Source: Candidatus Sumerlaeota bacterium (GTDB lineage Bacteria; Sumerlaeota; Sumerlaeia; Sumerlaeales; Sumerlaeaceae). Taken from it: 64,000 bases of DNA. The stretch spans positions 1 through 64,000 of the forward strand of contig JAPLSQ010000121.1 in assembly GCA_026398535.1 (NCBI GenBank), given 5' to 3'. How positions within the stretch are numbered: position 1 is the first letter of the stretch; every line of letters starts with the position of its first letter. The notes below the pieces were generated by a model. That model ran no database searches. It was not told where the DNA came from and saw only the letters and a program-made list of their open reading frames with translations. Position numbers and translations under genes: made by a program. This document shows positions 1 through 64,000 of the stretch, piece by piece.

Positions 1-1
1 C

Positions 2-2323
2 GTCGTGGCGGCGGACTTCACAGGCGGCAGTTGGGGGCTTGTGCAACCCCTTGCAAGAGCAGGCGCAAAATACATGCTCAACTCGCATCACATCGTGTAC
101 ATGCCTCACGACGAGATCGGTCCGCGTGAGCTCCCTTTCTGGTGGGAGGGACCCGATGGCAGCCGCCTGATGGTATGGCGCGTCGAGTATACCAGCGCCT
201 TCTTCCCTTACTGCATTCATCCTTCCGGGGCGAAATTCTTAAATCGCGACGACATTGGCGCACAGGCCGCGGATCTGCCGCCTCTCAAGCTGACTGAGAT
301 CGGCATTAAGAACCAGCTTAAAAAGCTTGAGGCCGCAGGCTACGACAAGGACTCGTTGCTTGTCGTCTGCTCGCACGACAATGTGCCCGCGAATCAGGCG
401 CCCGTCGTGATGCGCCACATGGCCGAATGGAACGCGACGCACGAATCTCCGAAACTCATCGTCGCGACACCGGAGGAGTTCTTTGGCGTCATGGAGAAAA
501 AATACGGGGACAAGCTCCCTGTGAAACGCGGCGACTACCGCCAGTGGTTCTGGGGGCCCATACACGACTCGGCTGCCGGGCGGCACGCCGCGGCGGACAC
601 ACTTGAGGCGGAGAAGGCATGGGCGCTGCTCGCCCTGAAAGGCAATGGCGGTTATCCCGAATGGCGCATGGTGCGGCAGCTCGACAACACCATCGAGTCA
701 CTCGCGCATGGCGGCGGCGCGTGGGAAGCGAGTCTCCTGCGCACGGCCTACACGGATTTCCGCACCACGCGGTTGCATGCGGACCTCGTGCACCAGGCCG
801 ACTACATGAGACGCACGGGTGTTGCGATGCTTGGGGACCGCATACATGCAACCTCGCCTTCCATCGCGGTAATGAACACGCTATCATGGGCGCGGTCCGG
901 CGTGGCCGAAGCGCTCGTCACCGCGGAGGACTTCCCTGATGGATCGGGTCTCGTGGATCCCGCGACCGGCAGTGCGGTTCCCTGCGAGCGGGATCCCGTT
1001 GAGCCGGCATGGAAAGGCAAACGCGCCGAGGGGGGCGCGTTCTACAGCATGCTTTCGCTGGGCGAACTCGCGACGACACGCCTGCGCTTCGACGCGGACA
1101 ATGTTCCGGGCATGGGATTCCGGACACTTCGAATTGAGCGCAACGCAGGCGCGGCCACCGTGAAACAACCAGAGACGACCACACTCACACTGCCCGGTGT
1201 GTTCGGCAACCGCCATTGGCGGGTGTCGCTCGACGCCGCAGGACAGATCACGAGTCTTCGCGATCTGAAGGCGGGGCGGGAACTTGTGCCGGAGGGCGCG
1301 GAAGAGCGCTTCGGCGGACTCCAGGTTTCCGAGCAGCAGGCGGGCAAACATGGCTTTCTTGACGTCACATCGCTGAATCTCGGAATCACCACCGCGACGG
1401 CTATTCTTCGGCGCGGACCGGTGGAGACGGCAGCGGAGATTGCGCGCCCGGGCGATGCGCTTGAGCGCACGGAAATCATCCTCGCGGAGGCGCGCCCGGA
1501 GATGCGCATACGATGCCATGTGAACCGCGCCCGCTACGGCGCGATGCGCCTGTCGCACTGGCTCAGACCGCGCATCCTGCTGCCATTTGCCTGCGAACCG
1601 GGCAAATTCAAGGCGATGCTCCAAACTCCCGGTGTTGTGCGCGGGCCGGAAGGCAACAATTACGATCACCCGCGCAAGGGGGAACACGGTTACGGCGCCA
1701 TGTGGTTTGGTTGCTATCTCTCAGACGGTGTTTACGGCGTCAGCATCTCCTCGCGTGCTTGCTACGAACTGCCGCTGATCCAAGACCTCGCCAAACAGAA
1801 ATATCCGCTTGTATCGCTGCTATGCGATCCTTTGGCGCGCGGCGCCTATGATGCGGAACTGCCGTTGGAGATCGTGCTGACGCCCGACAATGGCCAAGCC
1901 GACAAGGCCGAGGTGTATCGCCGCGCATGGAGCGGCGCCATGCCGCTGCGCGCCAAGCCCTGCCGTTCCGTAGCGCTCTCGTTCTGGGACAATCCGAAAC
2001 AGTTCTTCGAGGACGACGATGGCACGACCGACGGTGCGCGCGGCGTGATCGCCGTGGATGCGCCGAATGTGGTTGTTGCCGCGCTCAAGCAAGCGCGCGG
2101 CGGTAGCCCGCGTGAACTTGCGCTGCGTCTTCAGGAGGTCGACGGGCGGAACAAAACCCATGTGCGCGTCACTTTCCCATCCACTGTGCGCGAAGCGTGG
2201 ACCGCGGATATCACCGGGAAGAAGCTTTCTCCGATGCCATTGCGCGACGGCGTCGTGGAATTGAATATCGGCCCCAACGAACTTGCGACCCTGCGACTTG
2301 AAACGAGAAACGGAAATGACTGA
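2..2323 (+). CDS. GH38-like alpha-mannosidase, 5' end outside the window
   Basis: The frame is open at the first base and runs 773 codons to the stop, so the N-terminus, which should hold most of the catalytic half of a GH38 enzyme, is missing. What remains looks like the end of the GH38 catalytic barrel (FWWEGPDGSRLMVWR, then WGPIHDSAAGRHAAADTLEAEK), a helical middle domain and the long beta-sandwich C-terminal region of this family. Family members hydrolyse alpha-mannosides by a retaining mechanism. No signal peptide can be judged. It is followed on the same strand by a serine hydrolase and ABC sugar-transport genes, which suggests a glycan-use locus. The family call rests on recognised motifs and length; the exact substrate is inference. 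The GTG at base 5 is an internal codon, not a start. Confidence 0.7.
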   Translation, partial: VVAADFTGGSWGLVQPLARAGAKYMLNSHHIVYMPHDEIGPRELPFWWEGPDGSRLMVWRVEYTSAFFPYCIHPSGAKFLNRDDIGAQAADLPPLKLTEIGIKNQLKKLEAAGYDKDSLLVVCSHDNVPANQAPVVMRHMAEWNATHESPKLIVATPEEFFGVMEKKYGDKLPVKRGDYRQWFWGPIHDSAAGRHAAADTLEAEKAWALLALKGNGGYPEWRMVRQLDNTIESLAHGGGAWEASLLRTAYTDFRTTRLHADLVHQADYMRRTGVAMLGDRIHATSPSIAVMNTLSWARSGVAEALVTAEDFPDGSGLVDPATGSAVPCERDPVEPAWKGKRAEGGAFYSMLSLGELATTRLRFDADNVPGMGFRTLRIERNAGAATVKQPETTTLTLPGVFGNRHWRVSLDAAGQITSLRDLKAGRELVPEGAEERFGGLQVSEQQAGKHGFLDVTSLNLGITTATAILRRGPVETAAEIARPGDALERTEIILAEARPEMRIRCHVNRARYGAMRLSHWLRPRILLPFACEPGKFKAMLQTPGVVRGPEGNNYDHPRKGEHGYGAMWFGCYLSDGVYGVSISSRACYELPLIQDLAKQKYPLVSLLCDPLARGAYDAELPLEIVLTPDNGQADKAEVYRRAWSGAMPLRAKPCRSVALSFWDNPKQFFEDDDGTTDGARGVIAVDAPNVVVAALKQARGGSPRELALRLQEVDGRNKTHVRVTFPSTVREAWTADITGKKLSPMPLRDGVVELNIGPNELATLRLETRNGND

Positions 2324-2346
2324 TCTTCAGAAACAACAAAGATGAC

Positions 2347-2445
2347 CTCGCGCAAAGACGCGAAGAACAACACCCGACCGCTTTCTTCCTCGACCCCATG
2401 CCTTCAATCCTGTATTTCTTGGCGATCCTGGCAACTTTGCGTGAG
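2347..2445. repeat. Imperfect intergenic inverted repeat (REP-like)
   Basis: The gap between the GH38-like gene and the next gene holds two facing arms: 2347-2367 (core CGCAAAGACGCGAAGAA) and 2416-2445 (core TTCTTGGCG, then CTTTGCGTGAG). The outer CTCGCGCAAAG / CTTTGCGTGAG parts and the inner GCGAAGAA / TTCTTGGCG parts are nearly reverse complements. From memory, this CGCAAAGACGC style of palindrome is a common dispersed intergenic element in environmental bacterial genomes. Only one copy was noticed here, so copy number cannot be shown from this window. Confidence 0.45.
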
Positions 2446-2456
2446 ATAGAGCATAA

Positions 2457-3974
2457 ATGACAGTGGGAAGAAAACAGAGCAAGACCGCATCTGCGGACGC
2501 CACGAAACGGCTGGCGCGGCTTGACCGCATCGTGCCCAGACTGTTGCGCCAGTGGGGTGTTCCAGGGTGCGCTGCCGCCGTGACAGACCGTGACCAGACG
2601 ATATTCGCCCGCGGTTACGGACTCCGCACCATAGGCAATACGCAACCCGTCACACCTGAAACCAACTTCGCCATCTGTTCATGCACCAAGGCATTTACAG
2701 CCATATCCGCTGGCATCGTGGCGGACGACGGGCGCCTCGAATGGGACAAGCCCATACGCGATTATTATCCGTCATTCCGCATGAACGACACCATCCTCAC
2801 AGAGCGCCTGACCATGCGTGACCTGCTGTCGCATCGTTCAGGTGTCGCTGGCAACGACTGGCTCTGGTATTTCTCCCCAGTTACGCGCGAAGAAATGGTC
2901 CGCCACCTTGCCCATCTGACACCCAACTATGAGCTGCGCACAACATATCAGTACAACAATCTTTTTTACATGCTTGCGGGATATGTGGCGGCTCAACTGG
3001 CGGGCAAAGCATGGGAGGAGGTCGTGCGCGAGCGAATCTTCACGCCTTTGGGAATGTCCGCGTCGCAGTTCGCCACAGACAATCATCCGCTCACGGACAA
3101 CTACGCCGCCGGTCACACGACAGCCCGTCTCATCCCCGTACGCCTGTTCAAACAGTCAAAGCGCGAAAACAGTTTTGCCGCAGCCATTGGTCCCATAGGG
3201 CCGGCGGGCGCCGTCGCGTCGAATGCAGCCGACATGTGCAAGTGGCTGAGAATGCATCTTAACAGCGGTGAAACGGCCAATGCTGGCAACGGGAAAACCC
3301 GTGTCATCAGCGGAGCCAACCTTGCCGAGGTTCATAGACCCGCGATGCCAATGCCTGGCAGCTGGCCGCCAGCATGCTTCGAACTGCCCGAACTGCAACA
3401 GGCCATGGGTCTCGTTGTCGCGCCTTACCGCGGTCATCGCTGCCTTTTTCACACAGGCTGTTTCTGCGGATTCAAGGCCATGCAAATGCTCCTGCCCGAC
3501 GCGGGATTCGGAACCGTCGTCCTGTTAAACTCCGATCACTCACTGCTCGAACTTGTCATTCCGCTCATGATTAACGATCTCGTGACCGGTCTTGAACCGG
3601 TTGATTGGAACCGGCGCTGGCGCAAACTTGCGAGGAGCTGGGAGAAAGCGCCGCCCCTGCCCGCCGACATCCCCTCCAAAGGCACATGCCCAAGTCATTC
3701 CCTGCCCGAGTATACAGGCAGCTTTGAAAATCCCGCTTTCGGCGCCATCACCATCGCGGAAGACCGCGGCAAACTCACTCTCCACATGAACGGTTTCACG
3801 CTGAACGCGCGTCATTGGCATTACGATGTTTTCCAAACCTCAACCGACAAGCGCGGCATCCACTTCGGCGGTTTCAAGGTGCGCTTCAACACAGCAACCA
3901 GCGGCCAGATTGATTCGCTTTTCATCCCGTTTTTCCTTTCAGATGAAATTCACTTCCAACGAACACAGCCCTGA
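2457..3974 (+). CDS. Class C beta-lactamase-related serine hydrolase
   Basis: A 505-residue serine hydrolase of the beta-lactamase / D-aminopeptidase / esterase superfamily. All three active-site motifs are visible: SxxK as S75-C-T-K78, YxN as Y166-N-N168, and the HxG form of the third motif at H332-T-G334. The C-terminal part (about 400-505) is a small beta domain of the kind that often follows this fold (DUF3471-like). No clear signal peptide is seen, so it may be cytoplasmic. Such proteins are rarely true beta-lactamases; ester or peptide hydrolysis is more usual. Its place between a mannosidase and a sugar transporter suggests deacylation of an imported glycan, which is inference. The ATG start has only a weak upstream purine stretch. 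Confidence 0.85.
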   Translation: MTVGRKQSKTASADATKRLARLDRIVPRLLRQWGVPGCAAAVTDRDQTIFARGYGLRTIGNTQPVTPETNFAICSCTKAFTAISAGIVADDGRLEWDKPIRDYYPSFRMNDTILTERLTMRDLLSHRSGVAGNDWLWYFSPVTREEMVRHLAHLTPNYELRTTYQYNNLFYMLAGYVAAQLAGKAWEEVVRERIFTPLGMSASQFATDNHPLTDNYAAGHTTARLIPVRLFKQSKRENSFAAAIGPIGPAGAVASNAADMCKWLRMHLNSGETANAGNGKTRVISGANLAEVHRPAMPMPGSWPPACFELPELQQAMGLVVAPYRGHRCLFHTGCFCGFKAMQMLLPDAGFGTVVLLNSDHSLLELVIPLMINDLVTGLEPVDWNRRWRKLARSWEKAPPLPADIPSKGTCPSHSLPEYTGSFENPAFGAITIAEDRGKLTLHMNGFTLNARHWHYDVFQTSTDKRGIHFGGFKVRFNTATSGQIDSLFIPFFLSDEIHFQRTQP

Positions 3975-4138
3975 ACACGCCGGCGCGAATCAACTGCCGG
4001 CAACCTTGGTTGCGGACTTGATGTAGTCCTTTCTTAATTCAAATTGCGCTCGGGTCACACTGACGCCCGACTTGCATAATTGCTCATGTTTCACTTGCAT
4101 ATCGCTTTGAAAACGGCATTAAAGGCGGACGAATACTT

Positions 4139-4148
4139 AAAACGTTTT
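4139..4148. promoter_or_regulatory. LacI-type operator-like palindrome
   Basis: AAAACGTTTT is a perfect palindrome with the central CG typical of LacI/GalR operators. It ends four bases before the ATG of the first permease gene. A related half-site, TGAAAACGG, lies about 30 bases upstream (4108-4116). A repressor bound here would block transcription start or ribosome loading of the sugar ABC genes. No lacI-family gene is present in the window, so the regulator is unknown. Confidence 0.45.
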
Positions 4149-4152
4149 CATC

Positions 4153-5076
4153 ATGAGACAGAGCATATCCAACGAATACCTGACCGGTCTTTTATTCGTG
4201 TTGCCATGGATCGCGGGATTTTTCATATGGATTCTGTTTCCCCTCGGATACTCGGTTTACCTGAGCTTCTGCACCTACGACGGGCTGACAGCGCCCTTGT
4301 GGGTCGGCACGCGGAACTATACACGGCTCGCAAGCGACGAGCAGTTCTGGAAAAGTCTCTGGAATACTGTCTACATCACCTTCATTGGCGTGCCCGTCGG
4401 ATTGTTCTTCAGCCTTTGCCTTGCCTTCGCGCTCAATCAGAAACGCCGCGGCATCAGCGTTTATCGCACGATCATCTATCTGCCATGCCTTACGCCGGTA
4501 GTCGCGATGGCCGTGCTATGGATGTGGCTGCTTAATCCCGAGGTCGGCCTCGTGAATGCCCTGCTGCGCAAAACCGATACATTCGTGGCGGCGTGGAGCG
4601 CCGGAATGCTGCGCGTACCCATACCAGGCTGGCTGAACGATCCCCTGTTCTCCAAGCCGGCGCTCATCCTGATGGGATTATGGGGCGCGGGCGGCACAAT
4701 GCTCATCTTCCTCGCGGCGTTGCAAGATGTGCCCCTGTCGCTCTTTGAGTCAGCCGAAATCGACGGCGCCGGATGGTTCCACAAACAACTTCATGTCACT
4801 CTGCCGCTGATCAGTCCCGTCCTTTTCTATAACATCTTGGTGGGCGTCATCGGCGGTTTCCAGTACTTCACGCAATCGTATGTGATTTCAAGCGGAACGG
4901 GCGCACCCCAGGATTCCACCCTGTTCTACGCGCTCTACCTGTTTAACAATGCGTTCCCGTTCTGGAAAATGGGCTATGCCTCGGCAATGGCCTGGATCCT
5001 GTTCTTCATCACGCTGGGCATAAGCTTCGTCGTGTTTCGTCTGAGCGCGCGGCACATCCACTACCAGGGGGAATAA
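4153..5076 (+). CDS. Carbohydrate ABC transporter permease (MalF/UgpA type)
   Basis: A 307-residue integral membrane permease with about six transmembrane segments and the EAA loop that contacts the ATPase (SAEIDGAGWFHKQLHVTLP, about 197-215). It forms the heterodimeric membrane channel with the next gene and takes sugar from the binding protein encoded two genes on. The family (binding-protein-dependent transport system inner membrane component, CUT1-like) imports oligosaccharides or glycerol-phosphate-type substrates. Length is normal. No Shine-Dalgarno sequence precedes the ATG because a LacI-like palindrome occupies that place. No ATP-binding subunit is encoded nearby, so a shared MsmK/UgpC-type ATPase elsewhere is probably used. 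Confidence 0.92.
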   Translation: MRQSISNEYLTGLLFVLPWIAGFFIWILFPLGYSVYLSFCTYDGLTAPLWVGTRNYTRLASDEQFWKSLWNTVYITFIGVPVGLFFSLCLAFALNQKRRGISVYRTIIYLPCLTPVVAMAVLWMWLLNPEVGLVNALLRKTDTFVAAWSAGMLRVPIPGWLNDPLFSKPALILMGLWGAGGTMLIFLAALQDVPLSLFESAEIDGAGWFHKQLHVTLPLISPVLFYNILVGVIGGFQYFTQSYVISSGTGAPQDSTLFYALYLFNNAFPFWKMGYASAMAWILFFITLGISFVVFRLSARHIHYQGE

Positions 5077-5088
5077 ACAGGGGAACCG

Positions 5089-5928
5089 ATGACATCACCG
5101 CCCGCATACAAAATCCTCAGGTCCACAGGCGGTCACGCGCTGCTTGTGGCGCTGAGCCTGATCTTCGCCCTGCCGTTCATCTGGCTTGTGCTTTCGTCGC
5201 TCAAGCCCGCCAGCCAGATATTTGAGTTTCCCCCAAGCTGGATACCGAGGCCAATCCAATGGTCAAACTATCCCGAGGCGCTCGCGTTCATCCCGCTCAT
5301 AAGGTACACGGGCAACACGCTGTTCCTTGCGCTGAGCGGCACCTTCGGTACCGTACTCTCCTGCTCGCTCGTAGCCTACGGTCTGGCCGTGGTGCGCTGG
5401 CGCTGGGCCAACGCGCTGTTCTTCGTGATGCTCACAACGGTCATGATCCCGCCGCAGGTGACGACGATCCCCGTGTTCCTGATCTTCAAACAACTCGGCT
5501 GGGTCGGCACTTTCCGCCCGCTGGTGATCCCCGCATTCTTCGCCAACGCCTTTTTCGTGTTTCTCTTAAGGCAATTCTTCAAGACGATCCCGCGTGATCT
5601 TCTGGACGCGGCGCGCATCGACGGCTGCTCACACTTCGAGGTTTATTGGCGCATCGTTTTGCGGCTGTCGCGCCCCGCCCTCGTTGTCGTCATCTTTTTC
5701 ACCTTCACGGCTTACTGGAACGACTTTATGGGTCCGCTCATTTATCTGAACGAGGATTCCAGCTACACGCTATCGCTCGGTCTTCAGCAGTTCCTGTGCC
5801 AGCACAACGCCAAGTGGGAACTGCTGATGGCCGCCTCCACGCTCATGATCCTGCCCGTCATCATCCTGTTCTTCATTCTGCAGAGGTCGTTTGTGGAGGG
5901 CATCAATCTGACGGGATTGAAGGGATAG
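5089..5928 (+). CDS. Carbohydrate ABC transporter permease (MalG/UgpE type)
   Basis: The second sugar permease subunit, 279 residues, about six transmembrane segments, with the EAA motif DLLDAARIDGCSHFEVYWRIVLR at about 163-185. It starts 12 bases after the first permease ends, with a CAGGGGA ribosome site at the correct distance. It pairs with that permease in the inner membrane. Length and arrangement are those of CUT1 family members; the substrate cannot be read from the sequence. Confidence 0.93.
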   Translation: MTSPPAYKILRSTGGHALLVALSLIFALPFIWLVLSSLKPASQIFEFPPSWIPRPIQWSNYPEALAFIPLIRYTGNTLFLALSGTFGTVLSCSLVAYGLAVVRWRWANALFFVMLTTVMIPPQVTTIPVFLIFKQLGWVGTFRPLVIPAFFANAFFVFLLRQFFKTIPRDLLDAARIDGCSHFEVYWRIVLRLSRPALVVVIFFTFTAYWNDFMGPLIYLNEDSSYTLSLGLQQFLCQHNAKWELLMAASTLMILPVIILFFILQRSFVEGINLTGLKG

Positions 5929-5933
5929 GCGCC

Positions 5934-7292
5934 ATGCCCCTCAAACGCGGACATCTGCCCATGATCAGCGCCAGCGCCGCCGTCGCCGTCATGCTCGTGT
6001 TGGCATGCGCGCTTGTTTACACGTTTTCTGGCGCGCGCCCCGCAACAGCCGGCGGGCGCACGCAAATCACGTTCTGGGTGGGTTGGGCCGGCAAGGAACT
6101 CGACGTCATCCAGCGCTTCGTGGATGAATTCAACCGCGCTCATCCCAACCTGTATGTGAAGACAACATCAATTGCAAACTCCTATCAAAAAATGAAGATC
6201 GCATTCGCAGGCAACGACACACCCGACGTATGCGCGACTGTGTGGACGCATGAATTGGCCGACTATGCCCTTAGGGGTGCGCTCACACCCCTCGATGAGT
6301 ACATCGCGCATTCCACGCGCCGCCCATCGGATTATTATCCCGCAGTCTGGGAAACCTACAAAGTGGGCAATCACATTTACGCGCTCAACCAGACCATGAT
6401 CACATTTTTCATGATGTACAACAAACGCATCTTTCGCGAAGAGGGACTTGACCCCGAGCGCCCGCCCCGCACCCTTGAGGAGTTCGACGACATGGCATGG
6501 CGCCTGACCAAATTCCGCGGCGGCGACAGCAAAGGGGAACTAAAACGTCTGGGCTTTGCCTACGGCAATGCGTTCATATGGAGCATCGCATTCGGCACGC
6601 CATTCTGGAATCCGGAAACGCGAAAGATCGGCGTCGACTGCCCCCAGACCATCCGCTGCCTCAAATGGCTGAAATCCAACACCGATCGCTACAATTATCA
6701 GCGCCTGCGCGCCTTTCAGAGCGCCTTTGGGAACGCCAGTTCGCCGAACAATCCTTTCATATCGGGCAAGGTGGCCATGATCCTCGACGGCGACTGGTAC
6801 CGCTCGATTATCGATGAATACGCCCCGGCGGACTTCGAATACGGGTGGTTCCCCATACCCGCTCCGCCTGAGGGCCGCACCGCAAGCACCTACCTTATGT
6901 CGAGCATGTTCGTGATCCCGGCCGCCAGCCGCCACAAAGACGCCGCATGGCTGCTCATTGAATGGATGACATCAGCTTATGTTAGCTGCAACGTCCATGT
7001 GGGCAAATCGCCAGGCGGGCTCCCCTCCCTGCGCGCCGCTGCCGCCGAACCCGAATATCGCGAGCCTTACTGGCAGTTCGTGAGCGCCATGCTCTCAAGC
7101 CCAAACGCCATGCCGCCTCCCAAGTTTCCGCTCTTCGAGCGTTTCATCTCCGATTACAGCCGCATGGAGGACTATGTCCTGAGCAATGTGAAGAAACCTG
7201 AAGAGGCAGCGGCCGAGTTGCAACGCAACTTCCAGACCGAGGTTGACACCGTATTCGCGTCTATCGGCCTCCAAGATAAACGCGAGAAGTAA
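5934..7292 (+). CDS. Sugar ABC transporter substrate-binding protein
   Basis: A 452-residue extracellular solute-binding protein (family 1, maltose-binding-like). The ATG lies five bases after the second permease stop. The N-terminus has basic residues and one long hydrophobic segment (about 10-34); there is no convincing lipobox, so it is either cleaved or remains as a membrane anchor. The mature part begins with ITFWVGWAGKELDVIQRFVDEFN, a typical start of this fold. It delivers sugar to the two permeases. The frame is open far upstream over the permease gene, but the homologous protein starts here. Confidence 0.9.
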   Translation: MPLKRGHLPMISASAAVAVMLVLACALVYTFSGARPATAGGRTQITFWVGWAGKELDVIQRFVDEFNRAHPNLYVKTTSIANSYQKMKIAFAGNDTPDVCATVWTHELADYALRGALTPLDEYIAHSTRRPSDYYPAVWETYKVGNHIYALNQTMITFFMMYNKRIFREEGLDPERPPRTLEEFDDMAWRLTKFRGGDSKGELKRLGFAYGNAFIWSIAFGTPFWNPETRKIGVDCPQTIRCLKWLKSNTDRYNYQRLRAFQSAFGNASSPNNPFISGKVAMILDGDWYRSIIDEYAPADFEYGWFPIPAPPEGRTASTYLMSSMFVIPAASRHKDAAWLLIEWMTSAYVSCNVHVGKSPGGLPSLRAAAAEPEYREPYWQFVSAMLSSPNAMPPPKFPLFERFISDYSRMEDYVLSNVKKPEEAAAELQRNFQTEVDTVFASIGLQDKREK

Positions 7293-7315
7293 GCGGATTG
7301 GGCGCCCGCGCTCCC

Positions 7316-7831
7316 CTACTCCAGCGGAATTTTCGCAGGCTTGGAGGCTATCCTGAAGAATTGTTTCCCCGCGTCCGTGCGCGGCTCAAATTGCTTCCAT
7401 TCGAGACGCATGGAGCTTGGCGACACAACCCGCCAGTCCGCGCGCGGCGGCAGCATCATGTTGGTGTCATCCTTCGCATTCTTCGGCCAGCCAAGGTCTT
7501 CCAGCGTGAGCCCGCCCTTGAGCGTCACGTTCGCCACGAGACCGCCAATGGGGCCCTTCCATGGGCCGCCCGTGTCCACGATATATTCAAAGAAGTTCAC
7601 CTGCAAAACATTGTCGCCATTGGGCGCGTGGCGTTCTGATTCCTTAATCGCCGCCCCCACATCAGGAAAACCCACAAGCTGGCGCGCCGGGACATCCTTC
7701 TTCGAACTGCGAAAGGTGAACCTGGCCGTCACTTCGTCGCGCGCATTAATCGTATGATTTTTCGAATGCGATTGTCGGGTATCAAGTCGCCCATTGTCAA
7801 TAAAGATGCCAATCATCCACTTGAGTGACAC
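7316..7831 (-). pseudogene. Truncated ORF resembling the core of DUF4424-type proteins
   Basis: A 171-codon ORF starting at GTG (an ATG follows at 7816) and overlapping the 3' end of the deacetylase gene in another frame. I see no signal peptide and no ribosome site. The stretch VTARFTFRS...LVGFP followed by YIVDTGGPWKGPIG and SPSSMRLEWKQFEP resembles the beta-sandwich of secreted DUF4424-like proteins (family resemblance from memory). The N-terminal export signal and first strands appear to be missing, which suggests a 5'-deleted remnant fused next to the deacetylase. It could still be translated by coupling from the overlapping gene. Confidence 0.45.
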
Positions 7832-8972
7832 TGCTCAGCCGGATGGCATCGGCAATCACGGTTCCCCCCGCATTGTTGTTCGCCAATGTGATCCACGTCT
7901 GCCTTCCCCCCGAAAAAGTGAACTGTCCCAAGGCCATCCACTGCCCGCCATTCACAGATTGATCCTTTAACACCCCGGTGTCGCCGTCCGTGTGATGCAC
8001 CACGTATGAAGCGCCCGATGCGTTTCCCGCGCCTGTTGTCCAGCGGGCATAGACCATGTAGAGGCCGGTTTGTGGCGGTGTGAACATCCACCATCCAACT
8101 GACTGGCCATTGCCCGCCGCCGCGCTATGATAGCCAACGCCGTAATAATCGCTTTGCGATGATCCCGCCGCCCATACGCCGCCCGTCAGCCCGGCGTTGG
8201 CGGAACTCTGGAAAGTTGCTGCCGCCATATCAGGATTGATTCCGTACCTTCTCAGCTCAAACAAGGGCGTGGAGCGATTGTTGACACCGCCATTTGTCGT
8301 TACGGCCGTCAGATACCCCGCGGCCTGTGTTCGCGCAATGACGGTGGTGTTATAACCGCCATACGGATAGGAGAGGTGCCGGCACGTCTTGCCTGGCATG
8401 TGTGACTCGATGGCCGTTTTGGAATTGACCAACTCGTTGTTAAGCGTCGTCGTGTTGACAGTCGTCAGATTCACGTGATTCACCGTGTGCGACTCGGTGA
8501 ATATCACGCCTGATGTCTCCATTTCATTGATCTCGTTCCAGTCGGCATGATCATAACTTGTCACGACGCCCACATAAGCCGTATGGACGAAATTAACGCC
8601 CGTGAATCCGCGCGCGCCCAAAGTGGGATAAGCCACCGTGTAGATCGTGATATAGTTATCATCGAACGTCAGAACAATCGGCTTGGGCGGCAGGGCGGGT
8701 GATCCCGTCTGAATCCAGCTTTTCAGATGATCGAGCGTAATCGTGTGAAATCCGCCGGCCGCGAGCCAATCCATCTGCGCCACGAAATCCGCCGCATTGA
8801 AACCGAAAGCGGAGTCAAGCCCGTGATACATAAAGATCGGCACACCCAAGCCATTGACACTGAGAAATCCCGCGTCTGCGTCATCCACGATAATATCCAG
8901 CGCGGGCGCGGCCCGGCATAACTGGACCGCGAACACGACCGCGAGCACGACACGATGGATAGAATGGTTCAA
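7797..8972 (-). CDS. Secreted polysaccharide deacetylase with golvesin-like domain
   Basis: A NodB-fold deacetylase of about 391 residues that removes N- or O-acetyl groups from an extracellular polysaccharide. The metal-binding motifs are TFDD (102-105), SHTVNH (161-166) and YPYG (202-205). I chose the TTG at 8972 because GGGAG lies eight bases before it and the peptide then begins with a good signal sequence; a GTG at 8999 would add nine residues. The C-terminal part (about 263-381, ending TVIADAIRLSS) is a golvesin-like beta domain, probably for carbohydrate or surface binding. Its expected first strand, IIVDDADAGFLSVNG, is instead at 27-41, ahead of the deacetylase domain. A ten-residue tail, VTQVDDWHLY, follows the domain. 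Confidence 0.85.
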   Translation of the reverse strand: MNHSIHRVVLAVVFAVQLCRAAPALDIIVDDADAGFLSVNGLGVPIFMYHGLDSAFGFNAADFVAQMDWLAAGGFHTITLDHLKSWIQTGSPALPPKPIVLTFDDNYITIYTVAYPTLGARGFTGVNFVHTAYVGVVTSYDHADWNEINEMETSGVIFTESHTVNHVNLTTVNTTTLNNELVNSKTAIESHMPGKTCRHLSYPYGGYNTTVIARTQAAGYLTAVTTNGGVNNRSTPLFELRRYGINPDMAAATFQSSANAGLTGGVWAAGSSQSDYYGVGYHSAAAGNGQSVGWWMFTPPQTGLYMVYARWTTGAGNASGASYVVHHTDGDTGVLKDQSVNGGQWMALGQFTFSGGRQTWITLANNNAGGTVIADAIRLSSVTQVDDWHLY

Positions 8973-9036
8973 TAATCTTACTCCCTGATGGATGATCACT
9001 AAAAGACCTTTTCAGACTTCATTCCATAATGCCGTT

Positions 9037-9055
9037 TGATACACAATATGTATCA
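9037..9055. promoter_or_regulatory. Perfect inverted repeat upstream of the deacetylase
   Basis: TGATACA-N5-TGTATCA is a perfect 7+7 inverted repeat about 65 bases upstream of the deacetylase start, in the promoter region between it and leuS. Size and symmetry fit a dimeric repressor or activator site. No regulator gene adjoins it, so the binding protein is unknown. Confidence 0.4.
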
Positions 9056-9065
9056 CAAGATCAAA

Positions 9066-9083
9066 GCGGCAGCAAGTTGCCGC
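9066..9083 (-). terminator. leuS: Probable terminator of leuS
   Basis: On the minus strand, about 40 bases after the leuS stop, GCGGCA-N6-TGCCGC forms a six-pair GC-rich stem followed by TTTGATCTT. The U tract is short and interrupted, so termination may be partial. Confidence 0.45.
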
Positions 9084-9122
9084 AATACAAATCGGCTTCC
9101 ATAATACCAGCCGCTCAGATGC

Positions 9123-11849
9123 TTATCCGACCACGTTGACCAGTTTGCCGGGAACGCAGATGATCTTGCGCGGGGGGCGACCCCGAAGATGCGCCCTTAC
9201 CTTGTCATCGGCAAGCGCGGCGGCGCGCAACTCCTCCTCGCAGGCGCCTGCCGGAACCACAAGCCGCGAGCGAATCTTCCCATTAACCTGCAAAACAATT
9301 TCGACTTCATCTCGGGCAAAAGCGCTTGGATCATACTCCGGAAAAAGCTGTTCATTGATGCGTCCGGCAAAGCCCGCACGCTCCCACAACTCGCTGGCAA
9401 TATGGGGCGCAAACGGGAACAGCAGCAGCAGCAGCACACGCAAACCATAACCCACAAGAGCGGGACCGTTGGCGCCCATGTCCTGTTTCGCGGCGTCATA
9501 AAGCGCGTTCTGCAACTCCATCACAGCGGCAATCGCCGTGTTGAAATGATGCCGTTCGCCTATCTCGATGTCAACGCGATGGATCGCCCAGTTGATGGCA
9601 TAATTCAACTCGCGCGCGGCAATATTATCCCGCGCGAGTCCGCAATCTATTGCCGACGCTTGCGCGCAAGAGCCCGCATTTGAAAGCACAAGCCTCCAGA
9701 CCCTGTTCAGAAAACGGAAGCAACCCTCAACGCCGCGGTCGTTCCATTCCAGTTCCTTCTCGGCGGGCGCCGCAAAAAGGATGAACAACCGCGCCGTGTC
9801 AGCGCCATACTTGTCGACGATCTCGAGCGGATCAACGCCGTTGCCAAGCGACTTCGACATTTTGGCATATTTCAGCCGCCCATTTTCATCCATAGCCAGC
9901 GCGCCTGTTGTTTTATCGATATAAGTGTTCGTCACCATGCCCTGCGCCAGAAGACGCTTAAACGGCTCTCCGCACGCCGTCAACCCCAAGTCCCGCAACG
10001 CTTTCATGAAAAAGCGGGAGTACAGCAGATGCAATATCGCGTGCTCGATGCCGCCAATGTACTGGTCAACGGCCATCCACTCGTCAGCGCATTCGCGCGC
10101 AAAGGGCGCCTGCGCATTGTGCGGATCGCAATAGCGCAGGAAATACCACGATGAATCGACAAATGTGTCCATCGTGTCGGTTTCCCGGCTCGCGGGTCCG
10201 CCGCATTTCGGGCATGATGTCCTGATGAAATCCTCGGCGGAAGCCAGGGGATTGCCGATGCCGCTGAATTGCGCTTTCGCGGGCAGGGTCACAGGCAACT
10301 GATCTTCTGGAACAGGCACAACCCCGCAGGCCTGACAATAGATCATGGGAATCGGCGTGCCCCAGAAACGTTGCCGCGAAACAAGCCAGTCGCGCAGTTT
10401 GTACTGGATGGTGCGTTCGCCAAATCCGTTTTTCCCGAGGTGGCCGATGATTAGGCCTTTGGCTTCTTCCGAGCCGATGCCGTCAAACGGGGCGCTGTTG
10501 ACCATGATACCGGCATCGACATACGCTGAATCAAGTTGTTTGTGGCGCCAGCTTCCAGCCTGCAAGTCGTTCGGCGCGGAGGAATCCGCAAAGGCAGGCA
10601 GAGATTCCTGCGCCACACTGTCGGGCGCCATGATCACCTGCTTGATTGGAATGCCATATTTAACGGCAAATTCATAATCGCGCTGATCGTGGGCGGGCAC
10701 CGCCATGATCGTGCCCGTACCGTATTCCATGAGGACAAAGTTCGCTATGTAAATGGGAACAACATCGCCGTTAAGTTGATTGACAGCAAAATGCCCCGTA
10801 AAAAGCCCCTCCTTCTCGCGCTCAGCGGAAGCCCGCGTAAAGCGGTCTTCAATCACCGTCTTGTCAATAAACTCCCGCATCCTTGAGGGAATTGAGGGAT
10901 CGAATTCTGAACCCGCGGATTGATTCCGGGCATATTGCTCCAGTTCAGCGATCAGTTCGGGCACACGCGGGTGTTCAGGCGCAAAGACCATGAAAGTCAC
11001 GCCAAAAAGCGTGTCCGGACGTGTGGTAAAAATTTCGATATCTGGCAGAGCGTCCATCTCGTCTGTCGTCAAATTGCATCGGTCACCCGCGCGCAGCGGT
11101 GTGCCAGCCGGAAGAAGCTTGAACTTCACAAGCGCACCCTCGCTGCGTCCTATCCAATTGCGTTGCATGATCCGCACGCTCTCGGGCCAATCCTCCAGAT
11201 GATCAAGCTCGGACAACAGTTCGTCCGCATAGGCAGTAATCCTGAAAAACCATTGATCGAGGTTTTTGACCGTAACGGGATTGTGGCAACGCCAGCAACC
11301 GCCCTGCTCAACCTGCTCATTGGCCAGCACAGTGTTGCATGTATCGCACCAGTTGATGGCAGCCATTTTCTTGTAAACGAGCCCCTTCTCGTGCATTTTC
11401 AGGAAAAACCACTGATTCCATCTGTAATAATCCGGGCGGCAGGTGACTGCCTCGCGATCCCAGTCGATACTGAAACCCATGCGGTGAAACTGCATTTTCA
11501 TGTCGCTGATGCAGCGCTCGGTCCAGTCGGAGGGATGCACGCCCTGCTTGATGGCCACATTCTCCGCAGGCAGACCAAAGGCGTCGAAACCCATCGGATG
11601 CAGCACGGCCTTGCCGCGCATGCGCATGTAGCGGGCGAGGGTGTCGCCAATGGTGTAAACCCTGCAATTGCCCATGTGAAGGCGGCCGGAGGGATAGGGA
11701 AACATCTCCAGCACGTAGTACTTGCCGGCGCCCGGGTGTTCGGGTGTGGCGCACGCTCCGGTCTCCTGCCAGATGCGTTGCCACCTGGCTTCAATCCCGC
11801 CGTGCGGGTAACCTGATTCAGTTGTTGTGATTTCTTTCGGTTCAAACAT
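9123..11849 (-). CDS. leuS: Leucyl-tRNA synthetase
   Basis: A class I aminoacyl-tRNA synthetase of 908 residues that charges tRNA-Leu. The HIGH motif is HMGN at 58-61 within [12 protein letters not shown], and KMSKS is intact near residue 662. The editing domain, zinc-binding cysteines (CDTC, CWRCH, CPKC) and C-terminal anticodon-binding domain are in the usual order. The ATG at 11849 gives the normal N-terminus MFEPKEI; the open frame extends 27 codons further upstream but that part is not synthetase-like. No clear ribosome site precedes the ATG. The gene is divergent from the Asp23/AmaP run and ends near a terminator-like hairpin. Confidence 0.97.
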
Positions 11850-11871
11850 AATGTTAAGGAAACTTGCGCGG

Positions 11872-11897
11872 CATGTAAAAAATTCAACATGTAAAAG
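11872..11897. repeat. Short direct repeat between leuS and the Asp23 gene
   Basis: CATGTAAAA occurs at 11872-11880 and again at 11889-11897, a 17-base period in the divergent promoter region, just upstream of leuS. It could be a pair of regulator half-sites or chance in AT-rich DNA. Confidence 0.2.
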
Positions 11898-12027
11898 CGG
11901 GCGCCCATCAGCGCGCATTCGGTTCGCCATCAGGCAATTTGTCGCGCTCTGCTTTTTTTCTGGCAGTTTTGCGGCGGCAGCGTGTAGCTATCAACAAACA
12001 AGATACATAATAAGGAGAATCGGGACG

Positions 12028-12405
12028 ATGTCAGGCCAGGAAGATCTGGGCAACATCACGATCAATGATGACGTTGCCGCAAATTACGCCAGCCTTGCAA
12101 TCCTTGAGGTGGACGGCGTGACAAGTGTCAGCGGTAAGGGCAGCTTCAGCGACTATGTCGGAGCCAAGAGCAAGGACGTTGACAAGGGTGTAAGCATCAA
12201 GATCGATCCTGCCACAAACGCCTGCACGGTGAATGTCGAGGTAAACATCGACTACGGTATCAATATTTACGAGACAGCACGCAAACTCCAGCGCGCCGTG
12301 AAAAACTCGATCGAGAATTATGTGGGACTGGCCGTGGAAAAGGTCAATATCACTATTCGCGGTCTTGTGATCGACGAGGAACCGCGCACAAACTCGCGAA
12401 GCTGA
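12028..12405 (+). CDS. Asp23/Gls24 family envelope stress protein
   Basis: A 125-residue Asp23/Gls24 domain protein. The family signature is seen in ITINDDVAANYASLAILEVDGVTSV and in the repeated alpha-beta region VNVEVNIDYGINIYETARKLQRAVKNSIE. The ATG at 12028 has an AAGGAG site 11 bases upstream; the frame is open upstream but lacks family similarity. In Firmicutes, Asp23 is held at the membrane by AmaP and protects the envelope under alkaline and other stress. The next gene here encodes an AmaP-like protein, so the pair is conserved. A partner role at the inner membrane is inferred. Confidence 0.9.
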   Translation: MSGQEDLGNITINDDVAANYASLAILEVDGVTSVSGKGSFSDYVGAKSKDVDKGVSIKIDPATNACTVNVEVNIDYGINIYETARKLQRAVKNSIENYVGLAVEKVNITIRGLVIDEEPRTNSRS

Positions 12406-12439
12406 CTTTTTCACATTCCAAGACACACGGATCATCAAT

Positions 12440-13414
12440 ATGCGTTTTCTCCGAGACAGTCTGAACACCCTGCTCATATGCGCCATGCTCATCATGGGTT
12501 TCGTGGGCATGATGGCATATTTCCCAACCTTCAACGGCACTTTCCCGCTCATCAGCAGAACCGGGGCAAGCATCATCCAGGCATGGAGCCAGGCGCTCCT
12601 TTGGGTCTGGCTGGGCTTGTTTCTTGCCTGCGTTCTGATCATTGTGCTGAGCATCATCATGGCACGACGGGGAGCTCATATCGAAGTGGATATGGAGGGG
12701 GGGCGTGTGATCATTCTCGACAGCGCAATCCGTAAATATGTCCGCGCGGCAGTGTCGGAAGTCCCGGGCATTTCACCCCAGCGCATCAACCTTTACCCCA
12801 CACGAAAAGGCCTGAAAGTGGACATAGTGGCAGTGGTGAAATCAGATGAGCGTCTTCCCAATCTGCAAACTCGCGCAATTCAGCGCGTTAAATCCGCACT
12901 GACGGATGAACTCGGTATAAGCTCGGTCGCGGCAGTGCATGTTTATATCAAGGACCTCGATATTCGAGTCAAACCCGCCGCTCCCGACGGCACGACACAA
13001 ACCGCACCGTCTTCCCAGTCCGACAGCGAGACAATGATCAAAGTCGGCCCCCCACACTTTTCGTCTCAACCGCCTGCTCCATCAACCGAGACTGGGCAGG
13101 TTGGTGGCGCGAAAGACAATGAACCGCCCCACCCGGATCACGCAGGCTTCATCGAAGAGGAGCCGCAGTCCGGCGCAATGAACAACAATAAGAACGAATC
13201 GGCCGCGCCCGGATCAGAGCGATTTGATCCGGAAGCCCTCATTCCCGTCACAGAGATGCCCCGAAAACACGGCTTCCTGCGCTGGCGAAAGGACAAGACG
13301 GCGCAGGATCAGACCGCCACGGAAAATCAATCCCAAACAGTGGCGTCGGAGAACGCCGCCAAGTCCGATTCTGATTCGACATCTTCAACCGAAAATCCAA
13401 AACCGGATCGCTGA
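12440..13414 (+). CDS. AmaP-like membrane anchor of the Asp23 protein
   Basis: A 324-residue protein with two N-terminal transmembrane segments (about 9-30 and 52-75) followed by an Asp23-like cytoplasmic alpha-beta domain (about 80-175, with AAVSEVPGISPQRINLYPTRKGLKVDIVAVV). This is the layout of AmaP, the membrane anchor of Asp23. The last 140 residues are hydrophilic, proline/serine/glutamate-rich and probably disordered, ending in a mixed charged tail; this extension is longer than in the Firmicute proteins. It starts 34 bases after the Asp23 gene and is surely cotranscribed with it. Confidence 0.8.
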   Translation: MRFLRDSLNTLLICAMLIMGFVGMMAYFPTFNGTFPLISRTGASIIQAWSQALLWVWLGLFLACVLIIVLSIIMARRGAHIEVDMEGGRVIILDSAIRKYVRAAVSEVPGISPQRINLYPTRKGLKVDIVAVVKSDERLPNLQTRAIQRVKSALTDELGISSVAAVHVYIKDLDIRVKPAAPDGTTQTAPSSQSDSETMIKVGPPHFSSQPPAPSTETGQVGGAKDNEPPHPDHAGFIEEEPQSGAMNNNKNESAAPGSERFDPEALIPVTEMPRKHGFLRWRKDKTAQDQTATENQSQTVASENAAKSDSDSTSSTENPKPDR

Positions 13415-13435
13415 GACCGGAACTCAAGGCAGACG

Positions 13436-13966
13436 GTGAACACACAAACGATCTGCGCCCCCAGACCTTTTCCTTCTTCAACGATTCTCCCCCGTGAGGA
13501 GTTGCTGAAGGTGCTCGACCAAAGGCGCGCGCAGGGGGAAAAACTCGTTTTCACCAATGGCGTGTTTGATCTGATACATCCCGGTCATGTCCGCTACCTC
13601 CGCGATGCGCGGATAATGGGCGAAATGCTGGTTGTGGCGCTTAACACTGATGATTCCGTGCGGCGTTTGAAGGGACCCCTCCGCCCCATTCTGCCTTTCG
13701 TGGAACGCGCCAAAATCATCGCCTCGCTCGAAATGGTGGATTATGTCACCTTTTTTGATGAAGTTACCTCTCTCGAGACAATAGTCCTGCTTCACCCCGA
13801 CATCCTGGTGAAGGGCGGCGATTATACACTGGACGGGATAGTCGGCAGGAATGAAGTTGAAACGATGGGCGGCATCGTGAGAAGCATTCCATTCGTGCAG
13901 GGTTTTGCTTCCACTCTCATCATCGAAAGAATCGTGCAGTCCGCTTCGGTTGCCCCGACGCGATAG
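13436..13966 (+). CDS. RfaE2-like heptose 1-phosphate nucleotidyltransferase
   Basis: A 176-residue nucleotidyltransferase of the cytidylyltransferase-like fold. The nucleotide-binding signature FTNGVFDLIHPGHVRYL is present, as are NTDDSV and the distal VKGGDY and STLIIERI segments typical of the C-terminal domain of HldE (RfaE domain 2). It would convert D-glycero-beta-D-manno-heptose 1-phosphate to the ADP- (or other NDP-) heptose for LPS or S-layer glycans. The start is a GTG at 13436 with AAGGC upstream. It is free-standing; no sugar kinase domain (RfaE1) lies nearby. Nucleotide choice cannot be read. Confidence 0.87.
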   Translation: MNTQTICAPRPFPSSTILPREELLKVLDQRRAQGEKLVFTNGVFDLIHPGHVRYLRDARIMGEMLVVALNTDDSVRRLKGPLRPILPFVERAKIIASLEMVDYVTFFDEVTSLETIVLLHPDILVKGGDYTLDGIVGRNEVETMGGIVRSIPFVQGFASTLIIERIVQSASVAPTR

Positions 13967-13986
13967 AAAAACAGGAAAGGAATTTT

Positions 13987-14220
13987 ATGGAATCCGCGGT
14001 CAATTTTGAAAATGGCGACAAGGTGAAACACCCCAAGTTTGGCACAGGCACTGTGACAGGACAGGGCGGTTATGAAAACCACGAAAAGGTCATTGTAAAG
14101 TTCAGCGGCGAGATTGGCGAAAAAACACTCATCATCAAATATGCCAAACTAAAAAAGATTCACGAGCGACCGACATTGGAGGCGGCTCAGTCCGCAAACG
14201 AGCCGACAGAAACGGCATGA
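13987..14220 (+). CDS. Small PcrA/UvrD-tail (Tudor-like) domain protein
   Basis: A 77-residue protein with a good GAAAGGAA ribosome site. Residues 8-58 (GDKVKHPKFGTGTVTGQGG, then VKFSGEIGEKTLIIKYAKLKKI) match the Tudor-like domain found at the C-terminus of PcrA/UvrD helicases, which binds RNA polymerase. Here it stands alone without a helicase. Its stop overlaps the ATG of gatC by four bases (ATGA), so the two are translationally coupled. A transcription- or repair-related role is inferred from the fold only. Confidence 0.7.
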   Translation: MESAVNFENGDKVKHPKFGTGTVTGQGGYENHEKVIVKFSGEIGEKTLIIKYAKLKKIHERPTLEAAQSANEPTETA

Positions 14221-14513
14221 ACGGCATCAGTCCTGAACTCGTTCGGCATGTTGCCCTCCTATCGCGTCTTGAGCTCAGCGAGGGGGAAACATGCCGCTTC
14301 GGGGACGACTTGGCGAATATTCTCGATTATGTGGCCAAACTTAATGAGCTCGACACATCCAGCATCCCGCCAACCTCGCACTCATTCAAAATGAGCAATG
14401 TGTTCCGTGAGGATGTTGTCCAGCCCTCGCTGACAAACCCCGAGGCGCTTGCCAACGCACCCGATGCCGAAAATGACTGTTTTAAGGTGCCTGCTGTCAT
14501 CCAGGAGTTATAA
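14217..14513 (+). CDS. gatC: Asp/Glu-tRNA amidotransferase subunit C
   Basis: A 98-residue GatC. Family features are VRHVALLSRLELSEGE near the start, then LDYVAKLNELDTSSIPPTSH and the VFREDVV segment that wraps GatA. GatCAB converts mischarged Glu-tRNA(Gln) and/or Asp-tRNA(Asn) to the amidated forms; GatC stabilises the GatA-GatB interface. It overlaps the preceding small gene by ATGA. gatA and gatB are not adjacent and must lie elsewhere. Confidence 0.92.
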   Translation: MNGISPELVRHVALLSRLELSEGETCRFGDDLANILDYVAKLNELDTSSIPPTSHSFKMSNVFREDVVQPSLTNPEALANAPDAENDCFKVPAVIQEL

Positions 14514-14574
14514 CACACACTTATTCATAGCCCCGGCGTTTGACATTCCATGCATCGCGTTCCTGCCTGATCCC

Positions 14575-16329
14575 ATGAAAATCGCGCTTTGCCAGCTTGA
14601 CACGATCACCGGTAACATTGCGCATAACCTGTCCCGGATCATCGGGCAATTGCGCGCCGCGGCCGGAGCCGGGGCCAAACTCGCCATTTTTCCCGAAATG
14701 GCCGTCACGGGGTACCCGCCCAAGGATCTTCTGGAATATGATTCGTTCGTGCAAAAGGCAGAGGCAGCTCTCGACACGATACAGCAGACCTGCACTGCCT
14801 TGCGCATCACCTGCATTACTGGCGCCGTATCCAGGAATATTTTCGGGGGCAAGAAAACCCTGCTCAACACCGCGGCGCTCATACCACCCGGCGGGGCAAT
14901 CGAACTCACATACAAAAAATTGCTGCCCACATACGATGTCTTCGATGAACACCGATATTTCGAGCCGTGTCCGCCCGATTTCACATCACCCATCCATTCA
15001 TGGGCTGACCAGAATGGCCAAGTCAGGCTGGGAATTTCCATCTGCGAGGATATTTGGAATGACAACGAATTCTGGGCGGATGGGCGGCTCTATGATTATG
15101 ATCCTATCGAAGGACTGATACACTCGGGCGCAAACCTGATCATCAACATCAGCGCATCGCCCTTTGTCGCCGGCAAGCCGGCACGCCGCGCCTCGATGCT
15201 CGCGCACATCGCGCGCAAGCGGGCAACACCGGTGATATGCGTCAACCAAGTGGGCGGGTGCGACCAGATCATCTTCGACGGCGGAAGCGGCGTTTTCCTG
15301 CCCGATGGAACCGTGCCATGCAGTGCCGGATGGTTCAGTGAGCGCATGGTCGTATGGGACACACATCATCGAAAACCCGATGCGAATTATCACGCGACGC
15401 TACAAAGAGCGGGCGACGACACAGCCGCGATCCATGATGCGCTTATCCTTGGGCTCAGGGACTATCTCGCGAAAACAGGATTTCGGCAGGTCATCGTGGG
15501 CAACAGCGGGGGCATTGATTCCGCCACGGTGATCACGCTGGCGACCGCCGCGCTTGACTCGGCGAATGTCATCAGTGTTTCCATGCCCGGCCCTTTCACC
15601 AGCGGCGAAACGCGCGCGGACAGCGCCGAATTGGCGCGCAGGCTGGGCATACGACACATTGAGCTGCCGATCGCGGCCCCGTTCGACACCATGCGCGCCC
15701 TGCTTGAATCGCCTCCGGTTCTGGATGCGCTTTTTCATCATCCGGCCGGGAGCGCCTCTTCCGCCCCAATACCCAGTGGCGCCCGGATCTCCAAACTCGC
15801 CAACGAAAATCTCCAAGCCCGCATACGCGGCAACATCCTGATGTGGCTGTCCAACGCGATCACCGATCCGCCAACACTCCTTTTGTCAACGGGTAATAAA
15901 AGCGAAATGGCCGTGGGTTACTGCACGCTTTACGGGGACATGGCCGGCGGACTCGCGCTCATTTCTGATGTGCCCAAGATGATGGTCTACAAACTCGCGC
16001 GCCATCTCAACTCCGCCATGGGAAAACCAATACCGCAATCCGTCATCGACCGCGAACCGACAGCCGAACTGGCGCCGAACCAGAAAGACACCGACTCGCT
16101 GCCGCCGTATCCGGTGCTCGATGATATTATCCGGCTCTATGTGGAGGAGCGCAGAGGCGAGGAGGAAATCATTGCCGCGGGCGTCGCGCCGGTCGATCTT
16201 GTCAGACGGGTTGTCCGCATGATCGGCAATGCCGAATACAAACGCCAGCAGGCTCCGCCCGGCCTGAAGGTCACAAGCAAGGCTTTCGGCTTCGGGCGTC
16301 GCATGCCCATCGCCCGCGGACGCATCTAA
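14575..16329 (+). CDS. nadE: Glutamine-dependent NAD+ synthetase
   Basis: A 584-residue two-domain enzyme that makes NAD+ from nicotinic acid adenine dinucleotide with glutamine as nitrogen donor. The N-terminal CN-hydrolase domain shows the triad: E41 (FPEMAVTGYPPKD), a lysine at 114/115 (YKKLLPTYDVFDE) and C157 (GISICEDIW). The synthetase domain has the P-loop SGGIDS at 311-316 and the downstream STGNKSEMAVGYCTLYGDMAGG segment. I chose the ATG at 14575 (MKIALCQLD), where the hydrolase domain begins; the open frame upstream overlaps gatC and is not family-like. No ribosome site is evident. Confidence 0.95.
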   Translation: MKIALCQLDTITGNIAHNLSRIIGQLRAAAGAGAKLAIFPEMAVTGYPPKDLLEYDSFVQKAEAALDTIQQTCTALRITCITGAVSRNIFGGKKTLLNTAALIPPGGAIELTYKKLLPTYDVFDEHRYFEPCPPDFTSPIHSWADQNGQVRLGISICEDIWNDNEFWADGRLYDYDPIEGLIHSGANLIINISASPFVAGKPARRASMLAHIARKRATPVICVNQVGGCDQIIFDGGSGVFLPDGTVPCSAGWFSERMVVWDTHHRKPDANYHATLQRAGDDTAAIHDALILGLRDYLAKTGFRQVIVGNSGGIDSATVITLATAALDSANVISVSMPGPFTSGETRADSAELARRLGIRHIELPIAAPFDTMRALLESPPVLDALFHHPAGSASSAPIPSGARISKLANENLQARIRGNILMWLSNAITDPPTLLLSTGNKSEMAVGYCTLYGDMAGGLALISDVPKMMVYKLARHLNSAMGKPIPQSVIDREPTAELAPNQKDTDSLPPYPVLDDIIRLYVEERRGEEEIIAAGVAPVDLVRRVVRMIGNAEYKRQQAPPGLKVTSKAFGFGRRMPIARGRI

Positions 16330-16332
16330 ATC

Positions 16333-18507
16333 ATGTTGTCCGAAAGCCGCCGACTGATCCTGGCGGCATTCGCAATGGGTTTTTCCGCTGTGATCGTTCA
16401 GCTTGTGCTCATGCGCGAATTGCTGTGCGCCTTTTCCGGCAACGAAATCATGCTGGGCATCGCGCTTGGCGGATGGCTGTTGACAACCGGCATCGGATCG
16501 CTGCTGGGGCGGAGCGCCAACCGCTTGAGAAAGCCGGCTATATTTCTGGTTGCGGGATTCGCGCTGCTTGCCGCACTTCCCATAGCACAGGTTTTTACAC
16601 TCAGAGTCGTGCGCGACATTGTCTTCACCAGGGGCGCCGCGGTTGGCGTTGGCGAGACTGTTCTCGCCACCCTTGCCATCCTGCTGCCCTACTGCATCGT
16701 ATCAGGCTGCATGCTCACCCTGACATGCGAGGCGCTCGCAAGATACGAAAGCCGGCGCGCGATAGGCCGCGTCTATTTCGCCGACAGTATGGGCAGCATC
16801 GCGGGAGGAATCGTTTTCTGTTTCGTGCTCGCGGGACGCCTTGATCATTTCATGATACTCATGATCGCCTCCATGTTCATCCTGCTTGTGGGATGGATGC
16901 TTTGTTTTCCCTCCCCCGCGGATCAGTTGCCCAATCAAAATGACAAGCGTCCAATGGTTCCGGGCGCCATCCTGACCGCAATGGTTATGATCATGATTGT
17001 TGTGGCAGTGCTCACAGATCCCGACGCGATCACCACCCGCCTGCAATATCCCCGCCAGAACATCCTCTACCGCGGGAATTCACCCTATGGACGCCTTGTC
17101 GTCACGGAGACCGACGCCCAGTTGAATTTCATATTGAACGGCCAGCCGTACGTCTCGACCGGCAACATCGAGCAGGTTGAGGAAACAGCGCATTATGCCA
17201 TGATACAGGCTTCCACCCCCTGCAAAGTTCTTCTTGTGGGAGGGGGCATTTCAGGCACGGCAAAGGAAATCCTGAAATACGGCATCGACGAGATCACCTG
17301 TGTTGAACTTGATCCGCGGATACTCGATGTGGGACGCGGATTCCTTGGCGGCAATCTTGATGATCCGCGTATCAGGCTGGTGAGCAATGACGGCAGGTTA
17401 TTCATTAAAACAACTGACGGGAAGTACGATGTCGTCATTATTGACGCGCCCGAACCCGCTACCCTGCAGGCCAACCGGTTTTACACCGACAGCTTTTACC
17501 GTGAGGTGAAACGGATTCTTGCGCCAGGCGGAATTCTTTGCTTCGCGCTGGGTGATTACGCGAATTACATCAGCCGCGAGCAGGCGCGAATGCTCTCATC
17601 GGCCCGGCGCACGCTTGAAACGTGTTATCGCAACGTTCTGCTCATTCCCGGCGGCAGGATATTTCTCCTCGCGTCGGATGCTCCGTTGCACAGCGACATC
17701 GCGCGACGCCTTAAAGAACGTAAAATACCAGTTGTCCACGTCACGCACAGCTACCTTGATGCGATGCTCACTCCCGACAGAATCGCTGAAGTCCAGCGGG
17801 CTTCAAATGAATCAGCCGAGATAAACAAGGACTTCAGCCCCGCGCTTTATGATTATTATCTGCGCCGCTGGGTTAGCCAGTTTAAAACGCAATTTGGAAT
17901 GCTTGAGGGCATATTGGCCATCGCACTATTCACATACCTGTTCCTCATGCGCCCGGCGCCCTTTGCCGTCTTCGCAAGCGGTTTCGCGGCATCAGCGCTT
18001 GAGATCATCCTTCTGCTCGGATTCCAGGTGCTCTATGGCTGCCTTTATAACCAGATCGGTCTGGTCGTGACAATGTTCATGACCGGTCTGGCGGCTGGAT
18101 CGTATTACGCCAACAGAAGGTTGAGCGCAGGGAATCGAACACTGCTGGGAGCCATGATGTTTGTCATGGCGGGATTCTCACTGGCGCTCCCATTGATCTT
18201 TGTGGCATTGCATCGGTTTGGCGCCGCGCCCGAATCATTGCCCGCCGTGCGGATGACCATCAATGTATTGACGCTCATGCTGGGCGGCATTGCCGGAGTG
18301 ATCTTTCCGCTCGCAAGCCAGCTTCAAGGCGATGGCGCGGCGCATGTGTCCTCGCGACTGTATACCGCTGATTTTATCGGGGCAAGCCTTGGCGCGCTTC
18401 TCGTCAGCACACTGCTCATACCGCTCACAGGCATCACCGGCGCCTGCGCGCTCACCGCCCTGCTGAATCTCGCCGGCGGGACATTCGTAATATTCAGGAA
18501 AGGTTGA
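16333..18507 (+). CDS. Membrane-embedded spermidine synthase-like protein
   Basis: A 724-residue protein with a SpeE-like methyltransferase-fold domain (about 235-470) set between two membrane regions: about seven hydrophobic segments in 5-225 and about seven in 525-720. The SAM-binding loop reads VLLVGGGISGTAKEIL, where true spermidine synthases have Asp after GGG. The region IIDAPEPATLQANRFYTDSFY matches the fused-membrane SpeE family. These proteins are widely annotated as polyamine aminopropyltransferases, but their substrate is unproven, and the lost Asp argues against simple putrescine chemistry. It starts three bases after nadE and is followed by radical SAM and polyferredoxin genes. 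Confidence 0.8.
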   Translation: MLSESRRLILAAFAMGFSAVIVQLVLMRELLCAFSGNEIMLGIALGGWLLTTGIGSLLGRSANRLRKPAIFLVAGFALLAALPIAQVFTLRVVRDIVFTRGAAVGVGETVLATLAILLPYCIVSGCMLTLTCEALARYESRRAIGRVYFADSMGSIAGGIVFCFVLAGRLDHFMILMIASMFILLVGWMLCFPSPADQLPNQNDKRPMVPGAILTAMVMIMIVVAVLTDPDAITTRLQYPRQNILYRGNSPYGRLVVTETDAQLNFILNGQPYVSTGNIEQVEETAHYAMIQASTPCKVLLVGGGISGTAKEILKYGIDEITCVELDPRILDVGRGFLGGNLDDPRIRLVSNDGRLFIKTTDGKYDVVIIDAPEPATLQANRFYTDSFYREVKRILAPGGILCFALGDYANYISREQARMLSSARRTLETCYRNVLLIPGGRIFLLASDAPLHSDIARRLKERKIPVVHVTHSYLDAMLTPDRIAEVQRASNESAEINKDFSPALYDYYLRRWVSQFKTQFGMLEGILAIALFTYLFLMRPAPFAVFASGFAASALEIILLLGFQVLYGCLYNQIGLVVTMFMTGLAAGSYYANRRLSAGNRTLLGAMMFVMAGFSLALPLIFVALHRFGAAPESLPAVRMTINVLTLMLGGIAGVIFPLASQLQGDGAAHVSSRLYTADFIGASLGALLVSTLLIPLTGITGACALTALLNLAGGTFVIFRKG

Positions 18508-18525
18508 ATCCAAACCGCGCATTCA

Positions 18526-18684
18526 ATGGAACGGTTTGCGGAGCTTTCACTCGTCGTGCTGATCGCGATTGCCGGTCTTGTCGCCGCAATCCCGCTGGCG
18601 CGATTGCTTGCCATATTGGACATGGATACCCGGAAAGCAAAGCTTGCTATTATGCCATCCTCATGCAGTTCGGAACATAAATAA
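18526..18684 (+). CDS. Possible 52-residue single-span membrane peptide
   Basis: A short ORF in the gap between the SpeE-like and radical SAM genes, starting 18 bases after the former ends. It encodes one hydrophobic segment (about 6-31, LSLVVLIAIAGLVAAIPLAR) followed by a short basic, cysteine-containing tail ending SSCSSEHK. No homologue is recognised and there is no good ribosome site, so it may not be translated. Its position inside a same-strand gene run is the main argument in favour. Confidence 0.35.
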   Translation: MERFAELSLVVLIAIAGLVAAIPLARLLAILDMDTRKAKLAIMPSSCSSEHK

Positions 18685-18720
18685 TGTATACATCGAAACA
18701 CGATGACAGAGACGTAGTTC

Positions 18721-20073
18721 ATGGTTGATCCCACCGATAAGACGCGAGCATCCCCTTCGGCGGATGTGTTTGCGGGCACGCTCACACGCCGAAGCGCGTT
18801 GAAGTATGCGATTGCAGGTCTTGCGGGATTGGCTTGCACAGGCTCGTGCGGATGGCTGCTTTTGCGCCGTTCAGAAGCCGGCATCTTCGCGGAAACATCA
18901 GGCATCTTCAAAGGTGACGCGCCCAAGGATGAACTTTGGGAACAATGGAACAAAAGGGGCTGGGTCAGGGAAGCGCGGCATTATGTCAAGATCGGGCCGG
19001 CTGTGATGTGCAAGCTCTGTCCCAACCACTGCCGTTTGTCGCCCGGCGACCGCAGCCGTTGCCGCAACAAAATCAATCGTGGCGGAACATTGCAGACATT
19101 GGCCTATGCCAATCCATGCGCGTTTCATGTTGATCCCGTCGAGAAGAAGCCATTGTTCCACTTTCATCCCGGAACGCGGACTTTCTCGCTCGCAACCGCA
19201 GGTTGTGTGCTGCGATGCCTGAATTGTCAAAACTGGGACATTTCACAAAAAAAGCCCGAGGAAACGAAGGACCCCTCCGGCCAGGAATACCGGTTGCGTC
19301 CTGATGCCCCGCAACCGGCAAGTCTCGATGACATCGCGCGGTTGAGCATGTTTCCCGAGGATGTTGCCGCCATGGCGCAAGCGCTGAAGTGCCCATCAAT
19401 ATCCTATACATACTCAGAGCCTGTCGCCTATTACGAATATGCATATGACACATGCAAACTGGCGCGGGATAACAAGCTTAAGAACATCCTCGTGACCAGC
19501 GGTTACATCGAGGAGGTAGCGTTGCGCGACATCGCGCAATATGTCGACGCGGCTCATGTCGATCTCAAGGGATTCGACGAACAGATTTACCAGCAGCTTA
19601 ACTCGGGAAGCCTGCAACCTGTCCTGAATACCCTGAAAACACTCAAGTCAGTGGGTGTGTGGTTCGAAATCATCAATCTGATCGTGCCCACCTATACCGA
19701 CAAGGAAGACGTGATCCAGAGAATGTGCGGCTGGCTGACGGAAAATATCGGCGCCGATGTTCCTCTCCACTTCTCGCGGTTCTCGCCTGCGCACAAGCTC
19801 ACTCAACTGCCTCCAACCCCCGTTGAAAAACTCCTCAAGGCGCGCTCCATCGCGCAGGCCGCGGGGCTGCGTTATGTCTATATTGGAAATGTCCGCGGTG
19901 TGGAGGGCGCCGAGACAACCTTCTGCCCCAATTGCAAAAAGGCCGTCGTCGTGCGGGACATGTTCGCCGTGACCGCGATAAACATCGAAAACAGCAGGTG
20001 CGCATTCTGCAAGACTCTGATTGCCGGGGTGTGGAGCGATGGGAACATGCCGGCAGCGGCCGGCCCCGCATGA
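18721..20073 (+). CDS. AmrS-like radical SAM protein with Tat-like N-terminus
   Basis: A 450-residue radical SAM enzyme of the AmmeMemoRadiSam / pyruvate-formate-lyase-activating type. The cluster motif is C162-x3-C166-x2-C169 in AGCVLRCLNCQNW. Before it lies the family's extra cysteine region (C97, C100, C104, C114 in CKLCPNHC...C), and after it a C-terminal zinc-ribbon-like part (CPNC...CAFC). Residues 22-27 read TRRSAL and are followed by a hydrophobic, alanine/glycine-rich stretch, which resembles a twin-arginine signal or a membrane anchor. AMMECR1 and MEMO partners are not nearby. The gene precedes a membrane polyferredoxin that may supply electrons. The substrate is unknown. Confidence 0.85.
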   Translation: MVDPTDKTRASPSADVFAGTLTRRSALKYAIAGLAGLACTGSCGWLLLRRSEAGIFAETSGIFKGDAPKDELWEQWNKRGWVREARHYVKIGPAVMCKLCPNHCRLSPGDRSRCRNKINRGGTLQTLAYANPCAFHVDPVEKKPLFHFHPGTRTFSLATAGCVLRCLNCQNWDISQKKPEETKDPSGQEYRLRPDAPQPASLDDIARLSMFPEDVAAMAQALKCPSISYTYSEPVAYYEYAYDTCKLARDNKLKNILVTSGYIEEVALRDIAQYVDAAHVDLKGFDEQIYQQLNSGSLQPVLNTLKTLKSVGVWFEIINLIVPTYTDKEDVIQRMCGWLTENIGADVPLHFSRFSPAHKLTQLPPTPVEKLLKARSIAQAAGLRYVYIGNVRGVEGAETTFCPNCKKAVVVRDMFAVTAINIENSRCAFCKTLIAGVWSDGNMPAAAGPA

Positions 20074-20127
20074 TTTCATCGCTTGCCAGCCAGCTTTCCA
20101 TGCGTTTGATTGCGCCATGTTTTTGAC

Positions 20128-21837
20128 ATGACCAGCAACGATGCTCAAACTTCCCGCGATTCCTCGCCCGTCATTTCAAAACGGCGGCCGCGATTCTGGC
20201 GCGCGCGCAATATTCGCCGCATCACGCAATCCGTGTTTCTGCTGTTTTTCATCTATTTGATATGGGGCGGGTGCGGCACACCACAGATTTCAGGCGGATG
20301 GGAACTTGCGGCCATGCCCGGACCGCAAATCCTTTTTCTTGCCGATCCGCTTGCATGGTTTTCCGCGGCAATCTCATCAAGATCAATCCTCGTTCATTTG
20401 CCCATCCTGTCGGGCATCTTTATCATCCTCACGCTGATCTTAGGGAGGGTGTTCTGCGGCTGGGTCTGCCCCTTGGGCACGATCATCGATATGACGGGAC
20501 GTTATCTGCGGCCCACGCGGCTTGAACTTCGCGATGCCCGCGCGCGCCGCGAACAGCGCGCCAAACACATGACCGCGCCATTATTCTCCTCCCATGTGAA
20601 ATATTACCTGCTCGTTTTCCTGTTGACGCTTGCGGCTCTTGGCGCCAACCTTGCCGGGTGGTTTGATCCACTCGCCATCCTGATGCGCGCAACAGCCTTT
20701 GCGATCACGCCTTCAGCCGACTGGGCCATCCAGCAAACTCTCGGGCATGTCTCGGGAGAGTCCGCGCTCGGAGCCGCCTTTGCCCCCACATACCACTGGT
20801 TGCGGGCGCATATCATGAATCCCGTGGCGCAGGCATACGGGCAATCTTTTCTTCATCTGGGAATTCTCGCGTTGATTCTTGCGCTGAGCCGCCTGCGCAG
20901 GCGTTATTGGTGCAACGTGTTGTGCCCCCTCGGCGCATTCTATGGCTTGTTATCGCGCTTCGCATTATGTAAAAGGCGCGTGCGAACGTCACAATGCGCC
21001 GAGTGCGCCGTGTGCGGGCATATCTGTCGGATGGAAGCCGTGCAACCGGGTCAGGCATTCATAGCTGATCCCGGCGAATGCCTGCGCTGCATGGAGTGCG
21101 GCGACGCCTGCCCGCGCGGCGGCATCGATATGACTGCCCGCGCTATTCAGGAGGACGCTCAACATGCCCGCGCGCCATACAGCATTACGAGGCGTGGCAT
21201 GCTCGGAGCCGTTGGGGCAAGCATCACAACACTGCCTTTGCTGCGCATGAAGGGATTGGGTCAGGCTGACGGATCAGAGGAATCATTGCCATTCAAGGCA
21301 AGCGAGTTCCTGTTGCGCCCGCCCGGCGCCGCCCGCGAGGGCCTCTTCCTGCGCCTGTGCCTGCGTTGCGGAACATGTTTCAAGGTCTGCCCGCAAAACG
21401 CATTACAACCGGCCTTGCTTCAATCGGGTCTTGAGGGACTGTGGTCACCCGTCGTTGTTCCGCGCATCGGTTATTGCGAACCATCCTGCACGCTTTGCAC
21501 ACAAAACTGTCCCTCACACGCGCTACAGGCGCTCGAAAAAGACGGGAAACGCATACGCGGCCGCCTGGGCACGGCATGGGTTGACCGCAACCGTTGTCTG
21601 TCATGGTCGGCCGATCAGGAATGCGGCGTATGTGAGGAAATGTGTCCCGTGTCGCCAAAAGCAATCGAAATGCGCAATACAAATGGCAATGCCGGCCGCG
21701 TCGGGAAAATGATATCCGCGCCCCATATCGCCGCAGACCGCTGCATTGGATGCGGCATTTGCGAAAACAAATGCCCCGTTGACGGCGCGGCCGCCATTCG
21801 CGTCACACGAATCGGCGAAAGCCGCCACGCCGCTTGA
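20128..21837 (+). CDS. NapH-NapG-like membrane polyferredoxin
   Basis: A 569-residue protein. The N-terminal half is NapH/CcoG-like: several transmembrane helices with two CxxxCP motifs (FCGWVCPLG and WCNVLCPLG) and a ferredoxin-type region with CAECAVCGHIC and CLRCMECGDACP. At 354-360 comes TRRGMLG with a following apolar stretch, a twin-arginine-like signal inside the chain. The rest resembles NapG: several further 4Fe-4S clusters (CLRCGTCFKVCP, CTLCTQNCP, CGVCEEMCP, CIGCGICENKCP). It looks like a NapH-NapG fusion that moves electrons across or along the membrane. The ATG at 20128 was preferred to the TTG at 20110. The neighbour upstream is the radical SAM gene. Confidence 0.82.
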   Translation: MTSNDAQTSRDSSPVISKRRPRFWRARNIRRITQSVFLLFFIYLIWGGCGTPQISGGWELAAMPGPQILFLADPLAWFSAAISSRSILVHLPILSGIFIILTLILGRVFCGWVCPLGTIIDMTGRYLRPTRLELRDARARREQRAKHMTAPLFSSHVKYYLLVFLLTLAALGANLAGWFDPLAILMRATAFAITPSADWAIQQTLGHVSGESALGAAFAPTYHWLRAHIMNPVAQAYGQSFLHLGILALILALSRLRRRYWCNVLCPLGAFYGLLSRFALCKRRVRTSQCAECAVCGHICRMEAVQPGQAFIADPGECLRCMECGDACPRGGIDMTARAIQEDAQHARAPYSITRRGMLGAVGASITTLPLLRMKGLGQADGSEESLPFKASEFLLRPPGAAREGLFLRLCLRCGTCFKVCPQNALQPALLQSGLEGLWSPVVVPRIGYCEPSCTLCTQNCPSHALQALEKDGKRIRGRLGTAWVDRNRCLSWSADQECGVCEEMCPVSPKAIEMRNTNGNAGRVGKMISAPHIAADRCIGCGICENKCPVDGAAAIRVTRIGESRHAA

Positions 21838-21885
21838 TTGTCAAACCAGGCATGATAGCATAAACATCGAATGCGTCCCGCCGCA

Positions 21886-24138
21886 TCACGGCCGCTGGCG
21901 CAAAGTCCCCGCCTGCTGAATGACGCGCCAGATGCGTTCGGGCGTGGCGGGAGTGCGGGTGATCGGAATGCCCAGCGCGTCACTTATGGCTCCCACCATG
22001 GCGGGCGTTGTCCCGATGAGCGGCGGTTCGCCCACGCCATGCGCTCCATATGGACCGCTGGCATCGTTGCCCTCGTAGATCACGACTTCGATCTGCGGCA
22101 GGTCGCGGATCGTGGGAATGATGTAATCAGTGAAGCCGGTGTTAAGCAGTTTGCCGTGGTCGCTGAAGATGACCTCCTCCATGACCGCCATGCCGATGCC
22201 CTGCGCCACGCCGCCCTGAATCTGTCCCTCAATCTGCTGGGGATTGATAGCCTTGCCGACATCATGGCACGCGATGTAGCGCTCAACGCTCACTTCGCCT
22301 GTTTCCGTGTCAACAAGCACCTGCGCGATGTGCGCCCCAAAAAGATAGGTGATGAACGCGAGTTGTGAAAGACCGGTTTCATGGTTTTCCGGCTGAGTGG
22401 GCGGCTTGAATATTCCCGTGGCTTCGAGCTTGTGGCCGCGACGCAGCCCCAAGGCAAAAACCTCGCCGACACTCATTTTCTGTGAACGGTCATTTTTGTT
22501 ATACAGAATCCCGTCCTCGATGACGACCTCAAACGGATGAACGCCGAAATACGCGCCCGCGATGTCAAACAGTTGCTCGCGTAATTCAGCGCACGCCATC
22601 TTGACAGCTGTGCCGGTGAAATACGTCTGGCGTGTCGCTGATGATGAGCCGCTTTCCGGCGTGAGCAGGGTGTCGGCAACTGTCACACGCACACATCCGA
22701 TAGGCATGCCCATTTCCTCCGCGGCGATCTGGGCAATGATATTGATCACCCCTTGGCCGCACTCGACGGCCCCGCTGTACACTTCCAGCCCGGCCTGACT
22801 GTTGAAACAGACACGAGCGCGCGAAGTATCCGGGAAATTGTCGCCATAGCCCAATCCGAAACAGATGGCGCTCACGCCATAACCACGGCGCAGATGCGCC
22901 GCCTGGGTCTCATAATTCCGCAAACGCCATGCTGAAAGCGATTCTCGGATTCCGGATTCCGGATTCAGAACCGAATGATCAATGCGCGCAAAGCGCGCAA
23001 GCGCCGCATGAAGACAATCAATCGGTGTGGCGTTGGGAATAACCTGCCTCGTCGTGACGCACTCCCCGCTGCGTATTAGATTTTTCAGGCGTAGCTCGAC
23101 GCGGTCCATGCCAAGTTTTCCGGCAAGCTGGTCAATGATTCCCTCGTAAGCGATGGCCATCTGCGCCGCGCCAAAGCCCCGCATTGCGCCCGTGGGATTA
23201 TTGTTTGTGTGAACACCGTAAACATCAACTTCCACATTTGGCACACGATAGGGACCGGTTGCGTGCGAACTCTTGGCTCCAAGCGTGTAACGACAGCGGA
23301 TAGCATGGCGTTTGTGGCGCGCGCTCATTGACTCCGCGCGTGAATAATGCATGTATATCCCGCGGCCTGGATTTTTCAGCGCGCACATGCCGAGACAGAT
23401 TTGAATCGAGATGTCCTCACGTCCGCCAAATGCGCCCCCCGTGGCGGGTTGTATGATGCGCACCCTCTCGACAGGCACACCGAGCGCCAGCGCGATCAGC
23501 CGGCGTTCCTCGTGAACCCACTGCCCGCTGGCCCGTATTGTCAGCAATTTCCCGTCGTATTCCGCGCACCCCGCTTCAAGATCCAGAAAAGCATGATCCA
23601 CGGTTTGGGTGTTGAAGGTCTCCTGAACAACAACATCGCATTCATTGCGCAGGGCGCCCTTGGCATCCCCTTTGCGAATCCGTTTTTCAACCATGACATT
23701 GCCCTTGGGATGAATATGCCGCGCGCCGTCAGCCAGGGCTTCGTCAATTGTGGTGATGGGCTTATGAGGGCGATAGTTGACGCGGATAAGCTTGAGCGCC
23801 TCCTCCGCAATGTGTTCATTCTCAGCCAGAACGATGGCCACGGCGTCGCCCATGTAGCGAACCCGGGTTTCGGCCAGCACCGTCTGATCGCGGATGATCA
23901 AACCATGACGGTTCGTGCCCTCCATATCCCGCGCGGTATACACCCCGACCACGCCCTCCTGCGACTCAGCCTCAGCCGTGTCAATGCCCAATATGTCCGC
24001 GGACGCATGCTCACTGCGCAACATCCGTGCAAACAGCATCCCCGGCTCATAAAAATCACCCCCAAATTTCGTGTCGCCAGTAACTTTACCCTCTGCGTCA
24101 CAGCGCGGAATGGACTGGCCGATCAGCGGCATGATCAT
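21886..24138 (-). CDS. Molybdenum hydroxylase (xanthine dehydrogenase family) large subunit
   Basis: A 750-residue molybdopterin-binding subunit of the xanthine dehydrogenase / aldehyde oxidase / CO dehydrogenase family. Seen are the N-terminal a/b hammerhead domain (VTGDTKFGGDF...LFARMLRSEHASA), the cofactor-binding segments GGAFGGRED and MRGFGAAQ, ECGQGV, and the catalytic Glu at about 704 in HGVGEPPLIG. ATG at 24138 is chosen because AAAGGAG lies just before it; a second ATG two codons on (24132) is equally possible. These enzymes hydroxylate purines or aldehydes and normally work with [2Fe-2S] and FAD subunits. Neither is encoded next to it, so partners lie elsewhere or the gene is an orphan. 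Confidence 0.9.
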   Translation of the reverse strand: MIMPLIGQSIPRCDAEGKVTGDTKFGGDFYEPGMLFARMLRSEHASADILGIDTAEAESQEGVVGVYTARDMEGTNRHGLIIRDQTVLAETRVRYMGDAVAIVLAENEHIAEEALKLIRVNYRPHKPITTIDEALADGARHIHPKGNVMVEKRIRKGDAKGALRNECDVVVQETFNTQTVDHAFLDLEAGCAEYDGKLLTIRASGQWVHEERRLIALALGVPVERVRIIQPATGGAFGGREDISIQICLGMCALKNPGRGIYMHYSRAESMSARHKRHAIRCRYTLGAKSSHATGPYRVPNVEVDVYGVHTNNNPTGAMRGFGAAQMAIAYEGIIDQLAGKLGMDRVELRLKNLIRSGECVTTRQVIPNATPIDCLHAALARFARIDHSVLNPESGIRESLSAWRLRNYETQAAHLRRGYGVSAICFGLGYGDNFPDTSRARVCFNSQAGLEVYSGAVECGQGVINIIAQIAAEEMGMPIGCVRVTVADTLLTPESGSSSATRQTYFTGTAVKMACAELREQLFDIAGAYFGVHPFEVVIEDGILYNKNDRSQKMSVGEVFALGLRRGHKLEATGIFKPPTQPENHETGLSQLAFITYLFGAHIAQVLVDTETGEVSVERYIACHDVGKAINPQQIEGQIQGGVAQGIGMAVMEEVIFSDHGKLLNTGFTDYIIPTIRDLPQIEVVIYEGNDASGPYGAHGVGEPPLIGTTPAMVGAISDALGIPITRTPATPERIWRVIQQAGTLRQRP

Positions 24139-24303
24139 GGACTCCTTTGGATTCTGATGACATAAACCATTTCCACCAAACAGCAACAAAAGCAAGCGTT
24201 TTGCTGTGCCCTCTGTGATCGCGCTTGCATCTCCAGCATTCATTCGTATCATTCAATGTAGTATATGATATGGTAAAAAATCACATTCTCACGGGAGCGG
24301 GAC

Positions 24304-24786
24304 ATGGCAGACACTGAGGATATCAACGAGGAACAAGCAGAACCTGTGGCGCCTAAATTCAACTTCACCACCGCCGAGGAATATCTCTCCCCCGCCGAGG
24401 AAGCGGCTCAAAAAGAGGATTTTGACACGGCAACCGCCATACTGCGTGAGGCGGCGGCTTTATACCCAGGCAATGCCACGGTAAATTATGATCTTGGTGT
24501 GGCCATCTTCATGAAGCTCAAGGCGGATCTTGCCCATCTTGAAATCTGGGAGGATCTGGCCGGGCAGGAAGAACTGGCAGAGGAATGCTTCGACGCCTAC
24601 CAGGCGGCCATCGAGGCCGATCCAAAGATGACCGCCGCCTATAACAATCTCGGCCTGCTGCTGGCGTTGCGCGGACGCAAACGCAAGGCGCTGGAGGTGC
24701 TCGATCAGTCGCTCGAAATCAATCCTGACCAGCCGGACATCCGCGAAGAGGCCGGGCAAATCCGTCAACAGATCTCGGAGGAGTAA
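24304..24786 (+). CDS. TPR-repeat protein
   Basis: A 160-residue acidic protein with about three tetratricopeptide repeats (around 36-69, 84-115 and 119-150; for example AAYNNLGLLLALRGRKRKALEVLDQSLEINPD). No signal peptide or membrane segment is present, so it is likely a cytoplasmic scaffold. GGGAG precedes the ATG. Its stop codon is next to the unusual start of the following glycosyltransferase, whose ribosome site lies inside the end of this gene, so the two are probably coupled. Confidence 0.85.
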   Translation: MADTEDINEEQAEPVAPKFNFTTAEEYLSPAEEAAQKEDFDTATAILREAAALYPGNATVNYDLGVAIFMKLKADLAHLEIWEDLAGQEELAEECFDAYQAAIEADPKMTAAYNNLGLLLALRGRKRKALEVLDQSLEINPDQPDIREEAGQIRQQISEE

Positions 24787-24787
24787 T

Positions 24788-26014
24788 CTGCACATCCGAG
24801 GGCGCGCTTTTGACATCATCTGCCTGAGCCACTTGGCATGGGAGGAGACGTTATTTCAGCGCCCCCAACAGATCATGCTGAACATGGCCGCACGCGGCCA
24901 TCGGGTCATGTATGCGGGATGCGTGGGAATGCGCCCGGCCATCAAACTGTTCTCACGGGGTCAATCAGGCTGTGTGGTTGATGGATTCGCGGGTGTCCAT
25001 GATTTCCAGGACGATGGAGGACTGCTTTATCACAATCTTTCATATTCACCCTGGGCATGGCGGTTCGGAGCCGCCCGAATGAAAATGGCAGCCGACACCA
25101 TTGAACGCCGCCACAAAACCGCATGGAGCGGGCATGAAAACGCCGGGGATCGCTTGCGCGTCGCATGGATATACCATCCTGGCTTGCTGGATCTGGCGCG
25201 TGCGTTGCGACCCGATATGATCATCTATGACATCATGGACCGATTCACTGAATTTACAGCATCCATGGAACTTGCCGATAAGATCGATCTTTCCCAACAG
25301 GAACGCGCCGCGCTGATGGGAGCTGATGTCATTTTTACAGGCGGGCACAGTCTTCACACTGCCGCATTGGAAGGATTGCAGGCCGGAAACGCCGCTCACA
25401 AACCCGTCCATTGTTTCCCGAGCGGTGTCGACATAGCCCACTTTGCCCAAGCTCTCGACAGCACGCTCCCGGAGCCGAGCGATATGACATCGCTTCCCAA
25501 GCCAATATTCGGATATTTTGGCGCAATTGATGAACGCCTTGATATCGGCCTCCTCGGCAAACTCGGCCGCGCGTGCCCCGCATGCTCCATCGTCATGGTG
25601 GGACCGGTATTGCAGCCAGCAGACATTTCAGAGCCAAACATCCACTTTGTCGGTCCCAAAAGCTATGCCTGCCTGCCCCAATACCTGAAAACCTTCAATG
25701 TCTGCCTGCTGCCTTTCAAGATGACACCGCTCGTGGCGCACATCAGCCCGACAAAAACCCCGGAATATCTGGCGGGGGGCAGACCTGTGGTGAGCGCCGC
25801 CATACCCGATGTGGCGGCTGATTGGGGCGACATTGTGCGCATCGCGAAAACATGCGAGGATTTCATCGCGGCATGCAATGCGTCGGCTTCCAAACCGCCC
25901 GATCCCGCGACACTCTCAAAGCTCGCGGCATCACGCTCACGCTCATGGGCTATAATCGCCGATGAAATGGAAAATCGCGTCAACACTGCCATTTTTCAAA
26001 CCCCGAAATCATGA
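24788..26014 (+). CDS. Glycosyltransferase (GT4-like), probable CTG start
   Basis: A GT-B glycosyltransferase of about 408 residues. Homologous N-termini begin with a strand like FDIICLSHLAWEETLFQRPQQIM, and this is encoded from about base 24809, ahead of the first ordinary start codon in the frame (TTG at 24833). No ATG, GTG or TTG fits upstream, but a CTG at 24788 lies six bases after GGAGG at 24777-24781, an ideal spacing; ATC at 24794 is the other option. The C-terminal half has the usual nucleotide-sugar binding region (FPSGVDIAHF, IFGYFGAIDERLD, TKTPEYLAGGRPVV). Sugar and acceptor are unknown. It abuts uvrA tail to tail. Confidence 0.8.
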   Translation: MHIRGRAFDIICLSHLAWEETLFQRPQQIMLNMAARGHRVMYAGCVGMRPAIKLFSRGQSGCVVDGFAGVHDFQDDGGLLYHNLSYSPWAWRFGAARMKMAADTIERRHKTAWSGHENAGDRLRVAWIYHPGLLDLARALRPDMIIYDIMDRFTEFTASMELADKIDLSQQERAALMGADVIFTGGHSLHTAALEGLQAGNAAHKPVHCFPSGVDIAHFAQALDSTLPEPSDMTSLPKPIFGYFGAIDERLDIGLLGKLGRACPACSIVMVGPVLQPADISEPNIHFVGPKSYACLPQYLKTFNVCLLPFKMTPLVAHISPTKTPEYLAGGRPVVSAAIPDVAADWGDIVRIAKTCEDFIAACNASASKPPDPATLSKLAASRSRSWAIIADEMENRVNTAIFQTPKS

Positions 26015-26016
26015 TG

Positions 26017-28890
26017 TCATCGGATTTTGCCATTCATGTCGCGCCGTTTGTCTGACAGCGCCTCCCGCAGGTATCTTCCCGTGACCGACGCCGGATTGGC
26101 CGCCACTTTCTCAGGGGTGCCGGCAGCCGTCACATATCCGCCTTCATCTCCGCCCTCAGGGCCAAGATCGATGACACAGTCGGCGCATTTCACAACATCA
26201 AGATTATGCTCAATGACGATCACAGTGTTCCCCTGGTCTGTGAGCGCCTGCAGCACCGCGAGCAATTTACGCACATCATCAAAATGCAGTCCGGTCGTTG
26301 GCTCATCAAGAATGTACACTGTTTTTCCTGTGCCGCGGCGCGACAGTTCTTTGGCAAGTTTCACGCGCTGCGCCTCGCCGCCGCTGAGTGTGGTCGCGCT
26401 TTGGCCAAGCGTGATGTAACCCAATCCCACATCATTCAGCGTCCGCAACTTGTGTCTCACCGCGGGCACCCGCGTGAAAAGGTCACATGCTTCCTCCACG
26501 GTCATTTCAAGCACATCGGCGATGGATTTCCCGGCGTAAAGCACCTCCAGTGTCTCGCGGTTGTACCGCCGCCCCCCGCAAATCTCGCACTCCACATAGA
26601 CATCCGGCAGGAAGTGCATCTCAACCTTGATCAGCCCGTCGCCGCGGCACGATTCACATCGCCCGCTCTTCACATTGAAACTGAAGCGCCCGGGTTTGTA
26701 TCCGCGGACGCGCGATTCCGGCAACTGCGCAAACATGTCGCGGATCGGTGAAAACACACCCGTGTATGTGGCAGGATTTGACCTTGGCGTGCGCCCGATA
26801 GGCCCTTGGTCAACATCCACAACCTTGTCCACAAGCTCGATGCCATCGATTGCGTCGTGATCGCCGGGTTTGTAATGGGAACGATACACTTGATTGGAAA
26901 GAGCGCGATACAAAATATCAACCACGAGTGTGCTCTTGCCGCTGCCACTCACACCAGTGACGCAAATGAATAATCCAAGTGGAAACGCCACGTCGACGTT
27001 CTTCATGTTGTGCTCGCGGGCTCCGCGAACAACGAGCTGGCGCGCCGGATCAGGCGTCCGGCGCGCGCGCGGAGTCTCGATGCGCTCATCACCGCGCAGA
27101 AAGCGGCCTGTCACTGATTCATTCGAGCGCTCGATATCGGCTGGCTTTCCGGAGGCCACAACATGACCGCCCAAACGCCCGGCCCCGGGGCCAAGATCCA
27201 CGATATAATCAGCCTGCCGGATCGTCGGTTCATCATGCTCGACCACCACAACCGTGTTTCCGGCGTCACGCAGATTCTTTAGCGTGTCCAGCAGCATTTG
27301 ATTGTCGCGCTGATGAAGACCGATGGAAGGCTCATCGAGCACGTATAACACGCCGACAAGCTGCGAGCCGATCTGTGTGGCCAGTCTTGTGCGTTGCGCC
27401 TCTCCCCCCGATAATGTCCCCGCGCCCCGGTCAAGACTCAAGTAATGCAGCCCCACATTCATCAGGAATCCGAGCCGTTCGCGCACTTCCTTCAACACGG
27501 GGGCCCCAATCTGCCGCTCGCGGGGTGTCAGATCGATCCGGTTGATGAAGTCGAGTGCGCGGCCGGTTGTCATCGCGCAAAGTTCGCTGATGTTCAGCCC
27601 CCCCAGCCGCACCGCCCGCGCCGCCGGGCGCAGCCGTTGCCCGCCGCATTCGGGGCAGGGCAGCTCGCGCATGAAACGGCCGAGTTCCTGCTCATGCTCT
27701 TCGCTGTGCCGCCGTTTGACACGCGGAACCATCCCCTCCCACGTCATCCCTGTCTTCCACGACGTGCCTGAGCGTGTTGTATATTCGACTGATAATTGTT
27801 CCCCGCCGTTTCCCCACAGCAGAAGTTTCTTCACATGTTTGGGAAGTTTCTTGTAGGACACATCCAGCCGAAAATCATAATGTTCAGCCAGCGCCTTGAG
27901 CAGCGCCCTGTCCCAGAAACCATGTTTGGGCATGTCATCGTTGGATGTGGCTTCCATCCATTGCAGCAGCGCCCCTTCATCGATGCTGAGATCGGGATTG
28001 GGCACGAGACTCGGCTCGTCAACTTCCAGCATTGTGCCCAAACCCTCGCATTTGGGGCATGCGCCGACAGGCGAGTTGAACGAAAAAAGCCTGTGTGTCA
28101 ATTCGTCTATGGACTCGCCGCAATCGGGACAGGCATATTTCTCGCTGAAAAGCCGCACACGCCCATCGTCGATTGTCTCTGTTTCAACAAGCCCCTCGGC
28201 CATGCGAAGCGACAATTCAACCGACTCGCGCAGACGCGCCGCGTGTGCGGGCGCGACCGTCAGACGGTCAACAACAATTGAAATGTCATGCTTGTAACTT
28301 TTTTTCAACTTGGGAGGGTCGTCGAGGTCAACAATCCGGCCGTCGACACGCGCGCGCACAAATCCCTGCCGTCGCGCATCCTCCAGCTCTTTGTGATACT
28401 CGCCCTTGCGCCCGCGAACGATGGGAGCCAGCACATGAAACTTCGTGCCAGCGGGCCAGCCCTGAATGACATCCACCATTTTATCGACTGTCTGTGATTC
28501 GATTGGCCGGCCGCACTTTGGGCAATGGGGACGGCCGACATTCGCATAAAGAACTCGAAGGAAATCGTAGACCTCCGTGACCGTGCCCACTGTCGAGCGG
28601 GGATTGTGTCCGATTGTTTTCTGTTCGATCGATATGGCCGGTGAAAGCCCTTCGATCATCTCCACCCGCGGCTTGTGCATCTGATCCAGAAATTGCCTCG
28701 CATACGCCGATAGCGATTCCACATAACGCCGTTGTCCCTCGGCGTATATTGTGTCAAATGCCAAAGATGATTTGCCGCTGCCGCTCAGTCCTGTGATCAC
28801 CACAAAACTGTCGCGCGGAATGGCAATATCAATGTGCTGAAGATTGTGCTCCGAGGCGCCGCGGATGATAATCGAATCGCTTTGTCCCAT
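26017..28890 (-). CDS. uvrA: UvrABC system protein A
   Basis: The damage-recognition ATPase of nucleotide excision repair, 957 residues. It has two ABC ATPase modules: Walker A GLSGSGKSS at 34-42 and GVSGSGKST near 640, each with a signature LSGGEAQR. Three zinc modules are visible (CPKCGRPI-type, CPDC...CPKC, and CESC...CEIC). Length and order are normal. The ATG at 28890 is preceded by a TTG codon in frame. The gene is convergent with the glycosyltransferase, only two bases apart, and divergent from the Nfn genes. Confidence 0.97.
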   Translation of the reverse strand: MGQSDSIIIRGASEHNLQHIDIAIPRDSFVVITGLSGSGKSSLAFDTIYAEGQRRYVESLSAYARQFLDQMHKPRVEMIEGLSPAISIEQKTIGHNPRSTVGTVTEVYDFLRVLYANVGRPHCPKCGRPIESQTVDKMVDVIQGWPAGTKFHVLAPIVRGRKGEYHKELEDARRQGFVRARVDGRIVDLDDPPKLKKSYKHDISIVVDRLTVAPAHAARLRESVELSLRMAEGLVETETIDDGRVRLFSEKYACPDCGESIDELTHRLFSFNSPVGACPKCEGLGTMLEVDEPSLVPNPDLSIDEGALLQWMEATSNDDMPKHGFWDRALLKALAEHYDFRLDVSYKKLPKHVKKLLLWGNGGEQLSVEYTTRSGTSWKTGMTWEGMVPRVKRRHSEEHEQELGRFMRELPCPECGGQRLRPAARAVRLGGLNISELCAMTTGRALDFINRIDLTPRERQIGAPVLKEVRERLGFLMNVGLHYLSLDRGAGTLSGGEAQRTRLATQIGSQLVGVLYVLDEPSIGLHQRDNQMLLDTLKNLRDAGNTVVVVEHDEPTIRQADYIVDLGPGAGRLGGHVVASGKPADIERSNESVTGRFLRGDERIETPRARRTPDPARQLVVRGAREHNMKNVDVAFPLGLFICVTGVSGSGKSTLVVDILYRALSNQVYRSHYKPGDHDAIDGIELVDKVVDVDQGPIGRTPRSNPATYTGVFSPIRDMFAQLPESRVRGYKPGRFSFNVKSGRCESCRGDGLIKVEMHFLPDVYVECEICGGRRYNRETLEVLYAGKSIADVLEMTVEEACDLFTRVPAVRHKLRTLNDVGLGYITLGQSATTLSGGEAQRVKLAKELSRRGTGKTVYILDEPTTGLHFDDVRKLLAVLQALTDQGNTVIVIEHNLDVVKCADCVIDLGPEGGDEGGYVTAAGTPEKVAANPASVTGRYLREALSDKRRDMNGKIR

Positions 28891-29054
28891 CAACCACTAT
28901 CAGTACACTATTTTCATCATTCCATTGAATAATGTGAAAACTGTTTGATTCTCTCTATCTGCGTCTGGAAAACAGACCGCAATCCGCAGGCTTAAAACCA
29001 ACGGTATCATAAAATTCCGCAGTCTTGTGCTGTGAACAGGTATATGCAGGAAGA

Positions 29055-29915
29055 ATGCCACAGATCATTGAGAAAAAAATCCTTGCGCCCCGCACGAATT
29101 ATTTTCGCCTCGCGGCGCCCCTGATTGCCGGCCATGCTCAACCGGGCCAGTTTGTTGTCATACGCGTAGAAGAAGGCGGTGAGCGCATTCCGATCACGAT
29201 TGCCGACATCGACACCGGCGAAGGCTCCATCACCCTGATCATCCAGGAGGCCGGAAAAACAACCGAACGGATGGGTTTGCTGCGAACAGGCGACGAAATT
29301 CGTGACGTTCTTGGCCCCTTGGGGATGCCCTCGGAAGTCGGGGATTTCGGAACCGTCGCGCTTTTGGGCGGAGGTTTTGGCATCGCGGCCATCCACCTGC
29401 TTGCCAAAGCCCTGCGCAAGCACAAGAACTATATCATTTCCATCATCGCCGCCCGAACCAAGGAACTGCTTATCATGGAGGACGAAATGCGCCGGGTGTC
29501 CGACGAACTGCGCGTCAAGTCCGACGATGGCTCGGCGGGCACGAAAGGGCTCGTGATCGAACCTCTCGATGAAATGCTCAAAACCGGACGCCACATCGAC
29601 CGTGTTATGGCTGTCGGCCCCATCCCCATGATGCGCGCCGTCAGCGAACTGACCCGCCCATATGGCGTGAAGACCATCGTCAGCCTGAATCCCGTCATGG
29701 TCGATGGCACGGGCATGTGCGGCGGCTGCCGCGTCGAAATCGGCGGCGACACCAAGTTCGCGTGCGTGGACGGTCCGGAGTTCGATGCCCACCTTGTCAA
29801 TTTCGACGAGTTCATTAAACGCAATCAGATGTACAAAGAATATGAGAAACTTTCCGCGGAGACATGCCGGCTCGCCACCGCGGCCGATGCGCTCGCGTCC
29901 GCGCAGGTGAAGTAG
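29055..29915 (+). CDS. NfnA-like NADH-dependent ferredoxin:NADP+ oxidoreductase small subunit
   Basis: A 286-residue flavoprotein of the ferredoxin-NADP reductase fold (sulfide dehydrogenase / NfnA / PyrK type). It has an FAD-binding barrel (HAQPGQFVVIRVEEGGERIPITIAD), an NAD-binding region (ALLGGGFGIAAIHLLAKALR) and a C-terminal [2Fe-2S] site with cysteines in MCGGCR and FACVDGPEFDAHLV (about 222-237). With the next gene it forms the electron-bifurcating Nfn complex that couples NADH, NADPH and ferredoxin. The ATG at 29055 has AGGAAG directly upstream. The frame is open for ten codons before it. Confidence 0.88.
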   Translation: MPQIIEKKILAPRTNYFRLAAPLIAGHAQPGQFVVIRVEEGGERIPITIADIDTGEGSITLIIQEAGKTTERMGLLRTGDEIRDVLGPLGMPSEVGDFGTVALLGGGFGIAAIHLLAKALRKHKNYIISIIAARTKELLIMEDEMRRVSDELRVKSDDGSAGTKGLVIEPLDEMLKTGRHIDRVMAVGPIPMMRAVSELTRPYGVKTIVSLNPVMVDGTGMCGGCRVEIGGDTKFACVDGPEFDAHLVNFDEFIKRNQMYKEYEKLSAETCRLATAADALASAQVK

Positions 29916-29932
29916 TTGAAAGGAATGAAGCA

Positions 29933-31330
29933 GTGGAAGTAAAAGACAGACTCAAGATACAACGGCACAAAATCCCTGAACGCGACCCCGTTCAACGCGC
30001 TGAATGTTTCGAAGAAGTTGCCCTTGGTTTCGACGAAAAACTCGCTGTCGGCGAGGCGCAAAGATGTCTGCAATGTAAAAAACCAGTCTGCATGGACGGT
30101 TGTCCCGTTGCCATCGACATTCTGAAATTCATCCGCCAGGTCACCGAAGGGGATTTCGCCGGAGCCGCCCGCACCATTCGCGCCACCAACAGCCTGCCTG
30201 CCATCTGCGGTCGTGTCTGCCCGCAGGAATCGCAATGCGAAAAAACATGCGTCCTCGCCAAGAAGGGATTGCCCGTCGCCGTCGGTGCTCTTGAGCGATT
30301 CGTCTCGGATTATGACCAGCGCTACGGCCTCACCGATGGCATGACACCTGGGCTGCCCACTGGCAAAAATATTGCTGTTGTCGGCTCGGGCCCCGCCGGC
30401 CTTACGGCCGCCGGACACCTGGTGCTTGCCGGCCATGGCGTCACAGTTTTCGAGGCCTTTCATGAACCGGGCGGCGTGCTCATTTATGGCATCCCCGAAT
30501 TCCGGTTGCCGAAAATTATTGTAAGGCAGGAAGTGTCGAAGTTGGCGAACCTTGGCGTCGAATTTGCGCTGAACACGCTGGTGGGCCGCACCATCTCAGT
30601 TGATGAACTCCTCAAGGACGGTTATTCTGCCGCGTTCCTTGCTCCAGGCGCCGGGGTGCCCGCGTTCATGGACATCCCCGGGGAAAATCTCTGCGGCGTC
30701 TATTCCGCCAATGAATTTCTGACGCGCGTTAACCTTATGAAAGCCTTCCGCTTCCCCGAGCATGACACGCCCGTTTACTGCGGCAAGCATGTCGCCGTGA
30801 TCGGCGGCGGCAACACCGCCATGGATGCCGCGCGCACGGCCTTGCGCCTTGGTCCAGAGAAAGTTTACATCATCTACCGGCGTTCCGAACTTGAAATGCC
30901 CGCCCGGCGAGAAGAAATTCATCATGCCAAGGAAGAGGGCATTCAGTTCATGACGCTCACTGCGCCTATCGCCTATCGCCCCAATCCGCGCGGCTGGGTT
31001 GGCGAAATGGAATGCATCCGCATGGAACTCTCTGAACCCGACGCGTCAGGCCGCCGCCGCCCCGTGCCCATCGAAGGCTCCAATGTCGTCATTCCCGTCG
31101 ACACAGTCGTCGTGGCCATCGGCGCGAAAATCAACAACCTGCTTGTCCACACGACACCGGGACTCCAAACCGACCGCCGCGGAAATCTCATCGTCGACAA
31201 GGCAACCCAGATGACCACCCGGCCGGGGATTTATGCCGGCGGTGACATCGCCTCGGGCGAAGCCACGGTCATCGCCGCGATGGGCCAGGGCCGCGCCGCC
31301 GCGAAAGCTATTTGTGAATACGTGAAATAG
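29933..31330 (+). CDS. NfnB-like NADPH-binding subunit (GltD/GltA family)
   Basis: A 465-residue protein of the glutamate synthase small-subunit family, here read as NfnB because it follows NfnA. The N-terminal iron-sulfur domain has CLQCKKPVCMDGCP and CGRVCPQESQCEKTCV. The FAD dinucleotide fold is VVGSGPAGLTAAGHL and the NADPH fold VIGGGNTAMDAARTALRLG, with GGDIASGEATVIAAMGQGR near the end. The start is GTG at 29933, 17 bases after nfnA, with AAAGGA upstream. Many such genes are labelled NADPH-dependent glutamate synthase, but no large GltB subunit is present. Confidence 0.9.
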   Translation: MEVKDRLKIQRHKIPERDPVQRAECFEEVALGFDEKLAVGEAQRCLQCKKPVCMDGCPVAIDILKFIRQVTEGDFAGAARTIRATNSLPAICGRVCPQESQCEKTCVLAKKGLPVAVGALERFVSDYDQRYGLTDGMTPGLPTGKNIAVVGSGPAGLTAAGHLVLAGHGVTVFEAFHEPGGVLIYGIPEFRLPKIIVRQEVSKLANLGVEFALNTLVGRTISVDELLKDGYSAAFLAPGAGVPAFMDIPGENLCGVYSANEFLTRVNLMKAFRFPEHDTPVYCGKHVAVIGGGNTAMDAARTALRLGPEKVYIIYRRSELEMPARREEIHHAKEEGIQFMTLTAPIAYRPNPRGWVGEMECIRMELSEPDASGRRRPVPIEGSNVVIPVDTVVVAIGAKINNLLVHTTPGLQTDRRGNLIVDKATQMTTRPGIYAGGDIASGEATVIAAMGQGRAAAKAICEYVK

Positions 31331-31369
31331 CCGCCGCAGGCTGGCGCATGTTTGATCTGGTGCATTGTT

Positions 31370-33406
31370 CTACTCCCCTGCCGCTGCTCCGGCCAAACCA
31401 AACCGCAGAGCTTTCAGTTTCATGAGGGCTTCACGCACCTGACGCGGCTGTGACAGATCCGCATTGACAACCCATTTCCCGTAATCAGACGCCTTTGACC
31501 TTATGATGTCGGGCAGGGACATGTCCGCCCCGATCTTTCTCGCCAGTGCGCCGAGTGTTTCCCGCGGTTTCATATGCAGGCGCGCGCGCCAGCACAATTC
31601 TTCGGGAGTCACAACTTTCACATAAGGTGACAACCTGTCCACACACCATGCCAGCGGCCCTATCCCTCGTTCACACCCAGTGGCGATACTTGCTGAGGAT
31701 TGATCGACTTCCTCGGCAAGAATGTTCTTCGATGTGCCGGCCTTTTTAAACCACGACCACACATGCACGCTTGTCCAGTCAAAGTATGCGTCACCAGTCG
31801 GCGGTCCCTTGTGCTCGGACTCATTGATCATCTTCGCCACGAGCGCCGGCGGCCCATTGTTTTCAACCTTGGACAATTGCCCCCATAGCGCGTATCGCGC
31901 GGAAATGACAGGGATCGGATCGCCCTCGCTGTTGCGCACCCACAAGATTTTGCCCAATCCGGCGTTATACGGATAGTATTGCATGGCGAAGATGCCCGCA
32001 AGATTGGGGATCTTGCGGGCAAATATCTCGCAGGCCCTCAGCGCCTCCGTTGTGTCCCAATCCATCGCCAGCAGGCAAAGGCAGCGGATTCCAAGCCGGT
32101 CGAAGCGTCCGGCAAATTGTTCCGCGCGTTTTTCCAGCAGTTTCACAGGATCAGCGTTTCTGTGACGCCCATAATTCTCAGGGTAAATGTATCCATCGCT
32201 GAAGCTCACGATATTGTCGAATTCCGTTGCTGTCGCCGCAAGGTATTCAAGCGCTGGAACTGCCGACATGGAAAGCCCGCAGACCGGAGCTGTCCAGCCG
32301 ATGGGAAATCTGCCGCGATTGGGATTGTCCCAGTAGGAACCGCCATCGGAGAAGAAAAATCCGCCCAACGCCCACTGGATATTGTCGCCATCTGTCGTGA
32401 TAAACGATGTAAAATGCCTGTCTTCCTGCCATTGCATGCGGATCGGATCAAAAGATGAACCGCGATTTGGCAGGAGTTGTTCCCATGGCGCGTCAGCTCC
32501 CGCCCGCACCGTGGCCATGACCGGCAAATTTACGATCCAGTTGCTCGCGGTATGAAACATCGCGTTGTCAGTGATCTGGTTTGTCATCGTATCCTCCCCG
32601 CCGGCATTCCAGCCATAGACCGGCGAGTTTGGTTCGAGCCAGCGGAAGACGCGTTCCGTATCCGCATCCGCTCCAAAAATCATCATCGAGCCTGCGGCGA
32701 TGCAATGATCGCGCATGTGAGGCGCTTTGGGATCGATGACATGAATCATACTGCGGCTCAAACGGCTGCCATAGTGTTCAAAGAGCCATGCGTCATCGCG
32801 TCCCCGCACATCGAGCAGCCTCCGCAATCCCAGACCGCGAAAAACGGATTCCGCGGCCTCCTCGACAATGATGGCGTCATACAATCCGGCCAGAGACGTG
32901 GCAACATTCACCGATTCGTCCCAAGGCCCCGAGCTGGTCGTGGCGGCATCATAAACGGAGCGTTTGCTCGAATCAGCCCGATAAAGGATGTAACCTCTGA
33001 TCACACCCTCGCGCGCAAAATGACGCACCAAATCCAGAGTGTCAGACGTATGCTCCAGCCGGGCCTTGGTGTGTCTTATCACACTGTCGAGCCAGGCGGT
33101 ATAATTTGGACTTGCCTTATCCAACACCCAGACCATCTCGCTGATTTTGCCCTCATTGGTTGCCTTGGCCGCCAATCCCGCCACCGAGGCAATCGTGAAG
33201 TGAAGCGATCCAAACACGCCGCCCGGATCTTTCCCCGGCGCCAGTGACTGGAAGGTATTCCAATCCGGCGTGACGTGGATGATTTCAGGCTTGACGAATG
33301 AGGGCCAGTACCCGCTGTCCATCGTCATCTTTTCCGCGATCAACGTCTTCGCGCATGACATCATCAACAAAACGATGAGAGTCCGTGTGATTGCTGAAAC
33401 TTCCAT
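31370..33406 (-). CDS. GxGYxYP-type putative glycoside hydrolase
   Basis: A secreted protein of 678 residues with a signal peptide ending near residue 24. The C-terminal domain contains TTDGDNIQWALGG and FSDGYIYPENYG, which resemble the GxGYxYP family of putative glycosidases, although the first Gly of the name motif is Asp here. Its biochemical role in that family is unproven. GGAAGGA lies at good distance from the ATG. The upstream glycosidase gene ends three bases before it, so the two are coupled in one operon with a membrane protein gene. Confidence 0.65.
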   Translation of the reverse strand: MEVSAITRTLIVLLMMSCAKTLIAEKMTMDSGYWPSFVKPEIIHVTPDWNTFQSLAPGKDPGGVFGSLHFTIASVAGLAAKATNEGKISEMVWVLDKASPNYTAWLDSVIRHTKARLEHTSDTLDLVRHFAREGVIRGYILYRADSSKRSVYDAATTSSGPWDESVNVATSLAGLYDAIIVEEAAESVFRGLGLRRLLDVRGRDDAWLFEHYGSRLSRSMIHVIDPKAPHMRDHCIAAGSMMIFGADADTERVFRWLEPNSPVYGWNAGGEDTMTNQITDNAMFHTASNWIVNLPVMATVRAGADAPWEQLLPNRGSSFDPIRMQWQEDRHFTSFITTDGDNIQWALGGFFFSDGGSYWDNPNRGRFPIGWTAPVCGLSMSAVPALEYLAATATEFDNIVSFSDGYIYPENYGRHRNADPVKLLEKRAEQFAGRFDRLGIRCLCLLAMDWDTTEALRACEIFARKIPNLAGIFAMQYYPYNAGLGKILWVRNSEGDPIPVISARYALWGQLSKVENNGPPALVAKMINESEHKGPPTGDAYFDWTSVHVWSWFKKAGTSKNILAEEVDQSSASIATGCERGIGPLAWCVDRLSPYVKVVTPEELCWRARLHMKPRETLGALARKIGADMSLPDIIRSKASDYGKWVVNADLSQPRQVREALMKLKALRFGLAGAAAGE

Positions 33407-33409
33407 TCT

Positions 33410-35164
33410 CTATTCCTTCCGCATTAACGTCAGATTGTCAAAATACGCTGTTCCTGTATTGTTTTTACTCACAAGATTCACACGCACGACATCCGCGTCG
33501 TGCGGAACCGTGCCTTTGACTTCAACCAGCTTCCAGCCTTCTGTTGAACCGGTGATGGATTCTGTCTTCGGCCCGCCCTTATAGCCCCAGCCGGGACCCG
33601 ACAGGTAAAGAATCTGGACACAGTTCTCGCCCGTGGCATGATCCGCTTTGATGGATGCGCGCAAAGTGTATTCCTCGCCGGGCATGGCAGGCACGGGATA
33701 TGACTGCCATAACGCATTTTCTGTCTTGCTCAAGACAGCGGCGCGTCCGCCATCAATTGTGCAAGTGGTTGACACGCCATAGCCGCCCTTGTCATCGCCG
33801 CCATAAAACATGCCCCGATGCCAGGCATAGGGTTGGGCGCCGTCCATATCGAAGGATGAATTAACGAGCAGATTCGCCTTGCGCGGCGGATCACTGACAA
33901 CCAGAAAACCCTTGTCCGCCAAGTCAACATAGAGCGGTGAATCGGTCAGCACAACATTGTTGTCTTTCACCGGAATGCTTGTGCCATATATGTCTGTGAC
34001 AGCGCTGGCTTTACAGATTATGCTCAGCGAACGCCCGCGCGGCGCCCAGGCAATCATCATATCATCGAACACATAACCGGCCGATTCCGTTCCGGGCTTT
34101 GCCTCCGCAAACAGCGCATACCCGCGAAATTTTTTCCCTTCGAGCTTTGACCGCATGACCTTGAAAGCCTGCGAGGAGCGTTTCAATCGCAGCTCTTTGC
34201 TGGCAAGTCCCCAACCCATCAGCTTGCCGTCTTCCATCCAATCCTGCAGATTAAACCAGTAAAGACGCTCCACGCCCCGTGCTGCCGCGATCGCGTATGA
34301 TTGCGCCATATAGCGCGCCTGCGCATCAACCTCCTTTGGCTTCGCGGGATCAGCCTGCCATCCCATCTCGGTAATCCACAGCGGCATGGTTGTCAGGCCA
34401 TTGCGGTTAAGAAGTGTTCGCATATTATCAATCTGCCGGCCCAAGTCCATTTCATCGGGACCATCAGCCATGGAATAGGGATGGAAACTGGCAACATCCA
34501 TGCAATGCAACGCCCCATGCTCCGCGATGCCGAGAAACCAGTTGATGTCCGTCTCGCTTGTGGCGCCGCCGACAATGACGCATCCGGGATCAGCCTTGTG
34601 CGCGGCTTCATAGGCGGCCTTTAGCATGAGGCTGTAAGCGGCCACATTCGGCTCGGGCTTCCAGAAAGTGGGGATGTTCGGCTCATTCCAAACCTCCCAA
34701 CATTTCACCTTGTCCTTGTAGCGGTTCACAGCCAGAAAGACATAATTCGCATAATCCCTGATGTCGTCTGGCGTGGCAGGGCAGCGATCGGGTGACCATA
34801 TGGCCGAATAGCTCAGGATGGGCAGCGCATCCATCTTCTGGCGCGAGTAGAAATCCATCAGCCAGTCGCCCTTGCGCCAGTCCCATGTGCCGCGCTTGGG
34901 TTCAAGCACGCTCCACCAGAAATCACATCGGTCGGAGGCCGCGCCAATCCCCTTCATCAGCGCCATCTTGCGTTTCGCCGTCTGACTTGCCTCGGGACTG
35001 TCACGATAATGAAAATATCCCACGCCGTTGAGCGCGAAGAACTCGGGCTTGATGACACCCTGACGGCTGGACGCGGTCCGCTTTGGATCAGTTCCTCCCG
35101 CTTGCATTGTCAGAAGCCAAGACAGGGCCGCGCACATGCAGTAAAAATAACATGGTCTGATCAT
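33410..35164 (-). CDS. Clan GH-A glycosidase (GH39/GH5-like) with C-terminal CBM-like domain
   Basis: A secreted 584-residue enzyme. Residues about 45-350 form a TIM barrel with the acid/base motif WEVWNEPN and the nucleophile motif WITEMGW, as in clan GH-A families such as GH39 and GH5. Residues about 430-584 resemble a beta-sandwich carbohydrate-binding module (NLLVNSSFDMDG ... VRVNLVSKNNTGTAYFDNLTL). A signal peptide covers about the first 23 residues. The ATG overlaps the stop of the upstream membrane protein gene by four bases. Substrate is unknown; context suggests an exopolysaccharide. Confidence 0.8.
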   Translation of the reverse strand: MIRPCYFYCMCAALSWLLTMQAGGTDPKRTASSRQGVIKPEFFALNGVGYFHYRDSPEASQTAKRKMALMKGIGAASDRCDFWWSVLEPKRGTWDWRKGDWLMDFYSRQKMDALPILSYSAIWSPDRCPATPDDIRDYANYVFLAVNRYKDKVKCWEVWNEPNIPTFWKPEPNVAAYSLMLKAAYEAAHKADPGCVIVGGATSETDINWFLGIAEHGALHCMDVASFHPYSMADGPDEMDLGRQIDNMRTLLNRNGLTTMPLWITEMGWQADPAKPKEVDAQARYMAQSYAIAAARGVERLYWFNLQDWMEDGKLMGWGLASKELRLKRSSQAFKVMRSKLEGKKFRGYALFAEAKPGTESAGYVFDDMMIAWAPRGRSLSIICKASAVTDIYGTSIPVKDNNVVLTDSPLYVDLADKGFLVVSDPPRKANLLVNSSFDMDGAQPYAWHRGMFYGGDDKGGYGVSTTCTIDGGRAAVLSKTENALWQSYPVPAMPGEEYTLRASIKADHATGENCVQILYLSGPGWGYKGGPKTESITGSTEGWKLVEVKGTVPHDADVVRVNLVSKNNTGTAYFDNLTLMRKE

Positions 35165-36711
35165 TTGAAACTCCCTTTGAGCTCATAGATTGGGGTTGCC
35201 GGATCGCCCGGGCGTTCAAAAACAAGTATAAGCGTCGCGCTCGTCGCGCGAGTCAGCATTTCCGCTGCCGGTGCGTTGAAATAAACCGGTTGCCCGGCTG
35301 CCGCCTTTCTTGCCGCATCAACAGCGTCAGCGGGTGACTTCACGGGCATCACTTTTCCCGGGAAAAGATACTCCTGCCATAAAAAGAACGAACCGGAAGG
35401 CGCGACCGCCAATATCCCGCGCGGATCAAGCATGCCGGCCATCATTTCCCCGAATTGGTTGTAAACATGCGCTTCATCACGTGAATTCCACACGACAGGA
35501 ATGCGAATCGCCACTCCAAACACAAATAAACCGGCAATAAAATATGCCGCCACCGGACCGGATACACACCGCAGTGTTGATAGCACAGAAGTATGCGCTT
35601 GACCTGCCATTGATGACCGCCGTCTGAAAACAAGACGCCCGCGAGCCAGAGCTTCGCGCGCGAATCTGGCGCCAAGCAGCGCCCACAACAGCGCGGCCGC
35701 ATGGTAACGCTCGGGATTCGATGTTTCATAGATGAGGGGAAATCCCAAGGCCGCGCATGATAAAATGAGCCACAACCAATGAATGAACTTGCGCAGATAA
35801 CAGGCGCGCAATGCGAGAAATGCCAGAAGCAGCGCGCATAATGGTAAAAAGACTCTCCCGGGCAACTTGAAGAATCCGCCCCGCCCGAATCCGCGGACAT
35901 ATTCGCGCAACGCCTCCATCGGACCATTCTTCTGGCTGTAGTGGGCAATATAATCGCCCGCCGCCACGCTCCCGCCCGGGAAAATGCGGATGATCGCGAG
36001 AGTCGTGCATACCATGAAGATAAACAGGGCAACTATTGCCATTTTATGATCTTTGCTGAGTTTCCCGGATTTAAATGTTGCCGCCGCAAGCCCAATCGAC
36101 CACAACCACGGTTCCGCCGTATGCAGAAGGCTTTCCGCAAAAAATACGCCCGCTATCCAATATGCGGCACGGCGCGGCGAGGCGCGGAATCCGATCAGCC
36201 ATGCCACACCGGCAACGTAGAACGGCTCGAGCGCGAGATGGTCATTCCATGAATCAATCATGAATTCCCCGCCCGCTGTCATCATGTAACCCATGATCGC
36301 AAGCGCGGGCCATGCCATGAACCGGCTGCCAAACAAGCTGCGCCGCATGCGGACCATAACAAGGAACGCTGCCGCCAGGGCGCCCAGTTCCATCGCGGCG
36401 CTGCACCGGCGCAGATCAGGTTCGACAACCGACATGCCGCGCACAATCCAGTATTCAATATAATACTGGACGGGTCTGTGCTGTTTGAAAAGCTCATCAA
36501 TCCGGTGATGGCGGAATCGCGCGAGTTGAAGCCATGTGTCATAATCCACGTTCTGCTGGGGAAAAGACATCCGCCATCCCGGCACGACAATGAATGCAAG
36601 CATTACGACACAGAAGACACGCTCCCACGGCGCATGCCGAAGACAGGCTGGACGTCCCGCCGCACACGCCAGCGCCAGCGCAAATCCGATGAATAACAAT
36701 AGCAGGCTCAT
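35161..36711 (-). CDS. Polytopic membrane protein, GT-C-like layout
   Basis: A 516-residue protein with ten or more hydrophobic segments and no recognised family. The first extracellular loop carries acidic residues and tryptophan (PQQNVDYDTWLQLARFRHHRIDELF), and the last 100 residues are soluble. This layout recalls GT-C glycosyltransferases that use lipid-linked sugars, but I cannot confirm that. It is first in a three-gene operon with two secreted glycosidases (four-base overlap, then a three-base gap), so a role in making or presenting a surface glycan is a reasonable inference. Confidence 0.6.
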   Translation of the reverse strand: MSLLLLFIGFALALACAAGRPACLRHAPWERVFCVVMLAFIVVPGWRMSFPQQNVDYDTWLQLARFRHHRIDELFKQHRPVQYYIEYWIVRGMSVVEPDLRRCSAAMELGALAAAFLVMVRMRRSLFGSRFMAWPALAIMGYMMTAGGEFMIDSWNDHLALEPFYVAGVAWLIGFRASPRRAAYWIAGVFFAESLLHTAEPWLWSIGLAAATFKSGKLSKDHKMAIVALFIFMVCTTLAIIRIFPGGSVAAGDYIAHYSQKNGPMEALREYVRGFGRGGFFKLPGRVFLPLCALLLAFLALRACYLRKFIHWLWLILSCAALGFPLIYETSNPERYHAAALLWALLGARFAREALARGRLVFRRRSSMAGQAHTSVLSTLRCVSGPVAAYFIAGLFVFGVAIRIPVVWNSRDEAHVYNQFGEMMAGMLDPRGILAVAPSGSFFLWQEYLFPGKVMPVKSPADAVDAARKAAAGQPVYFNAPAAEMLTRATSATLILVFERPGDPATPIYELKGSFK

Positions 36712-36814
36712 GGCGCGTTGTGAAAGCTCATCTCTTCATATGCGAAAGCACTATATTCCCGGCCAACGCATTCACAAGCGCTTTCGATGGATCAATCAGC
36801 CCGGCCCATGGATT

Positions 36815-37837
36815 CTATGCATAATCCGCCGCAAGCCGCAGACTAAACGAAAAATCCGATCCCTTATCAAGGACACTGCTCGCGTTCACCTGACCGCCAA
36901 AAATCTGGACGATATGTTTCACGATGGCCAATCCCAGACCGCTTCCCCGAACGCGCCCCGTGATGGCGCCTTTTGTGCGGTAAAATCGCTCAAACACGCG
37001 GGGCATTTCCTCGGGCTCGATCCCAGGCCCCTCGTCGCTCACATGAATCCGGATTTCTCCTTCCGCCAGTTCATGCCACAGCCTGACCCTTCCCCCTGAA
37101 AAGCTGTATTTAATGGCATTGTCCAGCAGATTCACAAGCACGCGTTCTAGATGCTCTGAATTGGCCAGGACGCGCAATCCCCCTGGCGGAGGATCGATAT
37201 CCACGATCAGATTCTTCAGGCGGGCCAGCGGCGCCGTGGCATCGATCGCGCCCTCAATCTCGTCCCTGAGGACGATGGGCGTGATCTCAATATTGGTGTT
37301 TGGATTCTCAAGACGCGACAGGCTCAGCAAATCCAGCATCAGGTTGTGCAAACGTTCCGTATGCTCAAAAATAATGGGCAGAAATTCCTGAACCCGCTCA
37401 ATCGTCTGAAATCGCGGATCGAGCAGCGTCTCGACATACCCTTTGACCGCTGTGAGAGGCGTGCGCAATTCATGGGATACGTTGGCGATAAAATCCTTTC
37501 GCATCTGTTCCACCCGGCGCGCTTCCGTTTCATCGTGAAGAAACAAGAGAGTCCAGTCATCGCGATCCTGCACGGGCGAAATCAGCATGCATCGCGCCCC
37601 CTGGCTGTCGAGCGAACAGGTGATCTGGCTTCGGGTTTCAAGGCTCCTGTTGATCAGATCGTCAAGCAGAACTTCATCGCCTGTAAGGCTCTGCAGGTCT
37701 CCAAGGGATGTCGTTTCACCGAAATTGCTCGACCACAGAGTGTTGGGAATCATCCGTTTGGTGCGGACATCATAAAGGCAGGCCGGCTGGGGGATGGCCT
37801 CGATAAGTCCATGTACGGTCTGTATAGTTCGGTTCAT
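36815..37837 (-). CDS. Sensor histidine kinase, PhoR-like, without membrane segment
   Basis: A 340-residue histidine kinase. A short PAS-like region (about 8-105) is followed by HisKA with the phosphorylated H122 in FIANVSHELRTPLTAVKGY, then the ATPase domain with NLLDNAIKYS, DEGPGIEPEE and GSGLGLAIVKHIVQIFGG. The kinase core is closest to PhoR. Unlike PhoR it has no transmembrane helix, so it probably senses a cytoplasmic signal or a partner protein. I take the ATG at 37837; an upstream TTG would overlap the response regulator gene that precedes it. Confidence 0.88.
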   Translation of the reverse strand: MNRTIQTVHGLIEAIPQPACLYDVRTKRMIPNTLWSSNFGETTSLGDLQSLTGDEVLLDDLINRSLETRSQITCSLDSQGARCMLISPVQDRDDWTLLFLHDETEARRVEQMRKDFIANVSHELRTPLTAVKGYVETLLDPRFQTIERVQEFLPIIFEHTERLHNLMLDLLSLSRLENPNTNIEITPIVLRDEIEGAIDATAPLARLKNLIVDIDPPPGGLRVLANSEHLERVLVNLLDNAIKYSFSGGRVRLWHELAEGEIRIHVSDEGPGIEPEEMPRVFERFYRTKGAITGRVRGSGLGLAIVKHIVQIFGGQVNASSVLDKGSDFSFSLRLAADYA

Positions 37838-37859
37838 TGGGATATTACATCTTCCCGGC

Positions 37860-38573
37860 TCAACAGCCGGGTGTGTCGGTGGGCGGTTCCTCAAGCCAGC
37901 GATATCCCACGCCCCTTACCGTTTCGATATACCTGGCGGCCTTGCCAAGTTTCCGGCGCAGGCGCTTAATATGTGTGTCGATGGTCCTTTCAGTCACATT
38001 GGGCATGTAACCCCAGGCGTTTTCCAGTATCTGGCTGCGGGACAGCACCCTTCCCCGAAGGCGCATCAACTCCGTCATCAGCCGCATCTCCGTGGCGGAT
38101 ATGTCAATCGGGCGGCCCGCCACAGTCACGTTGAACCGGGCTTCGTCAACTTCGAGCTGGCCAAAGACAACCGGACTGCCCATCCCCCGGTCCGGCTGGC
38201 GCGACTGGATCAACTTGTCCGCCCGCAACATCAATTCCCTCGGCGAAAACGGCTTGGTCACATAATCATCCGCGCCGCTCTCCAATCCCATGATGCGGTC
38301 GCCCTCTTCGGCGCGCGCCGTCAGCAGAATCACGGGCAGGCTCCGCGTTTGGGCGGAGGATCGCAACCGCTTCAGTATTTCAATTCCATCAAGATCCGGC
38401 AACATGATATCAAGGATAATTAGCGATGGTTTGTGCTGCTCGACCAGTCGAAATACCGGCAGGCCCTCCCCCGTGATAACGGCCTCATAGCCATGTTCTC
38501 TCAAATGAAGCGCAACCAGTTCCGCGATTGCCCGTTCATCTTCAACAACAAGAACAGTCTGATTCCGTGCCAT
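37860..38573 (-). CDS. PhoB/OmpR-family response regulator
   Basis: A 237-residue two-domain regulator. The receiver domain has the acidic pair E11/D12, the phosphoacceptor D55 (LIILDIMLPD), and TARA and TKPFSP for the switch Thr/Lys. The C-terminal winged helix is of the OmpR/PhoB type (RVLSRSQILENAWG, RTIDTHIKRLRRKLG, VRGVGYRW). It is partnered by the histidine kinase just downstream. ATG at 38573 is preferred because the receiver domain begins there; the frame is open 23 codons further. Target genes cannot be told. Confidence 0.93.
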   Translation of the reverse strand: MARNQTVLVVEDERAIAELVALHLREHGYEAVITGEGLPVFRLVEQHKPSLIILDIMLPDLDGIEILKRLRSSAQTRSLPVILLTARAEEGDRIMGLESGADDYVTKPFSPRELMLRADKLIQSRQPDRGMGSPVVFGQLEVDEARFNVTVAGRPIDISATEMRLMTELMRLRGRVLSRSQILENAWGYMPNVTERTIDTHIKRLRRKLGKAARYIETVRGVGYRWLEEPPTDTPGC

Positions 38574-38673
38574 TGAATATCTCTGGATGGTTTGTTCAGT
38601 GAACTGCTTTGACATCACACGACATTTCATGGTGATGATCATTGTGTGACAATATCATGGAAAATAAACGACC

Positions 38674-39441
38674 TTACGGCAGTATTTTCCAGATGAATTC
38701 CAACAGGCAATTGCCATGGAAACGTCCCCGGGTGGCAAGCAACCGCCATCTGACAATTGCTTCGAGCAGAAGCAGGGGTGCGATTGCTGTCCAAAAAGAG
38801 CCTGGAAGGCCAAGCAGGCGCTCGGGAACATAATGCGCGGCAGAGTCGGGCGTGACAAATGCCCCTATCGCGGCAACCACAAATCCAAAGAAAATGAAAT
38901 AGACGGCAACCAAGGCTTCAAACGCGCAACTCCAAAGGGTTGCAGCACCCGGATCGATGCCCCAGCGTTCAGCCAGCGCAACCTGGGCGCCGTTCGGAAG
39001 AAGGCCTATCAGGGGATATAACAACCGCAGACGCCGCACGCGCGAAACAAACCGGGCATAATCAGCCTGGTTGAGCTGGCGCGACATTTCAGCCTTGCGG
39101 CTGTAACTTATCACGCGGCGATGAATTTCACCCTCCCGCCACGGAGCCAAATGATACTCGATTGAGCTGCCATGGGGCTGAATGCGGATAATCTCCCAAA
39201 AATGACCGCCATACTCTATTGCCGTCGGCATCCGCCCCACAGTGTTCTCACTTGGATGCTCTGGCACGGGAATCCAGTCTGCTTTTTCACGGCGTGTCCG
39301 CACAACAATTTTAGGCCGCGTATCCCCCGGATAGATCATGACCAGATCACCGGGAATGGAATAGTCGATATGATCAGGCAATGGCTCAAACCTGTCTGTT
39401 GAATCGCGGAGCGGATCATATCGGTCGGCGTTTTCTGTCAT
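38674..39441 (-). CDS. Uncharacterised membrane protein
   Basis: A 255-residue protein I do not recognise. Residues 1-130 are soluble and include a PGDLVMIYPGDTRPKIVV stretch and mixed charged segments. Two to three hydrophobic segments follow (about 143-165, 166-195 with FEALVAVYFIFFGFVVAAIGAFV, and 212-232). It ends in a short basic tail. ATG at 39441 is chosen; the frame opens with a TTG at 39456. It lies alone between the two-component pair and the rlpA promoter region. Confidence 0.6.
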   Translation of the reverse strand: MTENADRYDPLRDSTDRFEPLPDHIDYSIPGDLVMIYPGDTRPKIVVRTRREKADWIPVPEHPSENTVGRMPTAIEYGGHFWEIIRIQPHGSSIEYHLAPWREGEIHRRVISYSRKAEMSRQLNQADYARFVSRVRRLRLLYPLIGLLPNGAQVALAERWGIDPGAATLWSCAFEALVAVYFIFFGFVVAAIGAFVTPDSAAHYVPERLLGLPGSFWTAIAPLLLLEAIVRWRLLATRGRFHGNCLLEFIWKILP

Positions 39442-39490
39442 CACTCGTCTATTCAATCCACCGGGAAATGCGGGGCAAGTGGGATTTTAT

Positions 39491-39518
39491 CTGACATACC
39501 GCTCACCGCCACTATATT
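39491..39518 (+). promoter_or_regulatory. Sigma-70-like promoter before the RlpA gene
   Basis: CTGACA at 39491-39496 and TATATT at 39513-39518 are separated by 16 bases. Each matches the consensus at five of six positions. Transcription would begin near 39525 and leave a leader of about 130 bases before the RlpA start, in which I see no clear structure. Confidence 0.45.
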
Positions 39519-39654
39519 ATAGTTGCTAACAAAGATGAAGCTTTTTTTGAATCATGAGTTCGAACTGGTGTAGCAATGCGAGTCTTTAGTCGAAGCAGTC
39601 CATGTTGATGGAAATTCAAATTTGCCACCAAAAGGACATAAGAAGACACTGAAC

Positions 39655-40677
39655 ATGATGAGGCCATCATCACGCGAACGCCCAACAGCTTCGATAAGCC
39701 GCACGGCGGGACGCGCGTCATGGATGACGGTGTGCGCCTTCAGCCTTTGCGGTTACATGGCGGCGGGGGCAGCCGCTATTTATGCTCAATCCGCAACGAC
39801 AAGCAAGAGCGGCAACAAACAGCAAAACTCTTCCAAAGCCTCCGGATATAACTATTACACAACCGATGGCAGTGACGCCGCGACACCCAAAAAGCCACAG
39901 CAAACCGCAATCGCAACAAAACCAGCTTCGCGGAAAGCCCCTGTCAATAATGGCGGCAGTGCCGCTGCCGGCTCCGCTTACCCGCATCAGGCATATTCCC
40001 AACAATCAGCAACCCGCCAACCTTCCGTAACCGTTCCCCGGCAGACACGTTACACGGCTCAATATAACATGGCTCCGTTTGATCCCTCATCAGGGTATCA
40101 AGCCAACACGGAGCCAGCCGTCCAGTCCGGATGGTTTGCGCGCTCCTCCCCCCAAAGTCAGAATCAGGCCTATGCGTATCAACCGCGTTCAACCGGCCAT
40201 TCCGCTCAACAATACGCGCCGGGATGGGACGCGAATTATGGCGGAATGACTGGTCAAGAGCCTCAGCAGCGGAGATCATCCCTGTTTTCCGGCATCTCCA
40301 ATCTGTTTCATCGATCGGCAACGGAACAACAGGACACTCAGATGATGTCCAAGACAACGCGATACACCGGGCTGACCATGATGGGTATGGCTTCATGGTA
40401 TGGATCTGACTTTCATGGCGGACCCACGGCCAGCGGCGAGCGCTATGACATGTATTCCATGACCGCCGCCCATCCTTCCCTGCCTTTCAACACACTTGTA
40501 AAAGTGACGAATCTCGTCAACGGCAGCGAGTGCGTTGTGCGCATCAATAACCGCGGCCCCTACTTCAGGGATAGGATCATCGACTTGTCAAAAAGCGCGG
40601 CAAATCAGCTCGACATGATAGGCAACGGCATCGCCAATGTCCACATGCAGGTGCTCGGTATGGTGTCCGGCGAATAG
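39655..40677 (+). CDS. RlpA-family septal ring lytic transglycosylase
   Basis: A 340-residue secreted protein. After an N-terminal region with a signal-like hydrophobic segment (about 22-45, ending at IYAQS) comes a long low-complexity linker rich in Gln, Ser, Tyr and Pro (about 46-230). The C-terminal double-psi beta barrel (about 240-340) has the RlpA signature GMASWYGSDFHGGPTASGERYD and RINNRGPYFRDRIIDLS. RlpA proteins cleave peptide-free glycan strands at division septa. No SPOR domain is present, so septal targeting would need another element. The ATG at 39655 is preferred over an upstream TTG. Confidence 0.88.
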   Translation: MMRPSSRERPTASISRTAGRASWMTVCAFSLCGYMAAGAAAIYAQSATTSKSGNKQQNSSKASGYNYYTTDGSDAATPKKPQQTAIATKPASRKAPVNNGGSAAAGSAYPHQAYSQQSATRQPSVTVPRQTRYTAQYNMAPFDPSSGYQANTEPAVQSGWFARSSPQSQNQAYAYQPRSTGHSAQQYAPGWDANYGGMTGQEPQQRRSSLFSGISNLFHRSATEQQDTQMMSKTTRYTGLTMMGMASWYGSDFHGGPTASGERYDMYSMTAAHPSLPFNTLVKVTNLVNGSECVVRINNRGPYFRDRIIDLSKSAANQLDMIGNGIANVHMQVLGMVSGE

Positions 40678-40694
40678 TTCAATTCCTTTCGCCG

Positions 40695-43600
40695 TCAGTC
40701 AGCGATCAGTTCATAGACCCTCAACTCAAGGTGATCCATCAGCACGTTCCCGCGTTCGAGATCCTTGAATGTCCCGCCGCTCAAGGTGTCGATCACATCA
40801 ATGCCGAATCTCAACGCCCTGTCGCGGCCTCCCGCAAATAAAGCGCTGCCTGGTCCGGGGAGCGCGTTGATCAACGGCATCTTGTCGGCAATCGTGGTTC
40901 CCGGCACATCCGGACGGATATCCATGCTCATGGGCGTATGTATGATCATCGTGTACCATCCGCCGTTCTCACCCGGAGTGATCTGATCGGGATTCAGGCA
41001 TCCGATGCCGGGCAGAAGCTGTTGAGCAAGCTGATTGCTCGCCGAGCCAGCCGCCCAGGCGCCGCCTATCTCGAGCTTCTGCGACCAACTGAAGCCTATG
41101 GAACGCCCGCGCATGCGAATCTGCGACTGCTCGTTCGTCTGTCTTGTCGACGTTAGGTGCCACCTGATGCCATATTGCTTGTTTTCAATGACACGCACGA
41201 GCGAGGGGATGTCCGAATAGTCCTGCGGCGGATTGAAATCGCGCACAGCGGCGCCGATGCGGTTCGTCGGCACGCTGGCGCAATCCAGCGTGATTCCGGC
41301 GCCCCCATCCTCCGTAATCGTCGGGTAATCCGACGGGGGCGAAGTCGTGTCAAGCGTCGGGAAGTCGCCAGGTGAAACGCCGGGAATATACAGAAGCCTC
41401 TGGCTGTCTGGCGCATAATAGGTCAGAAGGTCAACGGGTGTGTATGTTTTCGAGGGGGGAACCGACAGCGGTATGAGCGCCCTGGCATACGTTCCTATGA
41501 CGCTTTCGGTCATGGCGATTGTTCCCTGGAACTGGGGTCTGTCGCCATACAGATCAAACGACCTCATGACCCCTTCATAGCCGTTGTTCATGATCGGCAC
41601 ATCAACCGGAACCATGTCTACACGGTACAACGACGGCAACATGGGGAGTTGCGAAGGCGCAAATTCCTGCGACGTCTGGTCGACGAGCGGGTTGGCGCTG
41701 TTGTTTGTGTGCAGCACTTCGAGCATGGCATTGATCGCGAACCGGCAGCCAAGCCTCAGACGCATATTCGGGATAAGGTTCTTCTGCCCCGTCGGTGTCT
41801 GCCCGGAAGCATACATGTAGAACTTGCCCCGCACAACCTTGTCTGTCCCAACGAAAGCATACGGCAACCACTCGTTGAAATTGGCCTGCCACGATCCGGC
41901 CCGGAATTTGCCCGCCTCAGATGAAATCGTCACCGTCAGGGCCCCGGGCGCCGCGATGTATCCGCCCATGCCGCCGTATCCCGCAGTGAACAGCCAGCCG
42001 TCCAGCCCTGAGGACGAAGGATCGCCCGTCGTGAAAAAATCATCCTGGGCAACGGCAAAGTTTGCCGCCGGATTGCAGGCAAACAGAATCTGATTCCCGG
42101 CCTCGTTGCCCAACGGACAACCTGCAGGCGTGCCGTATGGCAAATACTCAAGATTGCGGCTGCAACCGCCGACGCCACTCGCCGCGAAAATCAGGAAGCG
42201 CCGCCCGCGATTCTCCGGCCCAAAATAAAAGGTGGCTTCCAAGCTCTGCGCATTAAACACATGGAACTGAGATGCGATGACAATCCGGTATGGATTGCCC
42301 AATTCCTGCGCGTATACCCGCACAACATTGCTTGCGCCGGACGGAAACTGCATGCACTGCCCGAAAAGCGTTAGTGTCTGCGTGACGGCCGCGTCGCCCG
42401 ATGCCGGGGAACAGCCTTGAACAACGGGAGCGCGTGTTTTCACATCCACGGGAACCGTTGAGACCTGCTGAAATGGACCGAAGATATTATTATTGCCGCT
42501 GCTGTAGGTCGTCGTCGTAACCAGTTCACAATATCCGCCCAACCAGGTCAGTGGAAAAGGAGTCCCCGGAGCGGAGGGCAGCGGCGCCAGCATGCCGTTG
42601 ACAAGATTGCCGCTTTGCGGCGTGACCGATGACATCAGCAAATCAGTGTCAGGCATGCCGTCATTGTTCGCGTCAATCCTCAATCCCATCTGAGTGGAAA
42701 CGGTTTTTCCAGGACGCTCCCCCGCAATGCCCTGGCATATCGTCGTGGACTCGTTGGGAGAGAAATATGAGCCAACATTGTTTATTTGCGCCGTCCGCAA
42801 CAAGTTCACCATGTAAAGGGTGGTGCTTGTCTGAACTTGAGGCTGGCCGGGCGCGACAACAACGGGCGGTGTTGTGGTGATGGAATATGTCAGCGCAGGC
42901 TCGGGCTGCGTGCAGGCGGCGCCATAAAGGCAAATATTGCCGCGATTCAGATTGGCATCGGCTGTCCTTGAGATCGGTGTGGCAAGCACCGGATCGTTCC
43001 CCTCCCATCTCAAATCGAGATCAAACACCGCCGATGTCTGATAATCACCTGCCGTTCCATGATTAAAGAACTGGTGTATCTCGGGCTCAGTGCCCTCGCC
43101 TATGAGGCAGGGACGGAAGATATCATTGTCTGCCGCCAGTGCCGCCTCGCTCAGGTTGATGCCGCAAAGACCCGGCGGAACAGTGCCACTCTGCCCTCCG
43201 ACTGAGTAACCAACAAGCACGGGCTGGCTGGAGGACCCCGCAACCGACATGTATCCATAATCGAAGCGCATGAAACCCGTGTTGTTTGGCCGCTCATAAT
43301 AAGGCACAATCAATCCGCTGACCGGCTCATATTTCCACCGGTAGTCTGTGGGCCCTTCCAGCAGCCATGTGGCATTTTCGTCTGTAATCACCCCATCGTC
43401 ATAAAGCGAAGCGGAAAAGCTGTTGGACGATCCAAGCGTCTGTTGGCCGTATATTGGCACATTCATCCAGCGCACTTTGAACACGTTTACCCCCGCAAAT
43501 CCCAAGGATTGCACAGGAAACGTGGCGGATTCAACCACCCGGCTGCCTGGATAATAATCAGCCCACGCCGGCGCGATCATGGGCAGACCGCTGCGGAATT

Positions 43601-46600
43601 CACTTTCGGTTGGTGAATGGTCAACGGAACCAGCGCTGAAGGTGATGTTGCCATTGGCATTAAGATAGAAGTCGTCCCAGAAATTCTTGCATCCGCCAAG
43701 CAGGACCCCCCCGAACACAAACTCGAAACCGCCGGTGGTGTTGCTGTCGTCGCCTTTTGTATAGTAGCCGCTATCGTCGCCGCCGGCAACCTGCTCGGTG
43801 ACATCAAACGAGTGGAATTGCACCGGGCCGTTGAATTCGTCATCTACTTGCGTGCGGCCATTGGGAAGCGTTGGGAACGCGGCCGGATCGTTTCGGGCGC
43901 GGTTGAGATACATCATGAACCCGCGCGAAAGTCCGGATAATCCTGTGGGAGTGACTGACATCTGGTCCAACGGCGCCTGGTAAAAAATATGATCATAGCG
44001 GTCGGAATCACCATCACCCGTGTTGCCGCCGCTTAGCGGCGGATTCGGGGGCTTGTCCCCGCGAAGGTCAATAAAATCAGCCCGGCGATTGGCGGGACAA
44101 CAATCTGGAAATGTCAGAATCTCTCCAATCCTCGGCGAGGGATCCAAGCCAACACCCGCCGGTGTCCCGCCGGAAATCACATAGACCTGCCCCGCCTCAT
44201 CCGCGGTGAGCCCCGAAAAAACCGTGTAATCTGTCTGCATCTCAAGCTTCAATGTCTCAGTGGTCGAACCAAACATCTCCGAACCGGCGTCGCGCCTGTC
44301 CGGACCATCGCCAAGCACAAATGCCCGGTAGTTGTTCAAACCGGGAACAAGGGTTTGACCGGCTTTCAGCACATCCGCATAGCCATCAGGTACAGGGATA
44401 ACGCCGCCGCGCGCGATGAAAACATCCGCCTTGCCGGCGCCATAGGATGTGTTGGCAATGTCGATCCGCCCATCCATGTTGAAATCGCCAGCCACGGGAA
44501 CAACCGGGATGCTGTCGGTTGGGAATGGATATGCCCCTGAAAACACACCGCTCCCATTATTCAACAATATGGTCATTCTGCTGGTTGATGAATTGCAGAA
44601 CACAAGGTCGCTCCCATTCGTGTTATCAACATCGGCGGTGGTTATCCGGGTGGGGGTGGCGCCTGCGTCATAATTGACGGCCGCCACAAATGTGCCGTCG
44701 CCATTGCCCATCAGAACGGCTATAACCCCTGAATCCGTGCAAGCAACCGCAAGATCCTTCGCCCCATCAGCATTGAAGTATCCAGACACAACCCCCTGAG
44801 CTCCGTCACTCACATTGTAAGAAACAGGGGGTAAAAACGAACCATCGCCATTCCCCAGAAGAATGGATACTTTGGCTGGCAATGTGGCTTTGGTCACGGC
44901 CAGATCATAGGTTCCGTCTAAATTGAACTGACCGGTTGTGATGCCGTTGGGATTGGTCCCTACACTGTAGTTTGCCGCCGGATTGAACGTTCCGTTGCCC
45001 GCGTTGATCAGAATGGAAACATTGTTGGATGTGAAATTCGCGGTGGCGATGTCGTAATAATCGTCGGCATTGAAATGGCCAATGGTGAGGTCTTTCGGTG
45101 TTGTGCCAACACCATAATTCACGGCCGGTTGAAAAGTGCCGTCTCCGTTGTTGATCAGGATCGAAACATTGTTTGATGTGCTGTTGGCCACCGCGAGATC
45201 CGCGGAACTGTCCCCGCCGAGATTGGCCGCAACGATGCTCAGCGGCCCGCTTCCCACCGCGTATGTCACCGGCGGCGCGAACGTCCCGTTGCGCAAATTC
45301 ATCAGGACCGATACTGTCTTATCCGAGTAACTCGTGACCGCGAGGTCGGGATAATGATCGCTATTGAAATCGGCGCTCGCAATCCCCGACGCAGTCATGC
45401 CGGCATTATACGGCACGCAAGGAAGAAACGCGGGCGGGGGGATCGTTTCGGTGTCAAATCCGCCCGCCACATCCGCGAAACTGATGATCATGGAGGGGGT
45501 GGGGCCGAGGGCTGCCGGATTCGCGAATACTCCTTCGGTGTCCTGAGTGCGCGCGTCATCCGCGGACACAAAAGAACGCGCCATGGCAGCGTATAAAACA
45601 TTGTTCGGCCCCGCCGCCAGCGCCGTGATGTTGCCAAACACGCTTGATGTCCCGGAATAGTTCGTGAAACGGTTGACCTGCTTGGTCGGTCCTGAAGTGT
45701 TGCCATATGCGGTTGCATTCAGGGTGGTGAGTGTCATGATGCCATTCGTGGCCATCGAGCGGTCCTGCCAGCCAGAGGGCGCCGGTTTGTCAGTCGACGC
45801 AATTTTGACGATGTTGCCTCCCGTGAATTGGATCAGATCAACCTGCTGAAAATAGACGCTGCCATCATCATCCACCGCACATCCGGCAAGATTGGAATAA
45901 ACAGAATAAGCCACGCCAAACGCTCCGCCCACGGTAACAGGAAACAACAACGGGGTCAGGACGCCCGGCGGCATTGGGGCGGGGCTTGCCTCGTCGCTGA
46001 CAGGGAATGCCAAAATCCCGCTGCGCACAAGCACACCATTCGTCGCCAATCTCAAGCCCCCCCCTGTGTCCCAAAACGCCACATAGAGAATCTCCCCGAT
46101 CTTGTTCGTGAAAGGCGAGTAGCTCCCATTAACATTCGCGAAGGATGTCAAATCGGCAACCGGATTGACCGCAAGACCCGTGACAACAATCTGGTCATCG
46201 CTCATCAGCGTGCCAAAGGCGTTGAGCACGGTCGGAAGATTGATGACGAAAACATTCTCCGGCGGCAGGGCGCCGCTCAACGTGCTGGACGTGGACACAT
46301 AGACATTGCCATACGAATCGCCGCTGTAGAAGATGTTCTCCTTGAAACCATTGGCAACCGTGTGTTCCGAGACAGCGCACCGTGTGAGCATCCAGCCCAT
46401 GGCCGGTTGCGGAACCTTCAGCGAAAAATCGTCCACCTTGCCGCCATGGTCAGCCGTCAGATCCTCGCGCCCGTCCCAGTCGCCAAGCATCAGCAACTCC
46501 TCAAACTGTGAGCCTTGCCCGCCTATCGTGGTCAGCACACCGGCCGAAAACGGAGCCCGATAATTCATAGTGAGCGGCATATTGGCTGCAGGCGACTGTG

Positions 46601-46844
46601 TGCCCGCCGTAGGGGGAAGCGAAACGGCGCCCTCCCCCGCCATCTTGGCCACCTGCTTACTGAACTCCGTCGGATTGACGCCGGAGGGGCGAATCATCCC
46701 GACCCTTGCCGCAATTTCCGTCGAAGTCGCGCCAGTCATTTCCGAAACGACCGGCCCTTCCGCCTTGGCCGCCTTGCCCGTCATCCCGCATACAAGACTC
46801 GTGCTCAACAACCCGTATGACAAAATCCTCAAACTGCTTTTCAT
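40695..46844 (-). CDS. Giant secreted FG-GAP/VCBS repeat protein (2,049 residues)
   Basis: A very long exported protein. The signal peptide is MKSSLRILSYGLLSTSLVCG and onward; the ATG at 46844 has GGAG eight bases upstream, and longer starts add only six residues. Seven FG-GAP/VCBS-like repeats of 48-50 residues (about 478-815) have the pattern ADFNxDxxxDLAVxN...VSILxNNGxGTF, expected to fold as a calcium-binding beta-propeller. A nidogen-like domain follows at about 1045-1150 (LNANGNITFSAGS...MIAPAWADY), and an IPT/TIG-like segment near 1465-1550 (VVQGCSPASGD). No LPxTG, PEP-CTERM or dockerin tail is seen. Likely a cell-surface or secreted adhesin or glycan-binding protein; function is inferred only. 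Confidence 0.8.
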   Translation of the reverse strand: MKSSLRILSYGLLSTSLVCGMTGKAAKAEGPVVSEMTGATSTEIAARVGMIRPSGVNPTEFSKQVAKMAGEGAVSLPPTAGTQSPAANMPLTMNYRAPFSAGVLTTIGGQGSQFEELLMLGDWDGREDLTADHGGKVDDFSLKVPQPAMGWMLTRCAVSEHTVANGFKENIFYSGDSYGNVYVSTSSTLSGALPPENVFVINLPTVLNAFGTLMSDDQIVVTGLAVNPVADLTSFANVNGSYSPFTNKIGEILYVAFWDTGGGLRLATNGVLVRSGILAFPVSDEASPAPMPPGVLTPLLFPVTVGGAFGVAYSVYSNLAGCAVDDDGSVYFQQVDLIQFTGGNIVKIASTDKPAPSGWQDRSMATNGIMTLTTLNATAYGNTSGPTKQVNRFTNYSGTSSVFGNITALAAGPNNVLYAAMARSFVSADDARTQDTEGVFANPAALGPTPSMIISFADVAGGFDTETIPPPAFLPCVPYNAGMTASGIASADFNSDHYPDLAVTSYSDKTVSVLMNLRNGTFAPPVTYAVGSGPLSIVAANLGGDSSADLAVANSTSNNVSILINNGDGTFQPAVNYGVGTTPKDLTIGHFNADDYYDIATANFTSNNVSILINAGNGTFNPAANYSVGTNPNGITTGQFNLDGTYDLAVTKATLPAKVSILLGNGDGSFLPPVSYNVSDGAQGVVSGYFNADGAKDLAVACTDSGVIAVLMGNGDGTFVAAVNYDAGATPTRITTADVDNTNGSDLVFCNSSTSRMTILLNNGSGVFSGAYPFPTDSIPVVPVAGDFNMDGRIDIANTSYGAGKADVFIARGGVIPVPDGYADVLKAGQTLVPGLNNYRAFVLGDGPDRRDAGSEMFGSTTETLKLEMQTDYTVFSGLTADEAGQVYVISGGTPAGVGLDPSPRIGEILTFPDCCPANRRADFIDLRGDKPPNPPLSGGNTGDGDSDRYDHIFYQAPLDQMSVTPTGLSGLSRGFMMYLNRARNDPAAFPTLPNGRTQVDDEFNGPVQFHSFDVTEQVAGGDDSGYYTKGDDSNTTGGFEFVFGGVLLGGCKNFWDDFYLNANGNITFSAGSVDHSPTESEFRSGLPMIAPAWADYYPGSRVVESATFPVQSLGFAGVNVFKVRWMNVPIYGQQTLGSSNSFSASLYDDGVITDENATWLLEGPTDYRWKYEPVSGLIVPYYERPNNTGFMRFDYGYMSVAGSSSQPVLVGYSVGGQSGTVPPGLCGINLSEAALAADNDIFRPCLIGEGTEPEIHQFFNHGTAGDYQTSAVFDLDLRWEGNDPVLATPISRTADANLNRGNICLYGAACTQPEPALTYSITTTPPVVVAPGQPQVQTSTTLYMVNLLRTAQINNVGSYFSPNESTTICQGIAGERPGKTVSTQMGLRIDANNDGMPDTDLLMSSVTPQSGNLVNGMLAPLPSAPGTPFPLTWLGGYCELVTTTTYSSGNNNIFGPFQQVSTVPVDVKTRAPVVQGCSPASGDAAVTQTLTLFGQCMQFPSGASNVVRVYAQELGNPYRIVIASQFHVFNAQSLEATFYFGPENRGRRFLIFAASGVGGCSRNLEYLPYGTPAGCPLGNEAGNQILFACNPAANFAVAQDDFFTTGDPSSSGLDGWLFTAGYGGMGGYIAAPGALTVTISSEAGKFRAGSWQANFNEWLPYAFVGTDKVVRGKFYMYASGQTPTGQKNLIPNMRLRLGCRFAINAMLEVLHTNNSANPLVDQTSQEFAPSQLPMLPSLYRVDMVPVDVPIMNNGYEGVMRSFDLYGDRPQFQGTIAMTESVIGTYARALIPLSVPPSKTYTPVDLLTYYAPDSQRLLYIPGVSPGDFPTLDTTSPPSDYPTITEDGGAGITLDCASVPTNRIGAAVRDFNPPQDYSDIPSLVRVIENKQYGIRWHLTSTRQTNEQSQIRMRGRSIGFSWSQKLEIGGAWAAGSASNQLAQQLLPGIGCLNPDQITPGENGGWYTMIIHTPMSMDIRPDVPGTTIADKMPLINALPGPGSALFAGGRDRALRFGIDVIDTLSGGTFKDLERGNVLMDHLELRVYELIAD
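44400..45420 (-). repeat. Tandem repeats encoding FG-GAP/VCBS units
   Basis: About seven degenerate DNA units of roughly 145-150 bases lie within the giant secreted protein gene and encode the FG-GAP/VCBS repeats. Units 2 and 3 are the most alike (TSNNVSILIN followed by a GDGTF or GNGTF turn). The divergence between other units suggests old duplication. Confidence 0.7.
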
Positions 46845-47032
46845 GACCATATCTCCGATCACATCACGTTCGATAATCCAACAACGTCAAGTTTGAGGAA
46901 AAGAACGGCAAAATCAAGCACAATATGCCGCGAATTCACCCCCGCGCAACCACGGTATCACAACGAAGAATCTATTGTGAAACTTGGAAATGACACCACA
47001 CACCAATTGTCATGCAACCCCCGAATTAACAA

Positions 47033-47108
47033 TGGAGCTGGCGGAGAGAATCGAACTCCCGACATGCTGATTACAAATCAGCTGCTCTGCCATCTGAGCT
47101 ACGCCAGC
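47033..47108 (-). tRNA. tRNA-Thr(UGU)
   Basis: A complete 76-base cloverleaf on the minus strand with CCA encoded. The acceptor stem GCTGGCG pairs with CGCCAGC. The D stem is GCTC/GAGC. The anticodon stem GCTGA/TCAGC holds the loop TTTGTAA with anticodon TGT (decodes ACA). The T arm GGGAG-TTCGATT-CTCTC has one G-U pair. The discriminator is T before CCA. It stands alone between the giant repeat protein gene and xseB. Confidence 0.96.
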
Positions 47109-47308
47109 CTGAACGCTACTGTTGAAACGCGATGTGGTATACATACTTGAGGAAATGAAATTCCTTCGCGCTCATGGCCGCACACATCGCGCTGATTCTG
47201 CTAAGACATCAAATTTCCCCAAATTCGGGGCTATTCAAGCAACAAACGGCGCGCCGCATGGTATTATTTCCCCGGCATGAGGTATTTCGATCATGCCTGA
47301 AGATGATT

Positions 47309-47611
47309 ATGACCGGAAAAACAACTCACCGCAAAGCAAAAACGGATTCAAAAGCTGCCAGCGCGGATGATATGGCGAACTGGCCCATCGAAAAGTGCTT
47401 TGAGGAGCTTGAGAATATCGTTTCGCACCTTGAAAACGAAACAACCACGCTTGAGGAATCGTTGCGGCTTTTTGAGCTTGGGATGAAACTCAGCCAGCGT
47501 TGCTCGTCCGTCCTGTCCAACATTGAAAAGAAAATTCAGATCATTGTTGAAACCACAAAAGGACAACCCGCTCTTGAGGATTTTTCACCGGATAATGAGG
47601 CTGATTCTTGA
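47309..47611 (+). CDS. xseB: Exodeoxyribonuclease VII small subunit
   Basis: A 100-residue XseB. The core (WPIEKCFEELENIVSHLENETTTLEESLRLFELGMKLSQRC) is the family's two-helix hairpin. With the large subunit XseA it degrades single-stranded DNA. The ATG at 47309 is chosen, with another ATG two codons earlier at 47303; the long open frame before it is not family-like. xseA is not in the window. The following dxs gene is a common neighbour of xseB in many bacteria. Confidence 0.92.
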   Translation: MTGKTTHRKAKTDSKAASADDMANWPIEKCFEELENIVSHLENETTTLEESLRLFELGMKLSQRCSSVLSNIEKKIQIIVETTKGQPALEDFSPDNEADS

Positions 47612-47676
47612 GCCGCAAGATCGGATCATATCATTAAAGGTTGGCAGTTTTAATCCCGATTTCCAAGTAATATGCC

Positions 47677-49596
47677 ATGAAGTATCTCCCCAAGATCAAC
47701 ACCCCTGAACCGTTGCGGACGATGACGATGGTTGAGCTGAAAGAGCTGGCTCAGGAGATTCGCCAGGTCATCCTCTCCACGGTCGCGACAAACGGCGGGC
47801 ATCTCGCTTCATCGCTCGGCACGGTCGAGTTATCCATCGCTCTCCACCGTGTTTTCAACACTCCGCACGACAAACTTGTCTGGGATGTCGGCCACCAGGC
47901 TTATCCGCACAAGTTGCTCACGGGCCGCTATCCGCGTTTCGCCTCATTGCGAAAGGAGAAAGGGCTGAGCGGTTTTCTGCGCCGCGACGAAAGTGAATAC
48001 GATGTCTTCGGCGCGGGTCACGCCGGCACATCCATCAGCGCGGCTCTTGGCCTCGCGCAGGCGCGCGACATCAAGGGCGGGAGTTTCAAGGTTGTCGCGA
48101 TCATCGGCGACGGCTCGATGAGCTGCGGCCTGCCCTTTGAGGGGCTTAATAACGCCGGCAGCAGGGAGACTGATCTGCTCGTCATCCTGAATGACAATGA
48201 GATGTCGATCAGCGAAAACGTCGGCGCGCTGTCGAAATATTTCAACTGGCTCGTGCAATCAAGCTTGTATAACCGCACGAAGGCGGAAGCCCATCACCTC
48301 GTCAAACGCGCCCCCTTGGGCGACCGTATCATTCACCTTATCCGAAGGATCGAAGAAAGCGCAAAAGGCCTCATTGTCCCATCGATTTTTTTCGAGGACC
48401 TTGGGTTCCGCTATATTGGCCCTGTTGACGGGCACAACCTTGACGAGCTGATTCCCACTCTCCAGCGCGTTCGTTCTCTTAAAGGCCCCATCCTGCTTCA
48501 TGCCATTACCCGAAAAGGCAAGGGATACGATCACGCCGAGGATGACGCGACATTCTGGCATTCCCCGCCGACTTTCAAAGTCGAGACAGGTGAATACAAA
48601 AAACCGAGCGCCACGACCTTCACACAGGTTTATGGCGAAACACTGGTGGAGCTTGCGCGGGAAGACCCCCGGGTCGCGGCCATCACCGCCGCCATGGCCA
48701 CGGGGACGGGGCTCGTGAAATTTGCCAGGACATTCCCCGACCGCTTCATCGATGTAGGGATAGCCGAGGCGCATGCCGTCACAGCGGCAGCTGGGATGGC
48801 CGCGGAAGGCTTGCGGCCATTTGTGACAATCTACTCCGGATTCATGCAGCGCGCTTTTGATTCCATCGCACATGACGCGGCACTGCAAAAGCTGCCAGTC
48901 ATCCTCGCAATGGACCGCGCCGGACTTGTTGGCTCGGACGGGCCGACACATCATGGCCTGCTTGACATCGCTTTTTGCCGCATCATACCAAACATGGTCG
49001 TCATGGCGCCGAAAGACGACATTGAACTGCGCGACATGATGTTGACCGCCAAAGAATATACAGCCGGCCCCATCGCCTTCAGATATCCGCGGGCGGCGTT
49101 GTCAGGTCAGCTTCCCCAGCGGCCCCCGCGCATGATTCCCATTGGCAAGGCTGAGGTCATCCGCCATACCGGAGGTCCTGTCGTCATACTGAGTTATGGC
49201 CACATCTACCCCAATGTGGTTGCCGCAACCGATATTCTGGCATCCGAAGGCGTTAATCCCGCCATCATCAATGCCCGTTTCGCAAAACCGCTTGACCGGG
49301 AGATGCTGCTGGAGGCTGCGGCGCGATACCCCGTCATGCTCTCAGTCGAGGATGGAACCGCGGCGGGCGGCTTTGGCAGCGCCGTGAATGAGGCGCTTGT
49401 TGAAATGGGACTCGACGCGCACTGCGAAATTATCGGCGTCCCCGACATCAACATTGAGCACGGCAGCCAGGAATATCAGCATGATCTGGCCGGGATTTCA
49501 CCCGGCAAAATCGCGCAACGTGTCATGAATGCCATCGACCGCGCGGGATGTGATACGCGCACATTGCCGGAACGCGTCAAGCAGGTGATGCTGTAA
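47677..49596 (+). CDS. dxs: 1-deoxy-D-xylulose-5-phosphate synthase
   Basis: The first enzyme of the methylerythritol phosphate pathway, 639 residues; it condenses pyruvate and glyceraldehyde 3-phosphate with thiamine diphosphate. Features are the N-terminal GGHLASSLG region, the thiamine-binding GDGSMSCGLPFEGLNNAG, the central transketolase pyrimidine domain (GIAEAHAVTAAAGMAAEGLRP) and HDAALQKLPV...GLVGSDGPTHHG. Length is normal. It supplies isoprenoid precursors, including the undecaprenyl carrier needed by the polysaccharide locus. It is convergent with kdsD, 20 bases apart. Confidence 0.97.
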   Translation: MKYLPKINTPEPLRTMTMVELKELAQEIRQVILSTVATNGGHLASSLGTVELSIALHRVFNTPHDKLVWDVGHQAYPHKLLTGRYPRFASLRKEKGLSGFLRRDESEYDVFGAGHAGTSISAALGLAQARDIKGGSFKVVAIIGDGSMSCGLPFEGLNNAGSRETDLLVILNDNEMSISENVGALSKYFNWLVQSSLYNRTKAEAHHLVKRAPLGDRIIHLIRRIEESAKGLIVPSIFFEDLGFRYIGPVDGHNLDELIPTLQRVRSLKGPILLHAITRKGKGYDHAEDDATFWHSPPTFKVETGEYKKPSATTFTQVYGETLVELAREDPRVAAITAAMATGTGLVKFARTFPDRFIDVGIAEAHAVTAAAGMAAEGLRPFVTIYSGFMQRAFDSIAHDAALQKLPVILAMDRAGLVGSDGPTHHGLLDIAFCRIIPNMVVMAPKDDIELRDMMLTAKEYTAGPIAFRYPRAALSGQLPQRPPRMIPIGKAEVIRHTGGPVVILSYGHIYPNVVAATDILASEGVNPAIINARFAKPLDREMLLEAAARYPVMLSVEDGTAAGGFGSAVNEALVEMGLDAHCEIIGVPDINIEHGSQEYQHDLAGISPGKIAQRVMNAIDRAGCDTRTLPERVKQVML

Positions 49597-49616
49597 AATC
49601 ACTATATTCAGCGCGG

Positions 49617-50630
49617 TCAAACACCGGCGCGGACAAGATCGTGCAGGTGGAGCATGGCGATTGGATGACGCTGCTCATTGATCACTGGAAGCACTGAAAT
49701 CCTTCTCGGTCCGTCTTCCATGATGCTTAACGCCTTTGCCGCAAGCGTGCCAGGCGAAACCACGGTGGGATTGACTGTCATCAAGCCCCGAACGACATGG
49801 CCGAGCAAATCCGCCACAGACGGATTACCGCGCGCGGCTTCACGCTGGAAAATCCGTCTCAAATCGCCATCAGTGATGATGCCTGTCAGAACGCCCTGAG
49901 CATTCACCACGCTCACGGCGCCCAACTGTGAACGTGTGATTTCTGTGATGGCCAGATCAAACCCGGCCCGCTCATCGACCACGGGATTCACTCCGGGCTT
50001 CACGAGATCGCTCACGCGCAGAAGAAGCCTTTTGCCAAGCGTGCCGGAGGGATGACGCATCGCAAAATCGTCCACATTGAATCCCCGCTCCTCCAGCAGG
50101 ACGACCGCCAGCGCATCACCCATTACAAGCGCCACGGTTGTGCTTGTCGTGGGCGCGAGATTCAGCGGGCAGGCTTCACGGTCAACGCTCGCATCCAGCA
50201 CAATGTCGGCATGGCGCGCAAGTTCGCTGTTCAGGCTGCCCGTGATGGCAATCAGGAAATTGTGATTGCGCTTGAAAAAGGGGATGCATCCAATCACCTC
50301 GGCGGTGTTGCCGCTGTTGCTCAAGGCAAGCACGAGATCGCTGGGATCAATCATGCCCAGATCCCCGTGCGCGGCCTCGCCCGGATGCATGAAGAAGGAT
50401 GGCGTGCCGGTGCTTGCCAGTGTGGCGGCTATCTTGCGCCCGATAAGACCATGCTTGCCCATGCCTGTCACCACAATCCTGCCTTTGCAGACCATGATGG
50501 CTGAAACCGCGGCATCAAAGGCGCAACCAAGACGCTCCCCCGCCCCGATGAGCGCCTGAGCCTCCTGCTCAAAAACACGCCGCCCCCGCCCGCTTGCTCC
50601 ATCGATTGTGTTATTATCGTTGATGTCCAT
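49617..50630 (-). CDS. kdsD: D-arabinose 5-phosphate isomerase (KdsD/KpsF family)
   Basis: A 337-residue protein that interconverts ribulose 5-phosphate and arabinose 5-phosphate, the first committed step to Kdo. The N-terminal SIS domain has VTGMGKHGLIGRKIAATLASTGTPSFF and LALSNSGNTAEV; two CBS domains follow (VNAQGVLTGIITDGDLRR). ATG at 50630 gives MDINDNN; the open frame before it runs into the promoter region of the divergent pseudopilin-like gene. Its presence supports a Kdo-containing outer membrane or capsule. Confidence 0.93.
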   Translation of the reverse strand: MDINDNNTIDGASGRGRRVFEQEAQALIGAGERLGCAFDAAVSAIMVCKGRIVVTGMGKHGLIGRKIAATLASTGTPSFFMHPGEAAHGDLGMIDPSDLVLALSNSGNTAEVIGCIPFFKRNHNFLIAITGSLNSELARHADIVLDASVDREACPLNLAPTTSTTVALVMGDALAVVLLEERGFNVDDFAMRHPSGTLGKRLLLRVSDLVKPGVNPVVDERAGFDLAITEITRSQLGAVSVVNAQGVLTGIITDGDLRRIFQREAARGNPSVADLLGHVVRGLMTVNPTVVSPGTLAAKALSIMEDGPRRISVLPVINEQRHPIAMLHLHDLVRAGV

Positions 50631-50681
50631 CGTTGCTCGAATGTATTTATGTTGATCTGGAAATACGCAATATTCATCAGC

Positions 50682-50699
50682 GGCAGGATGTTTCCTGCC
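50682..50699. promoter_or_regulatory. Stem-loop between kdsD and the pseudopilin-like gene
   Basis: GGCAGGA-TGTT-TCCTGCC is a perfect seven-pair stem with a four-base loop, ending 17 bases before the ATG of the pseudopilin-like gene. Neither strand has a T tract after it, so it is not an ordinary terminator. It may act on translation of that gene or be a protein-binding site. Confidence 0.4.
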
Positions 50700-50716
50700 T
50701 AAAAAGGCAAAGAACA

Positions 50717-51100
50717 ATGAAGACTGGCAGAACAGACTGCGGCACAACATTTATCAAACTGATAACCGGCCTCATAATTGTTGTGATTCTCGGAGCGTTA
50801 TCCGTTTACGCCTACAGCCGCTGGAGTGAAAATGACCGGGGGTTGCAATGCCAGAAAAATCTGGCTCTCATCAGCGCCGCAATCCAGAAGTATGCCGTCG
50901 ATAACAACCGCACTGACGGTTCCGCGGTCAGCATGAATGATCTGACCACAACCGTAAAAGCTGCCGATATTCATGGCTATCTGCAATCCGTTCCGGGATG
51001 TCCATCAGGCGGTAAATACAGTCTTGGCCCTGTGGGCGAAGCGCCCAAGTGCAGCATCGGCGACAAGAATAAGCCATTTACGCCCCATATTCTCAGATAA
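50717..51100 (+). CDS. Pseudopilin-like membrane protein
   Basis: A 127-residue protein with an N-terminal helix like type II/IV pilins (TTFIKLITGLIIVVILGALSV) and a C-terminal CPSGGKYSLGPVGEAPKC region that recurs in ComGC/GspG-like minor pilins of PVC-type bacteria. The cleavage-site Gly is present (CG-TTFIK), but position +5, normally Glu, is Lys, and Phe is at +3 rather than +1. It may therefore be processed poorly or stay membrane-bound. ATG at 50717 is the natural start. No other pilus genes are near. Confidence 0.7.
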   Translation: MKTGRTDCGTTFIKLITGLIIVVILGALSVYAYSRWSENDRGLQCQKNLALISAAIQKYAVDNNRTDGSAVSMNDLTTTVKAADIHGYLQSVPGCPSGGKYSLGPVGEAPKCSIGDKNKPFTPHILR

Positions 51101-51123
51101 CGGCGTCAACAAGGGCGCATGGT

Positions 51124-52683
51124 TCAGCGTGATTTTCCGGTTGAAGACACATCCCACAACCTTGTGAGCTTCAGTTCATTTGCCGCTTGTTTGCGGTCCT
51201 CGTCGTAGGCCTTCTGAGTTTTCAGCGACCGCACATTTCCCGTAATATACGCGATCTTTGCCTCATATGGCAAACGCGCCGGTTTTCGTTTCGCGTCGAG
51301 ACGGAAAAAGTGCGCGCCGTCCGCCCCGATAAAGACCGGGGTCAGACCGGACGGCGTCATCTTCAACAACTCCTGGTCAGCGCGCGCATCATTGCTGCCG
51401 CGCACCCACTCCCGCATGGGCTGTATGGTTAATCCTTCCATGGCAAAATCTGCCCGCAGCGCATCCGTTGTGGCGCCCTTTTCCAATGCCGCGCGCGCCC
51501 GCCGGGCTATTTTTTCTGCCCCGTCGCGCGAGCGCACGACCGCGTCGGCCGCGCCTGTCACGGGAATCAGAAAACGGGTCAGCCTGAACTGGCCGTCCTC
51601 AAGCATCTGCGACTCATTCTGCTCATAGTATTCCCTCAGCTCACGCTCGCTGGGTTCCCATTCTCTTGCATGCTGAGCGATAAAATATTGGCGCGCCAGC
51701 AAACGGTCTTTCAGCAACTGCCCAAGAATTTCACATTCGGGAAAAGTCAGATTATCATCATGCAGCGACAGGATGACGGCCTCTTTTTCGTTTCTGGCGT
51801 CCTGATGTTTGCTCATGGCCGCCTTTGTTGCACTTGAGATCGCTTCCTTGCGCGCGATGCCCAGAAGAGTCTGCACGATCTCGGAAGAACGCGATGCCTG
51901 CTCATCAGTGAAGATTTTTTCCGGCACAACCGAATTCACCCGGATGATGTAATAGCCGTTGCGCAGCAGCGTCACAGACGACATCGTGTTGACCGGAAGT
52001 GAGAACACCAGATCAACGAACTGGCTGTTCATTTGTCCGCCGCGGCTGACAGTCCCTATGGTTCCGCCGCCCGCGGCGCTCGGCGCCTCGGAATATCGCC
52101 GGGCCGCATCGGCGAACGTCAATTTCCCGGCGTCAATTTGCGCCTGCGCGTCTTCAAGCTGAGCCTTGATTGCTTCGCGCTCCCGCGCCGTTTTGGTGGC
52201 CGTGGTCGATATGAAAACGCAGGACACATCCCGCATTTCAGGATGCTCAAACATTTCACGACGCTTGTGAAATTCCGCCGTCAGTTCGGCGCCCGCGAGA
52301 GTGGTCACAGTGTCAGCCACACCCTTCTGCCACTTGGCAAGAACGCATGAATCAATGTTGGATTGAACATCAGACAGCAGGGGCGCTGATAATTGAATGT
52401 CCTCTGCGCGCGCCTTGGCCGCCATGTGCCGGTTCCACACGATCTCTTCGACAACAAGGTTGAGGTCGGAACTGATGAGCGACCTTTCATTGGGGTCGGC
52501 GGCGGATTTCAACGCATTTAACAGATCGTGGAAAGCAACGCCCGTGTAGGGAGCATAGAGTACGGCCTCTTCAGCGGTCACCACGCCGCCATCATATCGG
52601 GCGACAACTTCAGATCGGACATCGTCAATCCCAGCGACAAATATAGTAATCAGCAACAACCAGCATTTGTGAAACGCGCGCAT
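51124..52683 (-). CDS. Periplasmic parvulin-type peptidyl-prolyl isomerase
   Basis: A 520-residue SurA/PpiD-like folding factor. A signal peptide is seen at 1-24 (LLLITIFVAG). A parvulin (PPIC) domain lies at about 165-275 (VSCVFISTTATK ... EAPSAAGGGTIGTVSRGGQMNSQFVDLVFSLPVN). A second, degenerate isomerase-like unit may lie in the C-terminal 170 residues (FRLTRFLIPVTGAADAVVRSRDGAEKIARRARAALEKGA). The ATG at 52683 has GGGAGG at good distance; the open frame extends upstream without signal-peptide character. It probably assists folding of exported proteins such as its secreted neighbour. Confidence 0.85.
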   Translation of the reverse strand: MRAFHKCWLLLITIFVAGIDDVRSEVVARYDGGVVTAEEAVLYAPYTGVAFHDLLNALKSAADPNERSLISSDLNLVVEEIVWNRHMAAKARAEDIQLSAPLLSDVQSNIDSCVLAKWQKGVADTVTTLAGAELTAEFHKRREMFEHPEMRDVSCVFISTTATKTAREREAIKAQLEDAQAQIDAGKLTFADAARRYSEAPSAAGGGTIGTVSRGGQMNSQFVDLVFSLPVNTMSSVTLLRNGYYIIRVNSVVPEKIFTDEQASRSSEIVQTLLGIARKEAISSATKAAMSKHQDARNEKEAVILSLHDDNLTFPECEILGQLLKDRLLARQYFIAQHAREWEPSERELREYYEQNESQMLEDGQFRLTRFLIPVTGAADAVVRSRDGAEKIARRARAALEKGATTDALRADFAMEGLTIQPMREWVRGSNDARADQELLKMTPSGLTPVFIGADGAHFFRLDAKRKPARLPYEAKIAYITGNVRSLKTQKAYDEDRKQAANELKLTRLWDVSSTGKSR

Positions 52684-52745
52684 ACCAGGATGCCTCCCAT
52701 AATGATAATCAAATATGCCGCCAACAACTCCATCTGATGGCCGGC

Positions 52746-52781
52746 AAAAAAATATGGCCGACTGCGGAAAGCAACCGGCCA
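52746..52781 (-). terminator. Rho-independent terminator of the 366-residue secreted protein gene
   Basis: On the minus strand TGGCCG (52781-52776) pairs with CGGCCA (52760-52755) around a 15-base loop, followed by TA and seven T residues (52752-52746). It lies 23 bases past the stop codon and separates that gene from the downstream PPIase gene. Confidence 0.75.
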
Positions 52782-52803
52782 CCACTGCTTTTATTGAAAT
52801 ATC

Positions 52804-53904
52804 TCAGAAGAGATTCCAATCCGAAACATTCGAACCCAAAATATTATGTGAGCTGATCGAGTTGTTTGTCACGTCGAACAAAACACGGTTGCGGTTCGTG
52901 TCAAAGAACGCGGTTCCGGTGCCATCAAAATTGGTGCTTGTGCCATCCTGAAGCGTCACAGTGTTGCCAACCTTTGCCGCGGCTCCGACAACATTCACGT
53001 TGTACACGTAACCGCATTCAGAACCGGGAACGGTTGCGGCGTTGAAGTTGCCAGGGGTGCTCGCGATGAGCTTGTTTCCGAGAATGGAATTGATGCCCAC
53101 CGGGCAAAGTCCCGGAGCTGTGTTCGTCACGCCATCATAACTGAGCATTATGGGAACTTCATCCAATATGGCGCCTGATGTGGCGTCGAACTTCCGCGGA
53201 ATCAGTCCCACTCCCGATGAATCTCCCCAGACCTCCGCGTCTGCGCCGGTTCCAAGAACCGACATGCCAAGTCTTGCCGGCGCGCCCAATGCCACGGACC
53301 ATGTTCCGCCGCTGGCGGTGAGTGTGGAGGCCACGGTGAAAGTCAAACCGTCAGTCGTGGTAAATTTGACCAGATGCGGACCCGCGCCAATGTTTGTGCC
53401 GCACCAGATTTCTGTGTTTGTTCCGCTTCCGGAAACATCGAATGTGTCGCCGATGCGGCCGGCCCCCAAGGCGGGAATGAAGTCCTTGAAAGCCAGTGTC
53501 GGAACTGCCGACTCAGTGGCCAACCGGTAAATTGTGAATGATGTGGTATTGGCAGCGACTGTCAGGTTGGAAAAATAGGTGACCCCTGCGCTGTCGACGC
53601 CGTGCATATTCACTGGAAAAGTTCCTCCCGTCACGATTGCCGGATCGAGATAGTTTTTCGAGATATTTGCGCCATTTGACGCATTGAGGACAACAAGTGT
53701 GGCAGTTGTCTCAGTCCTTGAGATGCATGTGACATGATCGGTCGCGGCGCTATACTTTGCGCTTCGCACCCGGCGGTCGCTTGCCGATGTGAACCAATCG
53801 CGGTCATCGCTCCGGTTGATGCGCCAGACCTGCGTCAAGGTTGTCTGCGCGAATATCGTTCCGCAGAGAAACGTCATGGCAGTGATCATTATGTGCCGTT
53901 TCAT
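52804..53904 (-). CDS. Secreted propeller-like protein (DUF4623-like)
   Basis: A 366-residue exported protein with signal peptide MKRHIMITAMTFLCGTIFAQ. The body is Ser/Thr/Gly-rich with regular beta repeats such as HLVKFTTTDGLTFTVAST and RIGDTFDVSGSGTNTEIWCG, which resemble DUF4623-type propellers (from memory). The function is unknown. It ends in VSDWNLF, similar to the VDDWHLY end of the deacetylase. GGAGGAA lies seven bases before the ATG. Its own terminator follows. Confidence 0.7.
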   Translation of the reverse strand: MKRHIMITAMTFLCGTIFAQTTLTQVWRINRSDDRDWFTSASDRRVRSAKYSAATDHVTCISRTETTATLVVLNASNGANISKNYLDPAIVTGGTFPVNMHGVDSAGVTYFSNLTVAANTTSFTIYRLATESAVPTLAFKDFIPALGAGRIGDTFDVSGSGTNTEIWCGTNIGAGPHLVKFTTTDGLTFTVASTLTASGGTWSVALGAPARLGMSVLGTGADAEVWGDSSGVGLIPRKFDATSGAILDEVPIMLSYDGVTNTAPGLCPVGINSILGNKLIASTPGNFNAATVPGSECGYVYNVNVVGAAAKVGNTVTLQDGTSTNFDGTGTAFFDTNRNRVLFDVTNNSISSHNILGSNVSDWNLF

Positions 53905-54007
53905 CGTGCTTCCTCCATTTTCTAATTTTTAGCATTATTTACATCATTTCGTTTTTTGTCCGTCCGCAAATCAAATGTGTCAATGGAATTTTCATGCTCT
54001 GAGATGC

Positions 54008-54013
54008 TATAAT
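54008..54013 (+). promoter_or_regulatory. Extended -10 element placing transcription start at the ATG
   Basis: TGCTATAAT (54005-54013) is a perfect extended -10 element, seven bases before the ATG of the lipoprotein gene. Transcription would begin at or within one or two bases of the start codon, giving a leaderless mRNA. No Shine-Dalgarno sequence is present, in agreement. The -35 region is poor, as expected for extended -10 promoters. Confidence 0.55.
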
Positions 54014-54020
54014 TCACTCC

Positions 54021-54821
54021 ATGAAATTCGCCTTTTTATTGCCCATTTGCTGTCTGCTGACGGTTTTTTTCTGCGGGTGCCGCCGTGCGGTGAAGCCGGC
54101 GGCGGATCAAGTTCGCCAGACTCACACAGCCATGGCGGATGACCGGTCAACAACTCAGCCGGAGATCATTGGAAGCCTTATCATGTCGGGCAATCCTGTT
54201 CTGGTCGACACTTTTCCATTCATTGTTCTCCTGGCGCCGAACAACCAGATTCGCATCTATCCGCAGGGAGGCATACACAGCGAGGCAGTGGCTGGCGCGC
54301 GGGGAACCGTGATGATCGACAGCGCGGCAAGCGTTCCGGTCGCACTCAAGCGAAGCCCCAACAACAAGTATGTGTTTGCCTCATTCCCTTCCGCCATCAG
54401 CGCACCCACCACAGCAACCGTATCCATGAATGTCGGCGTAGGTGATTTGAAGACATTTGAGGCGGCAATCGCTGAAATTACGAACCTTGAGGACGATCTT
54501 GCCACAACTTCGGCCATTGCGGGAGGATCCCGCGATCAACTCTGGATTAATCTTAATGAGCAGGTGCGCAAACTTGAGGATGCCGTTGAATCCAACGACA
54601 CGGAAAAGCTGGTGATGATAACCCGGCAGATTGAATCCTATGCCAAAGCCTGCGCGGATTCATTTGGCGATTCGCAGGCCGCGCGTTTTGCCCCCATCCT
54701 ATCCGGATTCAAGGATGCGGTCGATCAAATGCAAACCGCCGTGGACAAAAATTCAACGGATGCATATGGCCCGATTCTTGAACTGATCAGAGACAAACTG
54801 GTTCGCTCGCTTGGGCAGTAA
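54021..54821 (+). CDS. Probable lipoprotein of unknown function
   Basis: A 266-residue protein with a lipoprotein-like N-terminus: hydrophobic segment 3-18 and FCGC with the candidate lipidated Cys at 20, followed by RR. The middle (about 50-135) is beta-rich. The last 110 residues form acidic helices (LEDDLATTSAIAGGSRDQLWINLNEQVRKLEDAVES ... FKDAVDQMQTAVDK), probably a helical bundle or coiled coil. No family is recognised. A strong extended -10 lies directly before the ATG. Confidence 0.7.
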   Translation: MKFAFLLPICCLLTVFFCGCRRAVKPAADQVRQTHTAMADDRSTTQPEIIGSLIMSGNPVLVDTFPFIVLLAPNNQIRIYPQGGIHSEAVAGARGTVMIDSAASVPVALKRSPNNKYVFASFPSAISAPTTATVSMNVGVGDLKTFEAAIAEITNLEDDLATTSAIAGGSRDQLWINLNEQVRKLEDAVESNDTEKLVMITRQIESYAKACADSFGDSQAARFAPILSGFKDAVDQMQTAVDKNSTDAYGPILELIRDKLVRSLGQ

Positions 54822-54887
54822 AGCTTGAGCGGCGGGTATTTCATCAACCGCATCCGCATGTCATGCCAATCGGGCGCTGACGATTCG

Positions 54888-55157
54888 CTATTTCAGCAAA
54901 TCCCACAAATGCTCGTCAGGGAGAAGATCAATATCAGCCCAGCTTTTGACCATGTAGAGAATCGCTATCACACCGGCCACAAAGATCGTGATCAATATCA
55001 ACACCATCACGGATCGCAAACCGAACGCCACGGCATGACCGGCATCGATACGATGGTGAGCGGACTGCTCACTCCCGGATTCACCATGATCTTTTTGACT
55101 GATGTTGTTGACGGGCGGGCAATCCGGATCGGCGGGAGTCTGCTCATCCTGGCTCAT
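54888..55157 (-). CDS. Small single-span membrane protein
   Basis: An 89-residue protein: a hydrophilic N-terminus of about 46 residues, one strong transmembrane helix (about 47-71, LRSVMVLILITIFVAGVIAILYM) and a short acidic tail. Codon choice is G/C at third positions like its neighbours. Its ATG overlaps the stop of the 67-residue ORF upstream as ATGA, a sign of coupled translation. No homologue is recognised. Confidence 0.6.
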   Translation of the reverse strand: MSQDEQTPADPDCPPVNNISQKDHGESGSEQSAHHRIDAGHAVAFGLRSVMVLILITIFVAGVIAILYMVKSWADIDLLPDEHLWDLLK

Positions 55158-55357
55158 TTGGCGTCAAATCCAGAACCATGACACGACTCTTCTGGAAACG
55201 GATCGCACGCATTTTCAAGGTTGCTGATCTTGCAGCGTCCCGTGATTTTCCATATCCTGCTTTCGGGCTCGATGCCGGCCAGCAATTTGGAATGGGTCAG
55301 CGCATGATCAAAAAGTCTGAATTCGCCATATGTGCGCCCGTACTGTGGATGAGCCAT
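55154..55357 (-). CDS. Small soluble ORF coupled to the membrane peptide
   Basis: A 67-residue ORF (start MAHPQYGRTYGEFRLFDHAL) with three cysteines in its second half and no hydrophobic segment. An in-frame stop lies 21 bases before the ATG, so the start is fixed. The ATGA overlap with the membrane peptide gene and the similar codon use support translation, but there is no clear ribosome site and no recognised family. Confidence 0.42.
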   Translation of the reverse strand: MAHPQYGRTYGEFRLFDHALTHSKLLAGIEPESRIWKITGRCKISNLENACDPFPEESCHGSGFDAK

Positions 55358-55441
55358 GATTTCAAGCGGGTCCGAATCTTAATCTATGCGTTTCACGCCT
55401 CATACACTTTTTATTTACCCGTTGATTGTTTGCGGGACACG

Positions 55442-56635
55442 TCAGACCCTTTTATTTACACACAACTGTTCCAGCGCTTCACAAAATAACGCGCCCCATT
55501 TGCGGCTGTCGAAATGATTCAGCACAAGGTCCCGGGCGGCTTGAGTCATTGCCGTCGTCTTTTCCGGATGTTCCAATATGTCAAGACACGCATCCGCAAA
55601 AGATTCCGGATCGTCAGCTATTCTCAGATGAACCCCATTCCTCACCCCGATTCCCTCACATCCCATCGACGTGGTGACAACGGGTGTGCCGGCGGCAAAA
55701 GCCTCGAGTATCTTCACACGTGTTCCGCCCCCGCTGAGCAAAGACGCCGCGAGCAAACGCGACTTTTTGAAGTAGGGCAGCGTGTCCGGCACCATCGGAC
55801 GCACCATGATATTGGAACTCGCCAGCCGCAATACAGGGGTACGCGGGGTTCCGCCGATCGATCCATAAGTGGTTTGCGGACGCCGGGCAAGTATCAGCGG
55901 CCAAATGTAACGGTGAAAATACAAAATCCCCTGTTCATTCGGAAAATAATTCATCGTCCCAATGATGGCGATTTCAGGATAGACCAGCGCCTGTTCCTCA
56001 GGCGTGAGACTCCGCTCGAAACGGGTTGGATCAACGCCATTGGGGATCGCAAGGCAGCGCCCCTTGATGCCCCATCGGCTGATGATATCCGCCTCGCGTT
56101 GCGAGCAGGTTGCGATGAGGTCGAAATTGCGGCAAAGCTCCATTTCCTCGCGCATAAGATGCCGCGCGTCTAACCGCCGATACCAGCCGCGCAGCGGATG
56201 TGTGTCCGTCTGCCCCGTGCGCATCATCACCTCGTACTCCAGGTTGTGAAGGTCAAGAATGCGCTTTGGTCCCGGGGCGACAGTCACCCATCCCATGTGT
56301 GTATAGTCGCTTATGGCGGCATCGAATTCCGCGCCATGCGCCATTGCCCATTGGTTCAGAGCCTTCGACTGGGCGCCGACGCGTATGTGAGCCCTGCCCG
56401 TGAAAAGTGAAATGATCTGTGCCTTGCGGCGCGAGTAATCCCGCGGAAATACGTTCACCGAACGGCACAGTTTGCCCACATTCGGCATGTGGCCCGTGAA
56501 TTCAACCTCCAGGCAGGCAAGGTGAATCTCGTGTTTCGCCGCCACGCCTTGCATGAGCTGAAAGACGCGCGTTGCCGCCCCAATCGGCGGATCAGGCACC
56601 CAGGGCGTCAGCCATAAAACCTTGAGCGGATTCAC
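55442..56635 (-). CDS. Glycosyltransferase family 4-like
   Basis: A 397-residue GT-B enzyme. The N-terminus KVLWLTPWVPDPPIGAATRVFQLMQGVA is typical of GT4, as are the acceptor-side PNGVDPTRF and the donor-binding GGGTRVKILEAFAAGTPVVTT. The GTG at 56635 is chosen because GGAGG lies seven bases upstream; it overlaps the stop of the flippase gene by four bases (GTGA). It is last in the polysaccharide operon. Sugar and linkage are unknown. Confidence 0.88.
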   Translation of the reverse strand: MNPLKVLWLTPWVPDPPIGAATRVFQLMQGVAAKHEIHLACLEVEFTGHMPNVGKLCRSVNVFPRDYSRRKAQIISLFTGRAHIRVGAQSKALNQWAMAHGAEFDAAISDYTHMGWVTVAPGPKRILDLHNLEYEVMMRTGQTDTHPLRGWYRRLDARHLMREEMELCRNFDLIATCSQREADIISRWGIKGRCLAIPNGVDPTRFERSLTPEEQALVYPEIAIIGTMNYFPNEQGILYFHRYIWPLILARRPQTTYGSIGGTPRTPVLRLASSNIMVRPMVPDTLPYFKKSRLLAASLLSGGGTRVKILEAFAAGTPVVTTSMGCEGIGVRNGVHLRIADDPESFADACLDILEHPEKTTAMTQAARDLVLNHFDSRKWGALFCEALEQLCVNKRV

Positions 56636-58071
56636 GGAGCAACCTCCATCGTGACATGATGGCCCGAAGATGCCATCCGCTGCGGCGGATATAACCACAT
56701 CAGGCCATAAAAAACACAGGCCATCACTCCCCCCCCGATGAACATTTTCCAAAATGCGCCGATTCCTGGTGATGACAATTTCATCACCAGCAATGCCGCC
56801 AGTCCCGCCACCAATGTGGCAAGCAACGCGCCGAATGGCCGGGCGGCAGCCAGCCAGATATCACCATAGGCAATCCCGACATTCATCCGGCATAATGCGC
56901 GGTAAATGAACAGTCCCGCCACCGACACGGAAATGCCCGTGCTGATGACAATGCCGGGGAGATCAAAAAAGGGAAGCAGCGCATAATCCAGCACCGCAGA
57001 CATGACTGTCAGCAGAATTTCATAACGCAATGCAACCGATGCGCGCCCGAGCGCCACAAGGATGGGCACCTGCACACCCTGCATGAGCTGGCCGGGAGCG
57101 CACAACGAGTACCATGCCAGTATTGCTCCCGTGCGTTGCGCGTCATCAGGGCCAAACTTGCCCCGCATATAAAGAAATTCGGCAATCGATTCGTGATAAA
57201 CAAGCGTAAACGCGGCGGCGGGAAGCACAATGAAGCATTGGAGGTTTACCAAATGCCTGAACACGAAGGACATTCTTGCGCGATGCGCCGGATCGTTGCA
57301 CAGTTTAACCTGCGAGACGGCGTGAGTCATCATGCCATAGCTTGTTGATATCATCACGCTGTCCGCAAGTGTCTGCGGCAGACGAACCACGGCAAGCGCC
57401 GCGCCAAGTATCGCAAGACCGCCGACCTTCCACCACGCGGCAAATGACTGATCGATCAATCCGGATGCCTGGGCATTGAAACTGGCCAGAAAAATGGGCA
57501 GAGAGGCTATCGCGAGTTGAACGATGGCGGGAGCGGCAATCAGGGGCGTTGAGCCGTCGCGCACGGATTGCATTGTGCCGTAATCGGTTTTTTCAGGAGC
57601 CCATTTCCGCCAGCCCACACGCGCGGCATACGTCTGGATCGCAAGAGACAGCGCCTGGCCGGCAAGCCCATAAATGACAAAATCCATGACTTGCGGCGCG
57701 GGTGCGATCATCGCGCGCGCCAACATAAAGACCGCGGGCAGCATATTGGCGAGACACGAGACCGCGAACCGCCCGAAATATATCAGCAGCTGGCCCTGAA
57801 GAATCGTCCAGCCCATGATTAATCCCCACCCGCCGATCACACCCGTCATAATAAGGGGAAGGTTTTTGCCATACCGCCCGCTCTCGGAGGCCTGAAAACC
57901 GACGGTTGCCATCAGCGCCGCGGGCATCATGGCCAGCAGAAACGCGTCATACGCGGCTCCCGCGCCCAGCGTCGAGGTCATGACCATGCGCACCAGAAAC
58001 TGCGCGAACAGCGATAATGCCGTCAGCCCAAATGCGAGAAATGCGTGGCGTGGTCTGAATTGATGGGCCAT
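56632..58071 (-). CDS. MurJ/MviN-like lipid-linked oligosaccharide flippase
   Basis: A 479-residue polytopic protein with about 12-14 transmembrane helices of the MOP exporter superfamily, nearest to MurJ/MviN by segments such as VRMVMTSTLGAGAAYDAFLLAMMPAAL and YMRGKFGPDDAQRTGAILAWYSLCAPGQLMQGV. In this operon it most likely flips the polysaccharide repeat unit (Wzx role) rather than lipid II, which is inference. It starts three bases after the initiating transferase gene. Confidence 0.85.
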   Translation of the reverse strand: MAHQFRPRHAFLAFGLTALSLFAQFLVRMVMTSTLGAGAAYDAFLLAMMPAALMATVGFQASESGRYGKNLPLIMTGVIGGWGLIMGWTILQGQLLIYFGRFAVSCLANMLPAVFMLARAMIAPAPQVMDFVIYGLAGQALSLAIQTYAARVGWRKWAPEKTDYGTMQSVRDGSTPLIAAPAIVQLAIASLPIFLASFNAQASGLIDQSFAAWWKVGGLAILGAALAVVRLPQTLADSVMISTSYGMMTHAVSQVKLCNDPAHRARMSFVFRHLVNLQCFIVLPAAAFTLVYHESIAEFLYMRGKFGPDDAQRTGAILAWYSLCAPGQLMQGVQVPILVALGRASVALRYEILLTVMSAVLDYALLPFFDLPGIVISTGISVSVAGLFIYRALCRMNVGIAYGDIWLAAARPFGALLATLVAGLAALLVMKLSSPGIGAFWKMFIGGGVMACVFYGLMWLYPPQRMASSGHHVTMEVAP

Positions 58072-58074
58072 GCG

Positions 58075-58860
58075 TCAGAACGCCCCTGATCCGCGCAACA
58101 CCACTGGAATTGTCCTGATGATAAGGCTTATGTCATAAAACACATCCTGGCGCATGACATAGCCCACATCCAGGCGCACCTGGTCGCGGAAACCTATCGC
58201 GCTGCGCCCGCTCACCTGCCAAAGGCATGTCAAGCCGGGGATGACATTCAGGCGTTCCCAGGCGTCGCTGTCATAAAACACCACCTCGCCGGGAACCGGC
58301 GGGCGCGGCCCCACAAGCGACATGTCGCCGCGCAGAACATTATAAAACTGCGGAATCTCATCGATGCTGAACTTGCGGATAAAGCGTCCGACACGTGTGA
58401 TGCGCGGATCATTCTTCATTTTGAAAATCACGCCATCGGTGCTTTCATTATGCTTGAGCAACTCCGCCTTCAGCTTTTCGGCATCAATCACCATGGAGCG
58501 GAACTTGTAAAAATCGAATTCCCGTCCGCCGGAGCCAACCCTTCGCTGCCTGAAAAACACAGGACCTTTGCTCTCCAACTTTATGGCAATAGCTGTCACC
58601 AGAAAAACCGGCGAGAGGATGATGAGCGCCAGCAACGACACCACGATATCCATCAGGCGTTTCAGGAATGCCCCGAAAGATGAATGCATGGACAGAAAAA
58701 ACATGAAAGGACGGCGATAACGAAGACGCAGACGATACCAGTTTTTATCAATCTGGCCTGTGACTGGATCACATAGTTCCATGAACGGACTCTTGTTTTC
58801 CCCATCGGTGCGGACAAGTCCGCCCGCTCCCCCGCTTGCTTGGGTTGATAAAGCGCTCAT
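58075..58860 (-). CDS. Initiating sugar-1-phosphate transferase (polyprenyl-phosphate)
   Basis: A 261-residue monotopic transferase that loads the first sugar-phosphate onto undecaprenyl phosphate. All family blocks are present: KRLMDIVVSLLALIILSP membrane hairpin, FFRQRRVGSGGREFDFYKFRSMV, RVGRFIRKFSIDEIPQFYNVLRGDMSLVGPRPP, and PGLTCLWQVSGRSAIGF near the end. No polytopic N-terminal domain, so it is a short PglC-like form. GGAG lies eight bases before the ATG. It sits just downstream of the WecG-type gene. Confidence 0.93.
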   Translation of the reverse strand: MSALSTQASGGAGGLVRTDGENKSPFMELCDPVTGQIDKNWYRLRLRYRRPFMFFLSMHSSFGAFLKRLMDIVVSLLALIILSPVFLVTAIAIKLESKGPVFFRQRRVGSGGREFDFYKFRSMVIDAEKLKAELLKHNESTDGVIFKMKNDPRITRVGRFIRKFSIDEIPQFYNVLRGDMSLVGPRPPVPGEVVFYDSDAWERLNVIPGLTCLWQVSGRSAIGFRDQVRLDVGYVMRQDVFYDISLIIRTIPVVLRGSGAF

Positions 58861-58879
58861 GATTCAAATCTCCGCCGAG

Positions 58880-60178
58880 TCATATTCTTGTTCCTTTGCG
58901 TTCCTGTGACCGTCTCCATTTGAGCGCGCGGAAAACGAATATGTTATTGCCGATAATATAGCGGCGCCACAGGCGGCGCGGCTCCTGCATCATCCGGAAA
59001 AACCATTCCAGCCCGCATTGCCGCATCCATAGCGGCGCGCGCTTGTTCTTGCCGCCGAGAAAATCCAGCACGCCACCCATCGACATCGCCAGCGGAACGT
59101 GAAGGCGGTTGAGGTTGCGGGCCGCCCACAGCTCCTGCCGCGGTGTGCCCATGCCCAGCACAAGCACCTGTGCGCCCGACCTGTTGATGCCATCCGCAAG
59201 CGCCGGCTCATCCGCAAAGCTGAAATACCCGTTGTGCCTGCCCGCGATAATCACATCAGGATACATGCGCGCGATATTCTCACAGGCGCGATCCAGCACG
59301 GTTTGCTCGGCGCCGAGAAGGTAAATCGCCCAGCCTTCTTGCCCGAGGGCGCTCATCAAAGACGGAAAAAGGTCTGTCCCGTTCAAATTCTTGCGCAAGC
59401 GCCCTCCGGCCATGCGCAGGGCGAATTTCACCCCGATCCCGTCGGGAAGCACGAAATCTGCCTGTTTTAGAACACGCATATAGTCCGGATTGTCGGTTGC
59501 CAGGTTGAAATTATGCGCGTTCACGAAACACGCATGGGCGGGACGCAACGAGAGATCGTCTGACGCTGCCAGTTCCTCAAGCTTCTTCTGTCCGTTTTTC
59601 TGTGTCGGATGGGCTTTGACCGTGTCCACAAGGGTTGTGATGATCGATGAAACCCCTGCATTGTTGACAATCACATCGAACAGGTTGAAGTAAACTTTTT
59701 CCTGAGCGGTCCTCTCCTCGCGCGCGATGCTGCGAATCCACAGCGAGCGCAACAGCAGGATCATATCGCTCAACGGCCCCATGCGTTTCAAGTATGCCAG
59801 GTTCAGTTCGTCATCGTTGATCTCCATGTTCATGCGCTGGCACAGGCGTTTCTCGCTGATCAAACCCTTCGGTATGGCAATACAGCCTGCGGGTTTATCC
59901 GCTGAGCGGCGCATCGCTTGGGGCATCGTTTTCAAGCATTCGCCGCGCTGACAATAAAATGCGGTTGAAGGCCCCACAAGCGTGCGCCGTCCCGAAATCA
60001 GCAAACGCCCGGAACGTATGAAACGGGCGCGCGCGCCAGAACAACCCAGCATTTTCATAAACATGGCCGACACGCGCAGGATCATGGCGGCCGCATAGTC
60101 ACATAAACGCTTTGGCGCAAGATACCACCGCTGGAGCGTGGACAAGTGATATGAAATATGGCTCTCTTGCAAATTCAA
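58880..60178 (-). CDS. WecG/TagA/CpsF glycosyltransferase fused to an eroded initiating-transferase module
   Basis: A 432-residue fusion. The C-terminal 260 residues are a WecG/TagA/CpsF (GT26) enzyme: NNAGVSSIITTLV, VNAHNFNLA, LPDGIGVKFALRMAG, GTDLFPSL, LGMGTPRQELWAARN. The N-terminal 150 residues keep pieces of an initiating sugar transferase (PKRLCDYAAAMIL, then SGRRTLVGPS and KPAGCIAIPKGLISEKRLCQRMNM) but lack the catalytic middle with the KFRSM block. The start is TTG at 60178; the next ATG is at 60085. The GT26 domain likely adds a ManNAc-type or glucose residue to a lipid-linked sugar. Confidence 0.85.
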   Translation of the reverse strand: MNLQESHISYHLSTLQRWYLAPKRLCDYAAAMILRVSAMFMKMLGCSGARARFIRSGRLLISGRRTLVGPSTAFYCQRGECLKTMPQAMRRSADKPAGCIAIPKGLISEKRLCQRMNMEINDDELNLAYLKRMGPLSDMILLLRSLWIRSIAREERTAQEKVYFNLFDVIVNNAGVSSIITTLVDTVKAHPTQKNGQKKLEELAASDDLSLRPAHACFVNAHNFNLATDNPDYMRVLKQADFVLPDGIGVKFALRMAGGRLRKNLNGTDLFPSLMSALGQEGWAIYLLGAEQTVLDRACENIARMYPDVIIAGRHNGYFSFADEPALADGINRSGAQVLVLGMGTPRQELWAARNLNRLHVPLAMSMGGVLDFLGGKNKRAPLWMRQCGLEWFFRMMQEPRRLWRRYIIGNNIFVFRALKWRRSQERKGTRI

Positions 60179-60186
60179 CGTTAATT

Positions 60187-60216
60187 ATTATAAAAGTTCA
60201 AAAACTGCAAGTGCAA
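60187..60216 (-). promoter_or_regulatory. Sigma-70-like promoter of the WecG-type gene
   Basis: On the minus strand, TTGCAC (60216-60211) and a perfect TATAAT (60192-60187) are 18 bases apart. The -10 ends eight bases before the TTG start at 60178, so the transcript would be nearly leaderless, or the true start is the ATG at 60085. It also marks an internal promoter within the polysaccharide locus. Confidence 0.5.
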
Positions 60217-60283
60217 ATCTTCTTTTCACAAGCATAGTTGGATTGTGGACGGGATCAGACAATCAACATATGTCTGAAAAGCA

Positions 60284-61471
60284 TCAGTTTGCGGGAACTT
60301 GCATCCGCAACAAATGATGCAGGAAATCGCGCCAGCGTTCGGTCTGACGCGCCATATTGAATTCTTCACACACCAATTGCCGCGCGCCCATCCCAAGCCT
60401 GCGGCGCAAAACGCTGTCTTTGAGCAGGGGGAAAAGCGCATCGGCAAATGATTTTTCATCATCGGATCGGAACAGAAATCCTGTCACATCCGGCACGACA
60501 ATATCAGGAATCCCGCCAACCTGACTGCCGATAAGAGGCAAACCTGCCGCTCCGGCCTCGGCCAGCGCCAACGGGCCGGCTTCCTTGCGGCTCGCAAGAA
60601 CCGCGAAATCGCTGATGGCCAGCCATGGATGGACATCTGTTTGATCGCCGGCAAAAACAACCTGCCGTTCAAGGCCAAGTTCCCGGCATTGCGCATGCAA
60701 TTTTTCCGTATACTCCGGCGCGTGAGGAGCCGTCCCCCCGACAAACAACATGGCGACCCGGCGTCCCCGTTGATTCAACTCGCTCAGCCCGCGCAGAATC
60801 ACCCCATGGTTCTTGATCGGATCGAGCCTCGCCACACAAACGCCGGCAAGCTCCGCGTCCCCGATCCCCAGTTCAGCCCGCCGGAGCATGATTTCATCAT
60901 GACTGGCACTCTCAGGCACAACGCGTTCGCAATCGATGCCGTTGCGGATAAGACACAAATGATCACTCGGAAAACCCATCCCGCGAAACGCCGCCACGCT
61001 TTCATTCGATATGCAGACAATCCGGGTTCGCGCGCGCAACAGCGCGCGACTGCCCAGAAATTGCTTCACCCTCTGCCGCGGCGGCAAAAAAAGCGGGAAG
61101 CTCTGCTGGCACATCCAGCCAAATGGCAAACCCAGCCGCCTTACAATGCCCGCGGCGCGCACGGATGACCGCACCGTAAACGAAAGAACAGCCGCTGGCG
61201 ACAGTTCCTCCATCCATCTGCTCATCTCGCGCAAGCCCCGATATTGCGCACAAGCCGTGGACAAGGTGACTGCATCGGGCAGACGGAATAAACGCGTTTC
61301 ATCAAACATCCCGAGTTCATCCGGCTGAAGGATACCCGCATCCTGACCCCAAATGATTCCCAATCGCGGATCGGCAAACTCACGGGCAAGCCTGGCGACA
61401 CGCAAGAGCATCGTTTCGCCGCCGCCGCGGTATTCAAAATGGTCATGCAGGATTAAGAGCAGGGGGCGCAT
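60284..61471 (-). CDS. Glycosyltransferase family 4
   Basis: A 395-residue GT-B enzyme. It begins LLLILHDHFEYRGGGETMLLRVARLA (glycine-rich acceptor loop) and carries the GT4 donor region: IRNGIDCERVVPE, GVCVARLDPIKNHGVILRGL, and the EX7E-like stretch EAGPLALAEAGAAGLPLIGSQVGGIPDIV. The ATG at 61471 lies inside the end of the ligase gene (29-base overlap), which suggests coupled translation. It adds one sugar to the lipid-linked repeat unit; identity unknown. Confidence 0.92.
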   Translation of the reverse strand: MRPLLLILHDHFEYRGGGETMLLRVARLAREFADPRLGIIWGQDAGILQPDELGMFDETRLFRLPDAVTLSTACAQYRGLREMSRWMEELSPAAVLSFTVRSSVRAAGIVRRLGLPFGWMCQQSFPLFLPPRQRVKQFLGSRALLRARTRIVCISNESVAAFRGMGFPSDHLCLIRNGIDCERVVPESASHDEIMLRRAELGIGDAELAGVCVARLDPIKNHGVILRGLSELNQRGRRVAMLFVGGTAPHAPEYTEKLHAQCRELGLERQVVFAGDQTDVHPWLAISDFAVLASRKEAGPLALAEAGAAGLPLIGSQVGGIPDIVVPDVTGFLFRSDDEKSFADALFPLLKDSVLRRRLGMGARQLVCEEFNMARQTERWRDFLHHLLRMQVPAN

Positions 61472-62891
61472 AGGGCTTTTTCTTTATTTGGCGCGGGAGC
61501 GGTCTTGGCAGATACTTCATCCGGTAAAGAGCCGTGGGGATGGCAACGATCACGCCCATGACGATCGAGTTGCGGAAAAAGAAAAGCTGGAGATCATAAT
61601 ATCCCACAACAAGCCAGTTCGTGACGGATAAAACCGCGCATAAAGCCGTGGCTCGCTGCCAGGGCACTTCCAGCAGGCGCCAATATATCGTCAACTGCGC
61701 CACAAGCGACACAAAGAATGTCAGAAAGATGAAATATCCTATCGTGCCCGTCGCCGAGTGAACAAGCAACACCTGGTTGTGAGTGATATAAACCGCATAC
61801 CCGAAATTCAACTTGTCCAGTGTGATGAGTTGCAAATACCTGACTCCCAGTCCCGTTCCCATGATCGGATTCGCGCGGATCGTGTGCCTGAGGTTATACC
61901 GTTCGGCTTTTCTATAGAAACTTGAGCGGTCCGTATCCTCCTTGAGCAATTCAGCATGGACGCCCTGTTTCAAACCCTTTATGGGCGAAGTCAACGCGTT
62001 TGTCGGTCCAAACCAGCCAAATGCGACATATATGAAGGCCAGCGCCACGCCAATTTGCAGAATGAGCAGGCGGCGCCGGATCGTCTGGGGGCTGGTCAAC
62101 AGGAACATGATTCCGATGCCGATCATAAATGTGGCGTAATTTACGCGTCGCTCGTTCCAGGCGATGGCCAGCAAGATAATTGGGAATACCGCCCATAAAA
62201 GATTGCGGTAACGCGGGGGATATCGCAGGAAGAATGTGGCAATGGTAAACCAAGCGGCATAAAGCGCGAAGCTCGTCTCCTCGTGGGCGGCATACGCCTC
62301 GACGGTTCCCGCCGGCGCGCCGCTCAGGCCGTGACGGAAGATGAGTTGGAATGCTTTGACGAGACACATGACAACGAGGATGCCAACGGCCACGGCGCAA
62401 TCCCGCCGCCGGCGCAACAGGTGCGTGGCCAAATAGGATACCAACAGAAAATAGAAAACGGGCCTGAGTATCCAAAGCGCAACCTTCCAGTTGCCTTGGT
62501 TGACAACGCCCCACACGATCGACACCACCATCCACAAAAAATAGATGCTGCCGAAAATCGTCACAGCGCCCAGCCTGAAAGCTCCATGCGGCCGGCTCAG
62601 GCGTTGAAGCACATGCCCGATGAAAATGAAAACAAGCAGGACCTCAATGGGATTGAACTTCAGCGCGGGAATGCCAAGCGTGATGTTGAAATTGTCATAC
62701 AAGGCGGGAAGGAACGTGACGACAAGATTGCCGTTGGGATCAGTCTGGGGGTAATGCTCACAAAGAAGCATCAGCGCGAACAACACCATGAGTGCCACGC
62801 GGGGGCGCAACACAATGGCCAAACCGGCAACAATGGCGATGAGCGTTCCAAAAATGCCGACGGCAACATAAGTCAGGATATCAGATGACAT
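61443..62891 (-). CDS. O-antigen ligase / Wzy-type polymerase
   Basis: A 482-residue membrane protein with about 11-12 transmembrane helices and a long periplasmic loop (about 275-345) bearing FYRKAERYNLRHTIRANPIMGTGLGVRYLQL and ITHNQVLLVHSATGTIGY, the conserved GxGxG and HN features of the Wzy_C / O-antigen ligase family. It either polymerises repeat units or ligates them to lipid A-core. It overlaps the chain-length gene by 11 bases and the following GT4 by 29. Confidence 0.87.
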   Translation of the reverse strand: MSSDILTYVAVGIFGTLIAIVAGLAIVLRPRVALMVLFALMLLCEHYPQTDPNGNLVVTFLPALYDNFNITLGIPALKFNPIEVLLVFIFIGHVLQRLSRPHGAFRLGAVTIFGSIYFLWMVVSIVWGVVNQGNWKVALWILRPVFYFLLVSYLATHLLRRRRDCAVAVGILVVMCLVKAFQLIFRHGLSGAPAGTVEAYAAHEETSFALYAAWFTIATFFLRYPPRYRNLLWAVFPIILLAIAWNERRVNYATFMIGIGIMFLLTSPQTIRRRLLILQIGVALAFIYVAFGWFGPTNALTSPIKGLKQGVHAELLKEDTDRSSFYRKAERYNLRHTIRANPIMGTGLGVRYLQLITLDKLNFGYAVYITHNQVLLVHSATGTIGYFIFLTFFVSLVAQLTIYWRLLEVPWQRATALCAVLSVTNWLVVGYYDLQLFFFRNSIVMGVIVAIPTALYRMKYLPRPLPRQIKKKPYAPPALNPA

Positions 62892-64000
62892 ATGGCTTGA
62901 GTTCTGCGACGATGGCTATCGAAATGCCAACCAGGAAACCGCCCAGAGCAAGCAGGATCATGCGCGCGATCAGCTTTTTTGTGATCGATGTGTATTCGAT
63001 TGAAGGGGGGACGATGATATCGTATCGCGCCTCCACTGAGGCGCGCTCAAGATCAAGCTGTGTCTGTGCCACCTGGAGCTGTTCCAGCAGCTTGGCATGA
63101 AATTGCTGAGTCACGCCGTAATTGCGGTTCAGTTCCGCGTACACCTTCTGAAGCTCCGGCAATGCCGCGACAATCGATTCAGCCTGTTTCAAATTCGTCG
63201 TTATCTGGTCATACTCTGTTCGCGCAACCTCTTCCTGCACTTCCAATTGATAGACTGCGTCCTGGATGCTCTCGAAAATGGGATTGCGTGTGCGCTCAAT
63301 TTCGGTGTCGGATGTTTTTTGTGCCTGCTCATTAAGCTCCTTCAGAAATCCCACGAGCGCCGTGAGCCGTTTTATTTCGGGGTGGTCATCGGAAAGCTCG
63401 CTGGCGCGCGCCTCGGCCATGTCCTTCTGCGCGCGGACCATCGCGTCCTGATAGGGTTGGGCGCGCTGGGAGGAAATCACTTTGCTCTCCACAAAGAGCT
63501 TTTCCCCGGCCAGCTTTTCCTTGTTGAGTTTGAGTTCAAGGCGTGTCTGGTCAAGCTTGGCCTGAACTTCGATTTTCGCCTGCTGCACTTGGCGCAGGAA
63601 ATAGTAGTGCTCGCGGGCCAGTTCAGGCAATCCATCCGCATGTTTTTCGCGGAATTCCTGCAGGGCAACCTCGCTGTCACGCAACTCCTTGTCGGTCTCC
63701 TTAATCTTCTTCGTCAGGAAATCCGCCTCGCCTTGGATGCCGCGCAATGTTTTCGATATCTCCGTTTCGAGATACATGGCCACATGCGATGACAGAAAGG
63801 TGAACGCCGATTTGGCGTCGCGGCTGGTAAATCGTCCCTGATAGACATGCTCTCCGATGGGATAAAACGAAAGATTCCTCTCAATGCTGAAAATCTGCGC
63901 TTCGGTCGGCGTGGTTTCGCCAAGGCTCTTCAAGGTCAGGGTGATCAGCGGGGAACTGTTGAAGGTTTGTTCTGCCGATCTGAAAAATTCCGTATTCTGG
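62881..64000 (-). CDS. Polysaccharide chain-length determinant (Wzz/GumC-like), 5' end outside window
   Basis: The C-terminal 373 codons of a co-polymerase that sets chain length together with the Wzy protein. The frame is open to the window edge. After a beta-rich part (LITLTLKSLGETTPTEAQ...) comes a long periplasmic coiled coil (about 85 to 300 of the visible part, rich in Glu, Lys, Gln), a Pro-rich stretch (IIVPPSIEYTSITKKL) and a last transmembrane helix (MILLALGGFLVGISIAIVAEL). No tyrosine kinase domain follows. The layout fits the GumC/EpsF class found with exosortase systems, but no exosortase is seen. Confidence 0.85.
   Translation of the reverse strand, partial: QNTEFFRSAEQTFNSSPLITLTLKSLGETTPTEAQIFSIERNLSFYPIGEHVYQGRFTSRDAKSAFTFLSSHVAMYLETEISKTLRGIQGEADFLTKKIKETDKELRDSEVALQEFREKHADGLPELAREHYYFLRQVQQAKIEVQAKLDQTRLELKLNKEKLAGEKLFVESKVISSQRAQPYQDAMVRAQKDMAEARASELSDDHPEIKRLTALVGFLKELNEQAQKTSDTEIERTRNPIFESIQDAVYQLEVQEEVARTEYDQITTNLKQAESIVAALPELQKVYAELNRNYGVTQQFHAKLLEQLQVAQTQLDLERASVEARYDIIVPPSIEYTSITKKLIARMILLALGGFLVGISIAIVAELKPYVI

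Follow-up and report, generated by a model that had tools for sequence, protein, structure and literature searches.

A putative secreted NodB deacetylase of Sumerlaeota, predicted to be enclosed by a split golvesin-like domain

In the 64,000-nucleotide stretch of Candidatus Sumerlaeota DNA analysed here (the window; contig JAPLSQ010000121.1), one gene raises the question of whether a golvesin-like domain that begins before a deacetylase domain and ends after it forms a single fold around the enzyme, and of how its two parts came to be so placed. The gene (7797..8972, minus strand) encodes 391 residues, as supported by the open frame, the Pfam matches and full-length relatives (nine genomes, its own included). 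It begins with a TTG codon at the 8972 end, a GTG at 8999 being a possible alternative, and a probable ribosome-binding site, AGGGAG (8981..8986, minus strand), lies 8 bases upstream of the TTG. Residues 1-24 (8901..8972, minus strand) probably form a signal peptide, judged by eye from a hydrophobic stretch followed by RAAPA; the corresponding region ends in AQ or similar in most homologues. The reading that we favour, with a probability of roughly three in four, is that the product is a secreted NodB/CE4 deacetylase whose barrel lies within a Golvesin_C sandwich in the same chain, the first strand of the sandwich having probably been relocated.

The catalytic domain occupies residues ~44-258 (8199..8843, minus strand), where PF01522 (Polysacc_deac_1) scores 75 bits at 94-220, above its cut-off of 23.1, and the predicted fold matches 6dq3 with Z 22.8 and an rmsd of 2.9 over 213 residues. 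Among solved structures, PplD, IcaB, PgaB and Bacillus deacetylases come closest. A BFVD fold search returned chiefly esterase, tail-fibre and deacetylase matches of a generic sort. By homology, the Asp-His-His metal triad and the catalytic Asp are all present: D104 and D105 of the TFDD motif (8658..8663), which we take to be the general base and a metal ligand, respectively, and the further metal ligands H162 of the SHTVNH motif (8487..8489) and H166 (8475..8477), all on the minus strand. The best NCBIfam models are the equivalogs for PgaB (TIGR03938, 81.6 bits) and IcaB (TIGR03933, 55.6 bits), both scoring far under their cut-offs of 321.9 and 248.35. The gene product would be a metal-dependent NodB/CE4-type polysaccharide N-deacetylase, secreted and most like the PgaB/IcaB/PplD group (4f9d, 4wcj, 6dq3), whose members share the fold and motifs of its catalytic domain; we know of no golvesin domain in any of these three.

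By its Pfam matches the protein looks like an ordinary NodB-golvesin protein and the split goes unnoticed, which calls for caution in domain annotation. Golvesin_C (PF25275) reaches 101.5 bits against a curated cut-off of 31.6, and its continuous match, at residues 261-380, covers only profile positions 11-131 of 132. This golvesin remainder (residues 262-380; 7833..8189, minus strand; profile 10/11-131), in which TGGVW begins at residue 263 and TVIADAIRL spans residues 371-379, has no first strand of its own. The strand stands instead before NodB, at residues 26-41, DIIVDDADAGFLSVNG (8850..8897, minus strand), of which residues 27-41 are the motif IIVDDADAGFLSVNG. When the NodB stretch was removed in silico, the Golvesin_C match of the window protein extended to profile 1-131 and rose from 103.1 to 108.4 bits (+5.3), and that of the homologue L019/L066 extended to profile 1-132 and rose from 136.6 to 141.1 bits (+4.5). 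Both halves of what the initial annotation had read from the sequence, namely an opening strand ahead of NodB and a second part lacking one, are thus borne out by Pfam and by the matrix test described below. Golvesin_C itself is very common in Sumerlaeota, with matches in 30 of 40 genomes at E 1e-15 and up to 38 in one genome (G030).

Relatives were sought in 99 genomes and then in 40 genomes of the phylum Sumerlaeota, and other NodB proteins with the same split, for which the initial annotation had proposed a search, do exist. Including the window protein, the split build is found in ten proteins from 9 of the 40 Sumerlaeota genomes, in four family groups (the others are L018, L019, L020, L021, L022, L023, L024 and two neighbours in L047). 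Asp30 and Phe36 of the first strand are invariant in all ten, as are D104, D105, H162 and H166 of NodB. In one genome, two adjacent split copies lie about ten bases apart (L072:3732-4904 and 4917-6092, plus strand), and the catalytic motif of the first reads VADD rather than TFDD.

A second, tandem build is found in 22 relatives from 14 genomes, in which a signal peptide and NodB are followed by a complete golvesin domain. These proteins (for example, L029 and L031) resemble the window protein in NodB, at 34-52% identity, and in domain order; however, most begin with NodB directly after the signal peptide, and their golvesin domain, which follows a linker that is often proline-rich, retains a first strand of its own. 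Both builds occur together in the genomes G002, G003 and G006. Three tandem frames (L048, L050 and L051; 716-742 residues) carry three successive golvesin domains after NodB.

To place the first strand, we used a matrix built from the first strands of 15 golvesin domains, none of them adjacent to NodB, six of which came from later repeats of three tandem proteins. Before NodB, the matrix scored 11.5-23.5 in all ten split proteins, a level matched by 0-2 of 2000 shuffles, and at most 1.4 in the tandem relatives (21 of 22 scorable). Before the golvesin core the picture is reversed. The split proteins gave −2.8 to 7.2, nothing convincing, the top score of 7.2 (L019) sitting on the last NodB helix, whereas 20 of the 22 tandem relatives gave 3.3-26.1. 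For several of the lower tandem scores, as many as 305 of 2000 shuffles do equally well, so that position, too, counts in these assignments, and the two misses, L032 and L058, carry what appear by eye to be degenerate forms of the strand. The two placements exclude each other between the 10 split and 22 tandem proteins, and none of these 32 proteins was found to have a first strand both before and after NodB, as an intermediate would.

How the strand came to stand in front was approached through trees of both domains. The NodB tree (43 rows: 10 split, 22 tandem and 11 NodB proteins without a golvesin match) gathers the split proteins into one clade (100/98) beside 17 tandem proteins, with five other tandem proteins branching earlier, and forcing the tandem proteins into one clade is rejected (p-AU 0.0115). 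With the golvesin-free NodB domains as the outside group, the tandem order is therefore likely to be the older one, and the split probably arose once. Since NodB already had a golvesin domain behind it, the simplest event is that strand 1 of an ancestral NodB-golvesin protein moved from behind NodB to the N-terminus. One possible route is that the gene acquired, by fusion, the start of another gene that opens with a signal peptide and golvesin strand 1, and then lost the strand behind NodB. Six genes of the same phylum do start in this manner, as judged by eye (L166, L171, L122, L005, L014 and L167), and could have donated such a 5′ end. A nested domain would then have formed with no domain insertion at all, one strand of the second domain of a tandem protein having moved before the first and so enclosed it. 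We give this history an even chance; if true, the two states standing side by side would offer a natural comparison of one family before and after nesting, bearing on how nested enzymes come about and on the consequences of being nested.

The same present-day structure would also follow from a true insertion, as the initial annotation had proposed, in which NodB entered between strands 1 and 2 of an existing secreted golvesin protein. Golvesin proteins beginning with a signal peptide and strand 1 are available as hosts, and the golvesin core trees (128 rows, then 99 once seven long or odd rows and 22 near relatives had been removed) fit either history: in the free tree, 8 of the 10 split cores lie near 14 golvesins that are not next to NodB, and grouping the split cores with these 14 costs only 1.74 log units (p-AU 0.462, not rejected). 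However, holding the split cores together with those of their 17 tandem sisters improves on the free tree found by 4.99 log units (p-AU 0.576), and the split NodB domains nest among NodB domains already followed by golvesin, so that an insertion requires NodB to have joined a golvesin domain a second time, independently and with the domain order unchanged. We therefore regard insertion as unlikely, although it is the most serious competitor. The 22 relatives with NodB and a full golvesin domain but no N-terminal strand, among which the split clade arises, are homologues of the very kind that the initial annotation had named as speaking against its proposal; they tell against the insertion history and leave the nesting itself in place.

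For the displaced strand to enclose NodB, it has to pack in the golvesin sheet, and this was assessed with AlphaFold2 models. The model of the window protein, built with ten split sequences, has a mean pLDDT of 69.0 and a pTM of 0.56, but its first 20 residues reach only ~35 and it is therefore insufficient alone. The homologue L066 (56% identical, with the same proteins as rows) gave a better model, with a mean pLDDT of 84.1 and a pTM of 0.65; its first ten residues have a pLDDT of 82 and the next ten 67, with a strand at 2-6. VIA-align superposes the L066 model on 6f2p with Z 22.0 and an rmsd of 1.4 Å over 133 aligned residues (42% identity), model 1..361 falling on chain 905..1040, where these ranges give the first and last aligned residues only. 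The last NodB helix of the model ends at 240, leaving ~119-121 residues behind NodB up to 361, so that at least ~12-14 of the 133 aligned residues must precede NodB. The aligned range suggests that these front residues are the N-terminal segment, as long as the alignment follows the order of the chain. The same two-part range is also matched by MiXBM (7ehg) and several CBM35 modules, with Z ~12-14. The model of the window protein agrees (2..362 on 6f2p 901..1040, Z 13.6, rmsd 2.2, 120 aligned), although its N-terminus is poorly placed and the count alone is not decisive. Completion of the golvesin sheet by the N-terminal strand in cis is thus supported for the split homologue by the structure prediction that the initial annotation had suggested as a check, and for the window protein it is likewise a predicted feature.

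Cis packing has a counterpart in trans: the N-terminal strand might complete the golvesin sheet of a neighbouring molecule, giving a strand-exchanged dimer. The sequence would be the same in either case, and a single-chain model cannot show a dimer; still, the L066 model does put its strand in cis, with the N-terminal pLDDT of 82 noted above, and we consider exchange improbable. That the segment is a chance or decorative likeness in a linker after the signal peptide, on a golvesin fold that does without its first strand, is very improbable indeed, for although other golvesin matches in the same genome are also cut at the start (for example, C38, profile 23-131) and the window protein's own model is weak at its N-terminus, the motif with Asp30 and Phe36 recurs in every split protein, is equalled by at most 2 of 2000 shuffles and is absent before NodB in the tandem relatives.

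Returning to the enclosed barrel, the mature protein would run from sandwich strand 1 through the catalytic barrel to the remaining golvesin strands. Both junctions are short, so that the binding sandwich should be held beside the barrel by two connections; these short connections are what suggests the rigid fixing of the catalytic domain on the binding domain that the initial annotation had envisaged. The golvesin sandwich may keep the enzyme on a cell-envelope or matrix polysaccharide during removal of N-acetyl groups. Deacetylase activity and substrate are presumed; as a best guess, the secreted enzyme would N-deacetylate a GlcNAc-containing polysaccharide, on which the golvesin domain keeps it in place.

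This kind of nesting is already known from BoPDA, a putative polysaccharide deacetylase of Bacteroides ovatus (PF15421), in whose solved structure a carbohydrate-binding β-sandwich (63-85 and 381-441) is interrupted by a CE4 domain (86-380; PMC11713874). BoPDA likewise has a signal peptide and a CE4 domain nested in a binding sandwich; it differs in that the sandwich resembles CBM2b and chitin-binding domains, two strands precede CE4, a lipid attachment site is present and the full His-His-Asp triad is lacking (PMC11713874). PF15421 is not among the Pfam families of the window protein up to E 1, and its BoPDA-like nesting is seen from the sequence and the predicted structure of a homologue rather than from a solved structure. 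No BoPDA entry appeared among the VIA-align matches of either model, an absence that carries no weight. The terminal module of the Paenibacillus nanensis xanthan lyase PXL (6f2p, 905-1040) has the same fold and belongs to the same sequence family as the golvesin domain, but is continuous and attached to a PL8 lyase; excerpts of a review mention an additional, unclassified terminal xanthan-binding module in this enzyme (PMC10881899). A split golvesin domain came up neither in the golvesin literature, surveyed by title, nor in that on domain insertion with carbohydrate binding, which yielded BoPDA and papers on other proteins, and the excerpted literature on Sumerlaeota and polysaccharide yielded nothing on the window protein. 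As far as these searches show, what is new is the golvesin version of the nesting together with its tandem sisters. Nesting of an enzyme in a binding module is known, but un-nested close relatives are rare; since this deacetylase family has both states, the effect of nesting on stability, geometry and activity, and the evolution of nested folds, can be asked directly.

The split form is likely to be restricted to Sumerlaeota, on the basis of scans of a genome collection, viral contigs, plasmids and two other phyla. Two narrow peptide patterns picked out 11 loci in the genome collection, eight of them Sumerlaeota loci with the split form and three matching the NodB residues only or nearly so. 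One scan of viral contigs gave 83 pattern matches and no relative. Among plasmids, there are matches in 807 records, but in no case do they cover more than 80% of the query, and all of the 20 matches listed lie within residues 3-261. At E 1e-50, relatives were found in 0 of 195 genomes of the phylum of G066, an empty result of little weight, and in 1 of 301 of the phylum of G098, the single match (L172) being a NodB protein in which no golvesin part was seen.

The gene sits between a leucyl-tRNA synthetase gene and a sugar-type ABC transporter set. A frame of 171 residues (window 7316-7831, minus strand) overlaps its 3′ end by 35 bases; it matches no Pfam family, and none of the eight named split loci holds a relative of it. 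Four neighbouring genes of the window show no conserved neighbourhood across these eight loci except at L065, where a beta-lactamase-type protein adjoins the split gene. In two of the eight, a GHL10 glycosyl-hydrolase-like gene stands beside the split gene (L066:2187-4817, minus strand; L067:3286-4863, plus strand); PgaB likewise joins a deacetylase to a hydrolase-like domain. The GHL10-like gene of L066 itself has golvesin matches.

Follow-up and report, generated by a model that had tools for sequence, protein, structure and literature searches.

The gene run at positions 16333–21837 of the window, the 64,000-nucleotide stretch of Candidatus Sumerlaeota DNA analysed here, probably encodes two portions of an extracytoplasmic AmmeMemoRadiSam system, its membrane components and its radical enzyme, with a membrane electron supply. 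Gene content, cluster conservation, export signals, topology charge bias and association statistics were computed and are described below. Radical SAM enzymes are not known to act anywhere but in the cell interior, the site at which their cofactor is made, and an exported variant matters for that reason: if the enzyme is exported, some new way of supplying both SAM and low-potential electrons must exist. Conservation of MEMO and AMMECR1 extends to humans, and an operon-encoded exported version with a fixed partner list would provide a small, testable gene set for these proteins. Our literature search found no description of a radical SAM enzyme working outside the cytoplasm, of a function for the AmmeMemoRadiSam system, or of the exported variant. 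Earlier notice of the SpeE link is possible, as Burroughs et al. 2019, the earlier work of greatest relevance and cited for Memo-Ammecr1 systems in PMC7159879, was outside the reach of that search.

Gene content and conservation of the run

Open reading frames and family matches bore out the first-pass annotation of SpeE-like, radical SAM and NapH-NapG genes in line on one strand. The first gene (16333–18507, + strand) encodes a SpeE-fused membrane protein of 724 residues that matched Pfam Spermine_synth (1.5e-24), and the second (18721–20073, +) an AmrS-type radical SAM enzyme of 450 residues with an N-terminal Tat-like signal or anchor. The third (20110–21837, +) encodes a NapH-NapG fusion polyferredoxin with Fer4_5 and Fer4 domains; the reading frame opens with TTG, and the in-frame ATG at 20128 is the likelier start. 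A gene for a 52-residue membrane peptide had also been suggested between the first two (18526–18684, +). This frame contains one apolar stretch and its gene status is uncertain; the suggestion gained no support, with no Pfam or NCBIfam match and no recognisable relative. At the same place, other loci carry a different, mostly 88-residue two-helix protein, the cytochrome b561-like protein described below. The peptide was rejected as the counterpart of this conserved small protein because the family HMM of the latter did not match it. Scanning the run for promoters and terminators yielded no more signals than shuffled sequence did.

The pairing of SpeE with AmrS is conserved. MEMO-AMMECR1, SpeE and AmrS lie in one cluster in two genomes of the same family (G001 and G004), and the contig of a third (G007) ends within SpeE; the family members G002, G003 and G005 have neither the fusion nor a full-length SpeE relative nor an AmrS with a Tat-type N-terminus. 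Together with MEMO-AMMECR1, the pair is kept from Planctomycetota to Bacteroidota and Myxococcota, and the apparently exported system spans numerous bacterial phyla as well as some archaeal bins, these loci being mostly from metagenome bins and the archaeal ones possibly contaminated. Among 87 AmrS proteins compared, SpeE was encoded within 6 kb of 32 of the 55 with an export-type N-terminus versus 2 of the 32 without (p = 8e-7 by Fisher test, which here and below ignores shared descent). The exported label changed 7 times on the tree, versus 26 times when shuffled. An alternative is that the three membrane-associated genes are unrelated and adjacent by chance, which would agree with the failure of the NapH-NapG adjacency to persist in the family, but for SpeE and AmrS this is contradicted by the conservation just described, and we regard such an origin as very improbable.

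Export signals and predicted topology

The AmrS protein scored 336.7 bits against TIGR04337 (AmmeMemoSam_rS), above the cut-off of 220, and its AF2 model had a pLDDT of 92.6. The cluster motif C162xxxC166xxC169 (19204–19227, +) lies at the residues first assigned to it and is invariant in 52 aligned homologues; in the alignment, the radical SAM residues are invariant in both the exported and cytosolic forms of AmrS. The motif TRRSALK (residues 22–28; 18784–18804, +), read from the sequence, is followed by a moderately apolar helix (residues 23–57 in the AF2 model), as in Tat substrates. Its interpretation as a twin-arginine-type signal was strengthened by homologues, as an RR or KR motif precedes the radical SAM domain in ∼49 of the 55 that have an N-terminal apolar extension. 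By the measure of conservation, neither this motif nor that of the polyferredoxin, discussed below, is a chance occurrence. The genome contains a TatC gene, and also a second AmrS, lacking a signal, on contig C34.

The SpeE-fused protein (AF2 pLDDT of 87.9) comprises seven predicted TM helices, a spermidine-synthase-like domain (residues ∼236–515) and seven further predicted TM helices. Averaged over the family, Lys and Arg numbered 18.95 in inside loops versus 4.18 in outside loops, and the domain is predicted to lie outside the membrane. Foldseek aligned the soluble domain with SpeE of T. thermophilus (1uir; 8.6e-14, TMt 0.72). The complete spermidine synthase fold is present, and the adenosyl-binding acidic residues E325, D327 and D353 are conserved, the last in 28 of 28 sequences. 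In contrast to 1uir, the domain sits between two sets of seven TM helices and is predicted to be external, and the equivalent of the first residue of the catalytic Asp pair (position 371), although D in the window protein, varies across the 28 sequences, with D in 12 and N in 10. The domain scored far below the speE equivalog cut-off. A role as a normal spermidine synthase was rejected because the catalytic Asp is not kept across the family.

AMMECR1 and MEMO had been described as absent, which holds for the window but not for the genome. A whole-genome search revealed a 555-residue MEMO-AMMECR1 fusion with its own signal peptide on another contig (C73), as well as further MEMO genes, and in relatives these proteins are encoded in linkage with AmrS. 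The first-pass annotation had listed the presence of such genes elsewhere in the genome as evidence against its proposal; their discovery instead strengthens the reading of an unusual system, because the fusion is itself predicted to be exported. In all 24 loci (24 of 24) with MEMO or MEMO-AMMECR1 beside an exported AmrS, that protein had a signal or lipobox (judged by eye for L042 and L146), versus 3 of 8 loci in which AmrS itself lacks a signal (p = 3e-4). In one locus (L012), MEMO and AMMECR1 have a gene each, and both products start with a TM segment. Predicted Tat motifs on the iron-sulfur protein and Sec or lipoprotein signals on the partner that lacks such clusters form the pattern expected for true export.

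The RR segment might serve as a membrane anchor only, with AmrS on the cytoplasmic face alongside SAM and ferredoxin and with MEMO-AMMECR1 alone exported. The problems of SAM and electron supply would then vanish. This arrangement is also consistent with the AmrS homologues that have KR in place of RR (seven Bacteroidota/Ignavibacteriota proteins) or plain TM anchors (L046, L051, L052 and L150), and with three loci (L058, L076 and L139) that pair a signal-bearing MEMO-AMMECR1 with an AmrS lacking a signal. A single helix after a positively charged N-terminus, however, predicts an N-in/C-out orientation that would place the enzyme outside; proteins from many phyla have the motif in its complete Tat form, SRRxFLK; and the SpeE domain and neighbouring MEMO are likewise predicted to be external. 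We consider a purely anchoring role unlikely and favor an exported AmrS.

Redox genes and the NapH-NapG polyferredoxin

In a tally of loci, redox genes adjoined AmrS in 27 of 56 exported cases versus 1 of 31 others (p = 7e-6). Seventeen loci encode, beside exported AmrS, a half-size cytochrome b561-like protein with an H-x13-H motif, a small family for which no match was found among solved structures. Other exported AmrS loci provided an FMN_bind+Fer4_5 module (L042), Fer4_5 beside AmrS (L034), DUF362-NapHG (L025) and, in six more loci, DUF362. Fer4_5 is fused to SpeE in L038, and the sole redox case among non-exported AmrS, L139, has FMN_bind+Fer4_5 fused to SpeE.

The best NCBIfam matches of the window polyferredoxin were NapG and NapH models, both below their cut-offs. 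Its mid-chain motif TRRGMLG (21187–21207, +; R361–R362) precedes the last TM stretch, and the proposal that it too is of twin-arginine type agrees with the DL[TGS]RRG that NapH-NapG orthologues (L168–L172) have at the corresponding position. A NapH-type Fer4_5 half, a NapG-type half and an RR pair before the last TM segment are the features of a dual Sec-Tat polyferredoxin. Tooke et al. 2017 (PMC5449189) report dual Sec/Tat dependence for MLMS-1 PFD, likewise a NapH-NapG fusion whose twin arginine immediately precedes the final TM segment; a term search of that paper returned no mention of a radical SAM partner.

The membrane redox pathway with a polyferredoxin donor that had been proposed survives in part: a redox link recurs in independent lineages, but NapH-NapG does not stay beside AmrS across the family. 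In G001, G003, G004 and G007 its orthologues lie apart from AmrS, and no exported AmrS is present in G003; NapH-NapG was rejected on these grounds as a conserved family partner of AmrS. With the link lost in these relatives, NapH-NapG is a plausible electron donor to AmrS with no more than moderate support. We give a little less than an even chance to the alternative in which AmrS, SpeE, MEMO and AMMECR1 form a real, exported system and NapH-NapG is an unrelated neighbor that has a quinol or DUF362 role of its own. The unlinked orthologues fit this explanation, as do other NapH-NapG relatives that adjoin DUF362 or MqnA genes, whereas the spacing of 36–54 bp between genes of the run on one strand, the occurrence of NapH-NapG in the same gene run in L025 (from another phylum) and the fusion of NapH-type modules to SpeE in L038 and L139 argue against it.

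Proposed mechanism and known systems

For the extracytoplasmic system with a membrane electron supply, we infer actual export, complex formation and an electron path as follows. AmrS would fold and take up its iron-sulfur cluster(s) in the cytoplasm, and Tat would then insert it via the N-terminal RR anchor, so that the enzyme stays in the membrane and its catalytic domain faces outward. Export by Sec or as lipoproteins would bring MEMO and AMMECR1, joined in this genome as the C73 fusion, to the same side. The 14-TM protein would keep its nucleoside-binding SpeE domain outside, where it may gather or serve the complex and possibly supply SAM. Electrons for SAM cleavage would cross the membrane via one of several interchangeable redox modules, namely a half-size cytochrome b561-like protein, a NosR-like FMN-NapH protein or, in this genome, perhaps NapH-NapG. 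We know of no SAM outside the cytoplasm, and the potential required to reduce the cluster is lower than quinol alone would supply; both points count against an exported AmrS. A radical SAM reaction beyond the cytoplasmic membrane, to which the SpeE protein delivers SAM or a SAM-derived nucleoside and a dedicated transmembrane redox module delivers electrons, is a tentative and somewhat doubtful proposal.

No close structure of AmrS was found among solved structures. The nearest fold was that of pyruvate formate-lyase (PFL)-activating enzyme (3cb8, 2.4e-14; also 3c8f), which was also the best PDB sequence match; AmrS differs by four extra N-terminal cysteines, C-terminal CxxC pairs and the Tat anchor, and no glycyl radical enzyme was seen among its neighbor genes. 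L042 and L139 carry FMN_bind+Fer4_5 modules of the same kind as the NapH-like flavinylated electron-transfer systems of Meheust et al. 2021 (PMC8238504), the main text of which does not mention radical SAM, MEMO or SpeE. The likeness to AmmeMemoRadiSam extends to the MEMO-AMMECR1 fusion, which keeps the PHAG, SH and CG motifs, apparently matching ligands H49, H81 and C244 of human MEMO1, along with the LRGCIG motif of AMMECR1. Compared with that system, all parts here carry export signals or are predicted to lie outside, with a 14-TM SpeE protein and a redox module as further components.

Gene run and its neighborhood

ORF and family searches bore out the three plus-strand genes of the first-pass annotation: a SpeE-like membrane protein (16333-18507), AmrS, an AmmeMemoRadiSam-type radical SAM enzyme (18721-20073), and a polyferredoxin that is a NapH-NapG fusion (20110-21837; likely start codon ATG 20128). 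AmrS matched TIGR04337 at 336.7 bits in a profile search (cut-off 220) and has the cluster cysteines 162, 166, and 169 and the Tat-like motif TRRSALK (residues 22-28) as described there; TRRGMLG likewise lies mid-chain in the NapH-NapG fusion (R361-R362). A promoter/terminator scan of the gene run gave nothing above shuffled sequence.

AMMECR1 and MEMO, the known partner families of AmrS, had been called absent, which holds for the window but not for the genome, where one AMMECR1 and three MEMO matches were detected. A single 555-aa protein on contig C73 contains both domains and begins with a Sec-like signal; a MEMO on C71 and a second AmrS on C34 have no signal. The third MEMO-like protein (L010:8449-9771, on C92; 441 aa) has a long N-terminal extension of unassigned type. 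In human MEMO1, iron is bound by H49, H81, and C244 (PMC11081632).

Scanning one genome per species yielded 74 AmrS loci from many phyla, and in many of these the MEMO-AMMECR1 fusion, the SpeE membrane protein, and AmrS are encoded side by side. The three genes are consecutive in two members of the window's family (G001 and G004), and in a third (G007) the contig ends within SpeE. In three other family members (G002, G003, and G005), AmrS matches were distant only and devoid of a Tat-type N-terminus, with an apolar stretch upstream of the likely start codon in G005; no MEMO-AMMECR1 fusion or full-length SpeE relative was found in these three genomes. Elsewhere, two planctomycete proteins of ∼1100 aa (L061:7887-11342 and L063:7881-11213) are signal-less AmrS fused to MEMO, and L050:937-3254 holds a tandem pair of exported AmrS genes separated by a few bp.

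Predicted export of the system

Of 87 AmrS proteins, 55 are extended at the N-terminus by a segment that includes an apolar helix, with an RR motif in ∼43, KR in seven (all Bacteroidota or Ignavibacteriota), RK in one (L034), and a plain anchor in the others. Among these 55 proteins, 32 have SpeE encoded no more than 6 kb away, compared to 2 of the 32 lacking an export-type N-terminus (L042 and L139); the anchor of the L042 AmrS apparently lies in a different frame, immediately upstream. MEMO or MEMO-AMMECR1 carried a signal peptide, anchor, or lipobox at 24/24 loci near exported AmrS versus 3/8 near signal-less AmrS (genes with a complete start only, counted by hand; Fisher test). Two loci (L135 and L136) have an additional, separate MEMO without a signal a few kb away. 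An exception to co-export occurs in Xylanibacter rarus (L058:6406-9020), where MEMO-AMMECR1 has a signal and the adjacent AmrS, ∼15 bp on, has none. Most AmrS proteins that lack a signal group together in the tree, in one supported clade (28 rows, of which 26 have no export-type N-terminus); the exported proteins are divided mainly between groups of 17 rows and 38 rows (35 exported).

The 724-aa SpeE protein was modeled confidently by AlphaFold2 (pLDDT 87.9), and its soluble domain resembles SpeE structures (1uir, E 8.6e-14). The family profile displays seven apolar stretches on each side of this domain, and, with the N-terminus taken as inside, the mean K+R in the loops (summed by hand) is 18.95 inside and 4.18 outside; the soluble domain is therefore predicted to be outside. 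Because the adenosyl-binding acidic positions are conserved (D353 in 28/28) and the first catalytic Asp is frequently Asn across the family, a nucleoside-binding role would fit better than spermidine synthesis.

Gene content, conservation, and signals are established by the computation. Export of the system is strongly suggested, since four soluble parts point to the same side by different routes. Tat would carry the Fe-S enzyme AmrS, Sec or lipoprotein signals would direct MEMO-AMMECR1, and membrane topology would place the SpeE domain. The AmrS model (pLDDT 92.6) has pyruvate formate-lyase activating enzyme as its closest structure. An alignment shows no difference between exported and cytosolic AmrS in the cluster cysteines, the TYxE/D motif, K283, or H350, so exported AmrS is expected to depend on SAM as well. 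The substrate, SAM source, and electron path of the system are at most conjectural.

Redox neighbors

Redox neighbors accompany 27 of 56 exported AmrS systems versus 1 of 31 others, a tally of loci that was then tested statistically. At 17 loci, a two-helix protein, mostly of 88 aa (79-98), is encoded between SpeE and AmrS or directly before AmrS; H54 and H68 are invariant (H-x13-H), and 10 of 12 members weakly match Pfam Ni_hydr_CYTB (cytochrome b561; best 9.7e-5). Fer4_5 is fused to SpeE in L038 and adjoins AmrS in L034, an FMN_bind+Fer4_5 protein neighbors AmrS in L042, and one 1541-codon ORF (L139:12376-16998, minus strand, genome G012) encodes a SpeE-like membrane protein fused to an FMN-binding domain, which has a DAITGAS motif, and to a membrane domain of the NapH-type Fer4_5 kind. 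DUF362 proteins, part of them with Tat motifs, are found near AmrS at other loci, and the L025 gene run has both NapH-NapG and DUF362. At six loci (L048, L049, L053, L146, L147, and L149), DUF362, in several cases with a clear Tat motif, adjoins an exported AmrS; these AmrS proteins belong to a separate clade, mostly without SpeE nearby.

In the window, NapH-NapG occupies the place of the redox module and no b561-like protein is present there. The polyferredoxin had been proposed as electron donor. The general reading, in which exported AmrS relies on some membrane redox module, carries more weight than the narrower one that this NapH-NapG serves the window's AmrS, because orthologues in the family are located elsewhere and G003 keeps one without an exported AmrS. 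A quinone link of these orthologues is suggested by the MqnA-type menaquinone biosynthesis gene that adjoins them in L168, L170, and L171. The second NapH-NapG fusion of the window's genome (L174:7040-10295, contig C21) adjoins a DUF362 protein (NRRKF motif) and a fragment of an aldo/keto reductase that is Tat-marked.

Comparison with known systems

A 2019 study by Burroughs et al. reportedly extends MEMO gene contexts, so part of the AmrS/MEMO/SpeE association may already be on record. In the literature searched, neither a function for the AmmeMemoRadiSam system nor a radical SAM enzyme that is exported turned up in any paper. For Memo-Ammecr1 systems, PMC7159879 refers to Burroughs et al. 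2019. FMN-NapH modules are described in Meheust et al. 2021 (PMC8238504). The polyferredoxin of Tooke et al. 2017 (PMC5449189), like that of the window, is a NapH-NapG fusion, and it was shown to use Sec and then Tat; given this precedent, the mid-chain Tat motif of the window's protein is not odd in itself.
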